Assembly (NCBI GenBank): GCA_020429045.1
Contig: JAGQLS010000007.1
Coordinates: 1 to 64,000 of the forward strand
Length of the DNA stretch: 64,000 nt
Source: Candidatus Woesebacteria bacterium
Lineage (GTDB): Bacteria > Patescibacteriota > Microgenomatia > UBA1406 > GWC2-37-13
Direction: 5' to 3'
Position numbers and translations under genes: made by a program. Of this stretch, positions 1 through 64,000 are shown piece after piece (within the stretch, counting starts at the first letter, position 1; the number at the start of each line of letters is the position of its first letter). The notes beneath the pieces are model-generated. The model saw only the letters and a list, made by a program, of their open reading frames with translations, was not told the origin of the DNA and did not search any database.

Positions 1-48
1 ACAAATATTCCAAACAATTATTAATTGCCTTTCAGGCTGAACAACATG

Positions 49-67
49 CCACCACCTTTGGTGGTGG
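49..67 (+). other. Perfect GC-rich hairpin upstream of the first gene
   Basis: An 8-bp perfect stem (CCACCACC / GGTGGTGG) closes on a TTT loop 16 bases before the first start codon. No T-tract follows, so it is not a convincing intrinsic terminator. It could be the end of an upstream transcript or a structure in the leader of the next gene. Confidence 0.4.
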
Positions 68-83
68 TCAGTTGACTTAATAT

Positions 84-3000
84 ATGACACCTTTTGAGAT
101 AGATGGAAACATTCCGGTTCAAGAAACGGTACAACAGCAACAGGTTAGAGCAAGATTGCGACACGTCAATGATGCTAACAACGAAGTAGAAACAGGAAAC
201 ATGGACAGCATTCAAGTGCGTGATACGAGTAATAGACACAATGTTGAGCAAAACCTTAAAGAAGCTGCACGAGATTCAACCGAAATGGCAAAAGAAACGT
301 GTGCTGCAACTGCAGAAGGAGGAGCTGACCCAATGGCAGCTTTATATGGTATGGGTATGGTAAATCCCAGACGCGCACGTTTTGATCAAATGAAAGCACA
401 AACAGTTCAAGATGTAGTGTATACATTCGCGCGAGCTTTGAGGAATAATCTGGTACCCTCCCCAGCTCATACGCCGACAGCTGCGGTTATGGATCTCATC
501 AAGACTGAGATGCCTGCAATCATATCTGATACAACGGCAAGCTACTTGCACCCGTTAGTACATGGCATACTCAACGAACCACAATATATACAGTTTTCCC
601 CAAGCGATGGGCTTACTACGAGATTTGAGCAAGATTTAGTGCGTATGGTTGGCAATCAGTCTGTCGAGAATCTCTTGAAACAAGTTATTGGCAGAGCGAT
701 TGACAATGGAAGTATTCCTACGATTCAAGATAGAGCAACATTTGAAAGAAAATTGCAGGCGGCTAAGCGAAAATACGAATCTGAACAAACGGAAAACTCC
801 CCAGAGCTGGATTATCAAGGAGAACGATATATAAATATGTTGCTTCAGGATGAATTAAGTAAAAATGTGAGAGACGCCGCGCGCGCGCAAGAATTATTCC
901 GCAACATGAGTGATCCAACAAGATTTAATACGTACTATGAGCGTCTTGTAGGCGAACATGGCGGGGATGCAACAGAGGCTTCACGCGATGTTCATAAGCT
1001 ACTCATGTATTTGGTGCATAGGATTTATGCGCCAGTGGTCAATGCAAACTCTCGGAAAAACTTCAACGAACTGGTTCAAGAAGCTACCATAGGTCAAGGG
1101 TTCTATCAATTAAATCCAGAAAGTGTATTTAGAACTTTAACAACACGCATGAATCGATTGATTGAACAGGTTGGCGTGATTGACGATCGATTTAAGGGTG
1201 AATATATGCAATTTGGCGCAGATGAAATTATTGGTTGGTCAGATAATGAAGATGGTGGTGGGTATATGCACAATGGTAAGCAAGTTCGCAAATCAACCTT
1301 GTCAAACGAGATGGTGCATGCTCATGGGTTTCGCGATTTCCTTGAAGGCTTTAAAATCGGCATAGAAGCAGAGCATGACCTTATTGCTGCTGGTGTAAAC
1401 TGGAATTATCTTGTCATGACAGGAAAAACAGAACAAAATACAACATTTTATCAGCAAGCTCAACAATATGCGTCACAAACATTAAAATCAAATAGACTCG
1501 ATGAATTATATAAGCTTCCTTATAATGAATTGGTCCACGGTGCAAAAACCGTTTTAAGCTCGTACCTAAAAAAATCTTTTGCAGAAGAACGATTTCGCAA
1601 ACGACCCGATTTATTTTATTCACTATTTTCCGAACACGACCCAATACAATATGCTGCACTTGTCGATATGATTAAAAGTTACGTAGTGACAGGACAAGAA
1701 GATGGAGAAGATATCCCTGAATGGGCGATACGAAGAGCCATACTGCACGCTCGTACGCATTTGTCATTGGTGAATCAGGAATTGTTAGGTTTAGCTTCAT
1801 ATGCTCATCCATATATTGTTAGTGGAAACAGACCATCATATCTTACTCCAGCACTTGCAAACCTTGAAGTACTACGAACGTATTCGCCATCCGAACAGTG
1901 GCAAACCTGGGACGCATTGGCTCGAGGGGTTGCTTTTCTTCCGAAGGCAAATAGGCAATGGAGAAAACGCAAGTGGTATCCGAAAATTATCAAAACGCAA
2001 GGAGAGCGGGTATTTAGAAGAAGCGATGTATTAGGTAATATGGCCCGTATCGGCAACTATTATTATGAAGATACCGCAGAGCAAAATATCACAGATGTTA
2101 ATCCATTGGGAATCGGTGGCGTGGAAGTGATGAATGGTTGGCGCATGAAATATGCCGCTCGATCGTGGATACAAGATATGCTACTGACAACGGGTAATGA
2201 AGATTCTTTGAGCCTTGCTCATAGTACCGATCTTGCAGAAGGTTGGAAGCGGTTTGAAAACATTGGAGTAAGCACATTGAAATGGTATCGAGATGAACTA
2301 TTGTTTGGTCCGAGTAATTCGTTTCTTAGTCAAGATAGTGCGGCACATGCAAAGTACGAAGCCCATTGGAAAGATTTTTTTACGTTTTTGTATGACCGTT
2401 ATTTTGCAGATGGCATAGGGAAAAATTGTGTAAACTTCAGTTTTGTTGATGGGCAAGGTATTGAACATACGTACAGTGGTGCACAAATTACTTCTGCAGA
2501 ACAATTCTGGAGACAAGTCATTGAACCTGTTGTTAATCGGGCACCAAGACCTGGTCGGGGGGAATCTATAGATTCATCGGAGAAGCGAAATCAAAAAGAA
2601 CGTCAAAGTATTTTGAAAGATATTGTGGACCAGGCTCTTATGGTTATGAGTGTAGAACGACTACCCGTTGATTTCATCATGCTAGAAGACCCGTTGCGTT
2701 CGCAAAACGGCATAACATTCATGCAAGAGTTGCAGCAACGTTTTATAATAACACCGTTTCAATCTAACCCTCATCAAAATGCACGGGAACGAGATATATT
2801 TAGTGCAGCGCTCAATGACATTATCTATGTGCAATCACGAGCTCGCGTGCAGGCAAATAAAGCGATTACAGCATCTATCAAAGGCCAGAAACAAGATCAG
2901 CGGCGCAGAATAGCCGCAGGAGAAGCCGTACCCGAGTCAGTAACAACGTATGGCCACAATCACGCTGATCTTACATCAACCAGAAGTACGATCGCGATAT

Positions 3001-4286
3001 CTGACATACAAAGCCAAAATCCGAACAAGCCAAGTGGATACTATATTGATGCCGATATTATTCGCGAGTATTTGTCAAAAAAATACGATCGGCTAGTAGC
3101 GACGGAGAAAATAACGAGGGAAGAGGCAGACGTAAAGATTAGCAAGGCCTTGGAAGTATATGGAGAGATCATGGATAGACTCGCAAAGAAACCAATGAAA
3201 CACGCAATCGAACGTCATGTTGAAACCGTCTCAGTCAATAGCGACAATTTTTTTAAAGCAACACACGGATTTCAAGAAGTGCCATTTGAAGAAGCAATGA
3301 TCAGAGAAGAAATGGAGTTGAGGGGCTTGATCCCCCGTTTTCCCCATGCGGATTATTTTCGATCAAAAGAGTACAAAAGAAAAGTGGCAAAATTCAAACC
3401 TATATATGCACAGGAACTCAAAGAAAAGTTTGCTAAAGAACGAGCAAATATGAAAAATAGATTTGCATGGGCGGGGAATGAGTTTTTGAGTTCCCGTGCT
3501 TCACTTTCGCCAAATGATACTGCATACCCATTTTTACAATTTACTGCAGCAGGGGACAATGTGGTCGAGAGGACATTGCAGCAAATACAAACGCAGGAAG
3601 AATTAAAAGCATATTTATCTTCTTCTGAGTTTGTCTCACAGATGAAATCTATTGTGCGAAACGAAGAGGGAGCAGATGAAAATATGCTCAAATCCGTCAT
3701 CAAAATTCGTAACATGCTTAAGGATTGGTACGGTTCGGATATATTTGATGGCAAAGCTTTGGAAATAGTCGAAAATGTTATTAATGCATTGCGAATAGAT
3801 AGCGATGTTGAAACTCCTGTTGTCGGACAATTCCGCGCTGCAAAATATAGAAGAATATTCGAAGCAGGTGAGGCGTCTCACGAGCTGTCTCTTTATGATG
3901 CTGTAGTCAAGACCGGCCCACGAGTGAATTTTGATATGGACGAACGTGCAGCTTTTCTTGAACGTTTCTTAGTGAAAGCTCAATTCCCGAAGTTGACCCC
4001 AGAGGGAGGTCGTGTATGGGAGGCATATAAACGCAACCCAGACGATATGACGCTATTAGAGAGAATGGTTGCGCCAGTAGCGGATTTTTTCTTAGGACGA
4101 AAAGAGGGGGACATCATCCGCAACAAGAGCAAGGAACTTTCTGCGATTGGCGCTCAGGACAGAAATTTTTCAGCACTCAAAGACAGATTGTTAGCAGAAG
4201 GACCATCAATTATACTGCTTATAGCAATAGCATTACTACTATTTGTGATATACAAATCAGCCAAGGAATCGTTTGAAAGTAAATAA
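84..4286 (+). CDS. Giant tail-anchored protein of unknown function in a secretion locus
   Basis: A 1400-residue protein that I cannot assign to a family. It starts with no signal peptide and a Gln/Asn-rich, hydrophilic first 80 residues, continues as a long mixed-charge, mostly helical-looking body, and ends with one hydrophobic segment (about residues 1373-1391, rich in I, L and A) followed by a short Lys-containing tail. That is the layout of a C-terminal tail anchor, with the bulk probably facing the cytoplasm. I saw no Walker motif or Cys cluster. The next gene encodes a VirB2-like membrane protein and VirB6-like and lytic-enzyme genes follow, so a scaffold or coupling role in an envelope-spanning apparatus is a reasonable inference from context only. 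Confidence 0.85.
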   Translation: MTPFEIDGNIPVQETVQQQQVRARLRHVNDANNEVETGNMDSIQVRDTSNRHNVEQNLKEAARDSTEMAKETCAATAEGGADPMAALYGMGMVNPRRARFDQMKAQTVQDVVYTFARALRNNLVPSPAHTPTAAVMDLIKTEMPAIISDTTASYLHPLVHGILNEPQYIQFSPSDGLTTRFEQDLVRMVGNQSVENLLKQVIGRAIDNGSIPTIQDRATFERKLQAAKRKYESEQTENSPELDYQGERYINMLLQDELSKNVRDAARAQELFRNMSDPTRFNTYYERLVGEHGGDATEASRDVHKLLMYLVHRIYAPVVNANSRKNFNELVQEATIGQGFYQLNPESVFRTLTTRMNRLIEQVGVIDDRFKGEYMQFGADEIIGWSDNEDGGGYMHNGKQVRKSTLSNEMVHAHGFRDFLEGFKIGIEAEHDLIAAGVNWNYLVMTGKTEQNTTFYQQAQQYASQTLKSNRLDELYKLPYNELVHGAKTVLSSYLKKSFAEERFRKRPDLFYSLFSEHDPIQYAALVDMIKSYVVTGQEDGEDIPEWAIRRAILHARTHLSLVNQELLGLASYAHPYIVSGNRPSYLTPALANLEVLRTYSPSEQWQTWDALARGVAFLPKANRQWRKRKWYPKIIKTQGERVFRRSDVLGNMARIGNYYYEDTAEQNITDVNPLGIGGVEVMNGWRMKYAARSWIQDMLLTTGNEDSLSLAHSTDLAEGWKRFENIGVSTLKWYRDELLFGPSNSFLSQDSAAHAKYEAHWKDFFTFLYDRYFADGIGKNCVNFSFVDGQGIEHTYSGAQITSAEQFWRQVIEPVVNRAPRPGRGESIDSSEKRNQKERQSILKDIVDQALMVMSVERLPVDFIMLEDPLRSQNGITFMQELQQRFIITPFQSNPHQNARERDIFSAALNDIIYVQSRARVQANKAITASIKGQKQDQRRRIAAGEAVPESVTTYGHNHADLTSTRSTIAISDIQSQNPNKPSGYYIDADIIREYLSKKYDRLVATEKITREEADVKISKALEVYGEIMDRLAKKPMKHAIERHVETVSVNSDNFFKATHGFQEVPFEEAMIREEMELRGLIPRFPHADYFRSKEYKRKVAKFKPIYAQELKEKFAKERANMKNRFAWAGNEFLSSRASLSPNDTAYPFLQFTAAGDNVVERTLQQIQTQEELKAYLSSSEFVSQMKSIVRNEEGADENMLKSVIKIRNMLKDWYGSDIFDGKALEIVENVINALRIDSDVETPVVGQFRAAKYRRIFEAGEASHELSLYDAVVKTGPRVNFDMDERAAFLERFLVKAQFPKLTPEGGRVWEAYKRNPDDMTLLERMVAPVADFFLGRKEGDIIRNKSKELSAIGAQDRNFSALKDRLLAEGPSIILLIAIALLLFVIYKSAKESFESK

Positions 4287-4301
4287 AATATCTTCTATAC
4301 T
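4273..4301 (+). promoter_or_regulatory. Promoter TTGAAA-17-TATACT
   Basis: The -35 box TTGAAA (4273-4278) and -10 box TATACT (4296-4301) are separated by 17 bases and overlap the end of the upstream gene. The ATG at 4312 lies 10 bases after the -10 box, so the transcript would be leaderless or nearly so. This supports choosing ATG 4312 over the upstream TTG at 4273. Confidence 0.55.
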
Positions 4302-4311
4302 CAAATTGTAT

Positions 4312-5310
4312 ATGAGAGATACAGTCTTTAAAGGAAGCGCAGCTTTTCTTATAGCATTTATGCTCATATCTTTTGGCTCTATTTTTTTTACTTCTTCTGT
4401 TCGTGCTGCAGTCGACCCGCAACAGGAACTAGATAGAGTCACTGACACGATTGATAGTTGCGGATATGAGAATCAGTCGTGTTGTAAAGAGGTTGCACTC
4501 CCGGAAATGAAACTTCCAAATCCTTTTGAAGGGAGCTCATTTCCGTTAGCTGGCACCTTTGGAAGGTGGCTAGTAGGAGGGTTAAATAAACGACTTTCTC
4601 CGTTTAATAAAATTACCAATAAAGTTTCAGAGGGAGCAAATGATGCAATGGATAAAACCGGATATACCGGCGGTTGTAAAAACGATTTCACTCCTGTTTC
4701 TTCTGGTAATGTATGTACATGCGTGACCAATGTTAGCGCGTCGCTCCTTGCGAGTTTACCTGACTCTCCAAAAAAAAGCGATTATCTTGCATCTTTACAG
4801 GAATCTTCGAATCAACCAATCGCGCAAAACAAAAATGTATTAGGGCTCGCAGATATTTTTGACCCTTTTAGTATCCGCGATATAGACAAAACAGATTGTT
4901 TTAGTCTTTTTGCAGACGACAAAGAGAAAGCAATTTGTTTGAGATGCGCTCCTATACCCGACCCAGAAGAAGACGAATGCGTTCGTTGCCTTGCGGATCC
5001 TATGTTTCCTGGCACGTGGACGGCCATTGGGTGCGTCAAAGGAGATTTACGCACTTTTCTTATCGAAAATGTGTTCGGTTTGGGTTTGGGTCTAGCCGGG
5101 GTTTCAAGTTTATTGTGTATCATTTATGCTGCAATTCAAATGCAGGTATCCAGTGGTAACCCTGAAGCAATTAAAAAAGCACAAGAAACAATGACTGCTT
5201 GTATTTTGGGTCTTATCGTAGTTATCTTTTCGATTTTAATCCTTCAAATCATCGGAGTAAATATACTTCTACTCCCCAATTTTAGCGCTGCTCCGCTCCC
5301 TGGTCCTTAA
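4312..5310 (+). CDS. Cys-rich secreted protein with VirB2/TrbC-like C-terminal membrane pair
   Basis: A 332-residue protein. An N-terminal signal segment (about residues 5-32, ending S-V-R-A-A) leads into a Cys-rich exported region of roughly 200 residues with paired cysteines (QSCC, CTC, CLRC, CVRC), suggesting disulfides. The last 90 residues hold two hydrophobic helices joined by a polar turn containing SSGNPEAIKKAQ. That GNPEA-x-KKAQ turn between two helices is the hallmark of VirB2/TrbC-like pilin-type proteins in Patescibacteria, and the small gene at 14093 carries the same turn. Unlike a classical VirB2 it has a large ectodomain, so it may be an adhesin or a tip/anchor subunit. ATG 4312 was chosen because it gives a clean signal peptide and follows a good promoter. 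Confidence 0.7.
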   Translation: MRDTVFKGSAAFLIAFMLISFGSIFFTSSVRAAVDPQQELDRVTDTIDSCGYENQSCCKEVALPEMKLPNPFEGSSFPLAGTFGRWLVGGLNKRLSPFNKITNKVSEGANDAMDKTGYTGGCKNDFTPVSSGNVCTCVTNVSASLLASLPDSPKKSDYLASLQESSNQPIAQNKNVLGLADIFDPFSIRDIDKTDCFSLFADDKEKAICLRCAPIPDPEEDECVRCLADPMFPGTWTAIGCVKGDLRTFLIENVFGLGLGLAGVSSLLCIIYAAIQMQVSSGNPEAIKKAQETMTACILGLIVVIFSILILQIIGVNILLLPNFSAAPLPGP

Positions 5311-5429
5311 ATGGCACACGTCTTTGACGTCAGACGATACTCCATTTATCCATTACAATATCATGTTCAACTATTTATTACGCACAAAGGTCTCATTAGT
5401 TTTAAAGTGAAGAATAAAGGGTTTAAATA

Positions 5430-7100
5430 TTAAATAGGAAGTCCTTGAATCCATTTCACCAATCTCTCACGCCTTGATTCTCCGCCTTGGCGTTGAGGAT
5501 TTACCCTACCAAGGATTCCGGGAGTAGATTCGTATGGATTATGTCCGACCAATATTCGTTTGATAGTAGATAGCTGGCCAGAATACAATCCAAGCGCACC
5601 ACCCGCAATGGCACCTGCGCCACCAAAGTACAATCCTGGGCCGACATTGAGGCCCGTTCCTTCGGCGCCGAGAGATTTTTTCATTATTTGAATAAAATTG
5701 GGGATAAGCAATACAACGCCGAAAGCTATGAGAAAGCCCATACTATTATTGTCAATGCCGTATAAAAACGGGAGTTGGAAATAGTTCGACCCTGCATTGT
5801 AGTCGATAATAACCCTTCCAACCATCATGAGTATGACAATGAGCGGAAATGTGAGCAGTTCTGCAAAAAGATTCTTAAACCACCAACCAAAGGTGTCTCT
5901 CCCTGGCACAGCACCAAACATAAGGATGATCGGGCCAAAGACAATCATGAGAACAATGTTGATATAGGCGCCCAAGAGCATAAAAAAAACTCTAAACATA
6001 AAAAAGAGGGCAGTAAGAAGCAAGATGACCCCCAAGATAAAAGGAACAATAATGGGGACGAGAACAAGAGCTAAAACAACAAGTATGACCGCTTCTGCCA
6101 ATTTAGGTAATTGACCGACATTGAACGATAATGCCCCAATGTTATTAAACGCAGTAATAATTTTATTTGGAAACTCTCCAAAATAGTAAGCAAATCCGAT
6201 ACCAACTAGAGGAGAAATCACAAATTGCAATACTAACCGGAATGTATCGGGTAATACATTTATCAGCGCAAAAGCACTTGCCCATATCGCGCCATTTCTA
6301 GGCGACGGCCATAGGTCTCCCATGCGCGCAGTTTGATAACGCAGTTGTAGATCTTGCAGCGTCGTACTAGTTGCTGCATACCCTGTTTTGTTAACATCAA
6401 ACAAAATGCTTATACTGAGGGTCATGACAGTGTACATAATATCTATCAAAAAACCTGCTATTGCAAAAGAAAAAGTGATAAGAAGCATTGTAACAACAAT
6501 CTTGGGGAGAGCGTTTTGCAGAGAAACAGTCGTTTGGGGGTTCATGCGCACTTGAAACATAATGAGAAACCCGATAGTCACCATCACCAACACAAGCAGC
6601 AAAAACGATAAATTTCTAAATGCTGTCCAGATACCAATATATCCTTGTATCGAAGTGAAACCTATACCCTGAGCTGCATATGTTTTGGGCAGAAAGCCTG
6701 CCTTGGCAAGTGTATTTTGCGTCCATTGAATACCAGAAGCAGGAGGATGAGTCAATGGTATGGTCATGGCACTTGCCATAAAACCGACCAGGCCTTGACT
6801 GTTGTTACTTGGATTGTTTGGATCAGGATTACATCCTTCACCGAGCAAAAGACAGTTAGATGACTGGTAGGTAATATATTTCAACTGGCCATCTATTGAT
6901 TTATCTTCTTTGTATTCATTAAGGTTTTTATAGATTTCTTGAGTGAGGTATTCTTGACTATGGTTGTCAAGTTTTATCTTCTGGCCGCTGTTGAAATAAA
7001 GAAAGAGATTGATAATGGCCAAAAAAACTATGACCACAATGGCTGTTTTTTTGATTTTCGAAAACACGTTTAATACAGGTTCTATAATGTTTGCTGCCAT
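5430..7100 (-). CDS. VirB6/TrbL-like polytopic membrane protein
   Basis: A 556-residue integral membrane protein. It has one N-terminal helix (about 18-37), an exported loop of roughly 120 residues with a few cysteines, then at least six further hydrophobic helices between about 165 and 470, and a Gly-rich, basic cytoplasmic tail ending near residue 556. The order of one anchor, an ectodomain and a polytopic core followed by a soluble tail matches VirB6/TrbL-type channel components of type IV secretion systems, and the neighbours (VirB2-like proteins, a lytic transglycosylase) agree. It is the last gene of a leftward operon starting near 9577. No pore motif is diagnostic, so the assignment rests on topology and context. 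Confidence 0.65.
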   Translation of the reverse strand: MAANIIEPVLNVFSKIKKTAIVVIVFLAIINLFLYFNSGQKIKLDNHSQEYLTQEIYKNLNEYKEDKSIDGQLKYITYQSSNCLLLGEGCNPDPNNPSNNSQGLVGFMASAMTIPLTHPPASGIQWTQNTLAKAGFLPKTYAAQGIGFTSIQGYIGIWTAFRNLSFLLLVLVMVTIGFLIMFQVRMNPQTTVSLQNALPKIVVTMLLITFSFAIAGFLIDIMYTVMTLSISILFDVNKTGYAATSTTLQDLQLRYQTARMGDLWPSPRNGAIWASAFALINVLPDTFRLVLQFVISPLVGIGFAYYFGEFPNKIITAFNNIGALSFNVGQLPKLAEAVILVVLALVLVPIIVPFILGVILLLTALFFMFRVFFMLLGAYINIVLMIVFGPIILMFGAVPGRDTFGWWFKNLFAELLTFPLIVILMMVGRVIIDYNAGSNYFQLPFLYGIDNNSMGFLIAFGVVLLIPNFIQIMKKSLGAEGTGLNVGPGLYFGGAGAIAGGALGLYSGQLSTIKRILVGHNPYESTPGILGRVNPQRQGGESRRERLVKWIQGLPI

Positions 7101-7142
7101 AGTATGATTCTACTAGAAAATTTTTATCAAAATCAAATCTTA

Positions 7143-7592
7143 TTATTTTTCTTCAAAAAAACCATTAGGCGCTTCGGTTGAAACATCGAATTTCGTGCTA
7201 CGATATTCAACGTGTGTATCGGTTGAAGAAACGCCTACGCTGTTGAGATAATGCACGACACCCAGTTCCGCATCTTCTTGTGTGCCTGAAAAGTAAACAA
7301 TCAGTGTCTGCGAACGAGGGAAAAATTCGATCGTCAGACCTTGGTATTGTATGGGTTTTGTAAGTTTATCACTTAATATCGTATCAGCCTTCGTCCGATT
7401 GATGGCAACCGGAACACGCGTAGCGCTGGGGAAAGGAGAAATGTTTGTTGGTGATGGATTTTCTGTATCAGTTTGTGCATTGTTGGATGATTTTTTTTCA
7501 TTTGGAATGAATAGCCCCAAAACCACAATAATGACACAGATAACTACAAGGACGCCAATGATGACATGTTTATATCGTAATAGTGTTTTCAT
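7143..7592 (-). CDS. Small membrane-anchored protein with a C-terminal alpha/beta domain
   Basis: A 149-residue protein with a single N-terminal membrane helix (about residues 9-29), a Ser/Pro/Thr-rich linker (to about 60) and a compact C-terminal domain with alternating strands and a helix (SQTLIVYFSGTQ). Its start is fixed by an ATGA overlap: the ATG at 7592 shares bases with the TGA of the upstream lytic transglycosylase gene at 7589, which implies translational coupling. The gene at 8316-8792 has the same architecture and similar spacing of its TDTYFVYFD strand, so the two look like distant paralogues placed after each of the two wall hydrolases. The function is unknown; a periplasmic-side assembly factor fits the context. 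Confidence 0.7.
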   Translation of the reverse strand: MKTLLRYKHVIIGVLVVICVIIVVLGLFIPNEKKSSNNAQTDTENPSPTNISPFPSATRVPVAINRTKADTILSDKLTKPIQYQGLTIEFFPRSQTLIVYFSGTQEDAELGVVHYLNSVGVSSTDTHVEYRSTKFDVSTEAPNGFFEEK

Positions 7593-8344
7593 AAATTGCA
7601 TTGGTGAATAATAAATCCACAATATGTTCTGTCCCCGAGACGGGAATAAGTAACAGTACAGTTTCCATAATATCTTTCTCCTGCTCTGTGCATGGCCTCT
7701 TCGGACCAATTAAGATCTCCTGGGCTGGTATTGCTGTCGTTTTTGAGTTTTTGGGCTGCGGCATAGGTGCTGTCGGTCAGATTACATACATCTGGCATAT
7801 GTGAAATATTTTCATATTGCTGGATAGCATTCCCATATGATCCCCAGGCATTTGGACAGCTTGATAAACAGCTTCCTTGCCAGCAGCATTGACTACAGCT
7901 TGCGCTGCCGTAAGGGTCGATACCGGTTGTCATTTGCATATGTCCCGAAGCGGAACAGGTATTTGGTGCGCAATTGGGAATACGCTGCCCTGGTTGTGAA
8001 TACAATTGCACTTCTTCTGGAGTATAGTTAAAGGCCGTTGGCCATTCAATATAAGAAACAGCCTCAAGGACGCAAGCTGGAACGCCAACCTTGTTACCAA
8101 CATACCTGTACAAATCGATGAGCGCTGAGGGCGTTATAGAAATAGAATTACCAGAAGATGTCGATTGGTTTGTAGTTGCTGTTGTGCCACTTCCAATGAT
8201 ATCAAGGAATTCTTGCAAAATCGATTTCGCGCCCGATGTCTGTTGTTGTGCACGTGCAGGATATGGAAATAGACAAAACGCGAAAAGAACAAAAGTTCCT
8301 ATCACAACAGCAATATTATTCCCAAACGAATCGATAGTTTTCAT
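7589..8344 (-). CDS. Secreted lytic transglycosylase-like protein (VirB1-type)
   Basis: A 251-residue protein predicted to cut peptidoglycan so that an envelope apparatus can be built. It has a signal peptide (about 1-31, ending PARA-Q), then an ILQEFLDIIGSG segment shared with the neighbouring hydrolase at 8795-9577. The lysozyme-like core follows: GVPACVLEAVSYIEWP carries the helix with the likely catalytic Glu, and GHMQMTTG matches the G-L-M-Q-I stretch of SLT/GH23 enzymes. About a dozen cysteines suggest disulfide bonds outside the cell. ATG 8344 was chosen because it starts the signal peptide; it overlaps the upstream gene by 29 bases. The Glu is followed by Trp rather than the usual Ser, so activity is likely but not certain. 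Confidence 0.72.
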   Translation of the reverse strand: MKTIDSFGNNIAVVIGTFVLFAFCLFPYPARAQQQTSGAKSILQEFLDIIGSGTTATTNQSTSSGNSISITPSALIDLYRYVGNKVGVPACVLEAVSYIEWPTAFNYTPEEVQLYSQPGQRIPNCAPNTCSASGHMQMTTGIDPYGSASCSQCCWQGSCLSSCPNAWGSYGNAIQQYENISHMPDVCNLTDSTYAAAQKLKNDSNTSPGDLNWSEEAMHRAGERYYGNCTVTYSRLGDRTYCGFIIHQCNL

Positions 8345-8792
8345 ATGGAATCTGTAATTCAGAAAGACGTGCAGTAATCTCATTTTTAATTTCTTCTTGG
8401 TTTTCACTCACGTATATTTCTCCGAAAAAAGCTTCTTGATTGACATCAAAATAGACAAAATATGTGTCGGTCTGCAACGGCAAAAGATCAAGCCAAGGAA
8501 AATCATCATGCATAGATTCATACATTTGTGCATATTCGATATCGGACTTAGTTTGCGTCTCAAGTTCTTTCTGGAATGTTAATGCTGGTTGATCTATCGA
8601 ACCATTATCAAAAGATTGCTGAGTAGATATATTCACTACAGTGGGAGAAAGATTTATATTGTTCGATAGATCTGATTCGCTGCCAGTTTGTGGTGAAACC
8701 GGAGAAAGATTAACCATAAATAATGAGATGATAATAAGTACCACCAGAAGTATAGTGAGTAGGAGAATGATTTTTCCTTTTGATGTTACCAT
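8316..8792 (-). CDS. Small membrane-anchored protein, paralogue-like to 7143-7592
   Basis: A 158-residue protein with one N-terminal membrane helix (about 9-31), a low-complexity Ser/Asn/Thr linker and a C-terminal domain with TDTYFVYFD, then an acidic helix (NQEEIKNEITARL) and a final strand. The strand-helix-strand content suggests a small ferredoxin-like fold, but I do not recognise the family. It lies 2 bases after the stop of the upstream cysteine-peptidase-like gene and overlaps the transglycosylase gene downstream, so it is in the same leftward operon. The repeated order hydrolase-anchor-hydrolase-anchor suggests each anchor partners with one hydrolase. The start is ATG 8792, since the longer frame runs back into the upstream gene. 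Confidence 0.7.
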   Translation of the reverse strand: MVTSKGKIILLLTILLVVLIIISLFMVNLSPVSPQTGSESDLSNNINLSPTVVNISTQQSFDNGSIDQPALTFQKELETQTKSDIEYAQMYESMHDDFPWLDLLPLQTDTYFVYFDVNQEAFFGEIYVSENQEEIKNEITARLSELQIPYENYRFVWE

Positions 8793-8794
8793 AG

Positions 8795-9577
8795 TTATGT
8801 TGTTCCAATGCAACCGAATCCGGTCATTTTGTAATCGTCTCTCAGATTAGGGATGTCGTAATCTTTAATCGTATATTTATTTATTTTATTTGACGAATTA
8901 GACTCAAGTGTAGTCATGCTGCCATTGCCGTGGCTATCGACAGTAATAGTGTAGACGATACCGGTATGTTGACCGTCATAAAGTCCTGGTGTACGTTCCA
9001 TAAAAAACGCACACCCCGGTTTGATAGAAAGCATATTTGTTTGTTTGTCGCCAGCATAATGGTCGAAAAAAATAAATTGATCGTTTGGTTTTCTCCAAAA
9101 ATCCATCATCCGTTGCACGCCTTGTTCGTTTGCCCCCATACCCAGATATCCCGAGAGAGAGTATGAAGATATCACCATATTCGTACACCAAAATAGTCCG
9201 GTATCTCCAACATCTTTCACGGCTCCTTCACGATAGGGGGTCGTATGGTATTGGTTTGAGATCTGCTTCACATTTCTGTTGTATAAATCAAACGAGAGTC
9301 CAAAGTTATAACTGCCGAGTTCGAGATTTGCAGACACAAGTTCAGCGTTTTTGATAATATCGCTATTCGTCTCGATTTGTGTGATCCCAACAGGTGAGTT
9401 GCTATTGGTATCGGGAGCCGTTTCGTTTGTAGGGCTATCAATGTCGCCACCACTACCGATTATGTCTATAAATTCGTTTAATATGTCTGAAGATTGATCT
9501 TGTGCATTTATTTCATTTCGACGACCAAAACCAAAAAGTAACACAAACAGACAAATTATTATAAGAAGTTTTTTCAT
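8795..9577 (-). CDS. Secreted CHAP or NlpC/P60-like cysteine peptidase
   Basis: A 260-residue protein. A signal peptide (about 1-25, ending INAQ) is followed by [16 protein letters not shown], nearly the same segment as in the lytic transglycosylase at 7589-8344. The C-terminal half carries [18 protein letters not shown] with a candidate nucleophilic Cys, [19 protein letters not shown] with the candidate His, and TTLESNSS as a candidate third polar residue. This C...H...E/N order is that of CHAP and NlpC/P60 papain-like wall amidases and endopeptidases. It is first in the leftward operon 9577-5430, divergent from the ClpC-like gene. ATG 9577 was chosen over ATG 9604 because it begins a standard signal peptide and leaves more room for a divergent promoter. 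Confidence 0.62.
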
Positions 9578-9613
9578 GTTGACTTTTGGCTTCAACTTTT
9601 TCATACTCAATAT

Positions 9614-12600
9614 ATGGCAGGTATATTTGATTTTATAAAGAAGAAAACCCAAAATGCAACTGATCCGCAGGCGCAAACTCCTCAGAGTAGCGGCACACCT
9701 TCAAATCCGGCGCAACAACAGCAAGTCCAAGTAGTATCTCAATCTATACAGCAGCCCGTGCAAAAGACACAAAGCTATAACGGCATCGGAACTTCTCCCT
9801 CAGGGTCATCATACAACGGTATTGGTTCGGCTCCTGTGGGACAAAGGTATAGTGGTATCGGCAGTCCGTCCACGAGCGCGATTCCCTACAGTGGGATCAA
9901 TTCCGATACTGCACCGCAGACGGTTATAAGTTCACCACCTCCATCTGCTTCACCCAAGTCTCAGCCTTCTTCCCTTGGGTCGAATGTATCAAAGTCTGTA
10001 CAATCTACAACTATTACACCAGCCGATTCCAAACTTTCAACAGGGGCACAATCGAGCAGTGTCAAGTCAGCTGTTAATCCGGCCATTCGCAAAGATACGA
10101 TAAACGATCAACTCGCTTCTGCCCCCCAAGACGCAAAAAATACCGTCAACAATTCATCTCAAAAATCAAAAGTTGCAGTAGGAACTCCATCAGAAACAGC
10201 GCCAAACGATATGTCTCAAAAGCAATTGTCTTCCACAGACAATACAACGAGCCAAAACGGTTCAAGCCCCAGCGCTGCAGGCCAAACAAATCAGCCACAA
10301 GCTTTACAATCAACCATAAACAATAAAAAGCGAGCAGCGCTTGATGTTATGACTCATTTGACTCATCGTTCGAATGCGGTGTTTATGCAAGCCAACAACA
10401 AAGCGCTCGAGTTGCATAACCAGTTTGTAGACAGCGAGCACCTCTTGGCGGGTTTATTGACCGACGGCGAAATTTTCAAGATATTTGTCGATCTCAAGAT
10501 GCAGCCGCAGGTTATCGAGCAAGAGCTTATCAAAAACTACAAAAAAGAATCATTCAAAGAAAAACCCCAACTTTCGCCACGCGTTAAACAGATTATCGAG
10601 AATGCGCTTGACGTTGCTCGCAAACTAGGATACGAATTTATTTCACCCGAACATTTACTCCTTGCCTTATTTGATGAAGGAGAAGGTGTCGGTGCGCGTG
10701 TTTTGACCAAACTTGGATTACAAAAAGAAGATCTCAACAAGCGCATCACCGGCAAAAAAGAAGGGGTGACAGCGGTCAAACCCGGAGAAGCAACTGTCAA
10801 ACAACAAAAAGAACAAAGCGCTTTAGCAAAATACACGATCGACCTTACTAAAAAAGCAGAAAATCACGAGCTTGATCCGGTTGTCGAACGCTCCGAAGTG
10901 ATTGAACGCGTTATACATATCCTTTCGCGCAGGATCAAAAACAATCCTGCGCTTATTGGCGAACCGGGTGTGGGGAAAACCGCGATTGTTGAAGGCTTGG
11001 CACAGCGTATTGTCGATCACGAAGTGCCCGAAGGCCTTTTAAACAAGCGCATCGCACAACTTGACCTTGCCAGTATCATCGCTGGAGCGTCGCACAGAGG
11101 TGAATTTGAGGAACGTATGAAAGCCTTGGTCGACGAGCTCAAAGCCAATAATGACAAATATATTCTTTTTATCGACGAAATGCACACCATGATGGGCGCA
11201 GGTAGCGGTGAGGGAGCGCTTGACGCTTCAAATTTTATAAAGCCGGCACTTGCCCGAGGAGAAATACAATTTATTGGCGCAACGACCATCACTGAATATC
11301 GCAAATACATTGAAAAAGATGCTGCACTTGAACGCCGGTTTCAAACAGTTCTTGTTCCTGAACCAAAGCCCGAAGCTGCGATCAAAATGCTCAAAGCCTC
11401 CCGTGACAAATATGAAGCATTTCATAAAGTAAAAATTCCTGATGAGACTATTGAACTTGCAGTGAAACTTTCCAAACGATATATTGGCGACCGTTTTTTA
11501 CCGGACAAAGCGTTTGACCTCATGGATGAGGCAGCAGCTGCAGTTCGATTGCCCCTCATTTCTCTGCCAGAGGAAATAAAGTCAATCGAAGCCCGGTTGA
11601 GCCAATTGCAACAAGAACTTAAAGAGTGCGAAACCAAAGGTGACGAGGTGCGCGCTCGTATCACGAGGTCAAAAATACAAGAAGTGCAAGATTCTCTCAA
11701 GGGCAAACAAGACGAATACAACATGCGCAAAGCTCAGACCACAACCCGAGTCACTGACGAGATTATCAAATCAATCATCGCGGAGCGCACCGGCATACCT
11801 GTTTCTCGTATCTCTACAACTGAAGGAGACAAATTAGTCAAACTTGAAGATATCATTCACAAACGCATGGTTGACCAGGAACGCGCAGTTGCTGCAGTTT
11901 CCCAGGCGATACGCCGTGGCCGTGCGGGATTAAAGTCGAATAAGCGTCCGATTGGAAGTTTTGTATTCTTAGGTCCAACCGGGGTAGGAAAAACAGAACT
12001 TGCAAAAACCGTATCCGAAGTGCTGTTTGACGATGAGGAAGCAATCATTCGCTTTGACATGACTGAGTATATGGAGCGTCACGAAGTAGCAAAATTGTTG
12101 GGGCCGCCGCCAGGCTACGTAGGTTTTGAAGAGGGAGGTAAACTGACCGAAGCAGTTCGTCGCAAACCATACTCACTTGTTCTGTTTGACGAAATCGAGA
12201 AAGCACATCCTGACATTTTCAATATTCTCTTACAAATCCTTGACGACGGGAGGCTTACCGACAACAAAGGGCGGACGATTTCGTTTAAAAATACTGTTGT
12301 CATCTGCACCTCAAATATCGGCACCAAGATGATTCAGGATGAGATGCTCAAATCAGGCAACAATGATGTTTCAGAGCCGCCAGTCTTATCGACTTACACC
12401 TTTACCCCGCGTGGTAGAGAAATTTTAACCATCGGAAACAAATACTTTGAACGTGATGGTGTTAAGCAAAGCTCAACAGGGAGCACGCCAACTTCTGCTG
12501 CAACCACCACATCGGTTTCCAAAGACAACATGAGTCCCACAAAAGATGCAAGTCAATCATCGTCCGCCTCATCGTGGGCTGACCATACGATTGTCGAATA

Positions 12601-14089
12601 TTTTGCTGGCCAAAAAATACAAGGAAAAGAAGCAAAAAAAACTGAAGCACCGATGTTACAAGATCAGCAAACAGAATCCACAGACGAGCAAAAGGATCGT
12701 TCACCAACAACAGACCAACAAACAGCATTCCCAACATTTGGATACGATACGCAAGCGATTTCTCCACAAGGAGTAGAGGTTGTAACCAAGGGAGGCACCG
12801 TTTTTATGCGTAACGCAACTACCTCTAAAGTGTGGGAGGTAACCAATCTTATCGATTATTTTGCAGAAAACGTGGTTGTCAATGCGTTACCTGATGCACC
12901 AGACGAGCAGCTTCCGACTATTCGCCTTAAAACACATGCTTTTAGTCCCGACGAGACGCAAATTGTAACCTTCAAGAATCGTTTTTGGAAACGTAAACCA
13001 GGCACCAAAGATTGGGAAACAGGCCTACTGAAGGATTATTTTGGAAAATCATCAACAGAATCTTTGCCCATCTCACATTGGGATATTCATACGTTTTCAC
13101 CAAAAAACAGAGAAATAATTATTATGGGCAACTTTGTATGGTTTAAAGATCCAGGTCAAATGAATTGGATCAAGCAATCGCTCTCAGATTATTTCGGCGT
13201 CGATTTCCCGCTTGACAAAGAATTGGAAGAAAAAGAAAAAATCGATTTGCAGTCTGGCACAAAGCATTACGATCTCATCAAGGAACGCGTGATGAATGAG
13301 CTTTTGAAGTTTTTCCGCCCCGAACTGGTAAATCGTTTTGATGAAGTAATTGTATTTGAGCCACTCAAGTTTGTGCACATGATCGACATCGTGAAGTTGC
13401 AGCTCAAGAGTGTGACCAAACTCCTTGAGGAGCAAAATATCGGATTTAACGCAACCGATAGTGCAATAAAAGCGATCGTGAAAGAAGGGTTTGATCCGAT
13501 TTTTGGAGCACGCCCGTTGCGACGGGCGATTCAACGATTGGTGGAAAATCCCATTTCCGAGATGATTATAGCCAAGAAAGTAAAAGATGGAGACATTATA
13601 GAAGTCGATTACAATGGAGAAGAATTGATGTTTAATGTTGTGACAGGTGTTGCTTCAGGTTCATACAAAGCGTCAGATGAACACATTGCTGAACATATCC
13701 GAGCCTATTGTCAAACAAACGGCTCAACACTTTCACGTAGTATGGACAACGCTACACCACTTTGTAAACAGTATTGGGCCGAGCAAGAGACAATAAAGTC
13801 ATCAGAAACAAAAAAAACATCTACAAAACCAAGTGAAACAATAACAAAGGATGATGCATCGACAAGTGATATAAAAAAAACAGAATCTTCATCTTCCCCG
13901 AGTCAGAAAGATTTGTTCGAGGATATCAATAAACAACTGAGCGCTAGTATGGTAGATGCGAAAAAAGATGGTGCAAAAAGTGAAGCCCCCGTGTCGCCCA
14001 GTGCAAGCATCATGACTCCGCCTCCAACAATGTCTATGCCTCCACAACAAGCAGTCGATGTAGTACCAAAGCCACAAATTATCAACTAA
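9614..14089 (+). CDS. ClpC-like AAA+ unfoldase with a four-repeat insertion and long disordered tails
   Basis: A 1491-residue Hsp100 protein, against about 810-850 for ordinary ClpC. Order: a Ser/Gln/Pro-rich tail (1-235) with four Y-x-G-I motifs; a Clp N-domain (about 239-385); AAA module 1 with Walker A GEPGVGKT at 449-456 and Walker B LFIDEMH; a short ClpC-type coiled middle region (about 655-700); AAA module 2 with Walker A GPTGVGKT at 787-794 and Walker [10 protein letters not shown]; then about 300 inserted residues (914-1212) directly after TSNIG; then the rest of module 2 ([22 protein letters not shown]) and a low-complexity tail. The insertion holds four units of the form H-x-F-S-P...E-I...G-N...W...D-Y-F (starts near 925, 1040, 1105, 1154). 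ClpA/ClpC carry their ClpP-docking loop at this point and no I/L/V-G-F tripeptide is visible, so ClpP-independent work is inferred. It sits inside the secretion-like locus. Confidence 0.9.
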
Positions 14090-14092
14090 TCT

Positions 14093-14437
14093 ATGAATCT
14101 TCTTGCTCAACGAATAAATATTGGCGGCGTTGTTATTGAAGGTCCACTCAAGTGGGAATTCGATCCTGCTCATCCAGGGCTCGACCAGCCACAAACCATT
14201 GGAGATGTCATCAACCGCGCGTTGTTATTCGCTATCCCATTTGCAGGTGTTATTCTTTTTTTTGTCATTATTGCTGGGGGGTATGACATCCTGACTTCAG
14301 CTGGGAATCCCGAAGCGCTCAAAAAAGGACAGGGCAAAATTACCACCGGCTTCATTGGGTTTGGTATATTGGCGCTTTCGTACACTGCAGCACAAGTGGT
14401 TGGCTACGTATTTGGTCTGGGGGGAGGAATTTTATGA
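14093..14437 (+). CDS. VirB2/TrbC-like small membrane subunit
   Basis: A 114-residue protein. A short polar start leads into two hydrophobic helices (about 45-66 and 82-105) separated by a cytoplasmic-type turn with SAGNPEALKKGQGKI. The two-helix hairpin with G-N-P-E-A-x-K-K is typical of VirB2/TrbC-like pilin-family proteins of Patescibacteria and matches the C-terminus of the protein at 4312-5310. There is no cleavable signal with a clear site. It starts 3 bases after the ClpC-like gene, so the two are probably cotranscribed. Its 3' end overlaps the convergent nucleotidyltransferase gene by 6 bases. Confidence 0.72.
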   Translation: MNLLAQRINIGGVVIEGPLKWEFDPAHPGLDQPQTIGDVINRALLFAIPFAGVILFFVIIAGGYDILTSAGNPEALKKGQGKITTGFIGFGILALSYTAAQVVGYVFGLGGGIL

Positions 14438-15271
14438 AGATTTTTTGAAATATTTTACTGCCTTTTCGTAGTTTGCTGGATTTCCCACATCAAACCATTC
14501 GCCTTCAAACATATACCCGCTCACTTTACGGTTTTCGATGAGTCGTGCACATACATCCTCAAGGGAAAACGAGTCTTTTTTTGGGAAATATTGAAATATT
14601 TCTGGCTCAAACGCATAGATACCACAATGAATCAGATGGGTTTTGATATGTTTTTTATCGCTTTGGGGATAGAAATTTACCAGGGTATTGCCGCGGATAT
14701 GGAATTGTCCAAACTCACCCGGGTTATCGGCTGTTGTGACTGCTATGGTAGCTATTTCCCCAGTTTCTTTGTGAAAGTCGCCGAAATCATTGTAGGGAAA
14801 ATGAGCAACAATATCGCCATAGATGACAAAAAAGGGCTCCTGTTGCAATACCTTTTTTATCTTTTTCAGAGCGCCGCCCGTTGAAAGATCCTGGGTCTCC
14901 TGAGAATAGGTGATAGATACACCAAACCGCGAACCGTCTTGGAAGTATTCTTTGATTTTGTTCCCCAAATAGTTAATCGCAATGATGATTTCAGTAATAT
15001 TATTTTTCTTAAGTTCCAAAATAGTGTGTTCAAGGAGTGGTTTGCCAGAAATCGGCAGAAGCGATTTGGGAATCTCGTATGTGTAGGGTCGTAAGTGCGT
15101 ACCATGTCCTCCTGCAAGAATTACCGCTTTATGAATCTGCGCTTGTGTGTGTTGGCTTATAATATACTCGATCGCATGCGAGCGATTGCGGATTATTTCT
15201 TTATCAATGAGGCGATCGACCTTTTTCAGGAGTGTATTATCAAGGGTAATAGTAATTCTTGATCTTCGCAT
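14432..15271 (-). CDS. Ribbon-helix-helix DNA-binding domain fused to a sugar nucleotidyltransferase
   Basis: A 279-residue fusion. Residues 1-45 look like a ribbon-helix-helix (CopG/Arc type) DNA-binding domain: a strand RITITLD, helix NTLLKKVDRLIDKE and helix SHAIEYIISQH. Residues 47-279 are a nucleotidyltransferase of the sugar-1-phosphate type (GGHGTHLRP at 54-62, PKSLLPI, YGDIV, EGEWFDVGNP), which would make an NDP-sugar from NTP and sugar-1-phosphate. The signature Arg of GG-x-G-T-R-L-R-P is His59 here; Lys69 is kept. The gene has a strong leaderless promoter (TTGACA-17-TACAAT) whose -35 lies inside a perfect palindrome shared with the divergent UMP kinase promoter, suggesting it represses itself. 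The substrate sugar cannot be told from sequence alone. Confidence 0.82.
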   Translation of the reverse strand: MRRSRITITLDNTLLKKVDRLIDKEIIRNRSHAIEYIISQHTQAQIHKAVILAGGHGTHLRPYTYEIPKSLLPISGKPLLEHTILELKKNNITEIIIAINYLGNKIKEYFQDGSRFGVSITYSQETQDLSTGGALKKIKKVLQQEPFFVIYGDIVAHFPYNDFGDFHKETGEIATIAVTTADNPGEFGQFHIRGNTLVNFYPQSDKKHIKTHLIHCGIYAFEPEIFQYFPKKDSFSLEDVCARLIENRKVSGYMFEGEWFDVGNPANYEKAVKYFKKSS

Positions 15272-15277
15272 ATTACC

Positions 15278-15306
15278 ATTGTATCTGAGAGGTTGATTTT
15301 TGTCAA
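15278..15306 (-). promoter_or_regulatory. Strong leftward promoter TTGACA-17-TACAAT
   Basis: Reading the minus strand, a consensus -35 TTGACA (15306-15301) is followed after 17 bases by TACAAT (15283-15278). The ATG of the RHH-nucleotidyltransferase gene at 15271 is 6 bases further on, so the mRNA would be leaderless. It overlaps the rightward promoter. Confidence 0.65.
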
Positions 15307-15312
15307 AATCAA
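15293..15312. promoter_or_regulatory. Perfect palindrome, candidate operator between divergent promoters
   Basis: TTGATTTT (15293-15300) and AAAATCAA (15305-15312) are exact inverted repeats around a 4-base centre. The site contains the -35 box of the rightward promoter and most or all of the -35 of the leftward promoter, so a bound protein would block both. The adjacent gene encodes an RHH DNA-binding domain, the natural candidate to bind it. Confidence 0.5.
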
Positions 15313-15321
15313 GAGTATAAT
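15293..15321 (+). promoter_or_regulatory. Rightward promoter TTGATT-17-TATAAT
   Basis: The -35 TTGATT (15293-15298) and perfect -10 TATAAT (15316-15321) have 17-base spacing. Transcription would begin near 15328 and pass through a leader peptide and terminator before the UMP kinase gene. I saw no other promoter between the terminator and that gene. Confidence 0.6.
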
Positions 15322-15342
15322 CGGTCTAGCTATACATATCTT

Positions 15343-15387
15343 ATGTGCATTCATATTTTTTGTAAACAACTCATTTTTTTGTACTAA
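15343..15387 (+). CDS. Candidate 14-residue leader peptide with U-tracts
   Basis: An ATG-to-TAA frame of 14 codons (MCIHIFCKQLIFLY) inside the transcribed leader of the UMP kinase gene. Its DNA contains a T6 and a T7 run. It ends 15 bases before the stem of the downstream terminator, close enough for a ribosome at the stop codon to hinder the hairpin. Short frames arise by chance in AT-rich DNA, so it is called only because of its position. Confidence 0.35.
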   Translation: MCIHIFCKQLIFLY

Positions 15388-15402
15388 ATTATTAGTATTT
15401 GT

Positions 15403-15428
15403 AACCGCTTGAAGAAGCGGTTTTTTTT
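15403..15428 (+). terminator. Intrinsic terminator in the leader of the UMP kinase gene
   Basis: An 8-bp stem AACCGCTT / AAGCGGTT with a GAAG loop runs into a T8 tract, ending 12 bases before the ATG at 15441. Lying between the promoter at 15293-15321 and the gene, it must be read through for expression, which makes it a candidate attenuator. Confidence 0.75.
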
Positions 15429-15440
15429 CGCACTAAATCA

Positions 15441-16787
15441 ATGTTTTTCAACAACAAAGAACCACCCATAGTTTTTTCCATAGGAGGGTCGCTCATCGTA
15501 CCCAATGGTGGGCCGGACACAAAATTTCTCACTGAGCTCAATCACTTTATCCGCACCTATGTCAAACAAGGAAAGCGGTTTTTTTTAGTCGCAGGTGGTG
15601 GTAAACTCGCCCGATCCTATAGAGATACTGGCAAGAGCGTGATCGGCGGTATGAGTGATACCGATTTGGATTGGCTCGGTATCCACTCAACGCGTTTGAA
15701 TGCGCATTTGCTACGTACGATTTTCGAAGATATTGCACACCCTCGCATCATTGAAAACTACGACAAAAAGCTTGCCAAATGGAAAGAGCCTGTTGTTATC
15801 GGCGCTGGTTGGAAGCCAGGGTGGTCGACCGATTACGACGCCGTGGTACTGGCCAAAGACTATGGAGCACAGCTTATCATCAACCTCACCAACATAGATG
15901 GCGTGTATACCAAAGACCCTAGACGCTACAAAGGGGCGAAACGCATCGAAAAACTGACATGGGCTGATTTAGAAAAACTTGTTGGTACCAAATGGGAGCC
16001 AGGAATCAACGCACCTTTTGATCCGATCGCCGCGCAGCTTGCACGCAAACTCAAACTCACCGTTATCGTTACCGACGGCTACAATTTCAAAAATCTAGGC
16101 AAGATCATGGAATCTGACTCTTTCAAAGGCACCGTGATAACGCCATTTCAAATTTCTGCAGGATACTATAATCGAGAATACTACCGAGCCGAAGGTTCGG
16201 CGTACCGTTTTACCAAAGAAGGTGCCAGCATCAATACATTTCTCCGCACGCTCGCAAATTATTATCGCGCGTTTTTTATACGATATGTACTGAATCCAAA
16301 AAATTGTCTTGATGTAGGATGTGGAACCGGATCGCTTGTCAAGATCCTACGCACCTTTGACATTGATGCCTACGGTGTTGAGATTTCAGAAGCTGCACTT
16401 GAGATGGCGGACAAAAGTGTCCGCCCTTTTTTGTCTCAAGGCGATATTACTAAACTTCCCTTTAAAGAAAACGAGTTTGATTTGGTATTGACGTTTGATG
16501 TTTTGGAACACGTCGACAGGTCATATATCAAGCGGGCGATACAAGAGACGATCCGTATTTCTAAAAAATATATTTTGCACAAAATTTATACCAGAGAAAA
16601 TTTGTGGATTCGATTTTTTCACCGCATCGATCGTTCACATGTATCGGTATACACATATCGCTATTGGAAACGATTGTTTCACGAAAACCCACATGCCGCG
16701 TTGCAGCGTCATTCGATTTTCCATTTGCCACAGATTATGGAATCAGTCTTTCTCTTAAAGAAGAAACCCACAACAACTTCTTCCTGA
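15441..16787 (+). CDS. UMP kinase fused to a SAM-dependent methyltransferase
   Basis: A 448-residue two-domain protein. Residues 1 to about 232 form an amino-acid-kinase-fold UMP kinase of the archaeal-like type: FSIGGSLIVP, VAGGGKLARSYRD, DLDWLGIHSTRLNA, and NLTNIDGVYTKDPR. This domain should phosphorylate UMP to UDP with ATP. Residues about 240-448 are a class I methyltransferase: DVGCGTGS at about 291-298 (motif I), GVEIS, and LTFDVLEHV, resembling methyltransferases of the UbiE/Methyltransf_11 type, substrate unknown. The frame is continuous across the junction, so the fusion is real unless the assembly is wrong. recF follows after 12 bases. Expression probably depends on the leader terminator at 15403-15428. 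Confidence 0.85.
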   Translation: MFFNNKEPPIVFSIGGSLIVPNGGPDTKFLTELNHFIRTYVKQGKRFFLVAGGGKLARSYRDTGKSVIGGMSDTDLDWLGIHSTRLNAHLLRTIFEDIAHPRIIENYDKKLAKWKEPVVIGAGWKPGWSTDYDAVVLAKDYGAQLIINLTNIDGVYTKDPRRYKGAKRIEKLTWADLEKLVGTKWEPGINAPFDPIAAQLARKLKLTVIVTDGYNFKNLGKIMESDSFKGTVITPFQISAGYYNREYYRAEGSAYRFTKEGASINTFLRTLANYYRAFFIRYVLNPKNCLDVGCGTGSLVKILRTFDIDAYGVEISEAALEMADKSVRPFLSQGDITKLPFKENEFDLVLTFDVLEHVDRSYIKRAIQETIRISKKYILHKIYTRENLWIRFFHRIDRSHVSVYTYRYWKRLFHENPHAALQRHSIFHLPQIMESVFLLKKKPTTTSS

Positions 16788-16799
16788 TACAATATCGAC

Positions 16800-17849
16800 A
16801 TGCATATTGCCAAGATTAAGCTTCGCAATTTCCGCTATTTTAAAGAAACGGAAATTGAATTGAGCCCGACAGTCACTCTCATCGTCGGCGAGAATGCGCG
16901 TGGCAAAACAAGTTTGTTGGAAAGCATTTATACCGCACTGTACGGAACAGGCTTTCGTGAATCCCGCGAAGAACAACTCGTACACTGGGAGGAAGAAAGT
17001 GCTTTGGTCGAGTGGGTCGGCGATAGTCAAAATCAACGTTCTCTTCAGCAGGTGGTTATCAAACGTACACCGACAAAGAGGGTACAAAAGCAGTTTTTCA
17101 TCAATAAATCAAAGCAAACCTATCGTGCGTATCGTAAGCAGAAGTGGGGAGGCGTGTTGTTTGCTCCCGAGGACATACGGATCATTACCGGTTCGCCTTC
17201 GCGCAAACGGGATTATTTCGATTTAGTGCTTTCGCGCCTTGATCCAGTGTACAAAAAATATATCAGACAGTACAAAAGCGCACTGCGCAGCCGCAACTTA
17301 CTATTGGTAACGATTGATAACGAGCAGGAGCTTGCCAAACAACTGGTGTTTTGGAATGAATATTTGATTGAACGTGCTACGTATCTTTCTACAAAACGGC
17401 AGGAATATGTTGATAAACTTAACTCCCACAACGCTTTAAACGATAAACGATTTGAAATTATCTATAAACAAGATGCTATGACTCCAGCACGTCTTAGCGG
17501 TATTTTTACAAAAGAGTGTAGCGTTCGTCGCACGCTCGTTGGTCCTCATCGCGATGAGTATATGTTTTATCTTCTTTCTCCGAATAAAAAAGATGTAGGG
17601 GTTTTTGGTTCGCGCAGTGAACAGCGGATGACACTACTGTGGCTCAAAGTAAATGAAATTACCATCTTGGAAGAAGCATTTGAGCAAAAACCAATTTTGC
17701 TTTTGGACGATATTTTTTCTGAACTGGACTTGCATAATAAAGATGTGGTTGCCGGCCTGGTTGAGAAGTATCAAACTATTATCACCTCAACTGAGGATAA
17801 TCTGGGGGAAGTCGACTACAGTGCCTGGCAAGTGGTTAGACTGGTATAA
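16800..17849 (+). CDS. recF: DNA replication and repair protein RecF
   Basis: A 349-residue SMC-like ATPase that loads RecA at single-strand gaps. Visible features are the N-terminal KLRNFRYFKETEIEL strand, Walker A GENARGKT (about residues 31-38), a central KRTPTKR region and PSRKRDYFD, the ABC signature-like SRSEQRMTLLWLKVNE, and Walker B LLLDDIFSELD near residue 305. Length and motif order match RecF, with no coiled-coil arm as in SMC or RecN. It follows the UMP kinase fusion on the same strand and ends just before tRNA-Ser. Confidence 0.9.
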   Translation: MHIAKIKLRNFRYFKETEIELSPTVTLIVGENARGKTSLLESIYTALYGTGFRESREEQLVHWEEESALVEWVGDSQNQRSLQQVVIKRTPTKRVQKQFFINKSKQTYRAYRKQKWGGVLFAPEDIRIITGSPSRKRDYFDLVLSRLDPVYKKYIRQYKSALRSRNLLLVTIDNEQELAKQLVFWNEYLIERATYLSTKRQEYVDKLNSHNALNDKRFEIIYKQDAMTPARLSGIFTKECSVRRTLVGPHRDEYMFYLLSPNKKDVGVFGSRSEQRMTLLWLKVNEITILEEAFEQKPILLLDDIFSELDLHNKDVVAGLVEKYQTIITSTEDNLGEVDYSAWQVVRLV

Positions 17850-17908
17850 TACTATGTACAATTATTATTTTTGATCGGGTAAGAAATCTCTCAGTAGAGA
17901 AAACGTAT

Positions 17909-17999
17909 GGAAGGGTGCCAGAGTGGACGATCGGGTCGGTCTCGAAAACCGATGTAGTCGTTTCGACTACCGAGGGTTCGAATCCCTCCCCTTCCGCCA
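17909..17999 (+). tRNA. tRNA-Ser(CGA)
   Basis: A class II tRNA with acceptor stem GGAAGGG / CCCTTCC, discriminator G and an encoded CCA (17997-17999). The anticodon arm TCGGT-CTCGAAA-ACCGA gives anticodon CGA (Ser, UCG codons). The long variable arm has a 7-bp stem GTAGTCG / CGACTAC, and the T-arm contains GGTTCGAATCC. It marks the left edge of a region of mobile-element debris. Confidence 0.97.
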
Positions 18000-18004
18000 G
18001 TTGG

Positions 18005-18109
18005 GAAATGCGTTTGCTTTTTCATCGCCTCCACGAGTTTGACAACCGTTTTTGAGCTATGGTTTTTAATTTTTAGCTCTCGCTCTATTTTTTGAAGCTC
18101 TCTTTGCAT
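18005..18109 (-). pseudogene. Fragment of a tyrosine recombinase N-terminus next to tRNA-Ser
   Basis: Reading leftward, the frame gives LQKIERELKIKNHSSKTV, which resembles the start of the N-terminal SAM-like DNA-binding domain of XerC-type integrases (E-L-K-I-R-N-x-S-x-K-T). The match fades within 35 residues and the frame then runs into the antisense of the tRNA, so only a stub remains. Integrases commonly target tRNA 3' ends, which is consistent with a lost integrative element. The similarity is short and the call tentative. Confidence 0.35.
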
Positions 18110-18230
18110 AAGCCCTTGAAAGATACTACAATTTGAGTGGTTTTTGTACAATTTATATTTATCATGATTTCGTATAATATACAAGGGTCTGGCCCAGTTA
18201 ACGGTGCTTTAAATTAGTTGTTTAGCGCTG

Positions 18231-18236
18231 TATAAT
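18231..18236 (+). promoter_or_regulatory. -10 box of the IS1595 transposase
   Basis: A perfect TATAAT lies 8 bases before the transposase ATG, with a weak TTTAAA -35 (18208-18213) 17 bases upstream. This gives a leaderless transcript. Confidence 0.45.
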
Positions 18237-18244
18237 AGGCAGAT

Positions 18245-18913
18245 ATGAAGGTTCATTTTCGTCGACGAATTTCAAGACAGAAATATAGCATACTTTACAA
18301 TAGTTTTGTGGCAGATATTCCTGCAAGAAAAGCCGCAGGAATAGCATCGGTAAACAGAAAAACAGTAAACAGATATTTTACATTGTTTCGAGAAGTAGTT
18401 CTGCAAGAAGCATATTATGAAAGAACGAACATATCTTTGAGAAATGGTGTTGAGATAGATGAATCATACTTTGGAGCGCGTCGTGTACGAGGAAAGAGGG
18501 GGCGAGGAGCAGGTAGGAAGGTTATCGTATTTGGTCTTTTGAAGAGAAATGGGAACGTATACACCAATATCATTAAATCAGCTGAAAAACAGGCGGTTAT
18601 GCCCATCATACGACGTGTGGTACAATCTGGATCCGATATATACTCAGATGGATGGAGAAGTTATGATGCTCTTGCTGTATACGGGTACAACCACAAGAAA
18701 ATAAAACATACAAAGAGTGAGTTTGCACGTGAGGATGGAACACATATCAATGGCGTTGAATCATATTGGTCATGGACGAAACGAAGACTAGCAAAGTTCA
18801 ATGGACTAACCAAAGAACAATTTCGAAAATATATGTTAGAATCAGAATGGAGATTTAATCATAGAAATACACTTTCTATTGATCTTAAAAAGTTGCTCAG
18901 AAAGTTACGTTAA
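18245..18913 (+). CDS. IS1595 (ISXO2-like) family transposase
   Basis: A 222-residue DDE-type transposase that would cut and join the element ends. An N-terminal helix-turn-helix-like stretch (ARKAAGIASVNRKTVNRYF) precedes the catalytic core: IDESYFGARR with Asp72, IYSDGWRSYD with Asp135, and HINGVESYWSWTKRRL with the third catalytic position near 169-172. The basic R-R-V-R-G-K-R-G-R-G segment after the first Asp is typical of ISXO2-like proteins. The frame is intact. It lacks the N-terminal zinc ribbon of longer IS1595 transposases. Confidence 0.9.
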   Translation: MKVHFRRRISRQKYSILYNSFVADIPARKAAGIASVNRKTVNRYFTLFREVVLQEAYYERTNISLRNGVEIDESYFGARRVRGKRGRGAGRKVIVFGLLKRNGNVYTNIIKSAEKQAVMPIIRRVVQSGSDIYSDGWRSYDALAVYGYNHKKIKHTKSEFAREDGTHINGVESYWSWTKRRLAKFNGLTKEQFRKYMLESEWRFNHRNTLSIDLKKLLRKLR

Positions 18914-18928
18914 CTGGGCCAGACCCTA

Positions 18929-19153
18929 GCCAATATCGACGAGAGCCTGTTATCAAAGTTTTCACAAACACATCCAAGCAACTCAGTAGACGATCTTAAA
19001 TCATCAATCAGAGTCTTGGTGGAATTATACGAAAACATTATTGGTAGATATTGTATTAAGGAAAAAATCGAATTTCCGGACGAAAAGGTAAAGCAAATCA
19101 GAAAGTTATTTTCAGAATTTGATGATTCTGCAAATTTTCCAATTCACCCCTAA
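18929..19153 (+). pseudogene. 3' remnant of an unknown gene truncated at the IS1595 right end
   Basis: An open frame of 74 codons without a start runs from the IS end to TAA at 19151-19153. The product (…DESLLSKFSQTHPSN…VLVELYENIIGRY…VKQIRKLFSEFDD…) is helical and coding-like in composition. No matching 5' part lies on the left of the element, so the gene lost its beginning. I do not recognise the family. Confidence 0.45.
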
Positions 19154-19246
19154 CCCCTCTTGGAAAATTTGAAAAAAGAAAAAAATCAAAATTTCATATA
19201 ATATCAAACATAGCATTGTCAATTTCTGACTCTCAACCCGCTTTAC

Positions 19247-19252
19247 TATAAT
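19247..19252 (+). promoter_or_regulatory. -10 box TATAAT before the HicB-like stub
   Basis: A perfect TATAAT lies 8 bases before the ATG at 19261; a TTCTGA 17 bases upstream (19224-19229) is a weak -35. A second TATAAT (19323-19328) precedes the methyltransferase ATG at 19344 by 15 bases. Confidence 0.4.
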
Positions 19253-19260
19253 GGACATAT

Positions 19261-19332
19261 ATGAAAACCAAAGTATTACATTACCGAATCGTTAGACAAA
19301 TGCGTTCCGTGCAAAAAAATACTATAATGTAG
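19261..19332 (+). pseudogene. Truncated HicB-like antitoxin stub
   Basis: A 23-residue frame begins MKTKVLHYRIV, which resembles the opening strand of HicB/UPF0150-like antitoxin domains common in Patescibacteria (a first strand, then an acidic P-x-G-x-Y-x-A-x-C-P loop). After 11 residues the resemblance stops and the frame ends at TAG. A promoter precedes it. It is probably the remains of a lost toxin-antitoxin gene, but the match is too short for certainty. Confidence 0.3.
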
Positions 19333-19728
19333 TCAAACCTACGATGCTTACGATAATAAAATGGATAAATGAAAACATAGTCTTCCCATTGCGATGGAAC
19401 TATCTGGTTGCATATCTTTCTCCTTATTTACAAAATGCAACGGATGTCCTAGACCTTGGCGCTTCATGCGGCAGGCTCGCAAACGAATTGTCAAAAAAAT
19501 TCCCAAAGATACATTTTGTGGGCGTGGACACTCATGTACAACCAAAAACTTTTATTCCGATAAAAAAATATGATGGAAAAAAGATTCCTTTCCCAGACAA
19601 TTCATTTGACTGCGTGATGATTATCGATGTGCTGCACCACGACAAAAACCCAGAGCACATTCTAAAAGAAGCAAAACGAGTATCGAGAAAATACATCTTA
19701 ATAAAAGATCATTATTGGAACCTGAATT

Positions 19729-20742
19729 CTACTTTGAATCCGAACGATCGGTCAGGTGTTTGTTAAAAACTTCTAATGGCGTGTAATAACCTAAACATTT
19801 CCGTGGTCTGTTATTGATCTCCCACAGTATATCATCTAATTCGTCTTGGGTAAGGTCTGAAAAGTCTGTTCCTTTGGGCAGATACCGGCGTATTAATCCA
19901 TTATGGTACTCGTTTGTTCCTCTCTGCCAGGATGAGTACGGATCGGCAAAATAGGTATCCATATTGAGTTCTGTTTTTAATTTGAAATGCAAATGATTCT
20001 CTTTTCCATTATCCAGTGTTGTTGAGCGCCTGGCTTTTTCGGGCAACTCTCCAAAGATCTCCTTTTGTGCCCGTACGCCTTCCGTAGAAGATATTTCCTT
20101 TACCTTAACGGCGAATGTTATCCGGGATACCCGTTCAACCTCTGTGTGTATTCCATCTCCTACACTTCGTCTTCCTTCAACCGTATCGCCTTCAAAATGG
20201 CCAAACTCGGTTCTTCTCTCAATTGTTCCAGGCCTTGAATGAATAGAAATACGATCGGGAATACGGGAGTGGTGAACTCCTCGCCCTTTTTGTTTTTTTC
20301 TCTTTTTCTGCTTGCGTGGTAGATATTCCCATAATCCCTCTTTTTTGTTTTGTGGATCAAATACATATTGGTAAATTGCCTCGTGCCCAATGGTTTTATG
20401 GTAGTCTCCTTTGTGCTTGAGTTTTAATCGTCCTTCTATTTGTTCGGGGCTCCATCCCATACCCAGGTGTTGGGTAACGTACCGGTAAATCCATTTGTTT
20501 TTAAGTCGTGGTCGTTTTCTTCTTGTAACCATTCGTTGATCGGCTTCTTCCTGGGCAAATATTGCCTCGTAGACAAAATTTTGTTTCTCTCTATCCCACC
20601 TCCTATTTCTTTTGATTTCGTCACTTATCGTGCTTTTACTCCTATCAAGTCTTCTGGCAATTTCGCTTAACTTGACTCCCTTAGCCAGAAGAATTGCTAG
20701 TCTGTCACGCTCTTGGGGAGTTAGTTTTCCTATTTTTTTCAT
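19729..20742 (-). CDS. IS30 family transposase
   Basis: A 337-residue DDE transposase. The N-terminus has a helix-turn-helix (LSEIARRLDRSKSTISDEIKRN) typical of IS30. The core shows GHFEGDTVEG (first Asp), TLDNGKEN (second Asp) and WQRGTNEYHNGLIRRYLPKGTDF (catalytic Glu). ATG 20742 was chosen over the upstream in-frame start at 20769, which lies inside the inverted repeat. The reading frame passes through the left inverted repeat and uses a TAG in host DNA at 19729-19731, so the last two codons come from the target gene. Confidence 0.92.
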   Translation of the reverse strand: MKKIGKLTPQERDRLAILLAKGVKLSEIARRLDRSKSTISDEIKRNRRWDREKQNFVYEAIFAQEEADQRMVTRRKRPRLKNKWIYRYVTQHLGMGWSPEQIEGRLKLKHKGDYHKTIGHEAIYQYVFDPQNKKEGLWEYLPRKQKKRKKQKGRGVHHSRIPDRISIHSRPGTIERRTEFGHFEGDTVEGRRSVGDGIHTEVERVSRITFAVKVKEISSTEGVRAQKEIFGELPEKARRSTTLDNGKENHLHFKLKTELNMDTYFADPYSSWQRGTNEYHNGLIRRYLPKGTDFSDLTQDELDDILWEINNRPRKCLGYYTPLEVFNKHLTDRSDSK

Positions 20743-20781
20743 ATCGAACGATTTTACACTAACTCTCAATCGTTCGGATTC
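19736..20781. mobile_element. IS30-type insertion sequence
   Basis: The element is 1,046 bp. The outermost 13 bases match exactly (GAATCCGAACGAT at 19736-19748 and its reverse complement at 20769-20781), with weaker similarity for about 15 more bases inward. The target duplication would be only TT (19734-19735 and 20782-20783), in keeping with the 2-3 bp duplications of IS30. It splits the methyltransferase gene. Confidence 0.82.
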
Positions 20782-21093
20782 TTAATGGAACTCATAGAAC
20801 AATTCATTGGATTTCCATTTGTTACAATATGCTGATTATTTTGGCAACAAAGCCTATGGCGTTGCGTTGCCGTATAATTTTCTTAAAATCGCAGATTGGG
20901 AACGTATGTTTACGAAATTACATGTAACCATTATCAAATCTGAAAAATTTAAATACAATATATGTGATCCATGCAAGCACGTCATTTACTTATTAGAAAA
21001 ATAAAAGCTTCAATATTACTCAATTCAATATAAGACGAGAAATGCGTTCAACATTACCTAAAGAAATTTTTTTAACATTGTTAAGATTCAAAA

Positions 21094-22263
21094 ATGAACA
21101 TAGCAATTTTCACAGACACGTTTGTACCATTAACAGACGGAGTCGTAACATCTACGGTAAATCTTGCAAAGGGGCTTGCGGACAGAGGGCACACGATCTA
21201 TATAGTAGCGCCAAAGTTCAGCAAAGCAAAGAAATTTACTTACAAAAATATACACGTGCGAAGAAGTATGGGGATTCCTGCATTCTTTTATCCAGGTTTT
21301 AAATTTACTTCTGTTTTTAATCCTAGAATAATAAAAGAACTTAAAAGTAAAAAAATAGATGTAATACATTTCCAAACGCCACTTACACTGGGGATCCAGG
21401 CAATATCAGCGGCCAAACTTTTGAAAAAGCCGCTCGTTGGCACATTTCATACGCTCATAACAGATGAGCAGTATATACAACACATCGTTAGGAAAAGAAA
21501 GCTCGTTCAAAGAAGTCTAAAAAAGATTTCATGGAATTATGTAAGAGCCTACTACGACAGATGCGATTTGATTACGTGTCCTTCTGAAAGTACAAAGCAA
21601 GAATTGATAAAAAATAAATTGAAAAAACCCATCAAAGTTATTTCTAATGGTATTGATTTGTTTTCTTTTGATAATACAAACTGGAAAAAGGCAAAACAGA
21701 AATATCATCTCAACGATAAAACAATCCTTTTTGTTGGAAGAATTACCTATGAAAAAAATCTGAGTTATTTACTTGATTGTTTTACGTTAGTTGTAGGCAA
21801 AATCTCCGATGCGAAGCTTCTTATTGTTGGAGACGGTCCACAAATGAAATTATTAAAAGAAAAGATCATACGCAAGAAGCTTTCAGGTAATGTCATCCTC
21901 GCAGGGAGCATAGAGCATAAGGCATTATTGGCTTCAGGAATTTTCAAGGCGTGCAAAATTTTTGCAACAACATCAACAACAGAAACGCAAGGTATAAGTA
22001 CTTTGGAAGCCCAGGCAAATGGATTGGTTTGTGTAGGAATGGACGCGCGGGGGACAAAATCTCTCATAACAAACAATGAAAATGGATATCTGATAAAAAG
22101 AGACAAGAAAGCATTTGCAGAAAAAATCATAACATTACTATCTGATGAAAAACTATATCGTCAAATGAAGAAAAATACGCTTGGTAAGATCAAAAAACAT
22201 GACATACGAAAAGTGATAGACCAGTGGGAAGAAACGTATGCGGCATTAATACACTGCAATTAA
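21094..22263 (+). CDS. GT4-family glycosyltransferase
   Basis: A 389-residue GT-B fold enzyme, probably adding a sugar to a lipid or polysaccharide at the inner membrane face. N-terminal domain: MNIAIFTDTFVPLTDGVVTST, typical of diacylglycerol glucosyltransferase/PimB-like members, then IDVIHFQTPLTLG. C-terminal domain: ISNGIDL, ILFVGRITYEKNLSYLL, LIVGDGPQMKLLKE, and TSTTETQGISTLEAQANG in place of the usual E-x-F-G-x-x-x-x-E-A donor-binding loop. No membrane segment is seen. The downstream gene, a GT2 enzyme, is convergent with a 3-base gap. The acceptor is unknown. Confidence 0.85.
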   Translation: MNIAIFTDTFVPLTDGVVTSTVNLAKGLADRGHTIYIVAPKFSKAKKFTYKNIHVRRSMGIPAFFYPGFKFTSVFNPRIIKELKSKKIDVIHFQTPLTLGIQAISAAKLLKKPLVGTFHTLITDEQYIQHIVRKRKLVQRSLKKISWNYVRAYYDRCDLITCPSESTKQELIKNKLKKPIKVISNGIDLFSFDNTNWKKAKQKYHLNDKTILFVGRITYEKNLSYLLDCFTLVVGKISDAKLLIVGDGPQMKLLKEKIIRKKLSGNVILAGSIEHKALLASGIFKACKIFATTSTTETQGISTLEAQANGLVCVGMDARGTKSLITNNENGYLIKRDKKAFAEKIITLLSDEKLYRQMKKNTLGKIKKHDIRKVIDQWEETYAALIHCN

Positions 22264-22266
22264 GTT

Positions 22267-22986
22267 TTACCTAATCGGATCCCAATTTTTGTATGGAGAC
22301 TTTTTAAACATTAGAACAGAGATACCGTTGAACAGCCACTGGAGATAGAGTCTAATCCACCCAACCTGATGCGCCCTTCTTCCTATTTCATAGACTACAA
22401 GAGATGGATCAAATCGCGTATGGCCTATTTTTGCGAGCCTAAAAAAGAAGTCATTGTCTTCACCTGCAACAAGATTTTCATTAAATCCCCCTACTTTTTC
22501 AAACGAAGTTCTTTTAACCATTTGAAATTCACCAGCGCCCGTTCCAAATTGAAGGTAATTATTTAACACAGTATTAAAGACGTTATACATTGTGCGGAAA
22601 AAGAAATCACTTCTTGTTTCTAGCTCAGGTAGTACCCGTATGCTGCAGCCGAGACCCGTGAGATCGGGATCGTCCTCGAAATGTTTTAGCGCTTTGTTAA
22701 AAAATGCTTCAGGATGCTTTATCGTGATGTCTGCATCGAGGAACGCAATATACTCTCCTTTGGCAAAAGATGCCCCGTAGTTTTTACCGGTTGAAATATT
22801 TTTTTTTATTTTTAACATCACGACCGTTGCACCTTCTTTTTTGACTATCTGTCGGGTTGCATCGGTTGAACGGCCATCAGCAACAATTATTTCATAGGAA
22901 ATGTTTCCCATCCCCTTTTTTAATGATTTGATTGTTTTTCCAATCACTTTTTCTTCATTATAGGTTGGTATGACAATAGATATCAT
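22267..22986 (-). CDS. GT2-family glycosyltransferase
   Basis: A 239-residue GT-A fold inverting glycosyltransferase. It shows ISIVIPTYNEEKVIGKTIKSL at the start, IIVADGRSTDAT, the metal-binding AFLDADITI (D-x-D), and GAGEFQMVKRTSFEKVGGFNE and GEDNDFFFRL as the acceptor-side E-D motif. The C-terminus is amphipathic and may lie on the membrane (YLQWLFNGISVLMF). Substrate not determinable. Confidence 0.85.
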   Translation of the reverse strand: MISIVIPTYNEEKVIGKTIKSLKKGMGNISYEIIVADGRSTDATRQIVKKEGATVVMLKIKKNISTGKNYGASFAKGEYIAFLDADITIKHPEAFFNKALKHFEDDPDLTGLGCSIRVLPELETRSDFFFRTMYNVFNTVLNNYLQFGTGAGEFQMVKRTSFEKVGGFNENLVAGEDNDFFFRLAKIGHTRFDPSLVVYEIGRRAHQVGWIRLYLQWLFNGISVLMFKKSPYKNWDPIR

Positions 22987-23092
22987 TTATCTTCGCTTAA
23001 ATGGTAATGTTCATCAAACGCCCCTTCACCTCACAGGTTATTTTATTTTCCCGCTCGTTGATACATATTACCAAAAAAAATAACCAACAACC

Positions 23093-24226
23093 TTATTTCG
23101 CACATTGTTTAACAGCCAGCGCAACTACTTTCGCTATCCCTTTTTCAAATGGATCAGGAATAATTTTTTCTGCGGTTGGTTTTTTAACCCATCGGGCAAG
23201 TGTTTCTGCGGCTGCACGTTTCATTTCCTCGGTTATCTGCCCAGCGCGTGTGTCCAATGCACCACGAAAGATACCGGGGAACGCCAGCACATTGTTTATC
23301 TGATTGGGGAAATCGCTTCTGCCTGTTGCAACTACCGCAGCTCCTGCAGCATGCGCATCCTTGGGGTCGATCTCGGGTGTAGGGTTTGCCAAAGCAAAAA
23401 CAATCGAATCTGTAGCCATAGATTGCACCATTTCTTTTGTCACAATATTTCCTTTGGAAACACCGATAAACACATCGGCGCCGATCATGGCTTCGGACAG
23501 TCCTCCTCGTGCTTGCAGAGTGCTTTTCTCCATGACAGCACGTTTATAGCTATTTATTCCACTCCTGTCTGCTGAAACAATTCCTTTTGAATCCAAAAGC
23601 AGTAGTTTTTTGACGCCAAATGCAAGTAGCCTATTGGCGATCGCAATCCCGGCAGCTCCGGCACCACAGACAACTACTTTTATCTCACTCATATCTTTAT
23701 GGACGACCTTGAGGGCGTTGATGAGTCCGGCAAGCACAACGATCGCGGCACCGTGCTGGTCGTCGTGGAAAACAGGTATGGAAAGCTCTTTTTTGAGCGT
23801 TTTTTCGATTTCGAAACACCGCGGAGCCGAAATATCCTCTAAATTTATGCCACCAAACGAGGGTGCAATCGCTTTGACAATAGCGATGATTTCTTGCGTA
23901 TCTTTTGTGTCAAGACAAATAGGAATGGCGTCGACTCCGCCAAATTCTTTAAACAGAACCGCTTTGCCTTCCATGACGGGCAAGGCGGCTGCAGGGCCAA
24001 TATCGCCAAGGCCCAAAACAGCAGTTCCATCGCTCACCACTGCAACAGTATTCCATTTAGACGTGAGGGTGTATGCACGAGCGGCATCCTGGGCAATGGC
24101 TTGCGACACCTTAGCGACACCGGGAGTATAGGCAAGCGAGAGATCGTGCCTGTTTGCCACAGGCACTTTGGATCGCATCTCTAATTTTCCTCTGTATCGT
24201 GCATGGAAGGTGATTGCATCGTTCAT
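23093..24226 (-). CDS. NAD(P)-dependent malic enzyme (malate dehydrogenase, decarboxylating)
   Basis: A 377-residue enzyme converting malate to pyruvate and CO2. Motifs in order: LSLAYTPGVAKVSQ with the catalytic Tyr, VSDGTAVLGLGDIGPAAALP, the metal-binding GGVDAIPICLD, PVFHDDQHGAAIV, the dinucleotide fold GAGAAGIAIANRLL, and VFALANPTPEIDP. The length is that of the short bacterial form without a phosphotransacetylase domain. ATG 24226 was chosen because the family begins about 20 residues before the Y-T-P-G-V motif; the longer frame start adds an unlikely Cys-rich lead. In a reduced genome it may feed pyruvate and NAD(P)H. Confidence 0.9.
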   Translation of the reverse strand: MNDAITFHARYRGKLEMRSKVPVANRHDLSLAYTPGVAKVSQAIAQDAARAYTLTSKWNTVAVVSDGTAVLGLGDIGPAAALPVMEGKAVLFKEFGGVDAIPICLDTKDTQEIIAIVKAIAPSFGGINLEDISAPRCFEIEKTLKKELSIPVFHDDQHGAAIVVLAGLINALKVVHKDMSEIKVVVCGAGAAGIAIANRLLAFGVKKLLLLDSKGIVSADRSGINSYKRAVMEKSTLQARGGLSEAMIGADVFIGVSKGNIVTKEMVQSMATDSIVFALANPTPEIDPKDAHAAGAAVVATGRSDFPNQINNVLAFPGIFRGALDTRAGQITEEMKRAAAETLARWVKKPTAEKIIPDPFEKGIAKVVALAVKQCAK

Positions 24227-24327
24227 AGACAAATCATTGCTCGTTAATAGTAAACACCCGTTATTAACTGTATTACATAGTATGAAACCTGTCAAGGGCA
24301 ATGAAAATATTGCAGTTTACGCGATTA

Positions 24328-24357
24328 TTGTCTTATGCATGTCGGTTCTGCTATACT
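24328..24357 (+). promoter_or_regulatory. Promoter TTGTCT-18-TATACT
   Basis: TTGTCT (24328-24333) and TATACT (24352-24357) are 18 bases apart; the ATG at 24370 is 12 bases after the -10 box. Confidence 0.5.
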
Positions 24358-24369
24358 GAAAAAAACGAT

Positions 24370-24759
24370 ATGAAACCACATTTAAAAATACTTATCTATG
24401 GTTTTTTGGCTTGGCTCATACCCTTTATTATTTCTATTTTCTTTTATACAGCAGACGGGACCCTTAGAACCGACATATTTTTTTTTAAATCCATCATGAT
24501 CGTGGTGGGCACGGCATCGGCCAGTTATTTACTCATTTTGTATTTCAAAACCATTCATCGCAACGTTATTAAAGAAGGAATAATCGTTGGTCTCATCTGG
24601 TTTGCCATCAATATTCTTTTAGATCTTATTATTTTATTGCCCATGTCGGGTATGCCAATAAACGATTATGTTGTGCAAATCGGCATACGATATCTCGCCA
24701 TGCCGATTATCAGTACGACCATTGGGATCGCTCTAGCCAACAAGCAGCAACAATCTTAA
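24370..24759 (+). CDS. Small four-helix membrane protein
   Basis: A 129-residue protein with about four hydrophobic helices: residues 5-22 (ILIYGFLAWLIPFIISIFF), 35-57, 68-92 and 105-122. I recognise no family motif; the layout is similar to small uncharacterised membrane proteins widespread in Patescibacteria. It has its own promoter and lies between malic enzyme (divergent) and mgtE. ATG 24370 was chosen over 24301, whose extra residues are upstream of the promoter -10 box. Confidence 0.7.
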   Translation: MKPHLKILIYGFLAWLIPFIISIFFYTADGTLRTDIFFFKSIMIVVGTASASYLLILYFKTIHRNVIKEGIIVGLIWFAINILLDLIILLPMSGMPINDYVVQIGIRYLAMPIISTTIGIALANKQQQS

Positions 24760-24803
24760 GACGTGTGACATTTGTCAGGTTTTTTGTAGTTGGACTTTAT
24801 AAA

Positions 24804-24847
24804 AATAGGCCGAAAGGCTACAATATGGTATTGTAAACCTATTTTTT
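24804..24847 (+). promoter_or_regulatory. Compact three-way-junction element ending in a T-tract, upstream of mgtE
   Basis: Three adjoining stems can form: AATAG/CTATT (24804-24808 with 24839-24843) enclosing GCC-GAAA-GGC (24809-24818) and TACAAT-ATGGT-ATTGTA (24819-24835). T's continue to 24847 and the mgtE ATG is at 24851. It has the look of a regulatory terminator. TACAAT at 24819-24824 with TTTATA 17 bases upstream could instead be a promoter. Confidence 0.35.
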
Positions 24848-24850
24848 CCC

Positions 24851-26119
24851 ATGACGAATTCAAATTCTCAGCACAACGGTCTCAACAACATCCTCCATAC
24901 CATCAGCTTTTATCCTGAAAAACGCGTAGAAACATTCCTTAGTTTACTTCCTCAAACACGAGCTACGGTTCTCATACGACTTACCAAACACATTCTCTAC
25001 AGTCTCCTCAACCAGATTTCAGACGAGGTGCTCATCGACACGCTTGAACACCTCGACCCAGACGAAGCTACGGACATCATCCAGTCACTACCCAAACATC
25101 GGCAAAAAAACATTCTCGAACACCTATCTGAAGAGCTGCGCAATAGCGTAGCGATTCTTACCGAGTTTGACCCGCAGACCGCAGCGGGTCTTATGAACGT
25201 CGACTACATCCAGGTCGATGCTTCGGATAGTATTTTCAATGTTGCCAAACGTTTCAAGGCTCACGAGAAGCGTACTGGCCGTTTACCTACAATTATCGTT
25301 ATGGAAGAAGGAAAAATAAAAGGATATCTACCCGGCCACGAGTTGAGTTTTGCCAAACCGCACGAACACATTCTTAAATATGTTCGTCGGATCCCAACGG
25401 TCAAACACAATGTCGACCACGATCACGTCATAAAAATTTTCAAAGACCACCCGCACAATAAGATTGCAGTCTTGGGAGAGCACGAAAACGTAGTGGGAGT
25501 AATCTATTCTGACGATATTTTGCGTGTGTTTGAAGACCAGGAGTCTGCATCGCTTTACGACTTTGCCGGTGTGCACGAGGAAGAAACAGTAAGCGACAGT
25601 GCGAAAACAAAAATAAAATTTCGCTATAAATGGCTCATCGTGAACTTGGCGACGGCATTTCTGGCGGCCTTCACCGTCGGCCTTTTCAACGATACTATTT
25701 CGAAATATGTGTTGCTTGCGATATATATGCCCATTGTTGCCGGCATGGGAGGGAATGCGGGCACACAGACTTTGGCTGTTCTGGTGCGGGGGATTTCGCT
25801 AAAACAAATCGACCTCAAAACATCCCTCCTCACGCTCAAGCATGAACTTGTCGCAGCATTTTTCAACGGCCTCATCAACGGCGCTATTGTCGCCGTTGTC
25901 GTGGTGGTATTTAATCATAATGTAAAGGTTGCCATTATTCTTGCAATCGCAATGATTGTTAATTTGGTTGTTGCTGGTTTTTTTGGTACGCTTGTCCCGC
26001 TTATCATGAAGTCGCTTGGCAAAGATCCGGCAACGTCTGCGACCGTTTTCATAACAACCGCAACAGATGTGTTGGGTTTTCTGGTCTTTTTAGGCCTTGC
26101 AACTTTGATGTTACAATGA
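24851..26119 (+). CDS. mgtE: MgtE-type magnesium transporter
   Basis: A 422-residue Mg2+ channel/transporter. The N-terminal MgtE helical domain (about 1-130) contains HLDPDEATDIIQSLPKHRQKNILEHL; two CBS domains follow (about 135-255, with MNVDYIQVDASDSIFNVAKRF and VVGVIYSDDILRVFE); the membrane part (about 265-422) has five hydrophobic helices with GMGGNAGTQTLAVLVRGISL, the conserved pore-side motif of the family. The cytosolic domains normally gate the pore by binding Mg2+. A structured element lies directly upstream. Confidence 0.92.
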   Translation: MTNSNSQHNGLNNILHTISFYPEKRVETFLSLLPQTRATVLIRLTKHILYSLLNQISDEVLIDTLEHLDPDEATDIIQSLPKHRQKNILEHLSEELRNSVAILTEFDPQTAAGLMNVDYIQVDASDSIFNVAKRFKAHEKRTGRLPTIIVMEEGKIKGYLPGHELSFAKPHEHILKYVRRIPTVKHNVDHDHVIKIFKDHPHNKIAVLGEHENVVGVIYSDDILRVFEDQESASLYDFAGVHEEETVSDSAKTKIKFRYKWLIVNLATAFLAAFTVGLFNDTISKYVLLAIYMPIVAGMGGNAGTQTLAVLVRGISLKQIDLKTSLLTLKHELVAAFFNGLINGAIVAVVVVVFNHNVKVAIILAIAMIVNLVVAGFFGTLVPLIMKSLGKDPATSATVFITTATDVLGFLVFLGLATLMLQ

Positions 26120-26182
26120 AACGAAAGTTGTATTTATTAAACCACATCTTAAGAAATGGCCGTGAAGCAAATGAGGTCGATA

Positions 26183-26866
26183 TTAAAGGGGTGGTTCGGG
26201 TCTGGGTGATGACAACCTGGCATCAATCATGCGTAAAATAGCTCTTCCCTGAGCAGCTACACCCTGTCCATCAGGGTTACCAAACGTCACAGTGTTTCTT
26301 GAGAAAGTATTATCTTGGTCCACTATTCCTTTGTTTTGACTCGCCCATACCTGTAAAGAATCTTGATATGGCTTTATTTCACCGGACGGTTCAGGGTTTA
26401 GTCCAGATTGCGAAAGTCTTGATTTTACTAAATCATTATTAATATTATTAATTACATAAGGATTATAAACAATTTTAAGCATTCTATCCTCGGTTATTGT
26501 TCCAGGAGTGTCGGAAAGACCAGCATGAGAATCGTGCGTTTGAGTTCGATAGACAAGGCGTACAGGCGGTTGTAATTCTTTTCTTGTTTTCTCTCTCCTC
26601 GTAGTCTCTCCGGTTTTAGGGTTAGTTTGATCAACATAATAATCATCTCCATAAATATTTTTAAGTTCTTCGTCGGTTAGTCCGAAAAAGAGATCAATTA
26701 CCGTATTATGTCCATCAACTCTCGTGTTAATTTTTGACACGGTAGCAGTTCCAAATGGTTCGGGAAGATCTATATCGGTGGATTTGTTATGTAATTTTGT
26801 GTTTATATTAACTACTAGATCAAAAGCCGATTTATTGTTAATGGGAGAAGTTTCTGGTGTGTCCAT
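26183..26866 (-). CDS. Uncharacterised protein
   Basis: A 227-residue soluble protein with no signal or membrane segment and no family I recognise. The first half has alternating strands (AFDLVVNINTKL, KINTRVDGHNTVIDLFFGLTDEEL); the second half is rich in Asn, Gln and Pro with a YNPYVINNINNDLV stretch. Coding-like composition, a clean promoter (TTGATT-17-TATCAT) 8 bases before the ATG and good isolation from other genes support it being real. It may be a lineage-specific orphan. Confidence 0.65.
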   Translation of the reverse strand: MDTPETSPINNKSAFDLVVNINTKLHNKSTDIDLPEPFGTATVSKINTRVDGHNTVIDLFFGLTDEELKNIYGDDYYVDQTNPKTGETTRREKTRKELQPPVRLVYRTQTHDSHAGLSDTPGTITEDRMLKIVYNPYVINNINNDLVKSRLSQSGLNPEPSGEIKPYQDSLQVWASQNKGIVDQDNTFSRNTVTFGNPDGQGVAAQGRAILRMIDARLSSPRPEPPL

Positions 26867-26874
26867 TATTAATA

Positions 26875-26903
26875 ATGATAAGCTAAATATATATAAAAAT
26901 CAA
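26875..26903 (-). promoter_or_regulatory. Leaderless promoter TTGATT-17-TATCAT
   Basis: On the minus strand TTGATT (26903-26898) and TATCAT (26880-26875) are 17 bases apart, and the ATG of the orphan gene is 8 bases after the -10 box. Confidence 0.5.
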
Positions 26904-26957
26904 TAATATAATCGTTATTTTGGTTAATATTGTATAGAATAAAAGCTTCATATATTA

Positions 26958-27455
26958 ATGACAACACTACATCTCATATCTGGTCTCCCCTGCAGCGGTA
27001 AAACGACGTATGCGCACAACCTGCAAAAAGAAGTAAAGGGAATCGTTTTTTCTTTGGACACATGGCTAATCACGCTCTACGGTCGATATGACATCGACGA
27101 CGTTGGCCACGATGAGCACGTGAAGCGCGTGCTTGCGTGCCGCGCGCTCATCTGGGGTCTTGCCCAGGACCTCCTCAGCAGAAATATTGATGTCATCTTA
27201 GACGACGGGTTCTTTTTGTCCAAACATCGAAAAACATATACCCAACAAGCCAAAAAAAATAGCGCTGCAACAATCACGCATTACCTTACAGCGCCTATTC
27301 CCACAATCAAAAAGCGCATCGCGAAACGCAACCAGGACCCTGCACCGTTTACCTTTGTCATACGCCCTGAACTCATCGACGACTTTATTGCTATGTTTGA
27401 GGAGCCAAGTGAAAAAGAAGGAACAACGGTCATCGTCATAAAAAATGATGATTAA
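26958..27455 (+). CDS. AAA_33-type P-loop kinase
   Basis: A 165-residue small nucleotide-binding kinase. The Walker A motif GLPCSGKTTYA is at residues 9-19, an Asp follows strand 2 (VFSLDTWL), and ILDDGFFLSKHRKTY carries the Walker-B-like and acceptor-side region, with the lid-like KKRIAKRNQ near 115-125. This layout fits the AAA_33/zeta-toxin-like group of small-molecule or RNA-repair kinases. There is no antitoxin-like partner next to it. The substrate is unknown. Confidence 0.75.
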   Translation: MTTLHLISGLPCSGKTTYAHNLQKEVKGIVFSLDTWLITLYGRYDIDDVGHDEHVKRVLACRALIWGLAQDLLSRNIDVILDDGFFLSKHRKTYTQQAKKNSAATITHYLTAPIPTIKKRIAKRNQDPAPFTFVIRPELIDDFIAMFEEPSEKEGTTVIVIKNDD

Positions 27456-27500
27456 AACGAAAGAAGTTCGTGTCGATATTCCGCTTTCCTACACCGATAG

Positions 27501-28559
27501 TTACGTGCGCTCTTTTATTTCTTCGATAAGGAAAATAAACACGAGGAGCAAGATGCCGATGACTACAAAAGCGATGAGTTTCTCGACGCCGTTGAGGAGC
27601 AAACTAGCCACCCCGAGAATAAGAGAAACGAGCCAGTAAAATATGGCGATGCGACGTTTCCCCCAGCCAATTTCAAGAAGTCGGTGGTGAAAGTGTCCCC
27701 AGTCGGCGCGAAACGGCGATTTTTTTTGTTTGATTCTGCGCATGATGGTGTAGGTTGCGTCGATCATGGGCACGGCAAGGATGAGTACTGCTGTGCCTAC
27801 TTTCCCAAACGAAAGGATAGACAAAACCCCAAGCAAAAATCCTGCCAAGGCACCTCCGCTATAGCCAGGCATAATTTTTTGCGGAAAATAATTAAACGGC
27901 AAAAACCCTATGTGGGCGCCAGCAACAATAAACGAAAAAAACATGACGGTTTGTGTACTTATGTCGTGGCTGACAAATCGTTGAGACAAAAGACCCAAAA
28001 ACAGAGCGGCGATCGCAACAAACCCCGGCAGTTGACCGTCGACACCCTTGCTCCAGTTGACCATATTCATAATCCACGTGAGCCAGATGATGGCGAGTAA
28101 ATCGGCAACAACAAGTATCGAATGCGTACTCCCAAAAAGACTGAAACTTACTCGTACGGTATCGAGGCGTATTGCCCCTCCGAAAGGATTTGAGATAAAC
28201 GGGATACCCAACCCAAACATAACCACGATCGCAGAAATGATAATATTTGCAACAAATCGCCAGTATGGAGACAGATCGTATTTGTCATCAAACAACCCCA
28301 AAAGAACGATAAGTGTCGAGGCAATAAGGATTCCTATGACAATTTTATTGACTTGCACATAGACAAATACCGGTATGAGGATGCCCAAGAGTACGGGTAT
28401 GCCTCCCGCGCGGGGGATGATACCCTCGTGTGTGTGAGCAGGGTGTGCGCGTTTACGCTTGTCGGTCACCAGATCAAGATTTTTTGCAAGTTTTATAACC
28501 CAAGGGGTCGCAACATAGGCTATAGCAGCGGCAGAAATAAGTAAGTACAAAAGTTCCAT
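27501..28559 (-). CDS. WecA/TagO-type undecaprenyl-phosphate sugar-1-phosphate transferase
   Basis: A 352-residue polytopic enzyme with about ten membrane helices that transfers a sugar-1-phosphate (often GlcNAc-1-P) to undecaprenyl phosphate, the first step of wall polymer or glycan assembly. Motifs: PRAGGIPVLLG, the GLFDDKYDL Asp pair, NMVNWSKGVDGQLPG (the N-x-x-D-G-x-D-G region, here with Ser-Lys), GYSGGALAGFLLG, and the HFHHRL histidine motif near residue 295. The histidine motif and lack of MraY-specific sequences favour WecA over MraY. It is last in a leftward group after a small membrane protein gene 3 bases away. Confidence 0.85.
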   Translation of the reverse strand: MELLYLLISAAAIAYVATPWVIKLAKNLDLVTDKRKRAHPAHTHEGIIPRAGGIPVLLGILIPVFVYVQVNKIVIGILIASTLIVLLGLFDDKYDLSPYWRFVANIIISAIVVMFGLGIPFISNPFGGAIRLDTVRVSFSLFGSTHSILVVADLLAIIWLTWIMNMVNWSKGVDGQLPGFVAIAALFLGLLSQRFVSHDISTQTVMFFSFIVAGAHIGFLPFNYFPQKIMPGYSGGALAGFLLGVLSILSFGKVGTAVLILAVPMIDATYTIMRRIKQKKSPFRADWGHFHHRLLEIGWGKRRIAIFYWLVSLILGVASLLLNGVEKLIAFVVIGILLLVFIFLIEEIKERT

Positions 28560-28562
28560 ACG

Positions 28563-28886
28563 TCAGGTGATGAGAAATAAAATTTTTATATACACAAGGG
28601 AAAAGACCACGATGGTTGTTATATTGACAATATAAAGGATCGAACTTGCAAATGCTTCAGTTTTAAATATTCTTTTTTTCATAAGCGTGTTTATACCGAC
28701 GAATATGTGCATAAGCACGGGGAGCACGAGTAGCTGCCAGTTGTCGGCAAGTTGTTTGTCGCCCCAAGGTTGGGAGTAGTACAACGGTACTTCGGGGGGG
28801 ATGAATCTGAAAAGAAAGCCGGTCGCAGTGACGAGTATGACGTCTGCTCCGATGAGGATGTTGCCAACGGTAAGCTTTTTGAGCAT
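28563..28886 (-). CDS. Small three-helix membrane protein
   Basis: A 107-residue protein with hydrophobic helices at about 8-28, 52-68 and 82-104 and an external loop with IPPEVPLYYSQPWGDKQLA. A P-L-x-Y-S-x-P-W-G-x-x-Q-L-A loop recurs in small conserved proteins of Microgenomates-type genomes, as far as I recall, but it has no known function. It is tightly linked to the WecA-like gene (3-base gap), so a role in lipid-linked glycan assembly is a possible inference. Confidence 0.7.
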   Translation of the reverse strand: MLKKLTVGNILIGADVILVTATGFLFRFIPPEVPLYYSQPWGDKQLADNWQLLVLPVLMHIFVGINTLMKKRIFKTEAFASSILYIVNITTIVVFSLVYIKILFLIT

Positions 28887-28915
28887 GATACGTATTATAG
28901 CATCTTAAGGTCACG

Positions 28916-29683
28916 TTATGAAGATTGGATGAAGGAAAGTAATTGTTGGTGAAGAAGACCATTTGTTGCAAGCGATGTCCCACCAAGGGCGTATTCGTTC
29001 CCGTCAAAGTCTGAATATTCCCCCCCTGCTTGTTTTATGATGATCTGAAAAGCCGAGATGTCCCACGCGCTCGGACCGATTTCAAGAAAAGCATCTGCAC
29101 GGCCGTTTGCAACCAGATGATAGCCATAGAGATCGCCAAAACCCCGGATGTTTAAAACTTTTGTGTCGAGCGCTCGCAATATGTTTGTGAGATTTGTATT
29201 TGCAAGATTGCTCGGGTTGACATTGACATAGCTGTCTTTAAGCTTTTCAATCTTCGAAACGCGTACGGGTTTTCCATTTAGCGTTGTTGGTTCTTCATCT
29301 GAAGCGTAGAGGAGCTCGTTGAGAATGGGCATGTGGGAAATACCCAAAATGATTTTGTTTTGATGGCGTAACCCGAGTACAGTGCCGAAAAAAGGCATGC
29401 CACGAATGAATGTTTTGGTACCGTCTATGGGGTCGATGATCCACGTAAACTCCGCATTTTCGTTCTCAGTACCAAATTCCTCACCGATGAATCCATGGTT
29501 GGGGAATGCCTTTGAAATTGTTGAAACAATGATTTCTTCGGCTTCTTTGTCGGCTTTGGTCACTGGGGTATGATCAGGTTTTGTTTCAACTTTTGGCAAA
29601 TGGTGAAAATAATCTGTTATGATTGTTCCGGCTTTTTGTACTGCCTCGAGAGCGATTTTTTTGTATTCACTTCGTCTATTCAT
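28916..29683 (-). CDS. Inositol monophosphatase family phosphatase
   Basis: A 255-residue Mg2+-dependent phosphatase. The metal-binding motifs are GFIGEEFG (Glu), WIIDPIDGTKTFIRGMP (the D-P-I-D-G-T core) and AWDISAFQIIIKQAGG (C-terminal Asp). The F-I-R-G-M-P variant is seen in HisN-type histidinol phosphatases and related members, while inositol monophosphatases usually have F-V-H. With no histidine pathway visible here, the substrate stays open (sugar phosphates, histidinol phosphate or nucleotide bisphosphates). Starts 3 bases after glyA ends, so it is in the glyA transcript. Confidence 0.85.
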   Translation of the reverse strand: MNRRSEYKKIALEAVQKAGTIITDYFHHLPKVETKPDHTPVTKADKEAEEIIVSTISKAFPNHGFIGEEFGTENENAEFTWIIDPIDGTKTFIRGMPFFGTVLGLRHQNKIILGISHMPILNELLYASDEEPTTLNGKPVRVSKIEKLKDSYVNVNPSNLANTNLTNILRALDTKVLNIRGFGDLYGYHLVANGRADAFLEIGPSAWDISAFQIIIKQAGGEYSDFDGNEYALGGTSLATNGLLHQQLLSFIQSS

Positions 29684-29686
29684 ATA

Positions 29687-31063
29687 TCAAATATCCAAGG
29701 GAAATTGTTTGCACAGCTTTTTAACCTCATTAGCAATTTTTGCTAATTCTTTCGATGTTTGGGCTTTCTTGTTGAAATCGGCAAATGGCACATCTTCTTT
29801 GGATTCTTCCCAAGTCGCGATAATTTTCATCACCTCGTCGAACCATTTGGCTATCACCACGATTTCTTTTTCTTTCATACCTCTGGTTGTTATCCACGGT
29901 GTACCTACGCGCAGGGCAGAAGGGTCTGCAGGCGGGCGCGTTTCCCAGGGCATGGTGTTGTAGTTTATGATGATGCCCGCACAATCGAGCGCGCGTGCAA
30001 ATTTTTTGCCAAATATACCTTTGTTGGTCAAATCAACCAAAATCAAATGTTTGTCCGTACCGCCGGTGACGATATCGAATCCGTATGTTTGCAGTTCTTT
30101 GGCAAGGCGCTGAGCATTTTTAACAATGTGTGCAGCATAGGTTTTGAATGTTGGCGCCATGGCTTCTTTGAGTCCGACCGCGATGCCTGCGATGCTGTGA
30201 TTGTGTGGTCCGCCCTGGAGCCCCGGGAAAATCGCGCGGTTTATTTTTTTCATGAGGTCTTCGCGAGCAAGGATGATGGCACCTCGATTACACCGTAAGG
30301 TCTTGTGCGTGGTCATGGTTACGATATCGGCAATGCCAACAGGAGACTTATTCACTCCTGCGGCAATAAGACCTGCTTCGTGCGCGATGTCGGCCATGTA
30401 ATAGGCGCCTACTTTTTTGGCAATCTTTTTCATCCGTTTGTAGTCGATTTCTCTTGGGTACGCAGTGCCACCGGTTATGATGAGTTGGGGTTTGTGTTTT
30501 ATGGCAATTTTTTCCACTTCGTCGTAGTCAAACATCTTGGTTTTGGGGTTGGTTTTGTATTGTACGGCTTCAAAAAATTTGGAAGAAACATTTACTTTCC
30601 GCTTTCCTCCTTTGTAAAACATGATGTTTGGGGCGAACCCCTTTTTTTCAGGCGTTGGGTTATATGACCAGCCGTGCGAAAGGTGGCCACCATCGGGTAA
30701 GTACATACCCATGATCTTGTCGTGCGGCTTGAGGAGCGCTATGTATACGGCTAGGTTTGCTGGGCTGCCGGAAAGCGGCTGTACATTGACGCCCCAATCT
30801 GTTGGCAGTTTAAAGAGTTTTTTTGCGCGTTCGATGGCGAGCGACTCGAGTTCGTCGATGAAGTAGTTGCCTTCGTAGTACCGTTTTTTTGGGTATCCTT
30901 CGGAATATTTGTTCATGAAAACCGATCCTACGGCTTCGCGCACGGCCTTGGAGGTGAAGTTTTCCGAGGCGATCATAGAAAGTTTATATTGTTGTTTGTC
31001 TTCTTCTTTTTTGAGGATGGTGTAGAGTTGTTTGTCTTGTTTTTGCAAATGTGGTTTTTTCAT
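29687..31063 (-). CDS. glyA: Serine hydroxymethyltransferase
   Basis: A 458-residue PLP enzyme interconverting serine and glycine while charging tetrahydrofolate with a one-carbon unit. It shows LSMIASENFTSKAVREAVGS, NKYSEGYPKKRYYEGN, NVQPLSGSPANLAVY, ADIAHEAGLIAAG, and the PLP-lysine motif TMTTHKTLRCNRGAII, followed by GLQGGPHNHSIAGIAV. It is slightly longer than the common 415-430. Divergent from folC, with folA two genes further, so the folate genes are grouped. Confidence 0.93.
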   Translation of the reverse strand: MKKPHLQKQDKQLYTILKKEEDKQQYKLSMIASENFTSKAVREAVGSVFMNKYSEGYPKKRYYEGNYFIDELESLAIERAKKLFKLPTDWGVNVQPLSGSPANLAVYIALLKPHDKIMGMYLPDGGHLSHGWSYNPTPEKKGFAPNIMFYKGGKRKVNVSSKFFEAVQYKTNPKTKMFDYDEVEKIAIKHKPQLIITGGTAYPREIDYKRMKKIAKKVGAYYMADIAHEAGLIAAGVNKSPVGIADIVTMTTHKTLRCNRGAIILAREDLMKKINRAIFPGLQGGPHNHSIAGIAVGLKEAMAPTFKTYAAHIVKNAQRLAKELQTYGFDIVTGGTDKHLILVDLTNKGIFGKKFARALDCAGIIINYNTMPWETRPPADPSALRVGTPWITTRGMKEKEIVVIAKWFDEVMKIIATWEESKEDVPFADFNKKAQTSKELAKIANEVKKLCKQFPLDI

Positions 31064-31516
31064 GGGTTAGTCAAAAAAAATCATAAGGTTAGATAATTAG
31101 TTGTTAGGGAAAATCATAAAATCAATAAAACATTAAAACAATATGTCAATAAAACAATGAACAATACTTTTCCTTTTCGCTCATAACCGAAAAATAGAAT
31201 GAATGTTCAGGCAATAGCTATGGAAATCATACAATGATTTTTTTACTGTACATAAAAGATTTGTACTTAAACCTCACTACGCAACACGTCGTAGAATGCA
31301 ATGAACATATCATCTATTTTGGTTATTTCGCTTTAAGCTACATGTTTTTCGTTTTTACCTCTTCGTTTTAATTTTTTACTATTTTTTATTTACTCTTTGC
31401 TCCCAGTTACACGCTACAAGGGAAAAGCTACACATTATACATTTCGCCCATCAGCATACCAATTCTTACACGCATATTCAATTGAAAATTGTCACCATAT
31501 AAATTATCCTTTGCAC
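31064..31516. other. 453-base intergenic region between glyA and folC
   Basis: AT-rich spacer with no open frame I would call. It holds the upstream regions of the divergent glyA and folC genes and a weak AT-only hairpin AAATCAT-ACA-ATGATTT with T's (31224-31244). The stretch near 31088 (TAGATAATTAGTTGTTAGG) resembles sequence at 49728-49765. Confidence 0.5.
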
Positions 31517-32848
31517 ATGCTCAAAACCATTCCAGAAATTCTGGATTATATGGACGCGTTTGTGCACGAGGCAACGTCGGCAGAATACATGCTGCTGCGC
31601 GCCAAAGACCTCCTCAATCGTTTGGGGAATCCCCAGCGACAGCTTAGGGTGGTACATGTTGCCGGGACGTCTGCCAAAGGTTCTACTGTTTTTTACACTG
31701 CGGCATTGCTCCACGCGCACGGGTACACTGTGGGGTCTTCGATTTCTCCGCACCTTGTGCACTTACAGGAGCGGGTCAAAATAAACAACGCCCCTATCGC
31801 CGACGACCTATTTATTTCCTATTTCAACGAACTCGTGCCGACTATTGAGGATATGAAGCGTTCGTCGTTTGGCTCGCCGTCGTTTTTTGAAATCATGATG
31901 GCACTGGCGTTTTATGTGTTTTATAAAGAACATGTCGATTTTGCGGTTATTGAGACTGGCATGGGGGGCAGGTACGATGCTTCAAACACTGTCGATCGCG
32001 ACGACAAGATCGCTGTCATAACAAAAATAGGCTTCGATCACATGAAATTTTTGGGAAATACGCTTCCAAAGATCGGCAATGAAAAAATTCACATCGTTAA
32101 AGACCACAATCTTGCACTTTCTATGGCGCAAAAACCACAAGTTGAGGCGTTATTTAAAGCACATGCGCGCAAACACCAAACAACAATTCGCTTCATCAAA
32201 GAAGGAGAAGCGTATGTCATCCGAAAACAGGAGCAAGGTGTTATTACTTTTGATTTTCATTACAACGATTGTCAATTCGATGGGCTAAAGTTGTGCTCTC
32301 TGGCACGTTATAATGTTGAAAATGTTTCTATCGCGCTTGCAGCATGCTACGAAGCCCTCAAACGAGAAAAAAAGTCTCTTGACCGCCGTGCTGTACAACG
32401 CGTTTTACAACACGACCATTTGCCGGGCAGGTTTCAAGAAGTTCTGATCAATGGCAACAAAATCATTCTTGACAGCGCCCACAACCCGCAAAAGATGGCA
32501 ACATTCATACACGACCTTACACGCGTGTATCCCGACACCACCTTTCGGTTTATTCTCGCGTTCAAAAAAGGCAAACGCTACAAAAAAATGCTTGAGTATA
32601 TTTTTCCCTTAGCTTCAGAAATTGTTCTTTCGCAATTTGAGGGGGAAAATCAGGGTATGCGGCTTGTTTCTTCAGACTCGTTTAAGTTGGAGCAAGAACT
32701 CAATGAAATGGGATTTTCAAAAACAAAAACTATCAAACTAGATCAAATATATTCATTTCTTCAACAAAAAACAAAAGAGGTAACCATCATTACCGGCTCA
32801 ATGTATTTCGTCGGCGATGTATTAAGAATGCTTTATGAAACATCTTGA
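31517..32848 (+). CDS. folC: Folylpolyglutamate synthase / dihydrofolate synthase
   Basis: A 443-residue Mur-ligase-family enzyme that adds glutamate to folates. The P-loop is VAGTSAKGSTVFYTAALL (about 48-65), then SISPHLVHLQERVKIN, the ETGMGGRYDASN motif, KIGFDHMKFLGNT, and DSAHNPQKMATFIHDL near residue 320 in the C-terminal domain. ATG 31517 was chosen since family members start with L-x-x-I-x-x-Y-L; the longer frame upstream adds a non-conserved stretch. It overlaps the next gene by 14 bases. Confidence 0.9.
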   Translation: MLKTIPEILDYMDAFVHEATSAEYMLLRAKDLLNRLGNPQRQLRVVHVAGTSAKGSTVFYTAALLHAHGYTVGSSISPHLVHLQERVKINNAPIADDLFISYFNELVPTIEDMKRSSFGSPSFFEIMMALAFYVFYKEHVDFAVIETGMGGRYDASNTVDRDDKIAVITKIGFDHMKFLGNTLPKIGNEKIHIVKDHNLALSMAQKPQVEALFKAHARKHQTTIRFIKEGEAYVIRKQEQGVITFDFHYNDCQFDGLKLCSLARYNVENVSIALAACYEALKREKKSLDRRAVQRVLQHDHLPGRFQEVLINGNKIILDSAHNPQKMATFIHDLTRVYPDTTFRFILAFKKGKRYKKMLEYIFPLASEIVLSQFEGENQGMRLVSSDSFKLEQELNEMGFSKTKTIKLDQIYSFLQQKTKEVTIITGSMYFVGDVLRMLYETS

Positions 32849-33335
32849 AGGTATTCCATATTTTTATCAAAATGGACCTCCTTCTTTGTACAACGCTGGA
32901 GGAACAAGCATGGTAATACCCAAGGAGGGTATTAATTGTCAAGCGCTTGCGCACATATATTACTGGAATACATTCGGTATTCCACTACCGCGGGCCTATT
33001 GGTCCAAAGAATTATATGAGGATCCGCTCCATTATTTTATGCGAATTCCTCATAGCGCTCCTTTATTTCAGGGGGATATTTTGCTTTTTGGACCAGTGCA
33101 CTTGGCGAACTGGAAAAAATTGCACATAGGTATTTATGACGAAGAAAGTGGAACCATTCTTCACACCACAAATACGACTGGTTCATGTAGGTGGCCGCTC
33201 GGTGCATTTGCATCGCATGCAAGCTACGCAACAGTCTATGGTATTCGCAGACTTGATTGGGAAAAATTTGGACTCAGCAGCTTTTTTAGCAGCATTTATA
33301 GCGGTAGTGAAACATCATCATCTGTATTACAATAG
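32835..33335 (+). CDS. NlpC/P60-like protein without a signal peptide
   Basis: A 166-residue protein with the papain-like order of an NlpC/P60 peptidase: GINCQALAHIYYWNTFGIPLP contains the candidate Cys at the start of a helix, QGDILLFGP the following strand, KLHIGIYDEESGTILHTTN the candidate His. No signal peptide or membrane helix is present, so it either acts inside the cell or leaves by another route. Its start lies inside the end of folC (14-base overlap), and folA follows 6 bases after, so it is cotranscribed with the folate genes. Substrate unknown. Confidence 0.68.
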   Translation: MKHLEGIPYFYQNGPPSLYNAGGTSMVIPKEGINCQALAHIYYWNTFGIPLPRAYWSKELYEDPLHYFMRIPHSAPLFQGDILLFGPVHLANWKKLHIGIYDEESGTILHTTNTTGSCRWPLGAFASHASYATVYGIRRLDWEKFGLSSFFSSIYSGSETSSSVLQ

Positions 33336-33341
33336 TTCCAT

Positions 33342-33878
33342 ATGAAGCCGATCCCCGTCCCCATACACATTATCGTTGCCGTAGATCAGGAGTGGGGTAT
33401 TGGTAAACGCAATAGTCTTGCTTGGTACCTGCCCGAGGACCTTGCACATTTCAGAAAAATCACGACAACCGTTCGAGACAAAAATAAGATCAACGCTGTT
33501 CTCATGGGGAGGAAAACTTGGGAATCGTTGCCGGAGAAATCGCAACCCCTCCCCCAGCGACTCAATATCGTCGTTACGCACAACAAAGACTACAAATTTC
33601 CAGAAGGAGTCATCCCCGTTGACGACATCGCATCTGTTCTGTCGCTTCTCCCCGACAACATCGAGTCGCTTTTTGTTATCGGCGGGGCGCAGATATATCA
33701 CCTTGCCCTCTCTCAACTCCCCATAGAATCAATATTCATCACCAAAGTTTTTGCCACATTCGGCTGCGACACCTTTTTCCCACAAGTAGATGCACAATTT
33801 ACAAAAAAAGACGAATCATCGATCCTGACTGCAAAAAATGGACCACAATACCAATTCGTGCGCTACTCAAAGACCTAA
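33342..33878 (+). CDS. folA: Dihydrofolate reductase
   Basis: A 178-residue enzyme reducing dihydrofolate to tetrahydrofolate with NADPH. Signature elements: HIIVAVDQEWGIGKRNSLAWYLPEDLAHF (cofactor loop and the acidic active-site residue in P-E-D), AVLMGRKTWESLP, RLNIVVTHN, and FVIGGAQIYHLAL. Length is normal. It closes the folC group on this strand. Confidence 0.93.
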   Translation: MKPIPVPIHIIVAVDQEWGIGKRNSLAWYLPEDLAHFRKITTTVRDKNKINAVLMGRKTWESLPEKSQPLPQRLNIVVTHNKDYKFPEGVIPVDDIASVLSLLPDNIESLFVIGGAQIYHLALSQLPIESIFITKVFATFGCDTFFPQVDAQFTKKDESSILTAKNGPQYQFVRYSKT

Positions 33879-33904
33879 TTAGTACAAATCACGATCTCAT
33901 TCTA

Positions 33905-33933
33905 TTGCTTTTATTCTTGAGCTTTGCTACCAT
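33905..33933 (+). promoter_or_regulatory. Leaderless promoter TTGCTT-17-TACCAT
   Basis: TTGCTT (33905-33910) and TACCAT (33928-33933) have 17-base spacing; the ATG at 33940 is only 6 bases after the -10 box. Confidence 0.4.
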
Positions 33934-33939
33934 AGCACT

Positions 33940-35037
33940 ATGGATAACCCACCACATGGCGAATTAACTCAGAGAATTCGCATAACTCACCCGCAATCAT
34001 ATGATCATACAAAGCCTAGAGCTAGGCAAAATTTATTCCCAGGATATGGGTGTTCGAAAGAAGGAACGGACGGACAACTCGACGAATATCAAAATTCAGG
34101 GCTTTCAAGACAAGACAGAGCGCTTTTGTTTCTCGCTGACCCAGTAAGTCGAGCTATGGAAGATACAAAGAAGAGGCTCGTGCAGTTTGGGGATGATATT
34201 CGAACAAAAAGCGACTTATCCTATTTGATTAAGACAGAATCACAAGCAACGCAGCCAACACTTAATGCAATTAACAGATTAGTAAATTGGGCTACCCAAG
34301 CCAGATCAGGCATCTCTCAAGAGATAACCGCGCTTAACGGCATGGAGTCGTCTTTTCAACAATGTCTAGCAATGCTTGATAACGGAAAACTACAAGATAA
34401 ATTACAAGCTGCATTTGATTCCGGTCCCATCGAAATATCATTATCAACTCTTAACCCAAACGCCAAACTCCGCGTTGCGGGAGAAATTATGCAAAACCTC
34501 ATAAAAGCATTTGGTTTTACGATCAATACTGGTCAGGGTGATTTTGAGCTGCGGTATGTTGATGGAGTTGAACCCGTGATGATTGCCGGCCATTTAGAAC
34601 CGGAAGCATATCAGCTGACCTTGCAAACTCCGTATGGTCACGATATCATCATTACACAACCTAACCCACAATCTAATCGTCGTAATTACGAAGATGGTTT
34701 TACTGTCCAAGTTAAACAGCATGGTATAAGATACTATCATGCAAATGGTAACCCCATACGTAATAGCGAAGATTTCAGGCGTCATTTGGGAGATTTAGGA
34801 ATCGACCAAGAATTGGTTCCACGGAATTCAACGGGAGATTATATCAGAAGAGATGGTTACGGACAAACCGATATATCCTATTTGCCGCTTGTATACGGCA
34901 TTGCGCATAGTATAGGATTATCAATAGCCAAATTAGCTGACGGAACCTGGTTGCGACCAAAGGATCAGCGGATCGACGCAAACGACGTTTTGAGTGAAAT
35001 GGCAGTCAGATCTTCCCGTGAAAGACAACAAGTATAA
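33940..35037 (+). CDS. Uncharacterised protein with a helical middle and strand-rich C-terminal half
   Basis: A 365-residue soluble protein without signal or membrane helix. Residues about 60-140 are helical and charged (ALLFLADPVSRAMEDTKKRL), and the rest alternates strands (FELRYVDGVEPVMIAGHL, YQLTLQTPYGHDIIITQ). I see no catalytic motif and recognise no family. It lies between folA and the convergent helicase gene with its own promoter. Likely a lineage-specific protein. Confidence 0.65.
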   Translation: MDNPPHGELTQRIRITHPQSYDHTKPRARQNLFPGYGCSKEGTDGQLDEYQNSGLSRQDRALLFLADPVSRAMEDTKKRLVQFGDDIRTKSDLSYLIKTESQATQPTLNAINRLVNWATQARSGISQEITALNGMESSFQQCLAMLDNGKLQDKLQAAFDSGPIEISLSTLNPNAKLRVAGEIMQNLIKAFGFTINTGQGDFELRYVDGVEPVMIAGHLEPEAYQLTLQTPYGHDIIITQPNPQSNRRNYEDGFTVQVKQHGIRYYHANGNPIRNSEDFRRHLGDLGIDQELVPRNSTGDYIRRDGYGQTDISYLPLVYGIAHSIGLSIAKLADGTWLRPKDQRIDANDVLSEMAVRSSRERQQV

Positions 35038-35039
35038 AT

Positions 35040-38000
35040 TTACTGCCAGGCTTCGCAGATCATTTTGAAGGGGCAAAAGTCGCACCATAGCCCGACTCTG
35101 GGTTGAAACTCCTCATCGTTTATTTTTCTCACCACATCTTTGATTTCCTTTTTTACTTCAATTAAATCTTCTTTGGTTCGCTTCATGGTTATGCGCTCCG
35201 GCCCTTGCAGATAGTAAAACGTGAGATCCACATCTTCGACCTTTTTGTGATACATCCGTTGATCGGTCGCGGCAAGGGCATAAATCGCAAGCTGGGTGCT
35301 TTTCTTCAACACTTTCTCGTTGGGAATTTTGCCGGTTTTGTAGTCAATAATCTCAATCACGTCGTTTTCTTTCTTATCAACACGGTCGATCTTACCCGAG
35401 ACGTAGACGTGCTGGTCAATTTTCACCTTAAAAAGTTGCTCGAGCCCTATAACGTCGATGTGTTTGTTGTGAAAAGACTCATAAAAATTTTTCAGCATGG
35501 TTTGCGCTTCTTTTTTCATGCGCTGTTCGTGGGTGCGGTCATTGTAGCCTACCGGTATCCAATATTCCTCAGCGTAGTCAAGCAGCGTATCCACGTCCAC
35601 CGATCGGTCGCGCATAAAGACTTTGTAGAACTCCTGCAGCGCCCGGTGAATTGTGCTGCCATACGAAGCGGCAGCATTGGCCGGAGTCGGAATCTTGAGT
35701 ACATACCGATATTTGTACTGCAACGGGCACATCTGGTAACTTTGGAGTTGACTGTAGGAAATGGTCCTCACCTGTTGCGGCAGGGGGATCGGTTCTACAT
35801 CTTCTGTTGGCTTGAAATCAAATAGAGAAAGTTGTTCCTTTTTTTCATGGGTTTGTATCTCCTTGCCTTCGACGAGGTCTTTACCCATAGTCTCAACCAC
35901 AAAGGGAGAAATTTTTCGTTTGCGCACACCTTCGCCATAGAGTTGTGAAGCAGTGAGAAAAAGCATATCCTTGGCACGCGTTATAGCAACATAAAAAAGC
36001 CGACGTTCTTCCTGCACGTGAAAATCTCCCTCGGGTAAACTTTCTTTGATGAGTGCGTCAGGCAGAGGGATTTGCTCCTTGCGATTGTATGTGGGGAAGC
36101 GGCCGTTGACTAGGTCAGGAATTATGACAACGGGGAACTCCAATCCTTTGGCAGCGTGTACGGTGAGGATATTTACCGCGTCGGCAAGGGCCACATCGGC
36201 ATCCTGCACAATCGGCGATTCGCCCAAATTCATGCTCATGTCGATATAGTCGCGTATGCCAAACACCGAGGCATCTTCCACGTTTCCTTCCAAACGTTTT
36301 AGCACATTGAAAAATTTGGTTATGTTGAGCGTGATCTTTTCCTCGCGTTTTGTTTTTGGGTTACTTATCGCTTCGAGTATGTCCGTTTCCTCGAGAAACG
36401 TGAAAAGCAACTCTCCAGCTGTGCGCTTTTTTATCTGTTCAAGGAATGTTTTGAGAATCTGCATGAGGTGAAGTAGGGCATCTTTACTACTTTGTTTAAT
36501 AAGCGGTAGATATGGTTTATAGATCGCGTATTCCGACCGGTACCACTCTTCATGAGTAAAAGAAAGGCAGATTTCTATTGCTTGAAACAAAGAAACGTTG
36601 ATTTTTTTGGAAAATCCAAGCAGAAGTACAAGGTCTTGTTGGGGCAGGTGAAAGTACTGCATACTGAGCAAGCGATAAAACGAAACCGTGTCTTCAAGAT
36701 CAGCGAGCGTGTTGATGAATGCCACGAGGTCTTTGACTTCTGGTTGCTTGAAGAGCATGCCCGGCCCCAAAATTTGATAGGGGATACCGCGCCGTGCGAG
36801 TGCGCGTACGATAGCTTCGGTATGCGCGTGTGCCCGCACGAGGATGGCGACATCTTGATACGTGTACCGACTTTTTTTGAGTTCGATGATTTTTTTTGCA
36901 ATCCAACCGGTTTCGTCTTCTTCTTGATGAAAGAGCTCAAAGTGCACGGGTTTTTTCTCTTTTGCTTTGGTGTGGCTTTTGAGCTCTTTTGAGATCCCTA
37001 GCTTGACTTCGAGCGTATCGGGGTTGTTGTGTTGGATCAGCTGATACGCGTGGTCAAGTATCGTTTGGTTTGACCGGTAGTTGTCGTTTAACGTCACCTG
37101 TTTGGCTTCGGGATAATCTTTCATAAATGTCATGATATTAGAAACAGAAGCCCCGCGAAATTTGTAGATCGCCTGCGAATCGTCGCCCACCACGGTCAGA
37201 TTAGGCTTCGAACGAGCAGGAGCGAGGAGTTTAACTAACTCATATTGTGCAATGTTCGTGTCCTGGAATTCGTCGACCATGATGTGCGCAAATTGCTGCT
37301 GATATTTTGCAAGTACTGCAGGTCGCTTACGAAACAGTTGCAGGGCGTGATCGATCAGATCATCGAAATCAAACACGTTTTCTTTGCGCTTGAGCTCTTG
37401 GTAGGTGGCATAGGCGCGTGCTAGCTCTTCATATTTTTTTCGCTCTTCATCCTCCAGCTCGTTCACCTTCTCCTCATCAGTTCTATCTTTCTTATCACTC
37501 CCGCCTGTTATTTTTTTTTCATTCTTGGGATTCTTTACCTCTCCTTTATCCTTCATAGAGGTAACCCACTTTTTATAATCCGACGGGCTTATGTCTTCAT
37601 CGCGCAGCCTGGAGAAGTGGCGAATGAGGCCTACGAGAAACTTGGTTGGGTTGCTCACCGGGCGATAGTAATCGAGGTTCAGGGCAAACAAATGTTTCTT
37701 GAGAAACATGATGGTTTGCGCTTGCGTCATAAGGGTGTAGTCTCCACTCAGGCCGATCTGGTGTATGTCGTTGCGCAATATTTCGTCGGCAAACGAGTGA
37801 AAGGTCGAAATCCACATCTGAAAAAACCCGTAGGGCAGAGCTACATCGACCCGTTCTTCCATTTCAAAAGCCGCTTTTTCAGTAAAGGTCAGACAGAGGA
37901 TTTTTTCGGGTTTGACGTTTTTTTCAAGGATGAGGTATTTGATTTTTTCTACCAATGTGGTGGTTTTGCCTGTTCCGGCACCAGCTACGATGAGTAGCGG

Positions 38001-38048
38001 TCCGATTATGTGTTCTATGGCTTGTTTTTGATTTTGGTTTGCATCCAT
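35040..38048 (-). CDS. UvrD/Rep-type DNA helicase fused to a PD-(D/E)XK nuclease
   Basis: A 1002-residue superfamily 1A helicase with a RecB-like nuclease. Helicase motifs: Walker A VAGAGTGKTTT (about 19-29), VDEFQDTN (Walker B), VVGDDSQAIYKFRGA, ILTVHAAKGLEFPVVII and FYVAITRAKDML. A charged Lys/Glu-rich insertion lies near 175-215. The C-terminal nuclease (about 760-1002) has SYSQLQSYQMCPLQYKYRY, GKIDRVDKK, EIIDYKTGK and WCDFCPFKMIC; the four cysteines match the iron-sulfur clasp of AddB-type nucleases. This single chain probably does the double-strand end processing of AddAB/RecBCD, which together with recF covers the two recombination entry routes. Confidence 0.9.
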   Translation of the reverse strand: MDANQNQKQAIEHIIGPLLIVAGAGTGKTTTLVEKIKYLILEKNVKPEKILCLTFTEKAAFEMEERVDVALPYGFFQMWISTFHSFADEILRNDIHQIGLSGDYTLMTQAQTIMFLKKHLFALNLDYYRPVSNPTKFLVGLIRHFSRLRDEDISPSDYKKWVTSMKDKGEVKNPKNEKKITGGSDKKDRTDEEKVNELEDEERKKYEELARAYATYQELKRKENVFDFDDLIDHALQLFRKRPAVLAKYQQQFAHIMVDEFQDTNIAQYELVKLLAPARSKPNLTVVGDDSQAIYKFRGASVSNIMTFMKDYPEAKQVTLNDNYRSNQTILDHAYQLIQHNNPDTLEVKLGISKELKSHTKAKEKKPVHFELFHQEEDETGWIAKKIIELKKSRYTYQDVAILVRAHAHTEAIVRALARRGIPYQILGPGMLFKQPEVKDLVAFINTLADLEDTVSFYRLLSMQYFHLPQQDLVLLLGFSKKINVSLFQAIEICLSFTHEEWYRSEYAIYKPYLPLIKQSSKDALLHLMQILKTFLEQIKKRTAGELLFTFLEETDILEAISNPKTKREEKITLNITKFFNVLKRLEGNVEDASVFGIRDYIDMSMNLGESPIVQDADVALADAVNILTVHAAKGLEFPVVIIPDLVNGRFPTYNRKEQIPLPDALIKESLPEGDFHVQEERRLFYVAITRAKDMLFLTASQLYGEGVRKRKISPFVVETMGKDLVEGKEIQTHEKKEQLSLFDFKPTEDVEPIPLPQQVRTISYSQLQSYQMCPLQYKYRYVLKIPTPANAAASYGSTIHRALQEFYKVFMRDRSVDVDTLLDYAEEYWIPVGYNDRTHEQRMKKEAQTMLKNFYESFHNKHIDVIGLEQLFKVKIDQHVYVSGKIDRVDKKENDVIEIIDYKTGKIPNEKVLKKSTQLAIYALAATDQRMYHKKVEDVDLTFYYLQGPERITMKRTKEDLIEVKKEIKDVVRKINDEEFQPRVGLWCDFCPFKMICEAWQ

Positions 38049-38057
38049 GCCTCATTA

Positions 38058-38086
38058 TTGTATCAGACCTTTGTTCGGGTTATAAT
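38058..38086 (+). promoter_or_regulatory. Promoter TTGTAT-17-TATAAT
   Basis: TTGTAT (38058-38063) and a perfect TATAAT (38081-38086) with 17-base spacing, 31 bases before the ATG at 38118. It is divergent from the helicase gene. Confidence 0.6.
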
Positions 38087-38117
38087 AACTTATGAGATTA
38101 ATAATTATCAAAAACAA

Positions 38118-38921
38118 ATGGGAGAAGGATTAGCAGAAACATCATACCGCTTTAAAGGTGGAAGAAATATTAAAATGCAACCAGAAGGCACTCCTTTATG
38201 TGATTTATATAGAGATTTTTCAGATCAAATAATACCAGTTGTTAATCAACACGGATTAGTTGTAATAGGAGGGGAAAGTAGGCTTGGAAAAACAGAAGGG
38301 TTTTTACAGAATACATCCGCTAGGCAAAATATCGATACGGGTGGTTTGTGGACAAGGATAAAAAGAATAGATCCGGATATAACTATTTTATCAGTATCTC
38401 TTCAAGAAGATTTAGATAGCCTTAAAAAAAGAAATTGGGATGCAAATCCAAATTTTATATTTTTTGACGAGGGCATGATGTTAACCCAAGAAGATAAAGA
38501 TGAACTCAGAACGTTTATTTTTCAAATTATTAAAAAAGGAAATTCTAAAGTGGTACTTGTCGGTGGAGGTTGCGAATCTGCTTCCAGTCAAATTTCATTA
38601 ATGGAAAGGGCTTTACGAAATGGTGGCACAACCTTACAACAAGAACAAAAATTGTTTTTTCCTGCAAGAATATTAACAATAAGTCAATCCTTAGAAGCTA
38701 TGAAATATTTTTACCCTAATATGTTTAAAGAAGATGATGCGCGTGCTTGTCTTGCTAAATTTGACCAATTAGATATTCCACGATTGTATCCGATCGCTTC
38801 AAATTGTCCGCCAAATCCTTATTCTGTAAATAAAGAAACATATCAAACTTGGATAGGGCACATAGAGAGAGTAAAACAAAGTAAAAATTTGTTAAATAGA
38901 CTTTTTGGTTCTAGATCTTAA
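38118..38921 (+). CDS. P-loop ATPase of unknown role
   Basis: A 267-residue protein with Walker A VIGGESRLGKTEGF (about 46-60) and Walker B PNFIFFDEG (about 113-121), followed by a third strand KVVLVGGG. The fold would be a P-loop ATPase or kinase, but I cannot name the family. It lacks membrane segments. With its own promoter, low GC and AbiE-like neighbours it looks like part of a small accessory or defence island between the helicase gene and tuf. ATG 38118 was chosen because the longer frame overlaps the helicase start. Confidence 0.65.
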   Translation: MGEGLAETSYRFKGGRNIKMQPEGTPLCDLYRDFSDQIIPVVNQHGLVVIGGESRLGKTEGFLQNTSARQNIDTGGLWTRIKRIDPDITILSVSLQEDLDSLKKRNWDANPNFIFFDEGMMLTQEDKDELRTFIFQIIKKGNSKVVLVGGGCESASSQISLMERALRNGGTTLQQEQKLFFPARILTISQSLEAMKYFYPNMFKEDDARACLAKFDQLDIPRLYPIASNCPPNPYSVNKETYQTWIGHIERVKQSKNLLNRLFGSRS

Positions 38922-38938
38922 ATTTTGTATTTACACAT

Positions 38939-39193
38939 ATGCAAAAGCAGAAATTAATAAAAATACTTTCTGAGGATCCTACGCTTATTTGGTATACAAA
39001 CGCCAAAGATTCCGTCAGTGATGAAAGTATTTTTGAACATGTTCTTAACTATGGCAACTGGGAACAAGTTCAAGAAGTCATCCGCACCCTTGGAAAAGAA
39101 GCAACGGTTGAACTTTATCACAAACTCACGAGCAAACCCAGATGTAATATTCGTCATCGTACAAAACATTATTTTGATTTATATTTTTCTTAA
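38939..39193 (+). CDS. Small antitoxin-like partner of an AbiEii-type nucleotidyltransferase
   Basis: An 84-residue protein with SIFEHVLNYGNWEQVQEVIRTLG, similar in pattern to the short DUF6922-like proteins that accompany AbiEii-type toxins (a helix with V-L-x-x-G-x-W-x-x-V followed by a short helical tail). It ends 3 bases before the toxin-like gene and would be made first, as expected for an antitoxin. Assignment is by pattern and neighbour. Confidence 0.55.
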   Translation: MQKQKLIKILSEDPTLIWYTNAKDSVSDESIFEHVLNYGNWEQVQEVIRTLGKEATVELYHKLTSKPRCNIRHRTKHYFDLYFS

Positions 39194-39196
39194 ACT

Positions 39197-39811
39197 GTGC
39201 ATCTCAATGTTTTAACGCAGAAGCAAAAAGACCTTTTACCACTTCTTCAAGCCTTTTCAGAAGAATTTGGGTTGGTTGGTGGCACGGCCATTGCTTTACA
39301 GTTGGGGCACAGAAAGTCTATTGATTTCGATTTATTCAAAAAAAGAAAGCTTGACATTTTATCAATTAGAAAAACAATAAACCAATTTTTTTCCATAGAA
39401 AAAGTTCGAATTGAAAATCAAGATGAATATACAATCCAAGTACACGATGTTCAGATGACTTTTTTAAATTTCCCCTTTGACATAAAATATGATGTAAAGC
39501 TTAAAGATGCTTGCGCCATGCCTGATTTATTGACACTGGCAACCATGAAAGCCTATGCGTTAGGAAGAAGAGCAAAGTGGAAAGATTATGTTGACCTCTA
39601 CTTTATTTTTAAAGGCCATTCTTTCGTTTCTGTGGTCAATAAGGCTAAAGAAATATTCAAAGGAGAGTTTAATGAAAAACTCTTCAGGGAGCAGTTGGCT
39701 TATCATGAAGATATAGATTATTCTGAAAAAATTGAATATCTTCCCCATTTTTCTATAGACGATGGTATTATAAAACAGAAACTTATTGAGATTAGTCTAA
39801 ATCGTTCTTGA
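39197..39811 (+). CDS. AbiEii-type nucleotidyltransferase (type IV toxin-like)
   Basis: A 204-residue protein with the nucleotidyltransferase signature FGLVGGTAIALQLGHRKSIDFDLF: G-G-T/S plus the D-x-D metal site (about residues 25-48), then the helical half with LLTLATMKAYALGRRAKWKDYVDLYFI (K-D-x-x-D-L). AbiEii toxins stop growth by nucleotide transfer, mainly to tRNA, and are paired with antitoxins. The start is GTG 39197, 3 bases after the upstream partner gene, which supports one operon. Confidence 0.75.
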   Translation: MHLNVLTQKQKDLLPLLQAFSEEFGLVGGTAIALQLGHRKSIDFDLFKKRKLDILSIRKTINQFFSIEKVRIENQDEYTIQVHDVQMTFLNFPFDIKYDVKLKDACAMPDLLTLATMKAYALGRRAKWKDYVDLYFIFKGHSFVSVVNKAKEIFKGEFNEKLFREQLAYHEDIDYSEKIEYLPHFSIDDGIIKQKLIEISLNRS

Positions 39812-39851
39812 CTTTCTGGGCAATCTGTTTTATCATTTCATCAGTTCAACC

Positions 39852-39879
39852 TTGTAATTTCGTGTATTTTTATTACAAT
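39852..39879 (+). promoter_or_regulatory. tuf promoter TTGTAA-16-TACAAT
   Basis: TTGTAA (39852-39857) and TACAAT (39874-39879) have 16-base spacing. A leader of roughly 37 bases without a Shine-Dalgarno motif follows before the tuf ATG at 39923. Confidence 0.5.
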
Positions 39880-39922
39880 TGTTACTTATATCATTTTTAA
39901 TTAATTCATTCAATTTATATCT

Positions 39923-41110
39923 ATGGCAGACAAAAAGAAATTTGTCAGAAACAAACCCCACGTTAATATTGGTACCATTGGTCACGTAGATCACGGAAAA
40001 ACGACTACAACTTCGGCTATCCACCACGTACTTGCCAAAAAAGGCATGGCAGAAGAAATGCCATACGACAAAATTGACAGCGCTCCAGAAGAAAAAGAAC
40101 GCGGCGTAACAATCAATATTGCTCACACCGAATACGAAACAGAAAAAAGGCACTATGCACACATCGATGCTCCAGGCCACGCAGACTACATCAAAAATAT
40201 GATCACTGGAGCAGCCCAGATGGACGGGGCCATACTCGTTGTTTCTGCACCAGATGGACCTATGCCTCAAACCAGAGAGCACATCCTTCTTGCAAAGCAG
40301 GTCAACGTACCGGCAATTGTTGTATATCTCAACAAGTGCGACATGGTTGAAGACAAAGAAATTCTTGAACTCGTCGAAATGGAAGTCCGCGAACTGCTTA
40401 CCAAATACGAATATCCAGGAGACGAAGTACCTGTCATCAAAGGCTCTTCGCTCAAAGCCCTCGAAGACGATCCAGAAGCGGTCAAAGCTATTGAAGAACT
40501 CATGCAAAAAGTCGACGAATACATTCCCGACCCCGTGCGCGATATCGACAAGCCATTCCTTATGCCTGTCGAAGATGTCTTTACGATTCAAGGTCGCGGA
40601 ACGGTTGTGACTGGTCGTGTCGAACGCGGTTCGCTTAAGCCAAACGAAGAAATTGAGATCGTCGGTATTCGTGATTCCCGAAAAACAGTGGTGACGGGTA
40701 TCGAAATGTTCCGCAAGGAGCTTGATCATACAGAAGCCGGCGATAACACCGGTTTGCTTCTTCGAGGAATTGAAAAGGCAGATGTCGAACGCGGACAAGT
40801 TGTTGCAAAACCGGGCACGGTCAAGCCACACACAAAGTTTGAAGCAGAAATTTATGTGCTCAAAAAAGAAGAAGGTGGACGTCATACACCATTTTTCAAA
40901 GGATACAGACCACAGTTTTACATCCGCACCACAGATGTGACCGGAGAAGTAGAACTCCCCGAAGGTGTAGAGATGGTTATGCCTGGCGACAACATCAAGA
41001 TTACCGGCAAACTCATTTATCCAATCGCCCTTGAAGAAGGACTCAAGTTTGCTATCCGCGAAGGTGGACACACTGTCGGCGCGGGAGTGATTACCAAGAT
41101 TTTGGAATAA
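39923..41110 (+). CDS. tuf: Elongation factor Tu
   Basis: A 395-residue GTPase that brings aminoacyl-tRNA to the ribosome. G1 is [10 protein letters not shown] (about 18-27), the effector region has [15 protein letters not shown]3 is [14 protein letters not shown]4 is NKCDMVED; domains 2 and 3 follow with [13 protein letters not shown] and the C-terminal [15 protein letters not shown]. Normal length. It has its own promoter and a terminator downstream. Confidence 0.98.
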
Positions 41111-41137
41111 TTTTTATTAGTATTTACGAAGAAAAGG

Positions 41138-41163
41138 CGAGGGGTTTGATCCCTTCGCTTTTT
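41138..41163 (+). terminator. Intrinsic terminator after tuf
   Basis: GCGAGGG pairs with CCCTTCGC (one bulged base) around a GTTTGAT-like loop, followed by a T-rich tract TTTTTC. It lies 28 bases after the tuf stop. Confidence 0.7.
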
Positions 41164-41181
41164 CTTACTTAATGTATATTT

Positions 41182-41499
41182 ATGGAAGGAAAAAATGCTG
41201 GAAAATCATCAGCCTCTCAACAAGCTGGTTCGTTTGAATTGCCAATTGTTAACCCAGACGATAAGAAGATAGAATTTAAACCTATTCCAGGAGATGAACC
41301 AGCCTCTCAACAAGCTGGTTCGTTTGAATTGCCAATTGTTAACCCAGACGATAAGAAGATAGAATTTAAACCTATTCCAGGAGATGAACCAGCCTCTCAA
41401 CAAGCTGGTTCGTTTGAATTGCCAATTGTTAACCCAGACGATAAGAAGATAGAATTTAAACCTATTCCAGGAGATGAACCAGCCTCTCAACAAAAATAG
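41182..41499 (+). CDS. Small protein made of three identical 30-residue repeats
   Basis: A 105-residue hydrophilic protein: a 10-residue lead (MEGKNAGKSS), three identical copies of a 30-residue unit (ASQQAGSFELPIVNPDDKKI then EFKPIPGDEP), and a partial fourth ending A-S-Q-Q-K. There is no signal peptide, membrane helix or known motif; it is probably disordered. The identity extends to every base of the 90-bp unit, meaning recent duplication or ongoing homogenisation. Sited between the tuf terminator and rpsJ, it should be well expressed if read from a promoter here. Function unknown. Confidence 0.7.
   Translation: MEGKNAGKSSASQQAGSFELPIVNPDDKKIEFKPIPGDEPASQQAGSFELPIVNPDDKKIEFKPIPGDEPASQQAGSFELPIVNPDDKKIEFKPIPGDEPASQQK
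41211..41480 (+). repeat. Three perfect 90-bp tandem repeats
   Basis: Identical 90-bp units at 41211-41300, 41301-41390 and 41391-41480, with the first 13 bases of a fourth at 41481-41493. Unit length is a multiple of three, so copy number can change without a frameshift. Confidence 0.97.
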
Positions 41500-41556
41500 A
41501 TATGAGGACGTGTTATAAAAAAACGCGAAAAGCGCTTAAATTATTCAAAATTATAT

Positions 41557-41865
41557 ATGCCAAAAGGAAGAATCAGAATCAGACTCAAAGCATACGACCA
41601 TCGACTCATCGATGAGACGTGCCAAAAGCTCGTAAACACCGCCATAAAAACTGGCGCAGGTGTCAAAGGGCCCATCCCCCTTCCCCGCAAGAAGGAGGTA
41701 TTTGTCGTGAATGATTCTCCTTTCACCGACAAAGATGCACGCACGCATTTTGGCCTCATAACCCACAAGCGTCTGCTTGATATCGAAAATCCAACAAATC
41801 AAACGATTGATTCGCTCATGCACCTTGAACTCCCCGCAGGAGTAGAAATAGAAGTGAAGATGTAA
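41557..41865 (+). CDS. rpsJ: 30S ribosomal protein S10
   Basis: A 102-residue protein, first gene of the S10 cluster. It matches S10 throughout: IRIRLKAYDHRLIDETCQKLV at the start, GPIPLPRKKEVFVV, and a protruding loop region with FTDKDARTHFGLITHKRLLDI. S10 binds the 30S head and also takes part in antitermination with NusB. Here it is separated from rplC by a terminator-containing region of 312 bases, so it may be transcribed separately from the rest of the cluster. Confidence 0.97.
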   Translation: MPKGRIRIRLKAYDHRLIDETCQKLVNTAIKTGAGVKGPIPLPRKKEVFVVNDSPFTDKDARTHFGLITHKRLLDIENPTNQTIDSLMHLELPAGVEIEVKM

Positions 41866-41869
41866 TCGC

Positions 41870-41898
41870 TTGCCATAGAGAAATTCCTGTTATATAAT
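41870..41898 (+). promoter_or_regulatory. Promoter TTGCCA-17-TATAAT upstream of rplC
   Basis: TTGCCA (41870-41875) and a perfect TATAAT (41893-41898) with 17-base spacing. Transcription would begin near 41905, just before the leader frame at 41909. Confidence 0.7.
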
Positions 41899-41908
41899 TA
41901 CAGTCTAA

Positions 41909-41986
41909 ATGATTAGTTCATTTGATGTCTGGAAATGGGGAAGAAAAGGCATCCGACAGGGTGTTGATTATTTTTCTTCCGGATAA
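41909..41986 (+). CDS. Candidate 25-residue leader peptide
   Basis: An ATG-to-TAA frame of 25 codons (MISSFDVWKWGRKGIRQGVD then YFSSG) starting 10 bases after the -10 box, so it would be translated from a leaderless mRNA. It contains two Trp codons close together and ends 14 bases before the antiterminator stem. Could be chance, but the promoter and attenuator around it make translation plausible. Confidence 0.4.
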   Translation: MISSFDVWKWGRKGIRQGVDYFSSG

Positions 41987-42000
41987 TTTTCCAAAGTGTC

Positions 42001-42042
42001 AGATTGAAGAGGCTTGTGAAGCCCCAATCTGGGGCTTTTTTT
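42001..42042 (+). terminator. Attenuator: terminator with a competing antiterminator
   Basis: Terminator: AAGCCCC / GGGGCTT (42019-42025 with 42031-42037), loop AATCT, T7 tract to 42042. Competing stem: AGATTG (42001-42006) with CAATCT (42025-42030) plus GGCTT (42011-42015) with AAGCC (42019-42023). The two folds share bases 42019-42030 and cannot coexist, the standard layout of transcription attenuation. Confidence 0.65.
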
Positions 42043-42085
42043 ATTGATACATAATGTTATTATTTTAGCTTATTGTTCGATATCG

Positions 42086-42149
42086 TTTTTTGCTCGCCGA
42101 GGCACCTCTCGTCCACCGAATCGGCGGACCCTCGATTGCTCGCAAAAAA
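42086..42149 (+). promoter_or_regulatory. Nested hairpin in the rplC 5' untranslated region
   Basis: Three coaxial stems: TTTTTTGC (42086-42093) with GCAAAAAA (42142-42149), CGAGG (42098-42102) with CCTCG (42130-42134), and GTCC-A-CCG (42111-42118) with CGG-C-GGAC (42122-42129). It ends 28 bases before the rplC ATG. Ribosomal protein leaders with such folds often bind a protein made by the same operon (L4 in E. coli); that role is an inference. Confidence 0.5.
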
Positions 42150-42177
42150 GATATTCACACAATAAATAATTATTACC

Positions 42178-42858
42178 ATGTTCGGATTCATACTCGGCAC
42201 AAAATCGGTTCAAGATCAGCGCTTCAGCGAGACTGGAGATCTTACTCCTGTGACGCACATTACCACCTCACTATGTTATCTTGTCGACATAAAAACACAA
42301 GAACGCGACGGATACAATGCACTCGTTATTGGCTTTCGACAAGGCAAAAATATTGCAAAACCACAGCAAGGATTATTGAAAAAAGCGGGGATTACAACCC
42401 CGCTTCGTTTTTTTCGTGAGTTTCGACTCGACCACATCGCTCCTTTCATCGAATTCGTCGAGGAAGGCAAAAAAAGAGGAATCAAAATGAGCGAGACACA
42501 ACTTTTCATCGGTGATGAAATCAAACCCAGCATGATGTTTGCACATGGAGACGTAGTCGACGTAAGCGGCACTTCAAAAGGAAAAGGATTCCAGGGAGTC
42601 GTGCGACGCCATGGATTTGCCGGCGGCCCACGCACTCATGGTCAGTCCGATCGTGAACGTGCGCCAGGGTCTATTGGAAGCGGAACCACACCCGGTCGTG
42701 TCAAAAAAGGTATGCGTATGGCAGGGAGGATGGGTGGCAATCGTATTACTGTTCAAGGTTTGACCGTGCAAGAAGTTGCAGACGACGAAATTGTAGTAAC
42801 AGGCCTTGTAGCCGGTCACAAAGGAGCATTGTTAGAAGTCCGAAAGTCAAAAATTTAA
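42178..42858 (+). CDS. rplC: 50S ribosomal protein L3
   Basis: A 226-residue protein that binds near the 3' end of 23S rRNA and helps start 50S assembly. Conserved stretches include VTHITTSLCYLVDIKT, SGTSKGKGFQGVVRRHGFAG, GGPRTHGQSDRERAPGSIG and MRMAGRMGGNRIT. It is preceded by a long structured leader with an attenuator, and starts the run rplC-rplD-rplW-rplB. Confidence 0.97.
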   Translation: MFGFILGTKSVQDQRFSETGDLTPVTHITTSLCYLVDIKTQERDGYNALVIGFRQGKNIAKPQQGLLKKAGITTPLRFFREFRLDHIAPFIEFVEEGKKRGIKMSETQLFIGDEIKPSMMFAHGDVVDVSGTSKGKGFQGVVRRHGFAGGPRTHGQSDRERAPGSIGSGTTPGRVKKGMRMAGRMGGNRITVQGLTVQEVADDEIVVTGLVAGHKGALLEVRKSKI

Positions 42859-42906
42859 CACTTAAAGCAACCATACAAATTACCAACATCATTTTTTTAT
42901 TCAAAC

Positions 42907-43689
42907 ATGGAAGAAGAAAAAAAACAAAACAAGACGGCAACAAGCAAACAAACCACAAAGGCCAAAAGAACCGTAACATCCAATAAACCTTTACGAGTAT
43001 CACAACCAACGTCATCAACAAAGAATGAAAAAAAGGTTGCAAAGAAAAATAACCTTACCGTGTCTGTGTACAATCTTGATGGAAAAGAAACAAAAACCAT
43101 AACATTGCCACAAACAATGTTTGCAGAACCAGAAAACAAACAACTCATCGCACAGTACGTGCGCGTATATTTACACAACCAGCGCCAAGGTACGGTTTCT
43201 GCCAAAACACGATCCGAAGTTATCGGCACAACAAAAAAAGTGTACCGTCAAAAAGGCACAGGTCGTGCCCGACATGGCGCGCGCAAGGCACCAATTTTTG
43301 TAGGCGGCGGTGTGACCTTTGGTCCACGACCACGAATATTTGAAAAAGACATAAACAAAAAACAAAAGAAAAAAGCCCTTATGGTTGCTCTCAGCATGCA
43401 AGCGCGCCAACAAGCAATAAAAGTGCTCGAAGACAAGGCAATAGCCATGAAACCAAAAACCAAAACCATGGCAGCTTGTTTACAGGCGATGAACGTATCA
43501 GATAAAGCGCTGCTCGTGCTGGCTAAAGTCGAGAACAACGGCATCGTACAGTCGACGCGCAACATCCCATTTGTTGACATCATCCAGGCATCGACCATCA
43601 ACCCATATGAAGTACTCAATCACAAGCACCTTATCTTTACCGAGACAGGGCTGCAAGCATTACAAGATCATTTCACCAAAAAAGCATGA
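42907..43689 (+). CDS. rplD: 50S ribosomal protein L4 with an N-terminal Lys-rich extension
   Basis: A 260-residue protein. The first 45 residues are a Lys/Thr/Ser-rich extension not found in ordinary L4 (about 205 residues); the L4 body starts near [12 protein letters not shown] and includes [19 protein letters not shown], the extended loop that lines the exit tunnel, and [15 protein letters not shown]. In E. coli L4 represses its own operon. The ATG of rplW overlaps its stop by 4 bases, suggesting coupling. Confidence 0.96.
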
Positions 43690-43976
43690 ACATACACGAT
43701 GTCATATACAAGCCGGTTTTGACAGAAAAAACAACACAACTTGCCCAACAAGGTGTGTATACGTTTGCAGTTTCTCAAAAAGCAACCAAACACCAAGTGG
43801 CAACAGTCATTCAAACATTATATAAAGACGTTGTTGTCGACAGCGTGCGCATCATCTTTCGCAAAGGAAAGAAAAAAAGAGTGGGAAGGCGCATGGCAAC
43901 CAAGACAGAGCCAGACAAAAAGTTTGCATTAGTAAAATTATCAAAAGGAACGATAGATATATTCCCACAAGCATAA
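43686..43976 (+). CDS. rplW: 50S ribosomal protein L23
   Basis: A 96-residue protein at the tunnel exit, where it docks trigger factor and SRP. It has DVIYKPVLTEKTTQLAQQGVY at the start and RGKK-like basic loop sequence (FRKGKKKRVGRRMATKTEPDKK) of normal L23. ATGA overlap with rplD. Confidence 0.95.
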   Translation: MNIHDVIYKPVLTEKTTQLAQQGVYTFAVSQKATKHQVATVIQTLYKDVVVDSVRIIFRKGKKKRVGRRMATKTEPDKKFALVKLSKGTIDIFPQA

Positions 43977-44000
43977 ATTAGTTCGCTGATCTAAAAAAAT

Positions 44001-44765
44001 ATGAAATTATCAAAAAAACAAAAACCGACAAAGCAGCTATCATCCATCCTGAAAAAACATTCGGGGCGTGATCGAACAGGCAAAATTTCGGTTCGCCACC
44101 AGGGAAAACGACAAAAACGCATGTATCGAGAAGTAGATTTCCGCAGAAGTAAGCGAGATGTCGAAGGTACGGTGGTGCGTATTGAATACGACCCAAATCG
44201 TAATGCGAATTTGGCCCTTGTTCAATACGAAGACGGCGAAAAACGATACATCCTTCACCCACACGGGTTGAAGGTTGGTCAAACAATCGTTGCAAAGGAA
44301 CAAACAGATATTACCGTTGGCAACGCCATGGAATTACAATACATCCCCGTTGGTATCGAAGTTCATAACGTTGAACTCTATCCTGGACAAGGAGGAACCA
44401 TGACCCGCGGTGCTGGCACCTACGCTACGGTTATCGCAAGCGATGGTGCGTATGTGCACCTCAAGTTGTCCTCTGGCGAAATTCGTAAATTTCACCAGCA
44501 CTGTTTTGCAACCATAGGGAGAGTTGGCAATATTGAACACAAAGATCGTGTTATTGGTAAAGCAGGTCGTAAACGCCTGATGGGTATTCGCCCTTCGGTG
44601 CGCGGTACTGCTCAACACCCCGATTCTCACCCGCACGGCGGAGGAGAGGGTCGATCTGGCGAAGGTATGCACCCCAAAACGCCATGGGGAAAGTCAGCTC
44701 GTGGTACACGCACACGATCAAAGAAAAAATGGAGTCAATCGTTAATTGTTAAGCGTAGAAAGTAA
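44001..44765 (+). CDS. rplB: 50S ribosomal protein L2
   Basis: A 254-residue protein at the peptidyl-transferase centre. It shows ISVRHQGKRQKRMYREVDF, EYDPNRNANLALVQYEDGE, GQGGTMTRGAGTYATVIA and HPHGGGEGRSGEG with the conserved His. It is about 20 residues shorter than E. coli L2, mostly at the N-terminus. rpsS, which normally follows, is absent here and replaced by a hairpin-containing gap. Confidence 0.97.
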   Translation: MKLSKKQKPTKQLSSILKKHSGRDRTGKISVRHQGKRQKRMYREVDFRRSKRDVEGTVVRIEYDPNRNANLALVQYEDGEKRYILHPHGLKVGQTIVAKEQTDITVGNAMELQYIPVGIEVHNVELYPGQGGTMTRGAGTYATVIASDGAYVHLKLSSGEIRKFHQHCFATIGRVGNIEHKDRVIGKAGRKRLMGIRPSVRGTAQHPDSHPHGGGEGRSGEGMHPKTPWGKSARGTRTRSKKKWSQSLIVKRRK

Positions 44766-44797
44766 TAGTGAACCAGTACGAAAGTACGGTTCACTAT
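44765..44797 (+). other. Strong GNRA-capped hairpin after rplB
   Basis: ATAGTGAACC (44765-44774), bulged A, GTAC, tetraloop GAAA (44780-44783), GTAC, GGTTCACTAT (44788-44797): a 14-bp stem with one bulge. No T-tract follows. It lies where rpsS would normally be and could stabilise mRNA ends or bind a ribosomal protein. The rest of the gap to rplV (44798-44903) is AT-rich without features. Confidence 0.55.
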
Positions 44798-44903
44798 AAT
44801 AGTAAACCGTTTAAGGTTTGCATTATATAAAGAATAAAATTTAAATATCATTAATATATATCACTGTATCTGTTTATTAAGTTAAAACTGGTTTATCTAT
44901 AAT

Positions 44904-45290
44904 ATGGAATCAACAACCTATATAAAAAATGTGAAAATGTCTCCAAAAAAGATGCGTTTCATGCTTGACGCCATAAAGAAAATGAAACCGGCAGAAGCAT
45001 TGGACTATCTGTATTACTCGACAAATAAGCAATCGGTGTTGTATTATTCAGCAATCAAATCGGCTATCAGCAACGCGACAGCGACTTTAAAAGTCGATCC
45101 AAATATGCTAAAATTCAAGTTTTTGACAATAGAAGAAGGCAGAAAATTGAAACGCTATCGAGCAGGATCGCGCGGAGGAGCAAAACCACGCACGCGGTCA
45201 TATTCGCACATCAAGATTGTGCTTGTCCAAGAAAAGCAGACACCTGCTTCATCTGTTAAAAAAGAGACCAAAAAAGAAGCCAACAACTAA
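44904..45290 (+). CDS. rplV: 50S ribosomal protein L22, apparently with a frameshifted tail
   Basis: A 128-residue protein. The L22 core is intact: MSPKKMRFMLDAIKKMK-like start, YYSAIKSAISNATATL, and RGGAKPRTRSYSHIKIVL of the tunnel-lining hairpin. After residue 110 a Lys-rich tail ends at TAA. In the +1 frame from the A6 run at 45258-45263 the tail would continue as KKRPKKKPTTKKSPASSKKS to TAA 45339, which looks more like the Lys/Ala/Ser tails of related proteins. A one-base insertion or a sequencing error may have shortened it. Confidence 0.93.
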   Translation: MESTTYIKNVKMSPKKMRFMLDAIKKMKPAEALDYLYYSTNKQSVLYYSAIKSAISNATATLKVDPNMLKFKFLTIEEGRKLKRYRAGSRGGAKPRTRSYSHIKIVLVQEKQTPASSVKKETKKEANN

Positions 45291-45375
45291 AAAGTCACCA
45301 GCATCATCAAAAAAGAGTATAAAACGCGTTACGTCATAACTATCAATTTATTATTAATTTGTAATTAAAATAAGA

Positions 45376-46032
45376 ATGGGCCAAAAAGTTAATCCACACG
45401 GTTTACGACTCGGAATCATTTATGATTGGTCATCGCGATGGTTTTTTTCTGACAAAAGAAAGTTTAGAAATGCCATCATCCAGGACAAAGAGATTCGCGA
45501 CGAGTTGATGAAAAAATATAGCTATTCGGGCATTACCGAAGTAAATATCGAACGAGCGATAAAAAAACTCACCGTAACAATCTACTCAGTCAAGCCGGGA
45601 ATGATTATCGGTCGTGGAGGAAAAGGATTGGAAGATGTGAAAAAAATCATTGTTTCAAAATTGTATGCTAATGCAAAAAAAGGAAGCAAGCAAGATATCA
45701 AAATTGATATTAAAATCGAGCCCGTGAAGAAACCGTATTCTAACGCTCATTATGTGGCACAGACCATTGCAGAAAAGCTGGTGAGGAGTTTCCCCCACCG
45801 TTCGACGGTACATGGCGCTATGAACAGAGTTATGGAGGCTGGCAACAGGGGAGTAAAAGTGCAGCTGAGCGGCAGAATAGCAGGAGCCGAAATTTCACGA
45901 AGAGAAAAATATTTCCAAGGCACGATCCCAACATCAACCATCCGTGAGGATGTCGATTACGCTTCATATCCGGCTCTAACCAAATCAGGATATGTTGGTG
46001 TGAAGGTGTGGATTTGTAAAAATAATAGTTAA
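45376..46032 (+). CDS. rpsC: 30S ribosomal protein S3
   Basis: A 218-residue protein at the mRNA entry site. MGQKVNPHGLRLG at the start, a KH domain with GMIIGRGGKGLEDVKK, and the C-terminal domain GVKVQLSGRIAGAEISRREK are all typical. Normal length. Spaced 85 bases after the short L22 frame. Confidence 0.97.
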   Translation: MGQKVNPHGLRLGIIYDWSSRWFFSDKRKFRNAIIQDKEIRDELMKKYSYSGITEVNIERAIKKLTVTIYSVKPGMIIGRGGKGLEDVKKIIVSKLYANAKKGSKQDIKIDIKIEPVKKPYSNAHYVAQTIAEKLVRSFPHRSTVHGAMNRVMEAGNRGVKVQLSGRIAGAEISRREKYFQGTIPTSTIREDVDYASYPALTKSGYVGVKVWICKNNS

Positions 46033-46104
46033 AAAGTTTTTTATTTATATTTGAATCATTTAATTTTATAGACGTTACGAACGTTATAATCCATTAATCA
46101 ATCC

Positions 46105-46512
46105 ATGTTAGCACCAAAAAGACAAAAATATCGAAAACAATTCAGGGGAACCTGGAAAAAAATCGCCACAAAAGGCGATAAACTCAACCATGGTTCCTAT
46201 GGTCTCAAAACAGTAGAACCAGGCTGGATCAAAGATCGTCAAATTGAGTCGTGTCGCGTAGTCATGGCACGTGCAACACGCAAGATGGGTAAATTCTGGA
46301 TTCGAATTTTTCCAGACAAACCCTATTCCAAGAAGCCACCAGAAGTCACTATGGGTGCCGGAAAAGGAGATGTCGCCTATTTTGTCGCATCTGTTTCTCC
46401 GGGACGCGTATTGTTTGAAATTGACGGACTCGACGATGTGACCTCCAAGCATGTGCTCAAAGTACTTGCTTCGAAGTTGCCAGTGAAAACGAGCGTAGTT
46501 ACCAAATCGTAA
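46105..46512 (+). CDS. rplP: 50S ribosomal protein L16
   Basis: A 135-residue protein near the A site. It begins MLAPKRQKYRKQFRGTWKK, followed by SYGLKTVEPGWIKDRQIESCR and GAGKGDVAYFVASVSPGRVLFEI. All are L16 signatures, with normal length. rpmC follows after 7 bases. Confidence 0.97.
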   Translation: MLAPKRQKYRKQFRGTWKKIATKGDKLNHGSYGLKTVEPGWIKDRQIESCRVVMARATRKMGKFWIRIFPDKPYSKKPPEVTMGAGKGDVAYFVASVSPGRVLFEIDGLDDVTSKHVLKVLASKLPVKTSVVTKS

Positions 46513-46519
46513 ACCAAGC

Positions 46520-46735
46520 ATGAAAAAACAAACACAAACATTACTCGGCAAAGAAATGAAAGAGTTGCGAAAGGAAGTTGCAACTTTACGCGAAGAGTTG
46601 ACTCGATTGCAGATTGAGAAGCACGTCAAACCAGAAAAAGACACAAACATAACGAGTAAGAAAAGAAAACAACTCGCCTATTTGTTGACAATTATACGAC
46701 AAAAAGAATTATCAGATTCACAAAAACAATCATGA
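46520..46735 (+). CDS. rpmC: 50S ribosomal protein L29
   Basis: A 71-residue helical protein near the tunnel exit: KEMKELRKEVATLREELTRLQ and KKRKQLAYLLTIIRQKEL form the two-helix L29 pattern. Its TGA overlaps the rpsQ ATG by 4 bases. Confidence 0.93.
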   Translation: MKKQTQTLLGKEMKELRKEVATLREELTRLQIEKHVKPEKDTNITSKKRKQLAYLLTIIRQKELSDSQKQS

Positions 46736-46977
46736 CAAAACGACTAATCGGAACCGTTGTTTCGACAAAAATGAAAGACACAATTGTTGTTGCCGTTGAG
46801 CGGAAGTATCGCCATCCTTTGTTTCGCAAGGTGGTCAAAGTGACAAAGCGATTCAAGGCACACAACACTATGGAAGGTATAAAAGAAGGCGACGTTGTCG
46901 AATTTGCAGAAACACGACCCATTTCAAAGAACAAACAATTTATAGTTATCAAAAAAATAGAATCAAAAGAGGCGTAA
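46732..46977 (+). CDS. rpsQ: 30S ribosomal protein S17
   Basis: An 81-residue OB-fold protein. GTVVSTKMKDTIVVAVERKYRHPLFRKVVK and EGDVVEFAETRPISKNKQF are the S17 core. ATGA overlap with rpmC implies coupled translation. Confidence 0.96.
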   Translation: MTKRLIGTVVSTKMKDTIVVAVERKYRHPLFRKVVKVTKRFKAHNTMEGIKEGDVVEFAETRPISKNKQFIVIKKIESKEA

Positions 46978-47032
46978 TCAGTACAGTACAAAGGAGAACG
47001 TCATTTCATTGTCAAAATCATTATAACCATCT

Positions 47033-47407
47033 ATGTTACAGTTACGATCAATGCTGAATGTTGCCGACAACACCGGCGCAAAGAAAGTTCAGGTCATTGG
47101 CATACCAAAAAAGGGAAATAGAAAGTACGCTTACTTAGGCGAAATCATTACCGGCGTGGTTAAACAGGCGTTGCCGTATGGACAGGTCAAATCAAGCGAA
47201 ATTGTAAAAGCGGTTATTGTTCGCACCAGAAAAGAAACCAGAAGAAAAGATGGTAGTTATATCCGTTTCGACGAAAACGCGTGCGTTATTCTCGAAGGCC
47301 CAAGTTCTCAAGAACCAAAAGGCACGCGCGTATTTGGACCAATCGGGAAAGAGATAAAAGACAGCGGATTCAATAAAATTGCGAGTTTAGCATCAGAGGT
47401 ATATTAA
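47033..47407 (+). CDS. rplN: 50S ribosomal protein L14
   Basis: A 124-residue protein on the subunit interface. MLQLRSMLNVADNTGAKKVQ, VIVRTRKETRRKDGSYIRFDENA and GTRVFGPIGKE are diagnostic. Normal length. An AAAGGAG motif lies in the preceding gap but is about 36 bases from the ATG, too far to be a ribosome-binding site. Confidence 0.97.
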   Translation: MLQLRSMLNVADNTGAKKVQVIGIPKKGNRKYAYLGEIITGVVKQALPYGQVKSSEIVKAVIVRTRKETRRKDGSYIRFDENACVILEGPSSQEPKGTRVFGPIGKEIKDSGFNKIASLASEVY

Positions 47408-47429
47408 AATCGTTACATCATTTATCATC

Positions 47430-47738
47430 ATGAAAATAAAAATTGGAGACACCGTCCGCGTCATCGTAGGAAAAGATAACGGCCGTGAAGGTAAAGTGGT
47501 ACGCATATATCGCAAAATGGGAAAAGTATTGGTCGAAAATATAAACATGTTCAAAAAACATATGCAAAAGAGCGAACAATACCCCCAAGGAGGTATTGTC
47601 GATGTACCACGACCATTGTCGATTTCCAATGTGATGCTGGTTTGTCCAAAATGCAAAAAACCAACACGTGTCGGATATGTACGCGAAGATGGTAAACGAT
47701 CCCGTCTATGTAAAGTATGCAAAAAACAATTTTCATAA
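47430..47738 (+). CDS. rplX: 50S ribosomal protein L24
   Basis: A 102-residue protein needed early in 50S assembly. The KOW motif is IGDTVRVIVGKDNGREGKVV. The C-terminus has CPKCKKPTRVGYVREDG and LCKVCKKQF, a four-cysteine zinc-ribbon-like arrangement seen in many bacterial L24 proteins. Confidence 0.96.
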   Translation: MKIKIGDTVRVIVGKDNGREGKVVRIYRKMGKVLVENINMFKKHMQKSEQYPQGGIVDVPRPLSISNVMLVCPKCKKPTRVGYVREDGKRSRLCKVCKKQFS

Positions 47739-47744
47739 AACACC

Positions 47745-48284
47745 ATGTCAACATTTCAAAAGCAATTTAATACATCGGTAAAGAAAGAACTCATGAAGGA
47801 TCTTGGCATCAAGAATCCACTTGCTGTGCCTACGTTTACAAAAATTGTTGTGAATATAGGAGTAGGCGAGTCGGTACAAAACAAAAAGGCGGTAGATCGC
47901 GTACGAGAACAACTTGAACAAATGACCGGACAAAAAGCAATGGTCACCCTGGCTCGTAAATCTATTTCGTCTTTTAAGATCCGTAAGGGGTTTCCGATCG
48001 GAGCCAAAGTAACATTACGGGGAAAACGTATGTATGATTTTCTTGATAAACTCATCCATGTTGTGTTACCACGTTTACGTGATTTTAGAGGTATTTCTGA
48101 AAAATCGATTGATCAGCATGGCAATCTCAATCTTGGCTTTACTGAGCAGACTATTTTTCCAGAAATCGAATATGACAAAATCGACAAGTTACGCGGTCTT
48201 GAGATAACCATTGTTACTTCGACTCGGAGTCGCGAACATGGTGTAGCATTATTTAAAAAATTACAGATTCCCTTTATTTCATAA
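47745..48284 (+). CDS. rplE: 50S ribosomal protein L5
   Basis: A 179-residue 5S rRNA-binding protein. [55 protein letters not shown] and [21 protein letters not shown] are conserved. Normal length; 6 bases after rplX. Confidence 0.97.
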
Positions 48285-48298
48285 ATTACATTTCGATC

Positions 48299-48484
48299 AT
48301 GTCAAAAACATCTGATAAAGTAAAATTCGATAAAAAACAAAAGTTTGACGTACGACACGTAAATCGTTGTTCGATATGCGGTAGATCACGAGGCTATTAT
48401 CGAAGGTTTGGACTTTGTAGGCTTTGTTTAAGAAAAGAAGCTCTCAAAGGCAACATTCCGGGATTAAAAAAAATTTCTTGGTAA
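48299..48484 (+). CDS. rpsN: 30S ribosomal protein S14, zinc-binding type
   Basis: A 61-residue protein of the short, zinc-binding class: [23 protein letters not shown] supplies two C-x2-C pairs, and the end [13 protein letters not shown] is the usual S14 C-terminus. rpsS follows after 4 bases, an unusual neighbour. Confidence 0.96.
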
Positions 48485-48488
48485 CACT

Positions 48489-48773
48489 ATGACACGTTCA
48501 GCAAAAAAAGGACCATACATTGATGAAAAATTGCACCAAAAAGTGCTCAATCAAAAGGAAAGCGGCGATCGTAAGCCGATAAAAACATGGGCACGAGGTT
48601 CACAAATCCATCCCGATTATGTTGGTCATCGTATCGCGGTACACAACGGACGCAAACACATTGAAGTGTATATAAGCGAGGGAATGGTAGGAAAATATCT
48701 TGGCGAGTTTGCGCCGACTAGAACATTCAAAGGCCATGGTCGGGTTACTAAACGTACGGCAGAAAAGACGTGA
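48489..48773 (+). CDS. rpsS: 30S ribosomal protein S19, at a non-standard position
   Basis: A 94-residue protein of the 30S head: [45 protein letters not shown] and [13 protein letters not shown] are the S19 signature. It is normally between rplB and rplV; here it lies between rpsN and rpsH. The sequence looks normal, so this is a rearrangement and not a degenerate copy. Confidence 0.97.
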
Positions 48774-48796
48774 TATAATTTCAATTTATTTATAGT

Positions 48797-49180
48797 ATGT
48801 CAGTTATAGATCTTATTATACGAATCAAAAACGGTTATCTTGCTCGGCGAGACTCAGTTGAAACGCCCTATTCTAATTTTCGCGGGAGCGTATTACAAAA
48901 ACTGAAAGCCCTCGGGTATGTCGCAGATTACGAAGTCAGCGGCGAAAAAAATAAAAAGCATGCCACCATAACCCTAAAGTACGACAACGGCATGCCAGCA
49001 TTCACCGATGTCAAGATTTTTTCCACACCAGGTAGACGTTGGTATATAAAACACGAGGATGTTAAAAGCGTATTGGGAGGGCTTGGACACGCAATTATTT
49101 CCACGTCAAAGGGCATAAAGACTGACAGAGAAGCACGCAAAGAGCTATTGGGTGGAGAATTATTATTTCATATTTGGTAA
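48797..49180 (+). CDS. rpsH: 30S ribosomal protein S8
   Basis: A 127-residue protein that binds the central 16S rRNA domain and in E. coli represses the spc operon. DLIIRIKNGYLARRDSVETP at the start and ISTSKGIKTDREARKE at the end are typical; the final GGELLFHIW is the usual G-G-x-x-L-x-x-V/I-W terminus. Confidence 0.96.
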   Translation: MSVIDLIIRIKNGYLARRDSVETPYSNFRGSVLQKLKALGYVADYEVSGEKNKKHATITLKYDNGMPAFTDVKIFSTPGRRWYIKHEDVKSVLGGLGHAIISTSKGIKTDREARKELLGGELLFHIW

Positions 49181-49182
49181 GT

Positions 49183-49722
49183 ATGTCAAAAGTTGGACAA
49201 AAGCCAATTTCTATTATCGAAGGCACGGAAATAACGATCGATGTAGATCGCGTGCTTGTCAAAGGTCCAAAGGGCGAATTATCCTATGATATTCCCCGCG
49301 AACTTGATGTGCAAAAACAAGAAAACACTATTATCATTGCAAGAAAACGAGAAACAAAACGCCACAAATCGTTGCACGGTTTGTTCAGAAGTCTGATCGC
49401 CAATGCGCTGCACGGTGTCACCAAAGGATGGTCGAAACGACTCGAAATTGTAGGTACCGGTTACAATGTAAAAATGCAAGGAAAAGACCTGGCTTTTAAA
49501 TTAGGATTTTCACACCCCGTTGTTTTTAAAGAGATTGAGGGTTTGCAATATACGACTGAAGGAAACAATATTTGCATGATAACCGGCGCAGACAAGCAAT
49601 TAGTTGGAGAAATTGCTCAACAAATAAAGATGATTCGGAAACCAGATCCATACAAAGGAAAAGGAATTCGATACGAAGGCGAGTATATCAAACTCAAGCC
49701 AGGAAAGAAGGCAAAGGTATAA
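49183..49722 (+). CDS. rplF: 50S ribosomal protein L6
   Basis: A 179-residue protein at the factor-binding region. SKVGQKPISIIEGTEITID at the start, HGLFRSLIANALHGVTKGW in the middle, and KPDPYKGKGIRYEGEYIKLK near the end. ATG 49183 was preferred over the upstream TTG at 49174, which overlaps rpsH and adds three residues not found in L6. Confidence 0.96.
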   Translation: MSKVGQKPISIIEGTEITIDVDRVLVKGPKGELSYDIPRELDVQKQENTIIIARKRETKRHKSLHGLFRSLIANALHGVTKGWSKRLEIVGTGYNVKMQGKDLAFKLGFSHPVVFKEIEGLQYTTEGNNICMITGADKQLVGEIAQQIKMIRKPDPYKGKGIRYEGEYIKLKPGKKAKV

Positions 49723-49872
49723 ATTAGATAATTAGTTAATTAGATATTAGATGTTAGGAAAAAGTCAAAAAGCCTATAAAGTCAAAAGTCTATAAAGTTA
49801 TAACTTGAAACTTATACCTAGTCCGTACGTTACACGCCCTCAAGTTATAAGATATACGTTACAAAACATTCT
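49723..49872 (+). other. AT-rich spacer with short direct repeats before rplR
   Basis: A 150-base gap inside an otherwise tight operon. It contains imperfect direct repeats (CTATAAAGTCAAAAG / CTATAAAGTTATAAC; TACGTTACAC / TACGTTACAA) and a start similar to sequence at 31088. I see no promoter, hairpin or frame I would call. Confidence 0.4.
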
Positions 49873-50220
49873 ATGAAAGATATTATCAAAAGACGAAAAA
49901 AAAGAGCACGCAGAACACGTTCCAAAATCTGTGGCACTGCACAAAAACCACGATTGAGCGTATTTCGTTCAAACAGGTTTACGTACGTGCAAGCTATTGA
50001 CGATGTGGCAAGAAAGACGATTTTCGCGTTTGGCAGCAAAACATCGAAAGAGCAAAAAGGTACGAAGACAGAGATTGCTATGCGCATAGGCGAAGAAGCA
50101 GGAGCATTACTCAAGAAAAAGAAAATTACATCAGTTATATTTGACCGAGGTCCATACCTATATAATGGCAGAGTCAAAGCTGTTGCCGAAGGTTTGAGAA
50201 AAGCAGGGATAAACGTTTAA
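49873..50220 (+). CDS. rplR: 50S ribosomal protein L18
   Basis: A 115-residue 5S rRNA-binding protein. KPRLSVFRSNRFTYVQAIDD, ASKTSKEQKG-like loop, MRIGEEAGALLKKKKITSVIFDRG and GRVKAVAEGLRKAGINV are conserved. Normal length. Confidence 0.96.
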   Translation: MKDIIKRRKKRARRTRSKICGTAQKPRLSVFRSNRFTYVQAIDDVARKTIFAFGSKTSKEQKGTKTEIAMRIGEEAGALLKKKKITSVIFDRGPYLYNGRVKAVAEGLRKAGINV

Positions 50221-50240
50221 TTATTATTTTATTTTTCATC

Positions 50241-50921
50241 ATGCAGCGGAGAAAAAAACAGGAACAAGACAAAGAATTTGAAGAAAAAGTGTTATACATT
50301 CGTCGTGTGTCTAAAAAGACCACGGGCGGAAATAGCATCTCATTTTCTGCACTCGTTGCTATCGGTGATGGCAAAGGAAAAGCGGGAATAGGGTTGGGCA
50401 CAGGCAAAGAAGTACCCCAAGCCATACGAAAAGCAATCGCTCAAGCAAAAAAGAACACAGTTGTTATTCCTATTTTTAACGACACGTTGCCACACGACAT
50501 TTACCTTAAATACAAATCCGCACGCTTATTATTGAAGCCTGCCCCTCCAGGAACAGGACTCAAACTAGGTGGTGTTGTGCGCATCATTCTTGATGTTGCT
50601 GGAGTAAATAATGCGTCGGGTAAGGTTATCGGTTCGCGTAATCAGATCACAAACGCATACGCGGTCATGACAGCAATTAGACAACTCAAGCCAAGAATCG
50701 TCAGCGAATCTAAAAAGACAGAGCCATCACTAAAGCAAGAAAAGAAAGAAGCAGAACCAGTTGTTGAAAAATCACCACCGGTAAAATCGGCAAACAAAGA
50801 AGAAAAAAAGCCCAAAAAGTCACCGGCCACAAAAAAAGTAAAAAAAGAAACGCCGGTGAAGAAAGCGAAAAAAACAGCATCAAAACCTAAGGCAAAATCA
50901 ACAAAGAAAACAACGAAATAA
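50241..50921 (+). CDS. rpsE: 30S ribosomal protein S5 with a Lys/Pro-rich C-terminal extension
   Basis: A 226-residue protein (S5 is usually about 165). The core has RRVSKKTTGGNSISFSALVAI, GDGKGKAGIGLGTGKEVPQA and LKPAPPGTGLKLGGVVR. From about residue 155 an extension of some 70 residues rich in Lys, Ala, Pro and Ser follows. Similar tails occur on L22 and L17 here. In the standard order rpmD would come next, but rplO does. Confidence 0.96.
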   Translation: MQRRKKQEQDKEFEEKVLYIRRVSKKTTGGNSISFSALVAIGDGKGKAGIGLGTGKEVPQAIRKAIAQAKKNTVVIPIFNDTLPHDIYLKYKSARLLLKPAPPGTGLKLGGVVRIILDVAGVNNASGKVIGSRNQITNAYAVMTAIRQLKPRIVSESKKTEPSLKQEKKEAEPVVEKSPPVKSANKEEKKPKKSPATKKVKKETPVKKAKKTASKPKAKSTKKTTK

Positions 50922-50942
50922 ATTATTATTACTCTTTAGACC

Positions 50943-51377
50943 ATGCTATCAACATTACCCAAAATTGTTTCCAAACGAGCCAAACGACGCGGACGAGGCT
51001 TGGGTTCTGGCGCCGGTGCCAAATCGGGACGCGGAACAACACGCCATCAAACTGCGCGGGAAAAAGTACCTCTTCATTTTGAAGGAGGACAAAATCGTAT
51101 GGTCAAAAAGTATCCACTCCTTCGTGGAAAAGAAAAAAATAAAAGTCTAAAACCAAAACCGCGCATCATTTCACTTTCCCAATTGAATACCTTTAAAAAC
51201 AACGACGTTGTCAACCTTGACTATCTCGTAGAAACAGGTATCATGAAAAGCACACAAAAGCACAAGGGTGCCAAGGTTGTCGCCAATGGTACATTAGATA
51301 AAAAACTTACCGTTGCACTACCTGTGACCAAGGGCGCTCGTGCTGCTATTGAGCGTGCAGGGGGAACAGTACAATGA
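50943..51377 (+). CDS. rplO: 50S ribosomal protein L15
   Basis: A 144-residue protein assembling late into 50[42 protein letters not shown] and [22 protein letters not shown] are L15 landmarks. Its TGA overlaps the secY ATG by 4 bases. Confidence 0.96.
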
Positions 51378-52660
51378 AAACAATAACACAAAAACTTCAA
51401 TCAATGGTGCGTGACCCGATGTTGCGCAGAAAAACTATTATCACGCTTGGTATTATTCTTATTTTTCGCGTGTTTGCATTTCTTCCTATTCCTGCAATTG
51501 ACTTAGTACAATTGCGCTCACTGTTTGCACAAAGTCAGTTTCTGTCGCTCCTTGATATCTTTTCAGGCGGCACATTAGTCAACTTTTCCGTCATGGCGCT
51601 TGGACTTGGTCCATACATCAACGCCTCAATCGTTTTGCAGCTTCTTACTATGATCATGCCCCAACTTGAGGCTTTGCAAAAAGAAGGGGAGTATGGCCGT
51701 TTCAAAATTAACCAGTACACTCGATTTCTCACCGTTGGCATCACGCTCATCCAGTCGGTCGGCGTCTATGTTCTACTCAAAAATCAAAATGTCATCGGCA
51801 ATCTCAATCCGCTTGAGTTTATATCATTCATTTTTACCCTCATGGCGGGCACGTTTATCCTCATGTGGCTCGGGGAGCTTATTTCTGAGTTTGGGTTGGG
51901 TAATGGCATTTCAATCATCATTTTTGCTGGTATCGTCGGGAGAGTTCCGGTTCTTTTTGGCAGAACCGTGACAACGTTTACCCAAGATACATTTTTTAGC
52001 GTGGTCAGTTTTATTATCATCGCACTTTTTGTCATCGCCGCGGTTGTGTACATAAACGAGGCAGTACGCCGTATCCCAATTTATTATGCCAAACGCATCA
52101 AAGGCAATCGCATGTACCAGGCGGCAAACAATTACCTTCCCCTCAAGCTCAACCAGGCAGGCGTTATTCCCATCATTTTTGCCGTTTCGTTTGTTCTGTT
52201 TCCTCAGATTTTAGGAAATGTCCTTGGCGCTCTCAAAAATCCGAGTCTTACGCAGTTTGGTACGTCGCTTGCACGACTGTTTAATCCTTCTGGCGTATTT
52301 TATAACATCTTTTATTTCCTCCTTGTTGTTGCGTTCACGTTTTTTTATACTATTGTTGTCTTCAACCCGGAAAAAATTTCCGAAGACATACAGAAAAATG
52401 GGGGCTTTATTCCAGGCATTCGCCCTGGCAAAGCGACAAAAAAATATCTCGAGCAGATCATGTATAAAATCACCACATTTGGTGCAATCTTTTTGGGAGT
52501 GATCGCCATTTTGCCAGCGATTGTATCAAGCATTACCGGCGTACGTGAGTTGGTCATCGGTGGTACTGGCATCCTCATCGTGGTATCTGTTGTTTTGGAA
52601 ACGTTTAAAGCTATAGAAGCACAACTCGTTATGAAGAATTACGATAAGTATTCGATGTGA
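51374..52660 (+). CDS. secY: Preprotein translocase channel subunit SecY
   Basis: A 428-residue membrane protein forming the Sec export channel, needed by the many secreted proteins encoded in this window. About ten membrane helices are visible. Conserved parts include [31 protein letters not shown] (plug region), [28 protein letters not shown], and the cytoplasmic loop with [10 protein letters not shown] and [13 protein letters not shown]. It ends in TGA, showing that UGA is a stop here. Confidence 0.97.
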
Positions 52661-52713
52661 TAGATTACGAAAAAGCTTGAATCTTCATTCAAAGAAGAGA
52701 AATGTATTCGCTG

Positions 52714-52741
52714 TTCACTTTAGTATTTGATATAGTACAAT
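52714..52741 (+). promoter_or_regulatory. Candidate promoter TTCACT-16-TACAAT
   Basis: TTCACT (52714-52719) and TACAAT (52736-52741) with 16-base spacing, 34 bases before rpmG. A TATACT at 52764-52769 lies 6 bases before the ATG and may be a second, leaderless start. Confidence 0.35.
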
Positions 52742-52775
52742 ATACATCTGTTATTCATTTTTCTATACTTAAGCC

Positions 52776-52952
52776 ATGGCAAAAGGTAAAAAAGCACGAG
52801 CAAACGTTGGACTTATCTGCTCGGAGTGTAAAAAACAAAACTACGTAACAGAGCGAAATAAGCTCAATACACAAGAAGCGCTCGTTTTACAAAAATTCTG
52901 TTCCAATTGTCACAAAAAAACAAAACATACAGAAAAGAAAAAATTGCATTAA
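52776..52952 (+). CDS. rpmG: 50S ribosomal protein L33
   Basis: A 58-residue zinc-ribbon protein: CSECKKQNYVTERNK and FCSNCHKKTKHTEKK provide the two C-x2-C pairs and the Y-x-T-x-x-N-K motif of L33. It begins with ATG at 52776 and ends TAA 52950-52952, 10 bases before the adenylate kinase fusion. Confidence 0.93.
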   Translation: MAKGKKARANVGLICSECKKQNYVTERNKLNTQEALVLQKFCSNCHKKTKHTEKKKLH

Positions 52953-52962
52953 CACCCATTGT

Positions 52963-54090
52963 ATGAAAATCGTACTCATCGGTATTCAAGGTTCAGGCAA
53001 ATCAACACAAGGCAATCTTCTTTCAAAACAATTACATATTCCTTACCTTTCGACTGGGCATATTTTTCGTCAGCTTGCCAAAGAAAGAACACAACTTGGT
53101 CGCTACATCAAAGTCATTATGAGTTCGGGAGCGCTTGTTCCGGACGAGAAGGTCATCGAAATTGTCAATGAATATCTTTCCCGCCCTGCATATAAAAACG
53201 GGTATATCCTTGACGGATTCCCCCGTACGCTCAAACAGGCGAAACAATTTGTCAACAATGTCGAGAAAGTCATCCATGTCCACATTCCCGACAAAGAAGT
53301 ACTGTGGAGGTTGGCTTATCGCAATCAGGTGCGCGACGATGAGACCGTCAAAGCTATCAGAAAGCGGGTCGAATTGTTTCATACGCATACAACCAAAGTC
53401 ATTGAGTACTATCGCGAAAAGGGCATACTCGTTGAAGTGGATGGCAAGTTACCCATTGAAGAAGTAAACCAGGCCATACTCAAATCGCTGGGTAAGCAAA
53501 AACAGCGCAACGGTATCAAAAATTGGCAGCAAAAAGACAATACTATCATTGCTGTCGTTGGTATGCCTGGTGCGGGCAAGACAGAAGCTGCCGATTATTT
53601 GAGTAAAAAATACGACGCACCCATTGTTTCCTTTTCGAACGTGGTTAATTCGTACATCGACAAGAAAGGTCTCCAGCATACTTTAGAAGTGCACAGCAAA
53701 GTGCGCACAGCACTTCGTAAAAAATACGGATTTGAAGCCATGGCGTACCTCAACAAAGAAGAACTCGAAAAAAGCCTCAAGACAAATAAACTCACCCTTA
53801 TCGAAGGCATGCGCTCGTGGGAAGAATATGAATATTTAAAAAAGACTTTTCCCAAAACTCGCATTTTTATTATTGCAATTTATGCAGACAAAGATAAACG
53901 CTACGAGCGCACTCGAAAGCGTAAAAGTCGTTCCGGTTTGACTGGCGTTGAACGAGACATTGACGAACTTTTGACTACTCACATGGGTCCAACAATCGCA
54001 TTTGCAGACTACTTTATCAAAAACAACTTCTCAATTGACGATTTTCATCAGAAATTGGATGAAGTTTATCAAGGCGTGTATTATAGTTAA
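52963..54090 (+). CDS. adk: Adenylate kinase fused to a UPF0200-like P-loop domain
   Basis: A 375-residue two-domain protein. Residues 1 to about 185 are a short-form adenylate kinase without the LID insertion: IGIQGSGKSTQGNLLS (Walker A), DGFPRTLKQAK, and RNQVRDDETVKAIRKRVE. Residues about 193-375 form a second P-loop domain: VVGMPGAGKTEAADYL (200-208), VHSKVRTALRKKYG, IEGMRSWEEYEYLKKTFP near 282, and ERTRKRKSRSGLTGVERDIDE, ending IAFADYFIKNN. The second half has the pattern of the archaeal UPF0200/dephospho-CoA-kinase-like family. adk is a standard member of this operon, but the fusion is not. Role of the second domain is unknown; another nucleotide-kinase activity is plausible. Confidence 0.87.
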   Translation: MKIVLIGIQGSGKSTQGNLLSKQLHIPYLSTGHIFRQLAKERTQLGRYIKVIMSSGALVPDEKVIEIVNEYLSRPAYKNGYILDGFPRTLKQAKQFVNNVEKVIHVHIPDKEVLWRLAYRNQVRDDETVKAIRKRVELFHTHTTKVIEYYREKGILVEVDGKLPIEEVNQAILKSLGKQKQRNGIKNWQQKDNTIIAVVGMPGAGKTEAADYLSKKYDAPIVSFSNVVNSYIDKKGLQHTLEVHSKVRTALRKKYGFEAMAYLNKEELEKSLKTNKLTLIEGMRSWEEYEYLKKTFPKTRIFIIAIYADKDKRYERTRKRKSRSGLTGVERDIDELLTTHMGPTIAFADYFIKNNFSIDDFHQKLDEVYQGVYYS

Positions 54091-54153
54091 AGCGCTTCAT
54101 CATCCCGTATTTTTTTATACATAATATGTAGCATCATCGTTTATATTGTATCC

Positions 54154-54909
54154 ATGAGTAAGATATATCTTAAATCTCCAGAAGAAATACAAGCTATGAA
54201 AGAAGGTGGTGCCATTTTGCGTGCAATGTTTGAGGAGCTTGTGCCAACGGTCAAGGCAGGTATGACCACCAACAAGATCAATGATTTTGCAGAGCATTTT
54301 TTTAAAAACAAGGGTGTAGCCGCATCATTCAAGACCGTTCCTGGTTATTCGTGGGCCACCTGCACCACGATAAACGAACAGGCTGTTCATACACCTCCAT
54401 CTGAGCGTCAACTTACAGAAGGCGACATCCTCACAATAGATGCAGGAGTCCTTCACAAAGGTTTTCACACCGATTCTGCGGTTACAATAGCAATTGGTAC
54501 GATCCCCAAGGAGACACAGCGTTTTCTTGATGTTGGCAAGCAAACTCTTGAGAAAGTACTGACGTTTTTTAAACCAGGCACCTACTTGGGTAAACCGGCG
54601 CAATTCATACAACACGAAATCGAAAAAGCAGGATATTTTATCCTCAAAGAACTCACTGGCCACGGTGTAGGTCAAGAGCTTCACGAAGACCCATATGTGT
54701 TCAATTTTTTACACAAACCCATCAATAAAACGGTAAAAATTAAACCTGGCATGACATTAGCTGTTGAAATCATTTATTCTACGGGAACAGAAGATATAGC
54801 CTACGAAGGCTCCGAAGAGTGGTCGATCATCACTGCAGACCGCAGTTTGTCCGCTTGCTTTGAGAAAACAATAGCCATAACTGAAAAACAGACCTTCATT
54901 TTAACGTAA
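54154..54909 (+). CDS. map: Methionine aminopeptidase, type I
   Basis: A 251-residue metalloprotease that removes the N-terminal Met from new proteins. SPEEIQAMKEGGAILRAM at the start; TINEQAVHTPPSERQL (catalytic His), LTIDAGVLHKGFHTDSAVTI (two metal Asp), LTGHGVGQELHEDPYVFN (His), and MTLAVEIIYS plus SEEWSIITAD (two Glu). Typical type Ia without N-terminal extension. Confidence 0.95.
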   Translation: MSKIYLKSPEEIQAMKEGGAILRAMFEELVPTVKAGMTTNKINDFAEHFFKNKGVAASFKTVPGYSWATCTTINEQAVHTPPSERQLTEGDILTIDAGVLHKGFHTDSAVTIAIGTIPKETQRFLDVGKQTLEKVLTFFKPGTYLGKPAQFIQHEIEKAGYFILKELTGHGVGQELHEDPYVFNFLHKPINKTVKIKPGMTLAVEIIYSTGTEDIAYEGSEEWSIITADRSLSACFEKTIAITEKQTFILT

Positions 54910-54923
54910 ATATATGATACAAT
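54895..54923 (+). promoter_or_regulatory. Candidate infA promoter TTCATT-17-TACAAT
   Basis: TTCATT (54895-54900) and TACAAT (54918-54923) with 17-base spacing; the infA ATG at 54933 is 9 bases after the -10 box. Confidence 0.35.
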
Positions 54924-54932
54924 ATATCCTTT

Positions 54933-55148
54933 ATGAAAGATAACGTAACAATTATTCAGGGAGAAGTTATTGAGAGCCTTCCGAACACGTTATTTAAAGT
55001 ACAACTTGAAGGATCAGAGAAAATTATTATCTGCTATTTGTCGGGCAAAATGCGTAAGCATTATATAAAAATTTTGCCAGGAGACAAAGTAAAGGTTGAA
55101 ATGACCCCTTACGATCTCGATAGGGGTCGTATTGTTTATAGAATGTAA
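54933..55148 (+). CDS. infA: Translation initiation factor IF-1
   Basis: A 71-residue OB-fold protein that occupies the A site during initiation. [40 protein letters not shown] and the end [14 protein letters not shown] are the IF-1 signature. Normal length. rpmJ follows after 8 bases. Confidence 0.96.
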
Positions 55149-55156
55149 TCTAAATT

Positions 55157-55273
55157 ATGCAAGTAAACGCATCTGTAAAGAAAAAATGCGATGGTTGTGA
55201 GTTTCGTGTCCGTAAAGGCAAATTGCGTGTTGTATGCAAAAAAAACCCACGACACAATCAGCGACAGGATTAA
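55157..55273 (+). CDS. rpmJ: 50S ribosomal protein L36
   Basis: A 38-residue zinc-binding protein. [33 protein letters not shown] supply Cys-x2-Cys, Cys and His ligands in the standard spacing. It runs from ATG 55157 to TAA 55271-55273 and sits in its usual place between infA and rpsM. Confidence 0.95.
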
Positions 55274-55287
55274 ATTATTAAACACAT

Positions 55288-55701
55288 ATGCACAGATTAT
55301 TTGGAGTTGTTTTACCAGACAATAAACGCATTGATTACGCCCTCACTTTGGTACACGGTATCGGGTGGAGTCGATCAAAAACAATTCTTGAACAAGCAAA
55401 AGTAAAAGCAGATAAGCGCGTTCAGGAAGTAAGCGACGACGAAATCAAGAGCATTATGAAAACAATTGAAGGAGTATATCGCGTCGAAGGAGATTTACGC
55501 GAAGAGAAAAATGAAAATATTAAAAAATTGAAAGAACAAGGCACGTATCGAGGCCTGCGACATACACGAGGTTTGCCTGTCAGAGGACAGCGAACTCGAT
55601 CGAACGCACGCACCAAACGCGGTGGCAAGAAAACCGTATCGTCCCATTCAAAAGAGGCATGGGCAAAGATTGAGTCGCAGGAAGTAAAACCAAAAAAATG
55701 A
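55288..55701 (+). CDS. rpsM: 30S ribosomal protein S13
   Basis: A 137-residue 30S head protein contacting tRNA and 50S. VLPDNKRIDYALTLVHGIGW, YRVEGDLREEKNENIKKLKE, and YRGLRHTRGLPVRGQRTRSN are conserved. Slightly longer than E. coli S13 (118), by a basic C-terminal tail ending S-Q-E-V-K-P-K-K. Confidence 0.96.
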   Translation: MHRLFGVVLPDNKRIDYALTLVHGIGWSRSKTILEQAKVKADKRVQEVSDDEIKSIMKTIEGVYRVEGDLREEKNENIKKLKEQGTYRGLRHTRGLPVRGQRTRSNARTKRGGKKTVSSHSKEAWAKIESQEVKPKK

Positions 55702-55716
55702 TTTTTATAACACCAT

Positions 55717-56109
55717 ATGGCAAACACTAAAGGAAGAACACAAAAAAAACAAACACGAGTTGTTGAAACTGGCAAGATCTATATCACCGCCACGTTCAAC
55801 AACACATTCGTGACCATTACCGATTCCAAAGGTCAGCCTATCGTGACGGGTTCGTGCGGCATGCACGGATTTAAGGGCACGCGTAAGTCCACGCCCTATG
55901 CAGGCACGGTAACGATGGAAAATGCGCTCAACACAGCGCTTATGACCCATGGATTACGAAAAGCAGATGTTTTCGTCAAAGGAATAGGCCCAGGACGTGA
56001 GGCAGCCCTTCGCGTTATACGAAGTTCGAAATTAGAAATTGAAAAATTGGTCGACATCACGCCCATTCCACACAATGGAGTGAGGCCGCCAAAGATTCGA
56101 CGGGTATAA
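55717..56109 (+). CDS. rpsK: 30S ribosomal protein S11
   Basis: A 130-residue platform protein: IYITATFNNTFVTITDSKGQ, GSCGMHGFKGTRKSTPYA, VKGIGPGREAALR and DITPIPHNGVRPPKIRR are S11 hallmarks. Normal length. Confidence 0.97.
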   Translation: MANTKGRTQKKQTRVVETGKIYITATFNNTFVTITDSKGQPIVTGSCGMHGFKGTRKSTPYAGTVTMENALNTALMTHGLRKADVFVKGIGPGREAALRVIRSSKLEIEKLVDITPIPHNGVRPPKIRRV

Positions 56110-56126
56110 TTTATTTATTTTTTGTT

Positions 56127-56747
56127 ATGCGATACACAGGACCTAAAAATAAAGCAGCACGCAGAGAAGGTATGGATTTGGGATTGAAAACAACTGGTTC
56201 CAAGTCTCATGCATCCCTACTCAAAAGGCTGAATATTTCTCCCGGCCAACACGGAGTAAGCAGAAGAAGAAAGAAATCAGAACATTCACGTCAGCTGAGA
56301 GAAAAACAGAAATTACGCTATATGTTTGGGTTGACCGAGAAGCAGCTCAAGCGCTATTTCCTTGAGTCTGCACGCAAAAAGGGCAACACGGCTGTACACA
56401 TGACCGAACTCCTTGAAAGAAGACTCGACAATGTTGTATATCGACTTGGATTGGCACCCACGCGTGCAGCAGCACGACAACTCGTTGTTCACAAACACAT
56501 CAAAGTGAATGACAAAGTGTTGAGCATTCCTTCCTATCAACTCAAAAATAAAGACAGCGTAACGTTTGCAAAAACAAAAACAAAAGCAATTCCTTACATT
56601 GAGGAATCACTCAAAGACGATCAGCGCATTATGCCCGAGTGGTTGTCGAAAAAGGCTGATGCAGGAACATTGGTTGCAACACCCGATACGTCGTTTGTTG
56701 ACCAACAGGTCAATTTACGATTGGTAGTTGAATTTTATTCTCGTTAA
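56127..56747 (+). CDS. rpsD: 30S ribosomal protein S4
   Basis: A 206-residue 16S rRNA-binding assembly protein. MRYTGPKNKAARREGMDL, SPGQHGVSRRRKKSEHSRQL and LLERRLDNVVYRLGLAPTRA plus AARQLVVHKHIKVNDKV (S4 RNA-binding domain) are conserved. No N-terminal cysteines, so the zinc-free type. Confidence 0.97.
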   Translation: MRYTGPKNKAARREGMDLGLKTTGSKSHASLLKRLNISPGQHGVSRRRKKSEHSRQLREKQKLRYMFGLTEKQLKRYFLESARKKGNTAVHMTELLERRLDNVVYRLGLAPTRAAARQLVVHKHIKVNDKVLSIPSYQLKNKDSVTFAKTKTKAIPYIEESLKDDQRIMPEWLSKKADAGTLVATPDTSFVDQQVNLRLVVEFYSR

Positions 56748-56780
56748 TATTTATATATATTTATAAGTTTTTTTGATAGT

Positions 56781-57698
56781 ATGATTGAACCTATTTTTTC
56801 TCTCAAAGTTGAACAACAAGACCAAACACATGGTGTGTTTGTGTATGAACCTTTGAACGCAAGTTTTGGAAACAGCATTGGCAATGCATTGCGCAGAACA
56901 TTACTTTCTTCTCTTCCTGGTGCTGCTATAACCTATGTAAAATTTACAAAAGCAAATCATTTGTTTGCAACGATTCCTGGCGTGAAAGAATCGGTTCTTG
57001 ACATTGTTCTCAATTTGAAAAAAGTCCGTTTCGTTGGCGTAGGAGAAGAACCAGTAATGATGAAATTGAATGTCAAAGAAGGTGAAGTCACTGCTGCAGC
57101 TCTTGAAGGAGAGGCAGAAGTAGTTAACAAAGATCAATATATCGCCTATGTAACCGACAAAAAAGCATCTCTTGAGCTTGAAGTCGTCGTAGAAAACGGG
57201 TATGGGTATCAATCATCAAACGAATGCGATCCTATGACGGGGTATATTGCAGTCGATGCATCATTTTCTCCGGTCAAGCGGGTCAACTTCAAAGTCGAAG
57301 AAGCTCGTGTTGGAAGAAAAAGCAACTACGATCGACTCGTTATGGAGGTATGGACAGACGGTTCTATCGAACCTCTTGAAGCAGTAAAGGAAGCGTCGCT
57401 TATTCTTGCCAAGCATTTTGAAGGCTTCCACGCGGGTACGACATTCGAAAGCGAAACAGCGATAGAAAAACCAATCACCACGAACATCACTGCTGACAAT
57501 AAAATCAACGAAACTATCATCGACGAACTCAATCTCCCTTCTCGCGTTATCAACGCACTACTGAGGGAGGGTATCGAAACCGTTGGTGGGCTTCTTGAAC
57601 GAGGTAAAGAAGACTTGACCAATCTCAAAGGTGTTGGCAAAAAGTCAATTGAACTCATCGAAGAAGAACTCAAGAAAATGGATGTTGAGCTGAAATAA
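56781..57698 (+). CDS. rpoA: RNA polymerase subunit alpha
   Basis: A 305-residue protein. The N-terminal dimerisation domain has PLNASFGNSIGNALRRTLLS and PGAAITYVKF, then GVKESVLDIVLNLKKVRF; the second half has DASFSPVKRVNFKVEEARVG. The C-terminal domain (about 240-300), which contacts regulators and UP elements, is present: LNLPSRVINALLREGIETVG and LKGVGKKSIELIEEEL. It lies in its usual place before rplQ. Confidence 0.97.
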   Translation: MIEPIFSLKVEQQDQTHGVFVYEPLNASFGNSIGNALRRTLLSSLPGAAITYVKFTKANHLFATIPGVKESVLDIVLNLKKVRFVGVGEEPVMMKLNVKEGEVTAAALEGEAEVVNKDQYIAYVTDKKASLELEVVVENGYGYQSSNECDPMTGYIAVDASFSPVKRVNFKVEEARVGRKSNYDRLVMEVWTDGSIEPLEAVKEASLILAKHFEGFHAGTTFESETAIEKPITTNITADNKINETIIDELNLPSRVINALLREGIETVGGLLERGKEDLTNLKGVGKKSIELIEEELKKMDVELK

Positions 57699-57732
57699 TT
57701 ATTTTTTTTGCACAAAAGCAACAGTTTTTTTC

Positions 57733-58266
57733 ATGAAACACGTACGCAAAACAATTCGATTTAGCGATGGATACGATGCTGATCGTATGATGGTCAAAAA
57801 AATGATGAGGAATTTTCTGCTCAACGCACATTTGACCACGACTGAAGCACGTGCAAAAGCAGTAAAGTCGGTCATGGAAAAAATCCTTACCAAAACAAAA
57901 GAGGTCAACGAAGCGAACAAAAACTATATCGCTCGTTACATTCCAAACACAAAGATGATCGCAACACTGTTTGACCAGGTAGGACCTGCACTCAAAGATA
58001 TTCCGGGAGGATATTTACGTATCGTTCGACTCAATGAGCGAGCAGGAGACAAAGCGATGATGGTGCGTCTTGAGTGGGCACACCCGGTTGTTATTGATTG
58101 GCAAACAAAAAAGTCCGTAAAAAAAGCTGCTTCAAAGGAATCAACAAAAACACCCCAAGCTCCTAAGCAAACAGAGAAAAAAATTGTAAAAGCAACTTCT
58201 GCAAAAAAATCGACAGAAGAAAAAGTAAAAAAACCTGTTACAAAAGCAAAAAAGAAAAAGGCATAA
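57733..58266 (+). CDS. rplQ: 50S ribosomal protein L17 with a Lys-rich C-terminal extension
   Basis: A 177-residue protein. The L17 core (about 1-118) has FSDGYDADRMMVKKMMRNFL, THLTTTEARAKAVK-like sequence and GGYLRIVRLNERAGDKAMM. The last 60 residues are a Lys/Ala/Thr-rich tail (KKSTEEKVKKPVTKAKKKKA), like those on S5 and L22. Confidence 0.95.
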   Translation: MKHVRKTIRFSDGYDADRMMVKKMMRNFLLNAHLTTTEARAKAVKSVMEKILTKTKEVNEANKNYIARYIPNTKMIATLFDQVGPALKDIPGGYLRIVRLNERAGDKAMMVRLEWAHPVVIDWQTKKSVKKAASKESTKTPQAPKQTEKKIVKATSAKKSTEEKVKKPVTKAKKKKA

Positions 58267-58278
58267 TTTATATTTACT

Positions 58279-58707
58279 ATGACACACGTTACCACATCCA
58301 CCCGTCCCATTAGCGAAAAGGAAATCGATCGTTCGTGGCACCTTGTTGATGCCAAAGGACAAACATTGGGAAGAATCATCCCAGAAATTACACAGAAATT
58401 ACAAGGAAAACATAAAACTTCATACGTGCCATATCTTGACATGGGTGACAATGTTGTGGTTATAAACGCGGCACATGTTGCCGTCACTGGAAAAAAAGAA
58501 GACAACAAAACATACAAATATTATTCTGGATATCCAGGAGGACTTAAGGAAGTTTCCTACAAACATATGAAACAGCACAAGCCAGAAGAGATCATTCGAC
58601 ACGCCGTATCTGGTATGTTGCCAAAAAATAAACACAAAGATAGCAGGCTCGCACGACTATTTATCTATCCCGATGAAAATAACAAACAATCAAAACATTT
58701 TTCATAA
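58279..58707 (+). CDS. rplM: 50S ribosomal protein L13
   Basis: A 142-residue early-assembly protein: WHLVDAKGQTLGRIIPEITQ, LQGKHKTSYVPYLDMGDNVV, KTYKYYSGYPGGLKEV and AVSGMLPKNKHKDSRLARLF. Normal length, starting 12 bases after rplQ. Confidence 0.97.
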   Translation: MTHVTTSTRPISEKEIDRSWHLVDAKGQTLGRIIPEITQKLQGKHKTSYVPYLDMGDNVVVINAAHVAVTGKKEDNKTYKYYSGYPGGLKEVSYKHMKQHKPEEIIRHAVSGMLPKNKHKDSRLARLFIYPDENNKQSKHFS

Positions 58708-58728
58708 CTATTAATTCCTTATAACGAC

Positions 58729-59178
58729 ATGGCAAAAAACGACAAAAAAATCTATTATGAAGCAGTTGGCAGGCGAAAAGCATCGACTGCGCGTGTTAGG
58801 TTATACATCCCAGGAAAAGATAAATCAGCAACCATAGCAACCAAAAAGTACAAGCAAGGTGACATTATCGTCAATGAAAAGCCATTTTCAGAATATTTTC
58901 CTGGCGAACGCAATCAGGCAAAAGCTGTTATTCCTCTTACCCTTACAAAATCTGTAGGTCGGTTTGTAATCAGTGTTCGTGTCGTCGGAGGTGGGAAGCA
59001 CGGCCAGCTTGAAGCAATTATGCACGGTTTGTCTCGAGCCCTCTGTTTGGCAAATGAAGAAAGCAGAGCCGTTCTCAAACCCAAAGGTCTTCTCACCCGC
59101 GATCCTCGTGTCCGCGAACGCCGTAAAGTAGGCACAGGCGGAAAAGCACGTAGACAAAAACAATCTCCGAAGAGATAA
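58729..59178 (+). CDS. rpsI: 30S ribosomal protein S9
   Basis: A 149-residue protein whose C-terminus reaches the P-site tRNA. YEAVGRRKASTARVRLYIPG at the start, VRVVGGGKHGQLEAIMHGLS, and GLLTRDPRVRERRKVGTGGK with the end S-P-K-R are diagnostic. Last ribosomal gene of the cluster; glycosyltransferases follow after 7 bases. Confidence 0.97.
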   Translation: MAKNDKKIYYEAVGRRKASTARVRLYIPGKDKSATIATKKYKQGDIIVNEKPFSEYFPGERNQAKAVIPLTLTKSVGRFVISVRVVGGGKHGQLEAIMHGLSRALCLANEESRAVLKPKGLLTRDPRVRERRKVGTGGKARRQKQSPKR

Positions 59179-59185
59179 TAGAAGT

Positions 59186-60085
59186 ATGCCCGATCTTTCT
59201 ATCATCATCGTTTCGTACAACACTGCTTCAGTTACCAAAGAATGCTTAACGTCATTAGTACATAGTCTTTCGGACTCTTCCACTCTTTCCGCAGAAATTA
59301 TCGTAGTGGACAACAATTCTCACGATGATTCATTGAAAATACTCAAAACATTTGGTCGTTCTCCATTTCCAAAACAGATCGATTTCAAGGTCATTGCAAA
59401 CAACAGTAATGTCGGATATGCAAAGGGAAACAATATAGGTTTGCGTCATGCAAAAGGGAAGTATGTACTGTATCTCAATTCGGACGTTATCATCAAAAAT
59501 GTAGATTGGCAAAACCTGATTACATATCTTAAAGAAAATAGTTCTGTTGCTGGACTTACCGTCCGTGTCTTACTCCCAACTGGCATCATCGATCCTGCCT
59601 CGCATCGGGGTTTTCCTAATCCCTGGAATGCATTTTGCTATTTTAGCAAGCTCGAGAGACTTACCGCGCAGATTCCCATTTTAAACCGCTTGTTTGGCGG
59701 TTATCACCAGACCTATAAAAACCTTTCATCACCGCATACGATTGATTCGCCAAGCGGCGCGTTTTTTCTTGTAAAAAAACATATTCTTGACAAACTCGGT
59801 GGGTTCGACGAAGCGTTTTTTATGTATGGTGAAGATCTGGACCTTTCCTACCGAATCAAAGGACTAGGCTACACGATTACGTACGATCCTCGTTATTCTG
59901 TCACACACTTTAAATATCAAAGCGGCCTTGGAAGTACATCTTCGCATGCCAAGGATCAAACTCGCACACATTTTTATGATGCGATGAAAATTTTTTATGC
60001 AAAACAGTATGCACCGCACTACCCATCGTGGTTTAACCGGTGTATGATGTGGGCGATTGACCAAAAGATGCGCACGTCAAAGTAA
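59186..60085 (+). CDS. GT2-family glycosyltransferase (rhamnosyltransferase-like)
   Basis: A 299-residue GT-A glycosyltransferase. LSIIIVSYNTASVTKECLTS, IIVVDNNSHDDSL, VGYAKGNNIGLRHAKGKYVL, YLNSDV (metal D-x-D position, here N-S-D), and GAFFLVKKHILDKLGGFDEA with FMYGEDLDLSYRIK. The pattern resembles rhamnosyl- and galactofuranosyl-type enzymes. First gene of an apparent exopolysaccharide cluster; it may be read through from rpsI. Confidence 0.87.
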   Translation: MPDLSIIIVSYNTASVTKECLTSLVHSLSDSSTLSAEIIVVDNNSHDDSLKILKTFGRSPFPKQIDFKVIANNSNVGYAKGNNIGLRHAKGKYVLYLNSDVIIKNVDWQNLITYLKENSSVAGLTVRVLLPTGIIDPASHRGFPNPWNAFCYFSKLERLTAQIPILNRLFGGYHQTYKNLSSPHTIDSPSGAFFLVKKHILDKLGGFDEAFFMYGEDLDLSYRIKGLGYTITYDPRYSVTHFKYQSGLGSTSSHAKDQTRTHFYDAMKIFYAKQYAPHYPSWFNRCMMWAIDQKMRTSK

Positions 60086-60108
60086 CATTATTACCCATCA
60101 CGATTATT

Positions 60109-61209
60109 ATGAAAACCATTGGCATCGATGCACGACTCTATTTCCAAACAGGTGTTGGTGTATATTTGCGCAACTTGCTCCATTTTTTGCAAAGAGAACC
60201 TATCCCTAATATCCGATTTATCGTCTATGTCATGGAACAAGATGCACACAAAATTCATTTCACTTCTGCACAATGTACCAAGCGGACAGTCGATGCTCCA
60301 TGGCATAGCCTGGCAGAGCAAACCCGTTTTCTTCGCGACACCTACGCTGATCATCTCGACCTCATGCACTTTACCTATTTCAGTTATCCCGTACTCTATC
60401 GACGGCCGTTTATAGCAACCGTCCACGACGTGACGCCGCTTTTTTTCAAAACTGGTCGTGCTTCTACAAAAAGCTCCCTTGTCTACGAAATCAAACATAT
60501 GGCATTTCGTTTTGTTATTTCTCAGCAAGTGAAGCAAGCACGACACATCATTACTCCTACTCAGGCAGTGAAGCAGCAGCTTCTTGATTACTTCGGACAT
60601 TCATTGGAGAACACTGTTACTGCAATCCACGAGGGAGTCAATTATGAACTTATGTCTGCGCGTGCGAATACGTCGATATCAAAACCATTTCCGCAAGGGT
60701 TTTTGCTCTATATCGGCAATTTTTACCCGCACAAAAACGTCGAAATTTTATTGCAAGCCTATCATAAGCTGCAAAATCATTCCTCAAACATTCCGCCACT
60801 TATTCTTGTTGGTCCGGACAATTTGTTTGCAACACGTCTCAAGAAGTATGTTTCGATAAAACAAATCAAACATATACATTTTTATCACAACTCAACAAGA
60901 GAAGATCTTGTGTATTTTTACCAGCATGCGCACTGCCTTGTGCACCCAACGCTTTCGGAAGGATTCGGACTCCCTATTGTTGAAGCCGCACATTTTGGTT
61001 TGCCGATCGTTGCCTCCGACATTCCCGTATTTCGAGAAATTGTCGGTGATTCGTTTTATCCGTTTGATCCACGCGACACATCGTCCATCGCTGCACAACT
61101 TTCCCGTGTTCTTGGAGAAAGAAACCTCAAAAAACCACTTTTGGTAGACGATATTGATTTTCAGTTGATGACGAGAGAAACATTAAAAATATACACATCT
61201 TGTGTATGA
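60109..61209 (+). CDS. GT4-family glycosyltransferase (mannosyltransferase-like)
   Basis: A 366-residue GT-B enzyme. MKTIGIDARLYFQTGVGVYL at the start, LDLMHFTYFSYP, ATVHDVTPLFF, then the C-terminal half FLLYIGNFYPHKNVEILLQA, LVGPDN and LVHPTLSEGFGLPIVEAAHF (E-G-F-G-x-P-x-x-E donor site). No membrane segment. With the neighbouring ManC, a mannosyl or related donor is plausible. Confidence 0.87.
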   Translation: MKTIGIDARLYFQTGVGVYLRNLLHFLQREPIPNIRFIVYVMEQDAHKIHFTSAQCTKRTVDAPWHSLAEQTRFLRDTYADHLDLMHFTYFSYPVLYRRPFIATVHDVTPLFFKTGRASTKSSLVYEIKHMAFRFVISQQVKQARHIITPTQAVKQQLLDYFGHSLENTVTAIHEGVNYELMSARANTSISKPFPQGFLLYIGNFYPHKNVEILLQAYHKLQNHSSNIPPLILVGPDNLFATRLKKYVSIKQIKHIHFYHNSTREDLVYFYQHAHCLVHPTLSEGFGLPIVEAAHFGLPIVASDIPVFREIVGDSFYPFDPRDTSSIAAQLSRVLGERNLKKPLLVDDIDFQLMTRETLKIYTSCV

Positions 61210-61239
61210 TAGAAAGGGTCTTTTATTTTCATAAATAGT

Positions 61240-62358
61240 ATGGAATCACAACGTGTCGCTATTGTCTACGATTGGATAGACAAGTGGGGTGGAGTAGAAC
61301 GACTTTTACTCGTCCTTCACGAACTTTTTCCCCAAGCCGATTGGTACACGTCATACTACGACCAAAAGGGCGCTTCGTGGTTTCGCAATAGTATATCTTC
61401 CAACAGCGGTCGTCACGTCCTTCACACATCATTCATCCAAAGGCTTCCTTCAGCCATAAAGAAGAATCGCATTGCTTCGTTACTACTGTATCCGTATGCG
61501 TTTGAGGCGTTTGATTTCTCCGCATACGATACCGTCATCTCTGTTTCATCGTCCTTTGCAAAATGTGTAATAACCAAACCCTCCACCAGGCATATCTGCA
61601 TTCTTCTTACACCCACTCGTTTTTTGTGGTCTCATGCAGACGCGTATATCTCGCCAGGCATCATGTCAACGTTCGCACGTCCTTTCTTGACCTCGCTTCG
61701 GAGGTGGGACATCATCGCCGCCCAGAGACCGGACAACCTGTTTGCCATCTCTCAAGCGGTTGTTGATCGATGCAATAAATATTACCATCGCAAGGCAGAA
61801 CTGTTGTATCCGCCGTTTGACTACACCTATTGGCATGAGAAAGCTTCTCATCCATTACCTTCCTCATTCCTATCACACAACAACAATCGTGGCGATTATT
61901 TTTTGCTTGTTTCGCGACTTGAGAAATATAAAAAAATAGAGCTTGCGATTAAGACGTTCAATACATTACCAGACAAACACCTCATAGTTGTTGGAAAAGG
62001 TTCACAACAACGATATCTCCATTCGATAGCAAACGATAATATTTCCTTTTTCCACGATAGTTCCGACGACGATTTGGCATCGCTGTACCACCACGCACAA
62101 GCGCTCATCATGCCACAGGAAGAGGATTTTGGCTACGTTGCTCTTGAAGCACAAGCGTGCGGTTGTCCTGTCATCGCCTACTCAAAAGGAGGCGCTCTTG
62201 AGACTGTGCAAAATGGTACATTTTACCATCATCAGACTATTACATCGCTCAAAAAAGCAATCATTCTTAACTCCAAAACAGAGCATACTTCGTCATTTAA
62301 TCCTGAAGCATTCAGTTTAGGTACGTTTAAGGAAACTATTATTCAGGCTGTAAAATAG
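61240..62358 (+). CDS. GT4-family glycosyltransferase
   Basis: A 372-residue GT-B enzyme. VAIVYDWIDKWGGVERLLLV, SSSFAKCVITKP, LTPTRFLWSHADAY; the C-terminal half has LLVSRLEKYKKIELAIKTFN, LIVVGKGSQQRYLHSI and MPQEEDFGYVALEAQACGCP (donor site) followed by VIAYSKGGALETV. Resembles WbaZ-type mannosyltransferases of O-antigen clusters. Third glycosyltransferase in the run. Confidence 0.86.
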   Translation: MESQRVAIVYDWIDKWGGVERLLLVLHELFPQADWYTSYYDQKGASWFRNSISSNSGRHVLHTSFIQRLPSAIKKNRIASLLLYPYAFEAFDFSAYDTVISVSSSFAKCVITKPSTRHICILLTPTRFLWSHADAYISPGIMSTFARPFLTSLRRWDIIAAQRPDNLFAISQAVVDRCNKYYHRKAELLYPPFDYTYWHEKASHPLPSSFLSHNNNRGDYFLLVSRLEKYKKIELAIKTFNTLPDKHLIVVGKGSQQRYLHSIANDNISFFHDSSDDDLASLYHHAQALIMPQEEDFGYVALEAQACGCPVIAYSKGGALETVQNGTFYHHQTITSLKKAIILNSKTEHTSSFNPEAFSLGTFKETIIQAVK

Positions 62359-62429
62359 TCGCGCGATGAGTATAATAATAGATACGATCTTTATCAATTA
62401 CCCATATTAACTATTTTTACCTTTTCGAT

Positions 62430-63515
62430 ATGAAAGCAGTGATATTTGCAGGAGGCGTAGGTACTCGATTGTGGCCACTTTCGAGAAAAAAGAAGCCAAA
62501 GCAATTTGAAAAGGTCATAGGCGACAAATCTACTTTACAGCTTGCTGTTAAAAAACTTCAACCCGAGTTTACACCAGAGGATATTTATATCTCAACCGGT
62601 GTCCAATATGTGGACATGGTGAAAAAACAGCTTCCTCAGATCCCGACAGAAAATATTATCGCTGAGCCCATGAAAAGAGATGTAGGACCAGCAGTTGCCC
62701 TTGCCATAGGATACATCGGCAAACAAACGCCAGACGAACCCATTATGATTTTGTGGAGCGACCACTTGGTTTCTGAAGTTAATCTTTTTAAAAAGATTAT
62801 CGTGCAATCTTCGCATTTTGTAGAGAAGAAAAAAGACTCGATCGTGTTTATCGGACAAACTGCTCGTTTCGCATCAGACAACCTCGGATGGATCGAATTC
62901 GGTGAAACGGTTGACATGTCAGAAGATGTCACCTTTAAATCATTCAAAGGCTTTCGTTATCGACCCGACGCAAAAACGGCAGAAACATTTTATACTTCTG
63001 GTCATCACTGTTGGAATCTGGGATATTTTATTTCAACCCCGCGTTTTATTTTATCATTATTTGAAAAACACACACCAGAACTGTACAAAACGTTGCAAAA
63101 AATTCTTTCCTTTTCTTCAAACCACGAATTCCAAAAAAATTTAGAAACTCATTACAACGAGATGCCCGAGATAAGTTTTGACAATGCCATTTTGGAAAAA
63201 CTTGATCCATCGTGTTCTTACGTTGTAGTCGAAGATATCGGCTGGAGCGATGTGGGAGCTTGGGAGGCGCTCAAAGAGGCGCTTGAACAAAAAAGAGAAG
63301 ACAACATAACCAAAGGAAAAGCTATGCTTCAGGATTCTGAGGACAATCTTGTCTACAACTACCAAGACGATAAAATGGTTGTTGGTGTTGGGTTAAGCGA
63401 CACCCTCATCGTCAACACGGACGATATTCTATTGGTAGCCCGCAAATCCGACGTTAAAAAAATTAAAAAATTAGTTGAAAGTTTCCAGGGGACGGAAAAC
63501 GAATATCTCACATAG
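62430..63515 (+). CDS. manC: Mannose-1-phosphate guanylyltransferase
   Basis: A 361-residue enzyme making GDP-mannose from GTP and mannose-1-phosphate. FAGGVGTRLWPLSRKKKPKQFEK carries the pyrophosphorylase signature and catalytic Lys, then ILWSDHLVS, GWIEFGE, WNLGYFISTPRFIL and EDIGWSDVGAWEAL. The length is that of the single-domain form without the phosphomannose-isomerase half. It likely supplies the upstream glycosyltransferases. Confidence 0.9.
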   Translation: MKAVIFAGGVGTRLWPLSRKKKPKQFEKVIGDKSTLQLAVKKLQPEFTPEDIYISTGVQYVDMVKKQLPQIPTENIIAEPMKRDVGPAVALAIGYIGKQTPDEPIMILWSDHLVSEVNLFKKIIVQSSHFVEKKKDSIVFIGQTARFASDNLGWIEFGETVDMSEDVTFKSFKGFRYRPDAKTAETFYTSGHHCWNLGYFISTPRFILSLFEKHTPELYKTLQKILSFSSNHEFQKNLETHYNEMPEISFDNAILEKLDPSCSYVVVEDIGWSDVGAWEALKEALEQKREDNITKGKAMLQDSEDNLVYNYQDDKMVVGVGLSDTLIVNTDDILLVARKSDVKKIKKLVESFQGTENEYLT

Positions 63516-63548
63516 CCCACCCTTTTGCATTATTCATTAAAGCTCATT

Positions 63549-64000
63549 ATGGATTACTGGATTTCTGGTCGTGGTTATCGTACCCTTACAAAACGGATTA
63601 TCGACATCTTTGCCTCGCTGGTACTTATTGTATTTTTTTTCATCCCCGGACTCTTTGTTGCTGCGCTCATTAAACTAACCTCAGAAGGCCCTGTGTTTGC
63701 TGATGTGCCTTCGCGGGTCGGGAAAAAAGGAGCAAAATTTAAGATGTATAAATTTCGTTCTATGATTCAAAATGCACATACCTTGCTGCGCACCGATCCT
63801 GATTTTGAAGATTTGTATCAACAATATAAAAAGGACAGCTACAAACTACACGACGACCCCCGCATAACGTCAATTGGAAGGTTCATTCGTAAACATTCTC
63901 TTGATGAATTGCCACAGCTTATCAATGTACTCAAAGGAGAAATGAGCCTGGTTGGGCCTCGCGCATATTATCCCGACGAACTTGAACACCAGCAAAATGA
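63549..64000 (+). CDS. Lipid-carrier sugar-1-phosphate transferase (partial, runs off the window)
   Basis: The first 150 codons of a bacterial sugar transferase of the WbaP/WcaJ/PglC type, which links a sugar-1-phosphate to undecaprenyl phosphate. RTLTKRIIDIFASLVLIVFF is the membrane segment; LTSEGPVFADVPSRVGKKGA and FKMYKFRSM follow, then DPRITSIGRFIRKHSLDELP and QLINVLKGEMSLVGPRAYYP, the catalytic signature. It starts at ATG 63549 and is open at the window end. It would begin assembly of the glycan extended by the upstream enzymes. Confidence 0.92.
   Translation, partial: MDYWISGRGYRTLTKRIIDIFASLVLIVFFFIPGLFVAALIKLTSEGPVFADVPSRVGKKGAKFKMYKFRSMIQNAHTLLRTDPDFEDLYQQYKKDSYKLHDDPRITSIGRFIRKHSLDELPQLINVLKGEMSLVGPRAYYPDELEHQQN

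Follow-up and report, generated by a model that had tools for sequence, protein, structure and literature searches.

How are two genes controlled that diverge from an intergenic region of only 169 bp, one encoding a fusion of an RHH DNA-binding domain with a sugar nucleotidyltransferase (NTase), the other, pyrH, a UMP kinase fusion? The question was raised by a 64,000-nt stretch of Candidatus Woesebacteria DNA (contig JAGQLS010000007.1, positions 1 to 64,000; hereafter the window), for which the original prediction had proposed that a perfect palindrome containing the -35 boxes of two back-to-back promoters serves the RHH enzyme as an operator for both genes. Sequence and profile checks (Pfam, TIGR) confirmed the two promoters, the palindrome, which is exact at 15293-15312, the leftward RHH-NTase fusion and the rightward UMP kinase fusion. 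Two features of the same strip had been missed, a 14-codon leader ORF and an intrinsic terminator in front of pyrH, and it is these that offer the better-supported control of pyrH than an RHH operator. The strip and its flanks comprise the following elements.

14432-15271, minus strand: fusion of RHH with a degenerate sugar NTase, 279 aa (RHH approximately residues 1-43, NTase residues 48-273, by Pfam)
15278-15283, minus strand: TACAAT, the -10 box of the leftward promoter (all 14 aligned genomes share the column block ATTnTA)
15293-15298, plus strand: TTGATT, the -35 box of the rightward (pyrH) promoter (TTG invariant; present also in fusion-free genomes)
15293-15306, no strand: conserved 14-bp core TTGATTTTTGTCAA, a pseudo-palindrome TTGAY-N4-RTCAA (possible RHH site, else two facing -35 boxes)
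15293-15312, no strand: exact 20-bp palindrome TTGATTTT-TGTC-AAAATCAA (8-N4-8) of the original prediction, its outer arm not conserved
15301-15306, minus strand: TTGACA, the -35 box of the leftward promoter (GTCAAA unchanged across the 14 aligned genomes)
15316-15321, plus strand: TATAAT, the -10 box of the rightward promoter (TATAnT invariant in the 14-genome alignment)
15328-15430, plus strand: predicted pyrH leader RNA of ~100 nt (start placed by inference ~7 nt past the -10 box; folding z -2.4)
15343-15387, plus strand: leader ORF MCIHIFCKQLIFLY followed by a stop, 14 codons, the stop 15 nt upstream of the hairpin
15403-15422, plus strand: terminator hairpin AACCGCTT-GAAG-AAGCGGTT, -11.1 kcal/mol (different GC stems in homologs)
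15421-15428, plus strand: U8 tract of the terminator, read from the sequence (whole terminator 15403-15428)
15441-16787, plus strand: pyrH, whose product joins an archaeal-type UMP kinase (TIGR02076, 193 bits) to a class-I methyltransferase, by profile search
16800-17849, plus strand: RecF-like ATPase (SMC_N/AAA), by profile search

The minus-strand promoter (TTGACA-17-TACAAT, 15306-15278) matches the consensus at 11 of 12 positions and gave the top score in 15 kb, and the plus-strand promoter (TTGATT-17-TATAAT, 15293-15321) matches at 10 of 12. Since the leftward -10 box lies very near the ATG, transcription of the fusion gene is predicted to start at or adjoining this codon, probably yielding a leaderless or near-leaderless mRNA. 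On the other side, the RecF-like ATPase gene is probably co-transcribed with pyrH; in one genome (L016) this gene adjoins the fusion at the place of pyrH. The left flank (14093-15271) shows the gene order ClpB/C-like ATPase, T4SS-pilin-like gene, then pyrH, with the RHH-NTase gene lying convergent to the pilin gene and the two ends overlapping. As fusion-free genomes have pilin and pyrH in tandem, the RHH-NTase gene looks as if it had been inserted between them. By eye, the ClpB/C-like ORF (9614-14089, 1491 aa) shows an N-terminal extension that is long and rich in Ser, Thr and Gln, and its second AAA region contains an additional inserted stretch. Transposase-like ORFs are located at 18245-18913 and 19729-20769, the second of which is IS30-like by eye.

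Within the window, the palindrome is the sole copy with fewer than three mismatches, and no other perfect copy exists in the 1.19-Mb genome. When the intergenic region was shuffled, 5.7% of the shuffles yielded a perfect inverted repeat whose arms were 8 bp or longer. Homologous fusions were gathered from the family and the order, and 14 divergent fusion/pyrH intergenic regions were aligned. Conservation proved to be limited to the two promoters and a 14-bp core of the TTGMTTTTTGTCAA type, all invariant columns falling in -10 or -35 boxes or at box edges. The facing -35 boxes are kept at a fixed distance across the homologs (TTGMTTTTTGTCAA, TTGACGAAAGTCAA, TTGACTTTTGTCAA and similar). The right outer arm AAAATCAA is unique to this genome among those aligned; the others have CAAAGCAA, CAAAAGAC, CAAAATTT and the like. 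Two TTGA.. boxes that face each other are bound to form TTGA..TCAA, so that the surprise is limited to the additional arm bases, and those are unconserved. Genome-wide pattern searches revealed no second intergenic copy of the palindrome or the core. A role of the palindrome as a regulon site was considered and rejected, its near-copies being intragenic only (in dnaK at C58, a small gene at C54 and two others). Judged from these comparisons, the 20-bp operator is not supported, but the 14-bp core may still be one, because all 14 genomes keep the 4-bp gap between the TTGA and TCAA boxes. According to the original prediction, a similar site should recur upstream of homologous fusions. The core indeed did so in the 14 divergent pairs, but neither core nor palindrome was found upstream of four fusions without a divergent pyrH (L016, L018, L021, L022), for which the prediction is thus refuted on its own terms.

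The putative regulator itself was analyzed by profile search and structure modelling. The fusion ORF scored 21.6 bits with RHH_1 (PF01402; cut-off 20.5) and matched NTP_transferase (PF00483) with 5e-40. The strand-helix-helix order of an RHH domain is given, with helices at residues 12-21 and 30-41 in a weak AlphaFold model, whose quality (pLDDT 51) was too low for folds to be compared. The NTase domain is nearest to MurU and mannose-1-phosphate guanylyltransferases (NF045761, 162 bits), yet stays under every family cut-off; PDB entries 7whr and 8hhd go with this fold and family. Sugar-1-phosphate nucleotidyltransferases are marked by the signature GXGXR...K (PMC5982138, PMC6981941). In the fusion, Lys69 is retained and the arginine is replaced by His59 (GHGTHLRP), a departure from the signature of active NTases. 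This arginine was lost in 20 of 21 fused NTases, where H, N, Q, K, S, E, G or a deletion took its place, but kept in 9/9 unfused relatives (Fisher 7e-7, a value which ignores relatedness). In two fusions (L019, L020) the entire segment with the signature lysine is gone, and in two others (L021, L022) the motif has disappeared and GD has changed to AD. The NTase is probably catalytically inactive and the protein looks like a sensor rather than an enzyme, whose fold may have been retained on a DNA-binding domain for ligand sensing or dimerisation. The loss of the arginine also makes it unlikely that the fusion balances NDP-sugar synthesis through its own catalysis, as had been suggested.

A sensor of this kind could repress itself at the TTGAY-N4-RTCAA core, shutting off its own gene together with pyrH, and could be released, PutA-like, when its degenerate NTase binds a nucleotide or nucleotide-sugar. 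We regard this as quite possible, if short of probable. The RHH strand MRRSRITIT and the stretch RNRSHAIEY are invariant among the fusion homologs while the NTase signature decays, and the constant box spacing points in the same direction. Moreover, although the original prediction could name no described enzyme-repressor of such make-up, there is a precedent for an RHH enzyme-repressor that controls two genes: PutA represses its own gene and putP (PMC5293562). On the other hand, the invariant columns all belong to promoter elements, the four fusions named above have no core site, and the TTGATT box exists also without a fusion: where no fusion gene adjoins pyrH (L053, L061, L066), its -35 box is ordinarily TTGATT or TTGACT. 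What has held of the shared self-operator is the divergent pair with its interleaved -35 boxes and, in 14 genomes, the invariant spacing and RHH strand; the recurrence of the 20-bp palindrome has not. A second explanation, to which we give about the same probability, is that the -35 boxes merely face each other, that the RHH domain acts elsewhere or just oligomerises, and that the extra arm matches are due to chance. It is consistent with the restriction of the outer arm to this genome, with the frequency of 8-bp inverted repeats in the shuffles and with the intragenic location of the remaining near-copies, but the invariant spacing and the T-rich middle (13/14 genomes) exceed strict promoter needs.

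The rightward transcript led to a different kind of control. The start codon of pyrH lies 12 nt downstream of the U8 tract, and as this distance is too short for a second promoter, pyrH would be expressed by read-through only. An Rfam search revealed no leader or riboswitch family at gathering score, the only match being an unrelated tRNA, and a search of a phage collection gave no match. The first-listed terminator-like site of a 15-kb scan resides at 16406-16433 (GGCGGACAAAAGTGTCCGCC followed by CTTTTTT; 8 pairs, 6 of them G-C) and falls within that portion of the pyrH fusion gene which encodes the methyltransferase.

To characterize the leader, the DNA upstream of approximately 50 pyrH genes of the family was read or scanned. 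About half of the pyrH genes of the family have no leader at all, whereas 28 genomes contain a promoter, a leader of about 30 to 93 nt and a GC hairpin plus U tract, followed by pyrH at a distance of 0-18 nt. An ATG is situated 7-22 nt past the -10 box in all 28 leaders (11.5 expected from dinucleotide shuffles), the position at which the leaderless-type pyrH of sister genomes has its own start codon. In 27 of the 28, against 5.4 expected, the ORF stops no more than 20 nt short of the stem, or else continues into or past the hairpin; in 200,000 simulated sets of shuffled leaders at most 16 such placements were reached, a significance that overstates independence, since the leaders are phylogenetically related and were delimited partly by eye. 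The distance from stop to stem amounts to 5-19 nt in 22 leaders, and in six the ORF overlaps the hairpin. Terminator stems vary in sequence while their pairing is kept. The same architecture was found next to an RHH fusion and also without one (L058, L060, L061, L066 and others), and thus belongs to pyrH. Outside the family it also occurs in L108, L111 and, with a GTG start, L109, which represent two more families of the order, whereas 20 genomes of other Patescibacteria classes disclosed no leader-ORF attenuator and have pyrH mostly inside operons. When the window and another 400 kb of the home genome, 464 kb in all, were scanned as background, no further unit of promoter, leader, terminator and gene came to light. 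In the family f18 (L120, L127, L134, L137), the promoter is followed after ~10 nt by a hairpin, a U tract and directly by the pyrH ATG. These leaders have no room for an ORF, possibly represent an independent kind of pyrH attenuation, and were left out of the tally.

Neither the leader peptides nor their codon content are conserved across the 28 leaders (e.g., MNTNYSGIKP, MHTYKKIYLCQ, MTYKII, MYQLLING). Pairing between the leader and the terminator arms did not exceed chance (mean P 0.71, 0/28 below 0.05), which disclosed no antiterminator. The leader of the window contains 48% T. The leader ORFs have 36% T versus 34% A, the set average for T being 36-41%; T is thus not clearly above A, and UTP-dependent pausing leaves no general sequence mark.

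Promoters, ORF, terminator and their conserved geometry can be read directly from the genomes, as can the lack of an antiterminator and of a conserved peptide. We propose, with a probability of roughly 0.55, that pyrH is governed by a translation-coupled transcription attenuator of the pyrE/pyrBI type with a short leader ORF; from its layout we infer that the ORF is translated, that read-through is regulated and that UTP is the signal. The RNA polymerase would make a short 5' end, on whose leader ORF of ~10 codons ribosomes would load at once, and the intrinsic terminator just ahead of the pyrH start codon would either block the polymerase or let it pass. A ribosome following closely behind the polymerase would hinder the hairpin and thereby raise read-through. 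At low UTP, a slow polymerase would lead to tighter coupling and more UMP kinase; at high UTP, the polymerase would outrun the ribosome and terminate. As UMP kinase makes UDP, the precursor of UTP, such a feedback would make sense. The main alternative signal is the general translation status. Whether the ribosome would act in this direction is not certain, because stops 10-19 nt upstream would allow a terminating ribosome just to clear the hairpin. The home genome also encodes a pyrB homolog and PyrG. Upstream of pyrB (L209, ~1455-1485, G000:C57) we noticed the sequence TAAAAT-TTAC-T9-ACTG-ATG, in which a T9 run adjoins a -10-like box, a possible UTP-sensitive slippage site at initiation as in pyrBI or upp.

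Self-repression by the RHH protein could act alongside the attenuator. Two-level control from one 170-bp region, by an RHH repressor whose former NTase senses nucleotides or nucleotide-sugars and by a UTP-tuned attenuator, nevertheless appears rather doubtful to us. We consider it still more improbable that the terminated transcript of ~100 nt is a stand-alone small RNA or encodes a small protein, pyrH being served by constant leak-through. A strong promoter and a strong terminator would suit such a product, but its length varies, sequence and peptide are unconserved, Rfam gave no match, and it is the geometry in front of pyrH that has been conserved. An amino-acid-sensing leader peptide of the his/trp type with alternative hairpins, which a short ORF preceding a terminator might suggest, is very improbable, as the 28 leaders share no codon runs and contain no antiterminator pairing.

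The conserved putative leader-ORF attenuator, together with the degenerate NTase-RHH protein, is a stronger result than the operator reading. Very little is known about gene regulation in Patescibacteria/CPR. A search of the open-access literature found no description of a UMP kinase leader-ORF attenuator or of an RHH-NTase fusion; in the related ultra-small bacteria the attenuator is apparently undescribed. If our reading is true, these reduced cells meter pyrimidine nucleotides by transcription-translation coupling, an arrangement that recurs in three families of one order, and the pyrH leader would be an easily transplantable test element. The fusion would be the second case after PutA in which an enzyme fold was joined to RHH for gene control, with catalysis apparently abandoned.

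Attenuation of pyrE and pyrBI depends on UTP. The pyrBI leader possesses a reading frame of 44 codons and an intrinsic terminator but no antiterminator, and coupling is needed for read-through. In E. coli pyrE, passing the attenuator likewise needs close transcription-translation coupling (PMC11148124). The pyrH leader resembles rph-pyrE and pyrBI of E. coli in that a pyrimidine gene lies behind an intrinsic terminator, a reading frame ends before the hairpin or runs through it, and an antiterminator is absent. It differs in its target, a UMP kinase, in its patescibacterial host, in that the regulation is deduced from sequence, and in having a near-leaderless ORF of ~10 codons of its own instead of the upstream gene rph or the 44-codon leader. 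With MurU and the mannose-1-phosphate guanylyltransferases the C-terminal domain of the fusion shares the fold and the nearest sequence family, but it remains below the family cut-offs, has lost the arginine of GXGXR and is fused to RHH. PutA (RHH - proline dehydrogenase/P5C dehydrogenase) likewise carries an N-terminal RHH domain on a metabolic-enzyme fold. While PutA controls its own gene and a second one, DNA binding and control of a second gene are putative for the fusion, whose catalytic fold is a different one and probably inactive.
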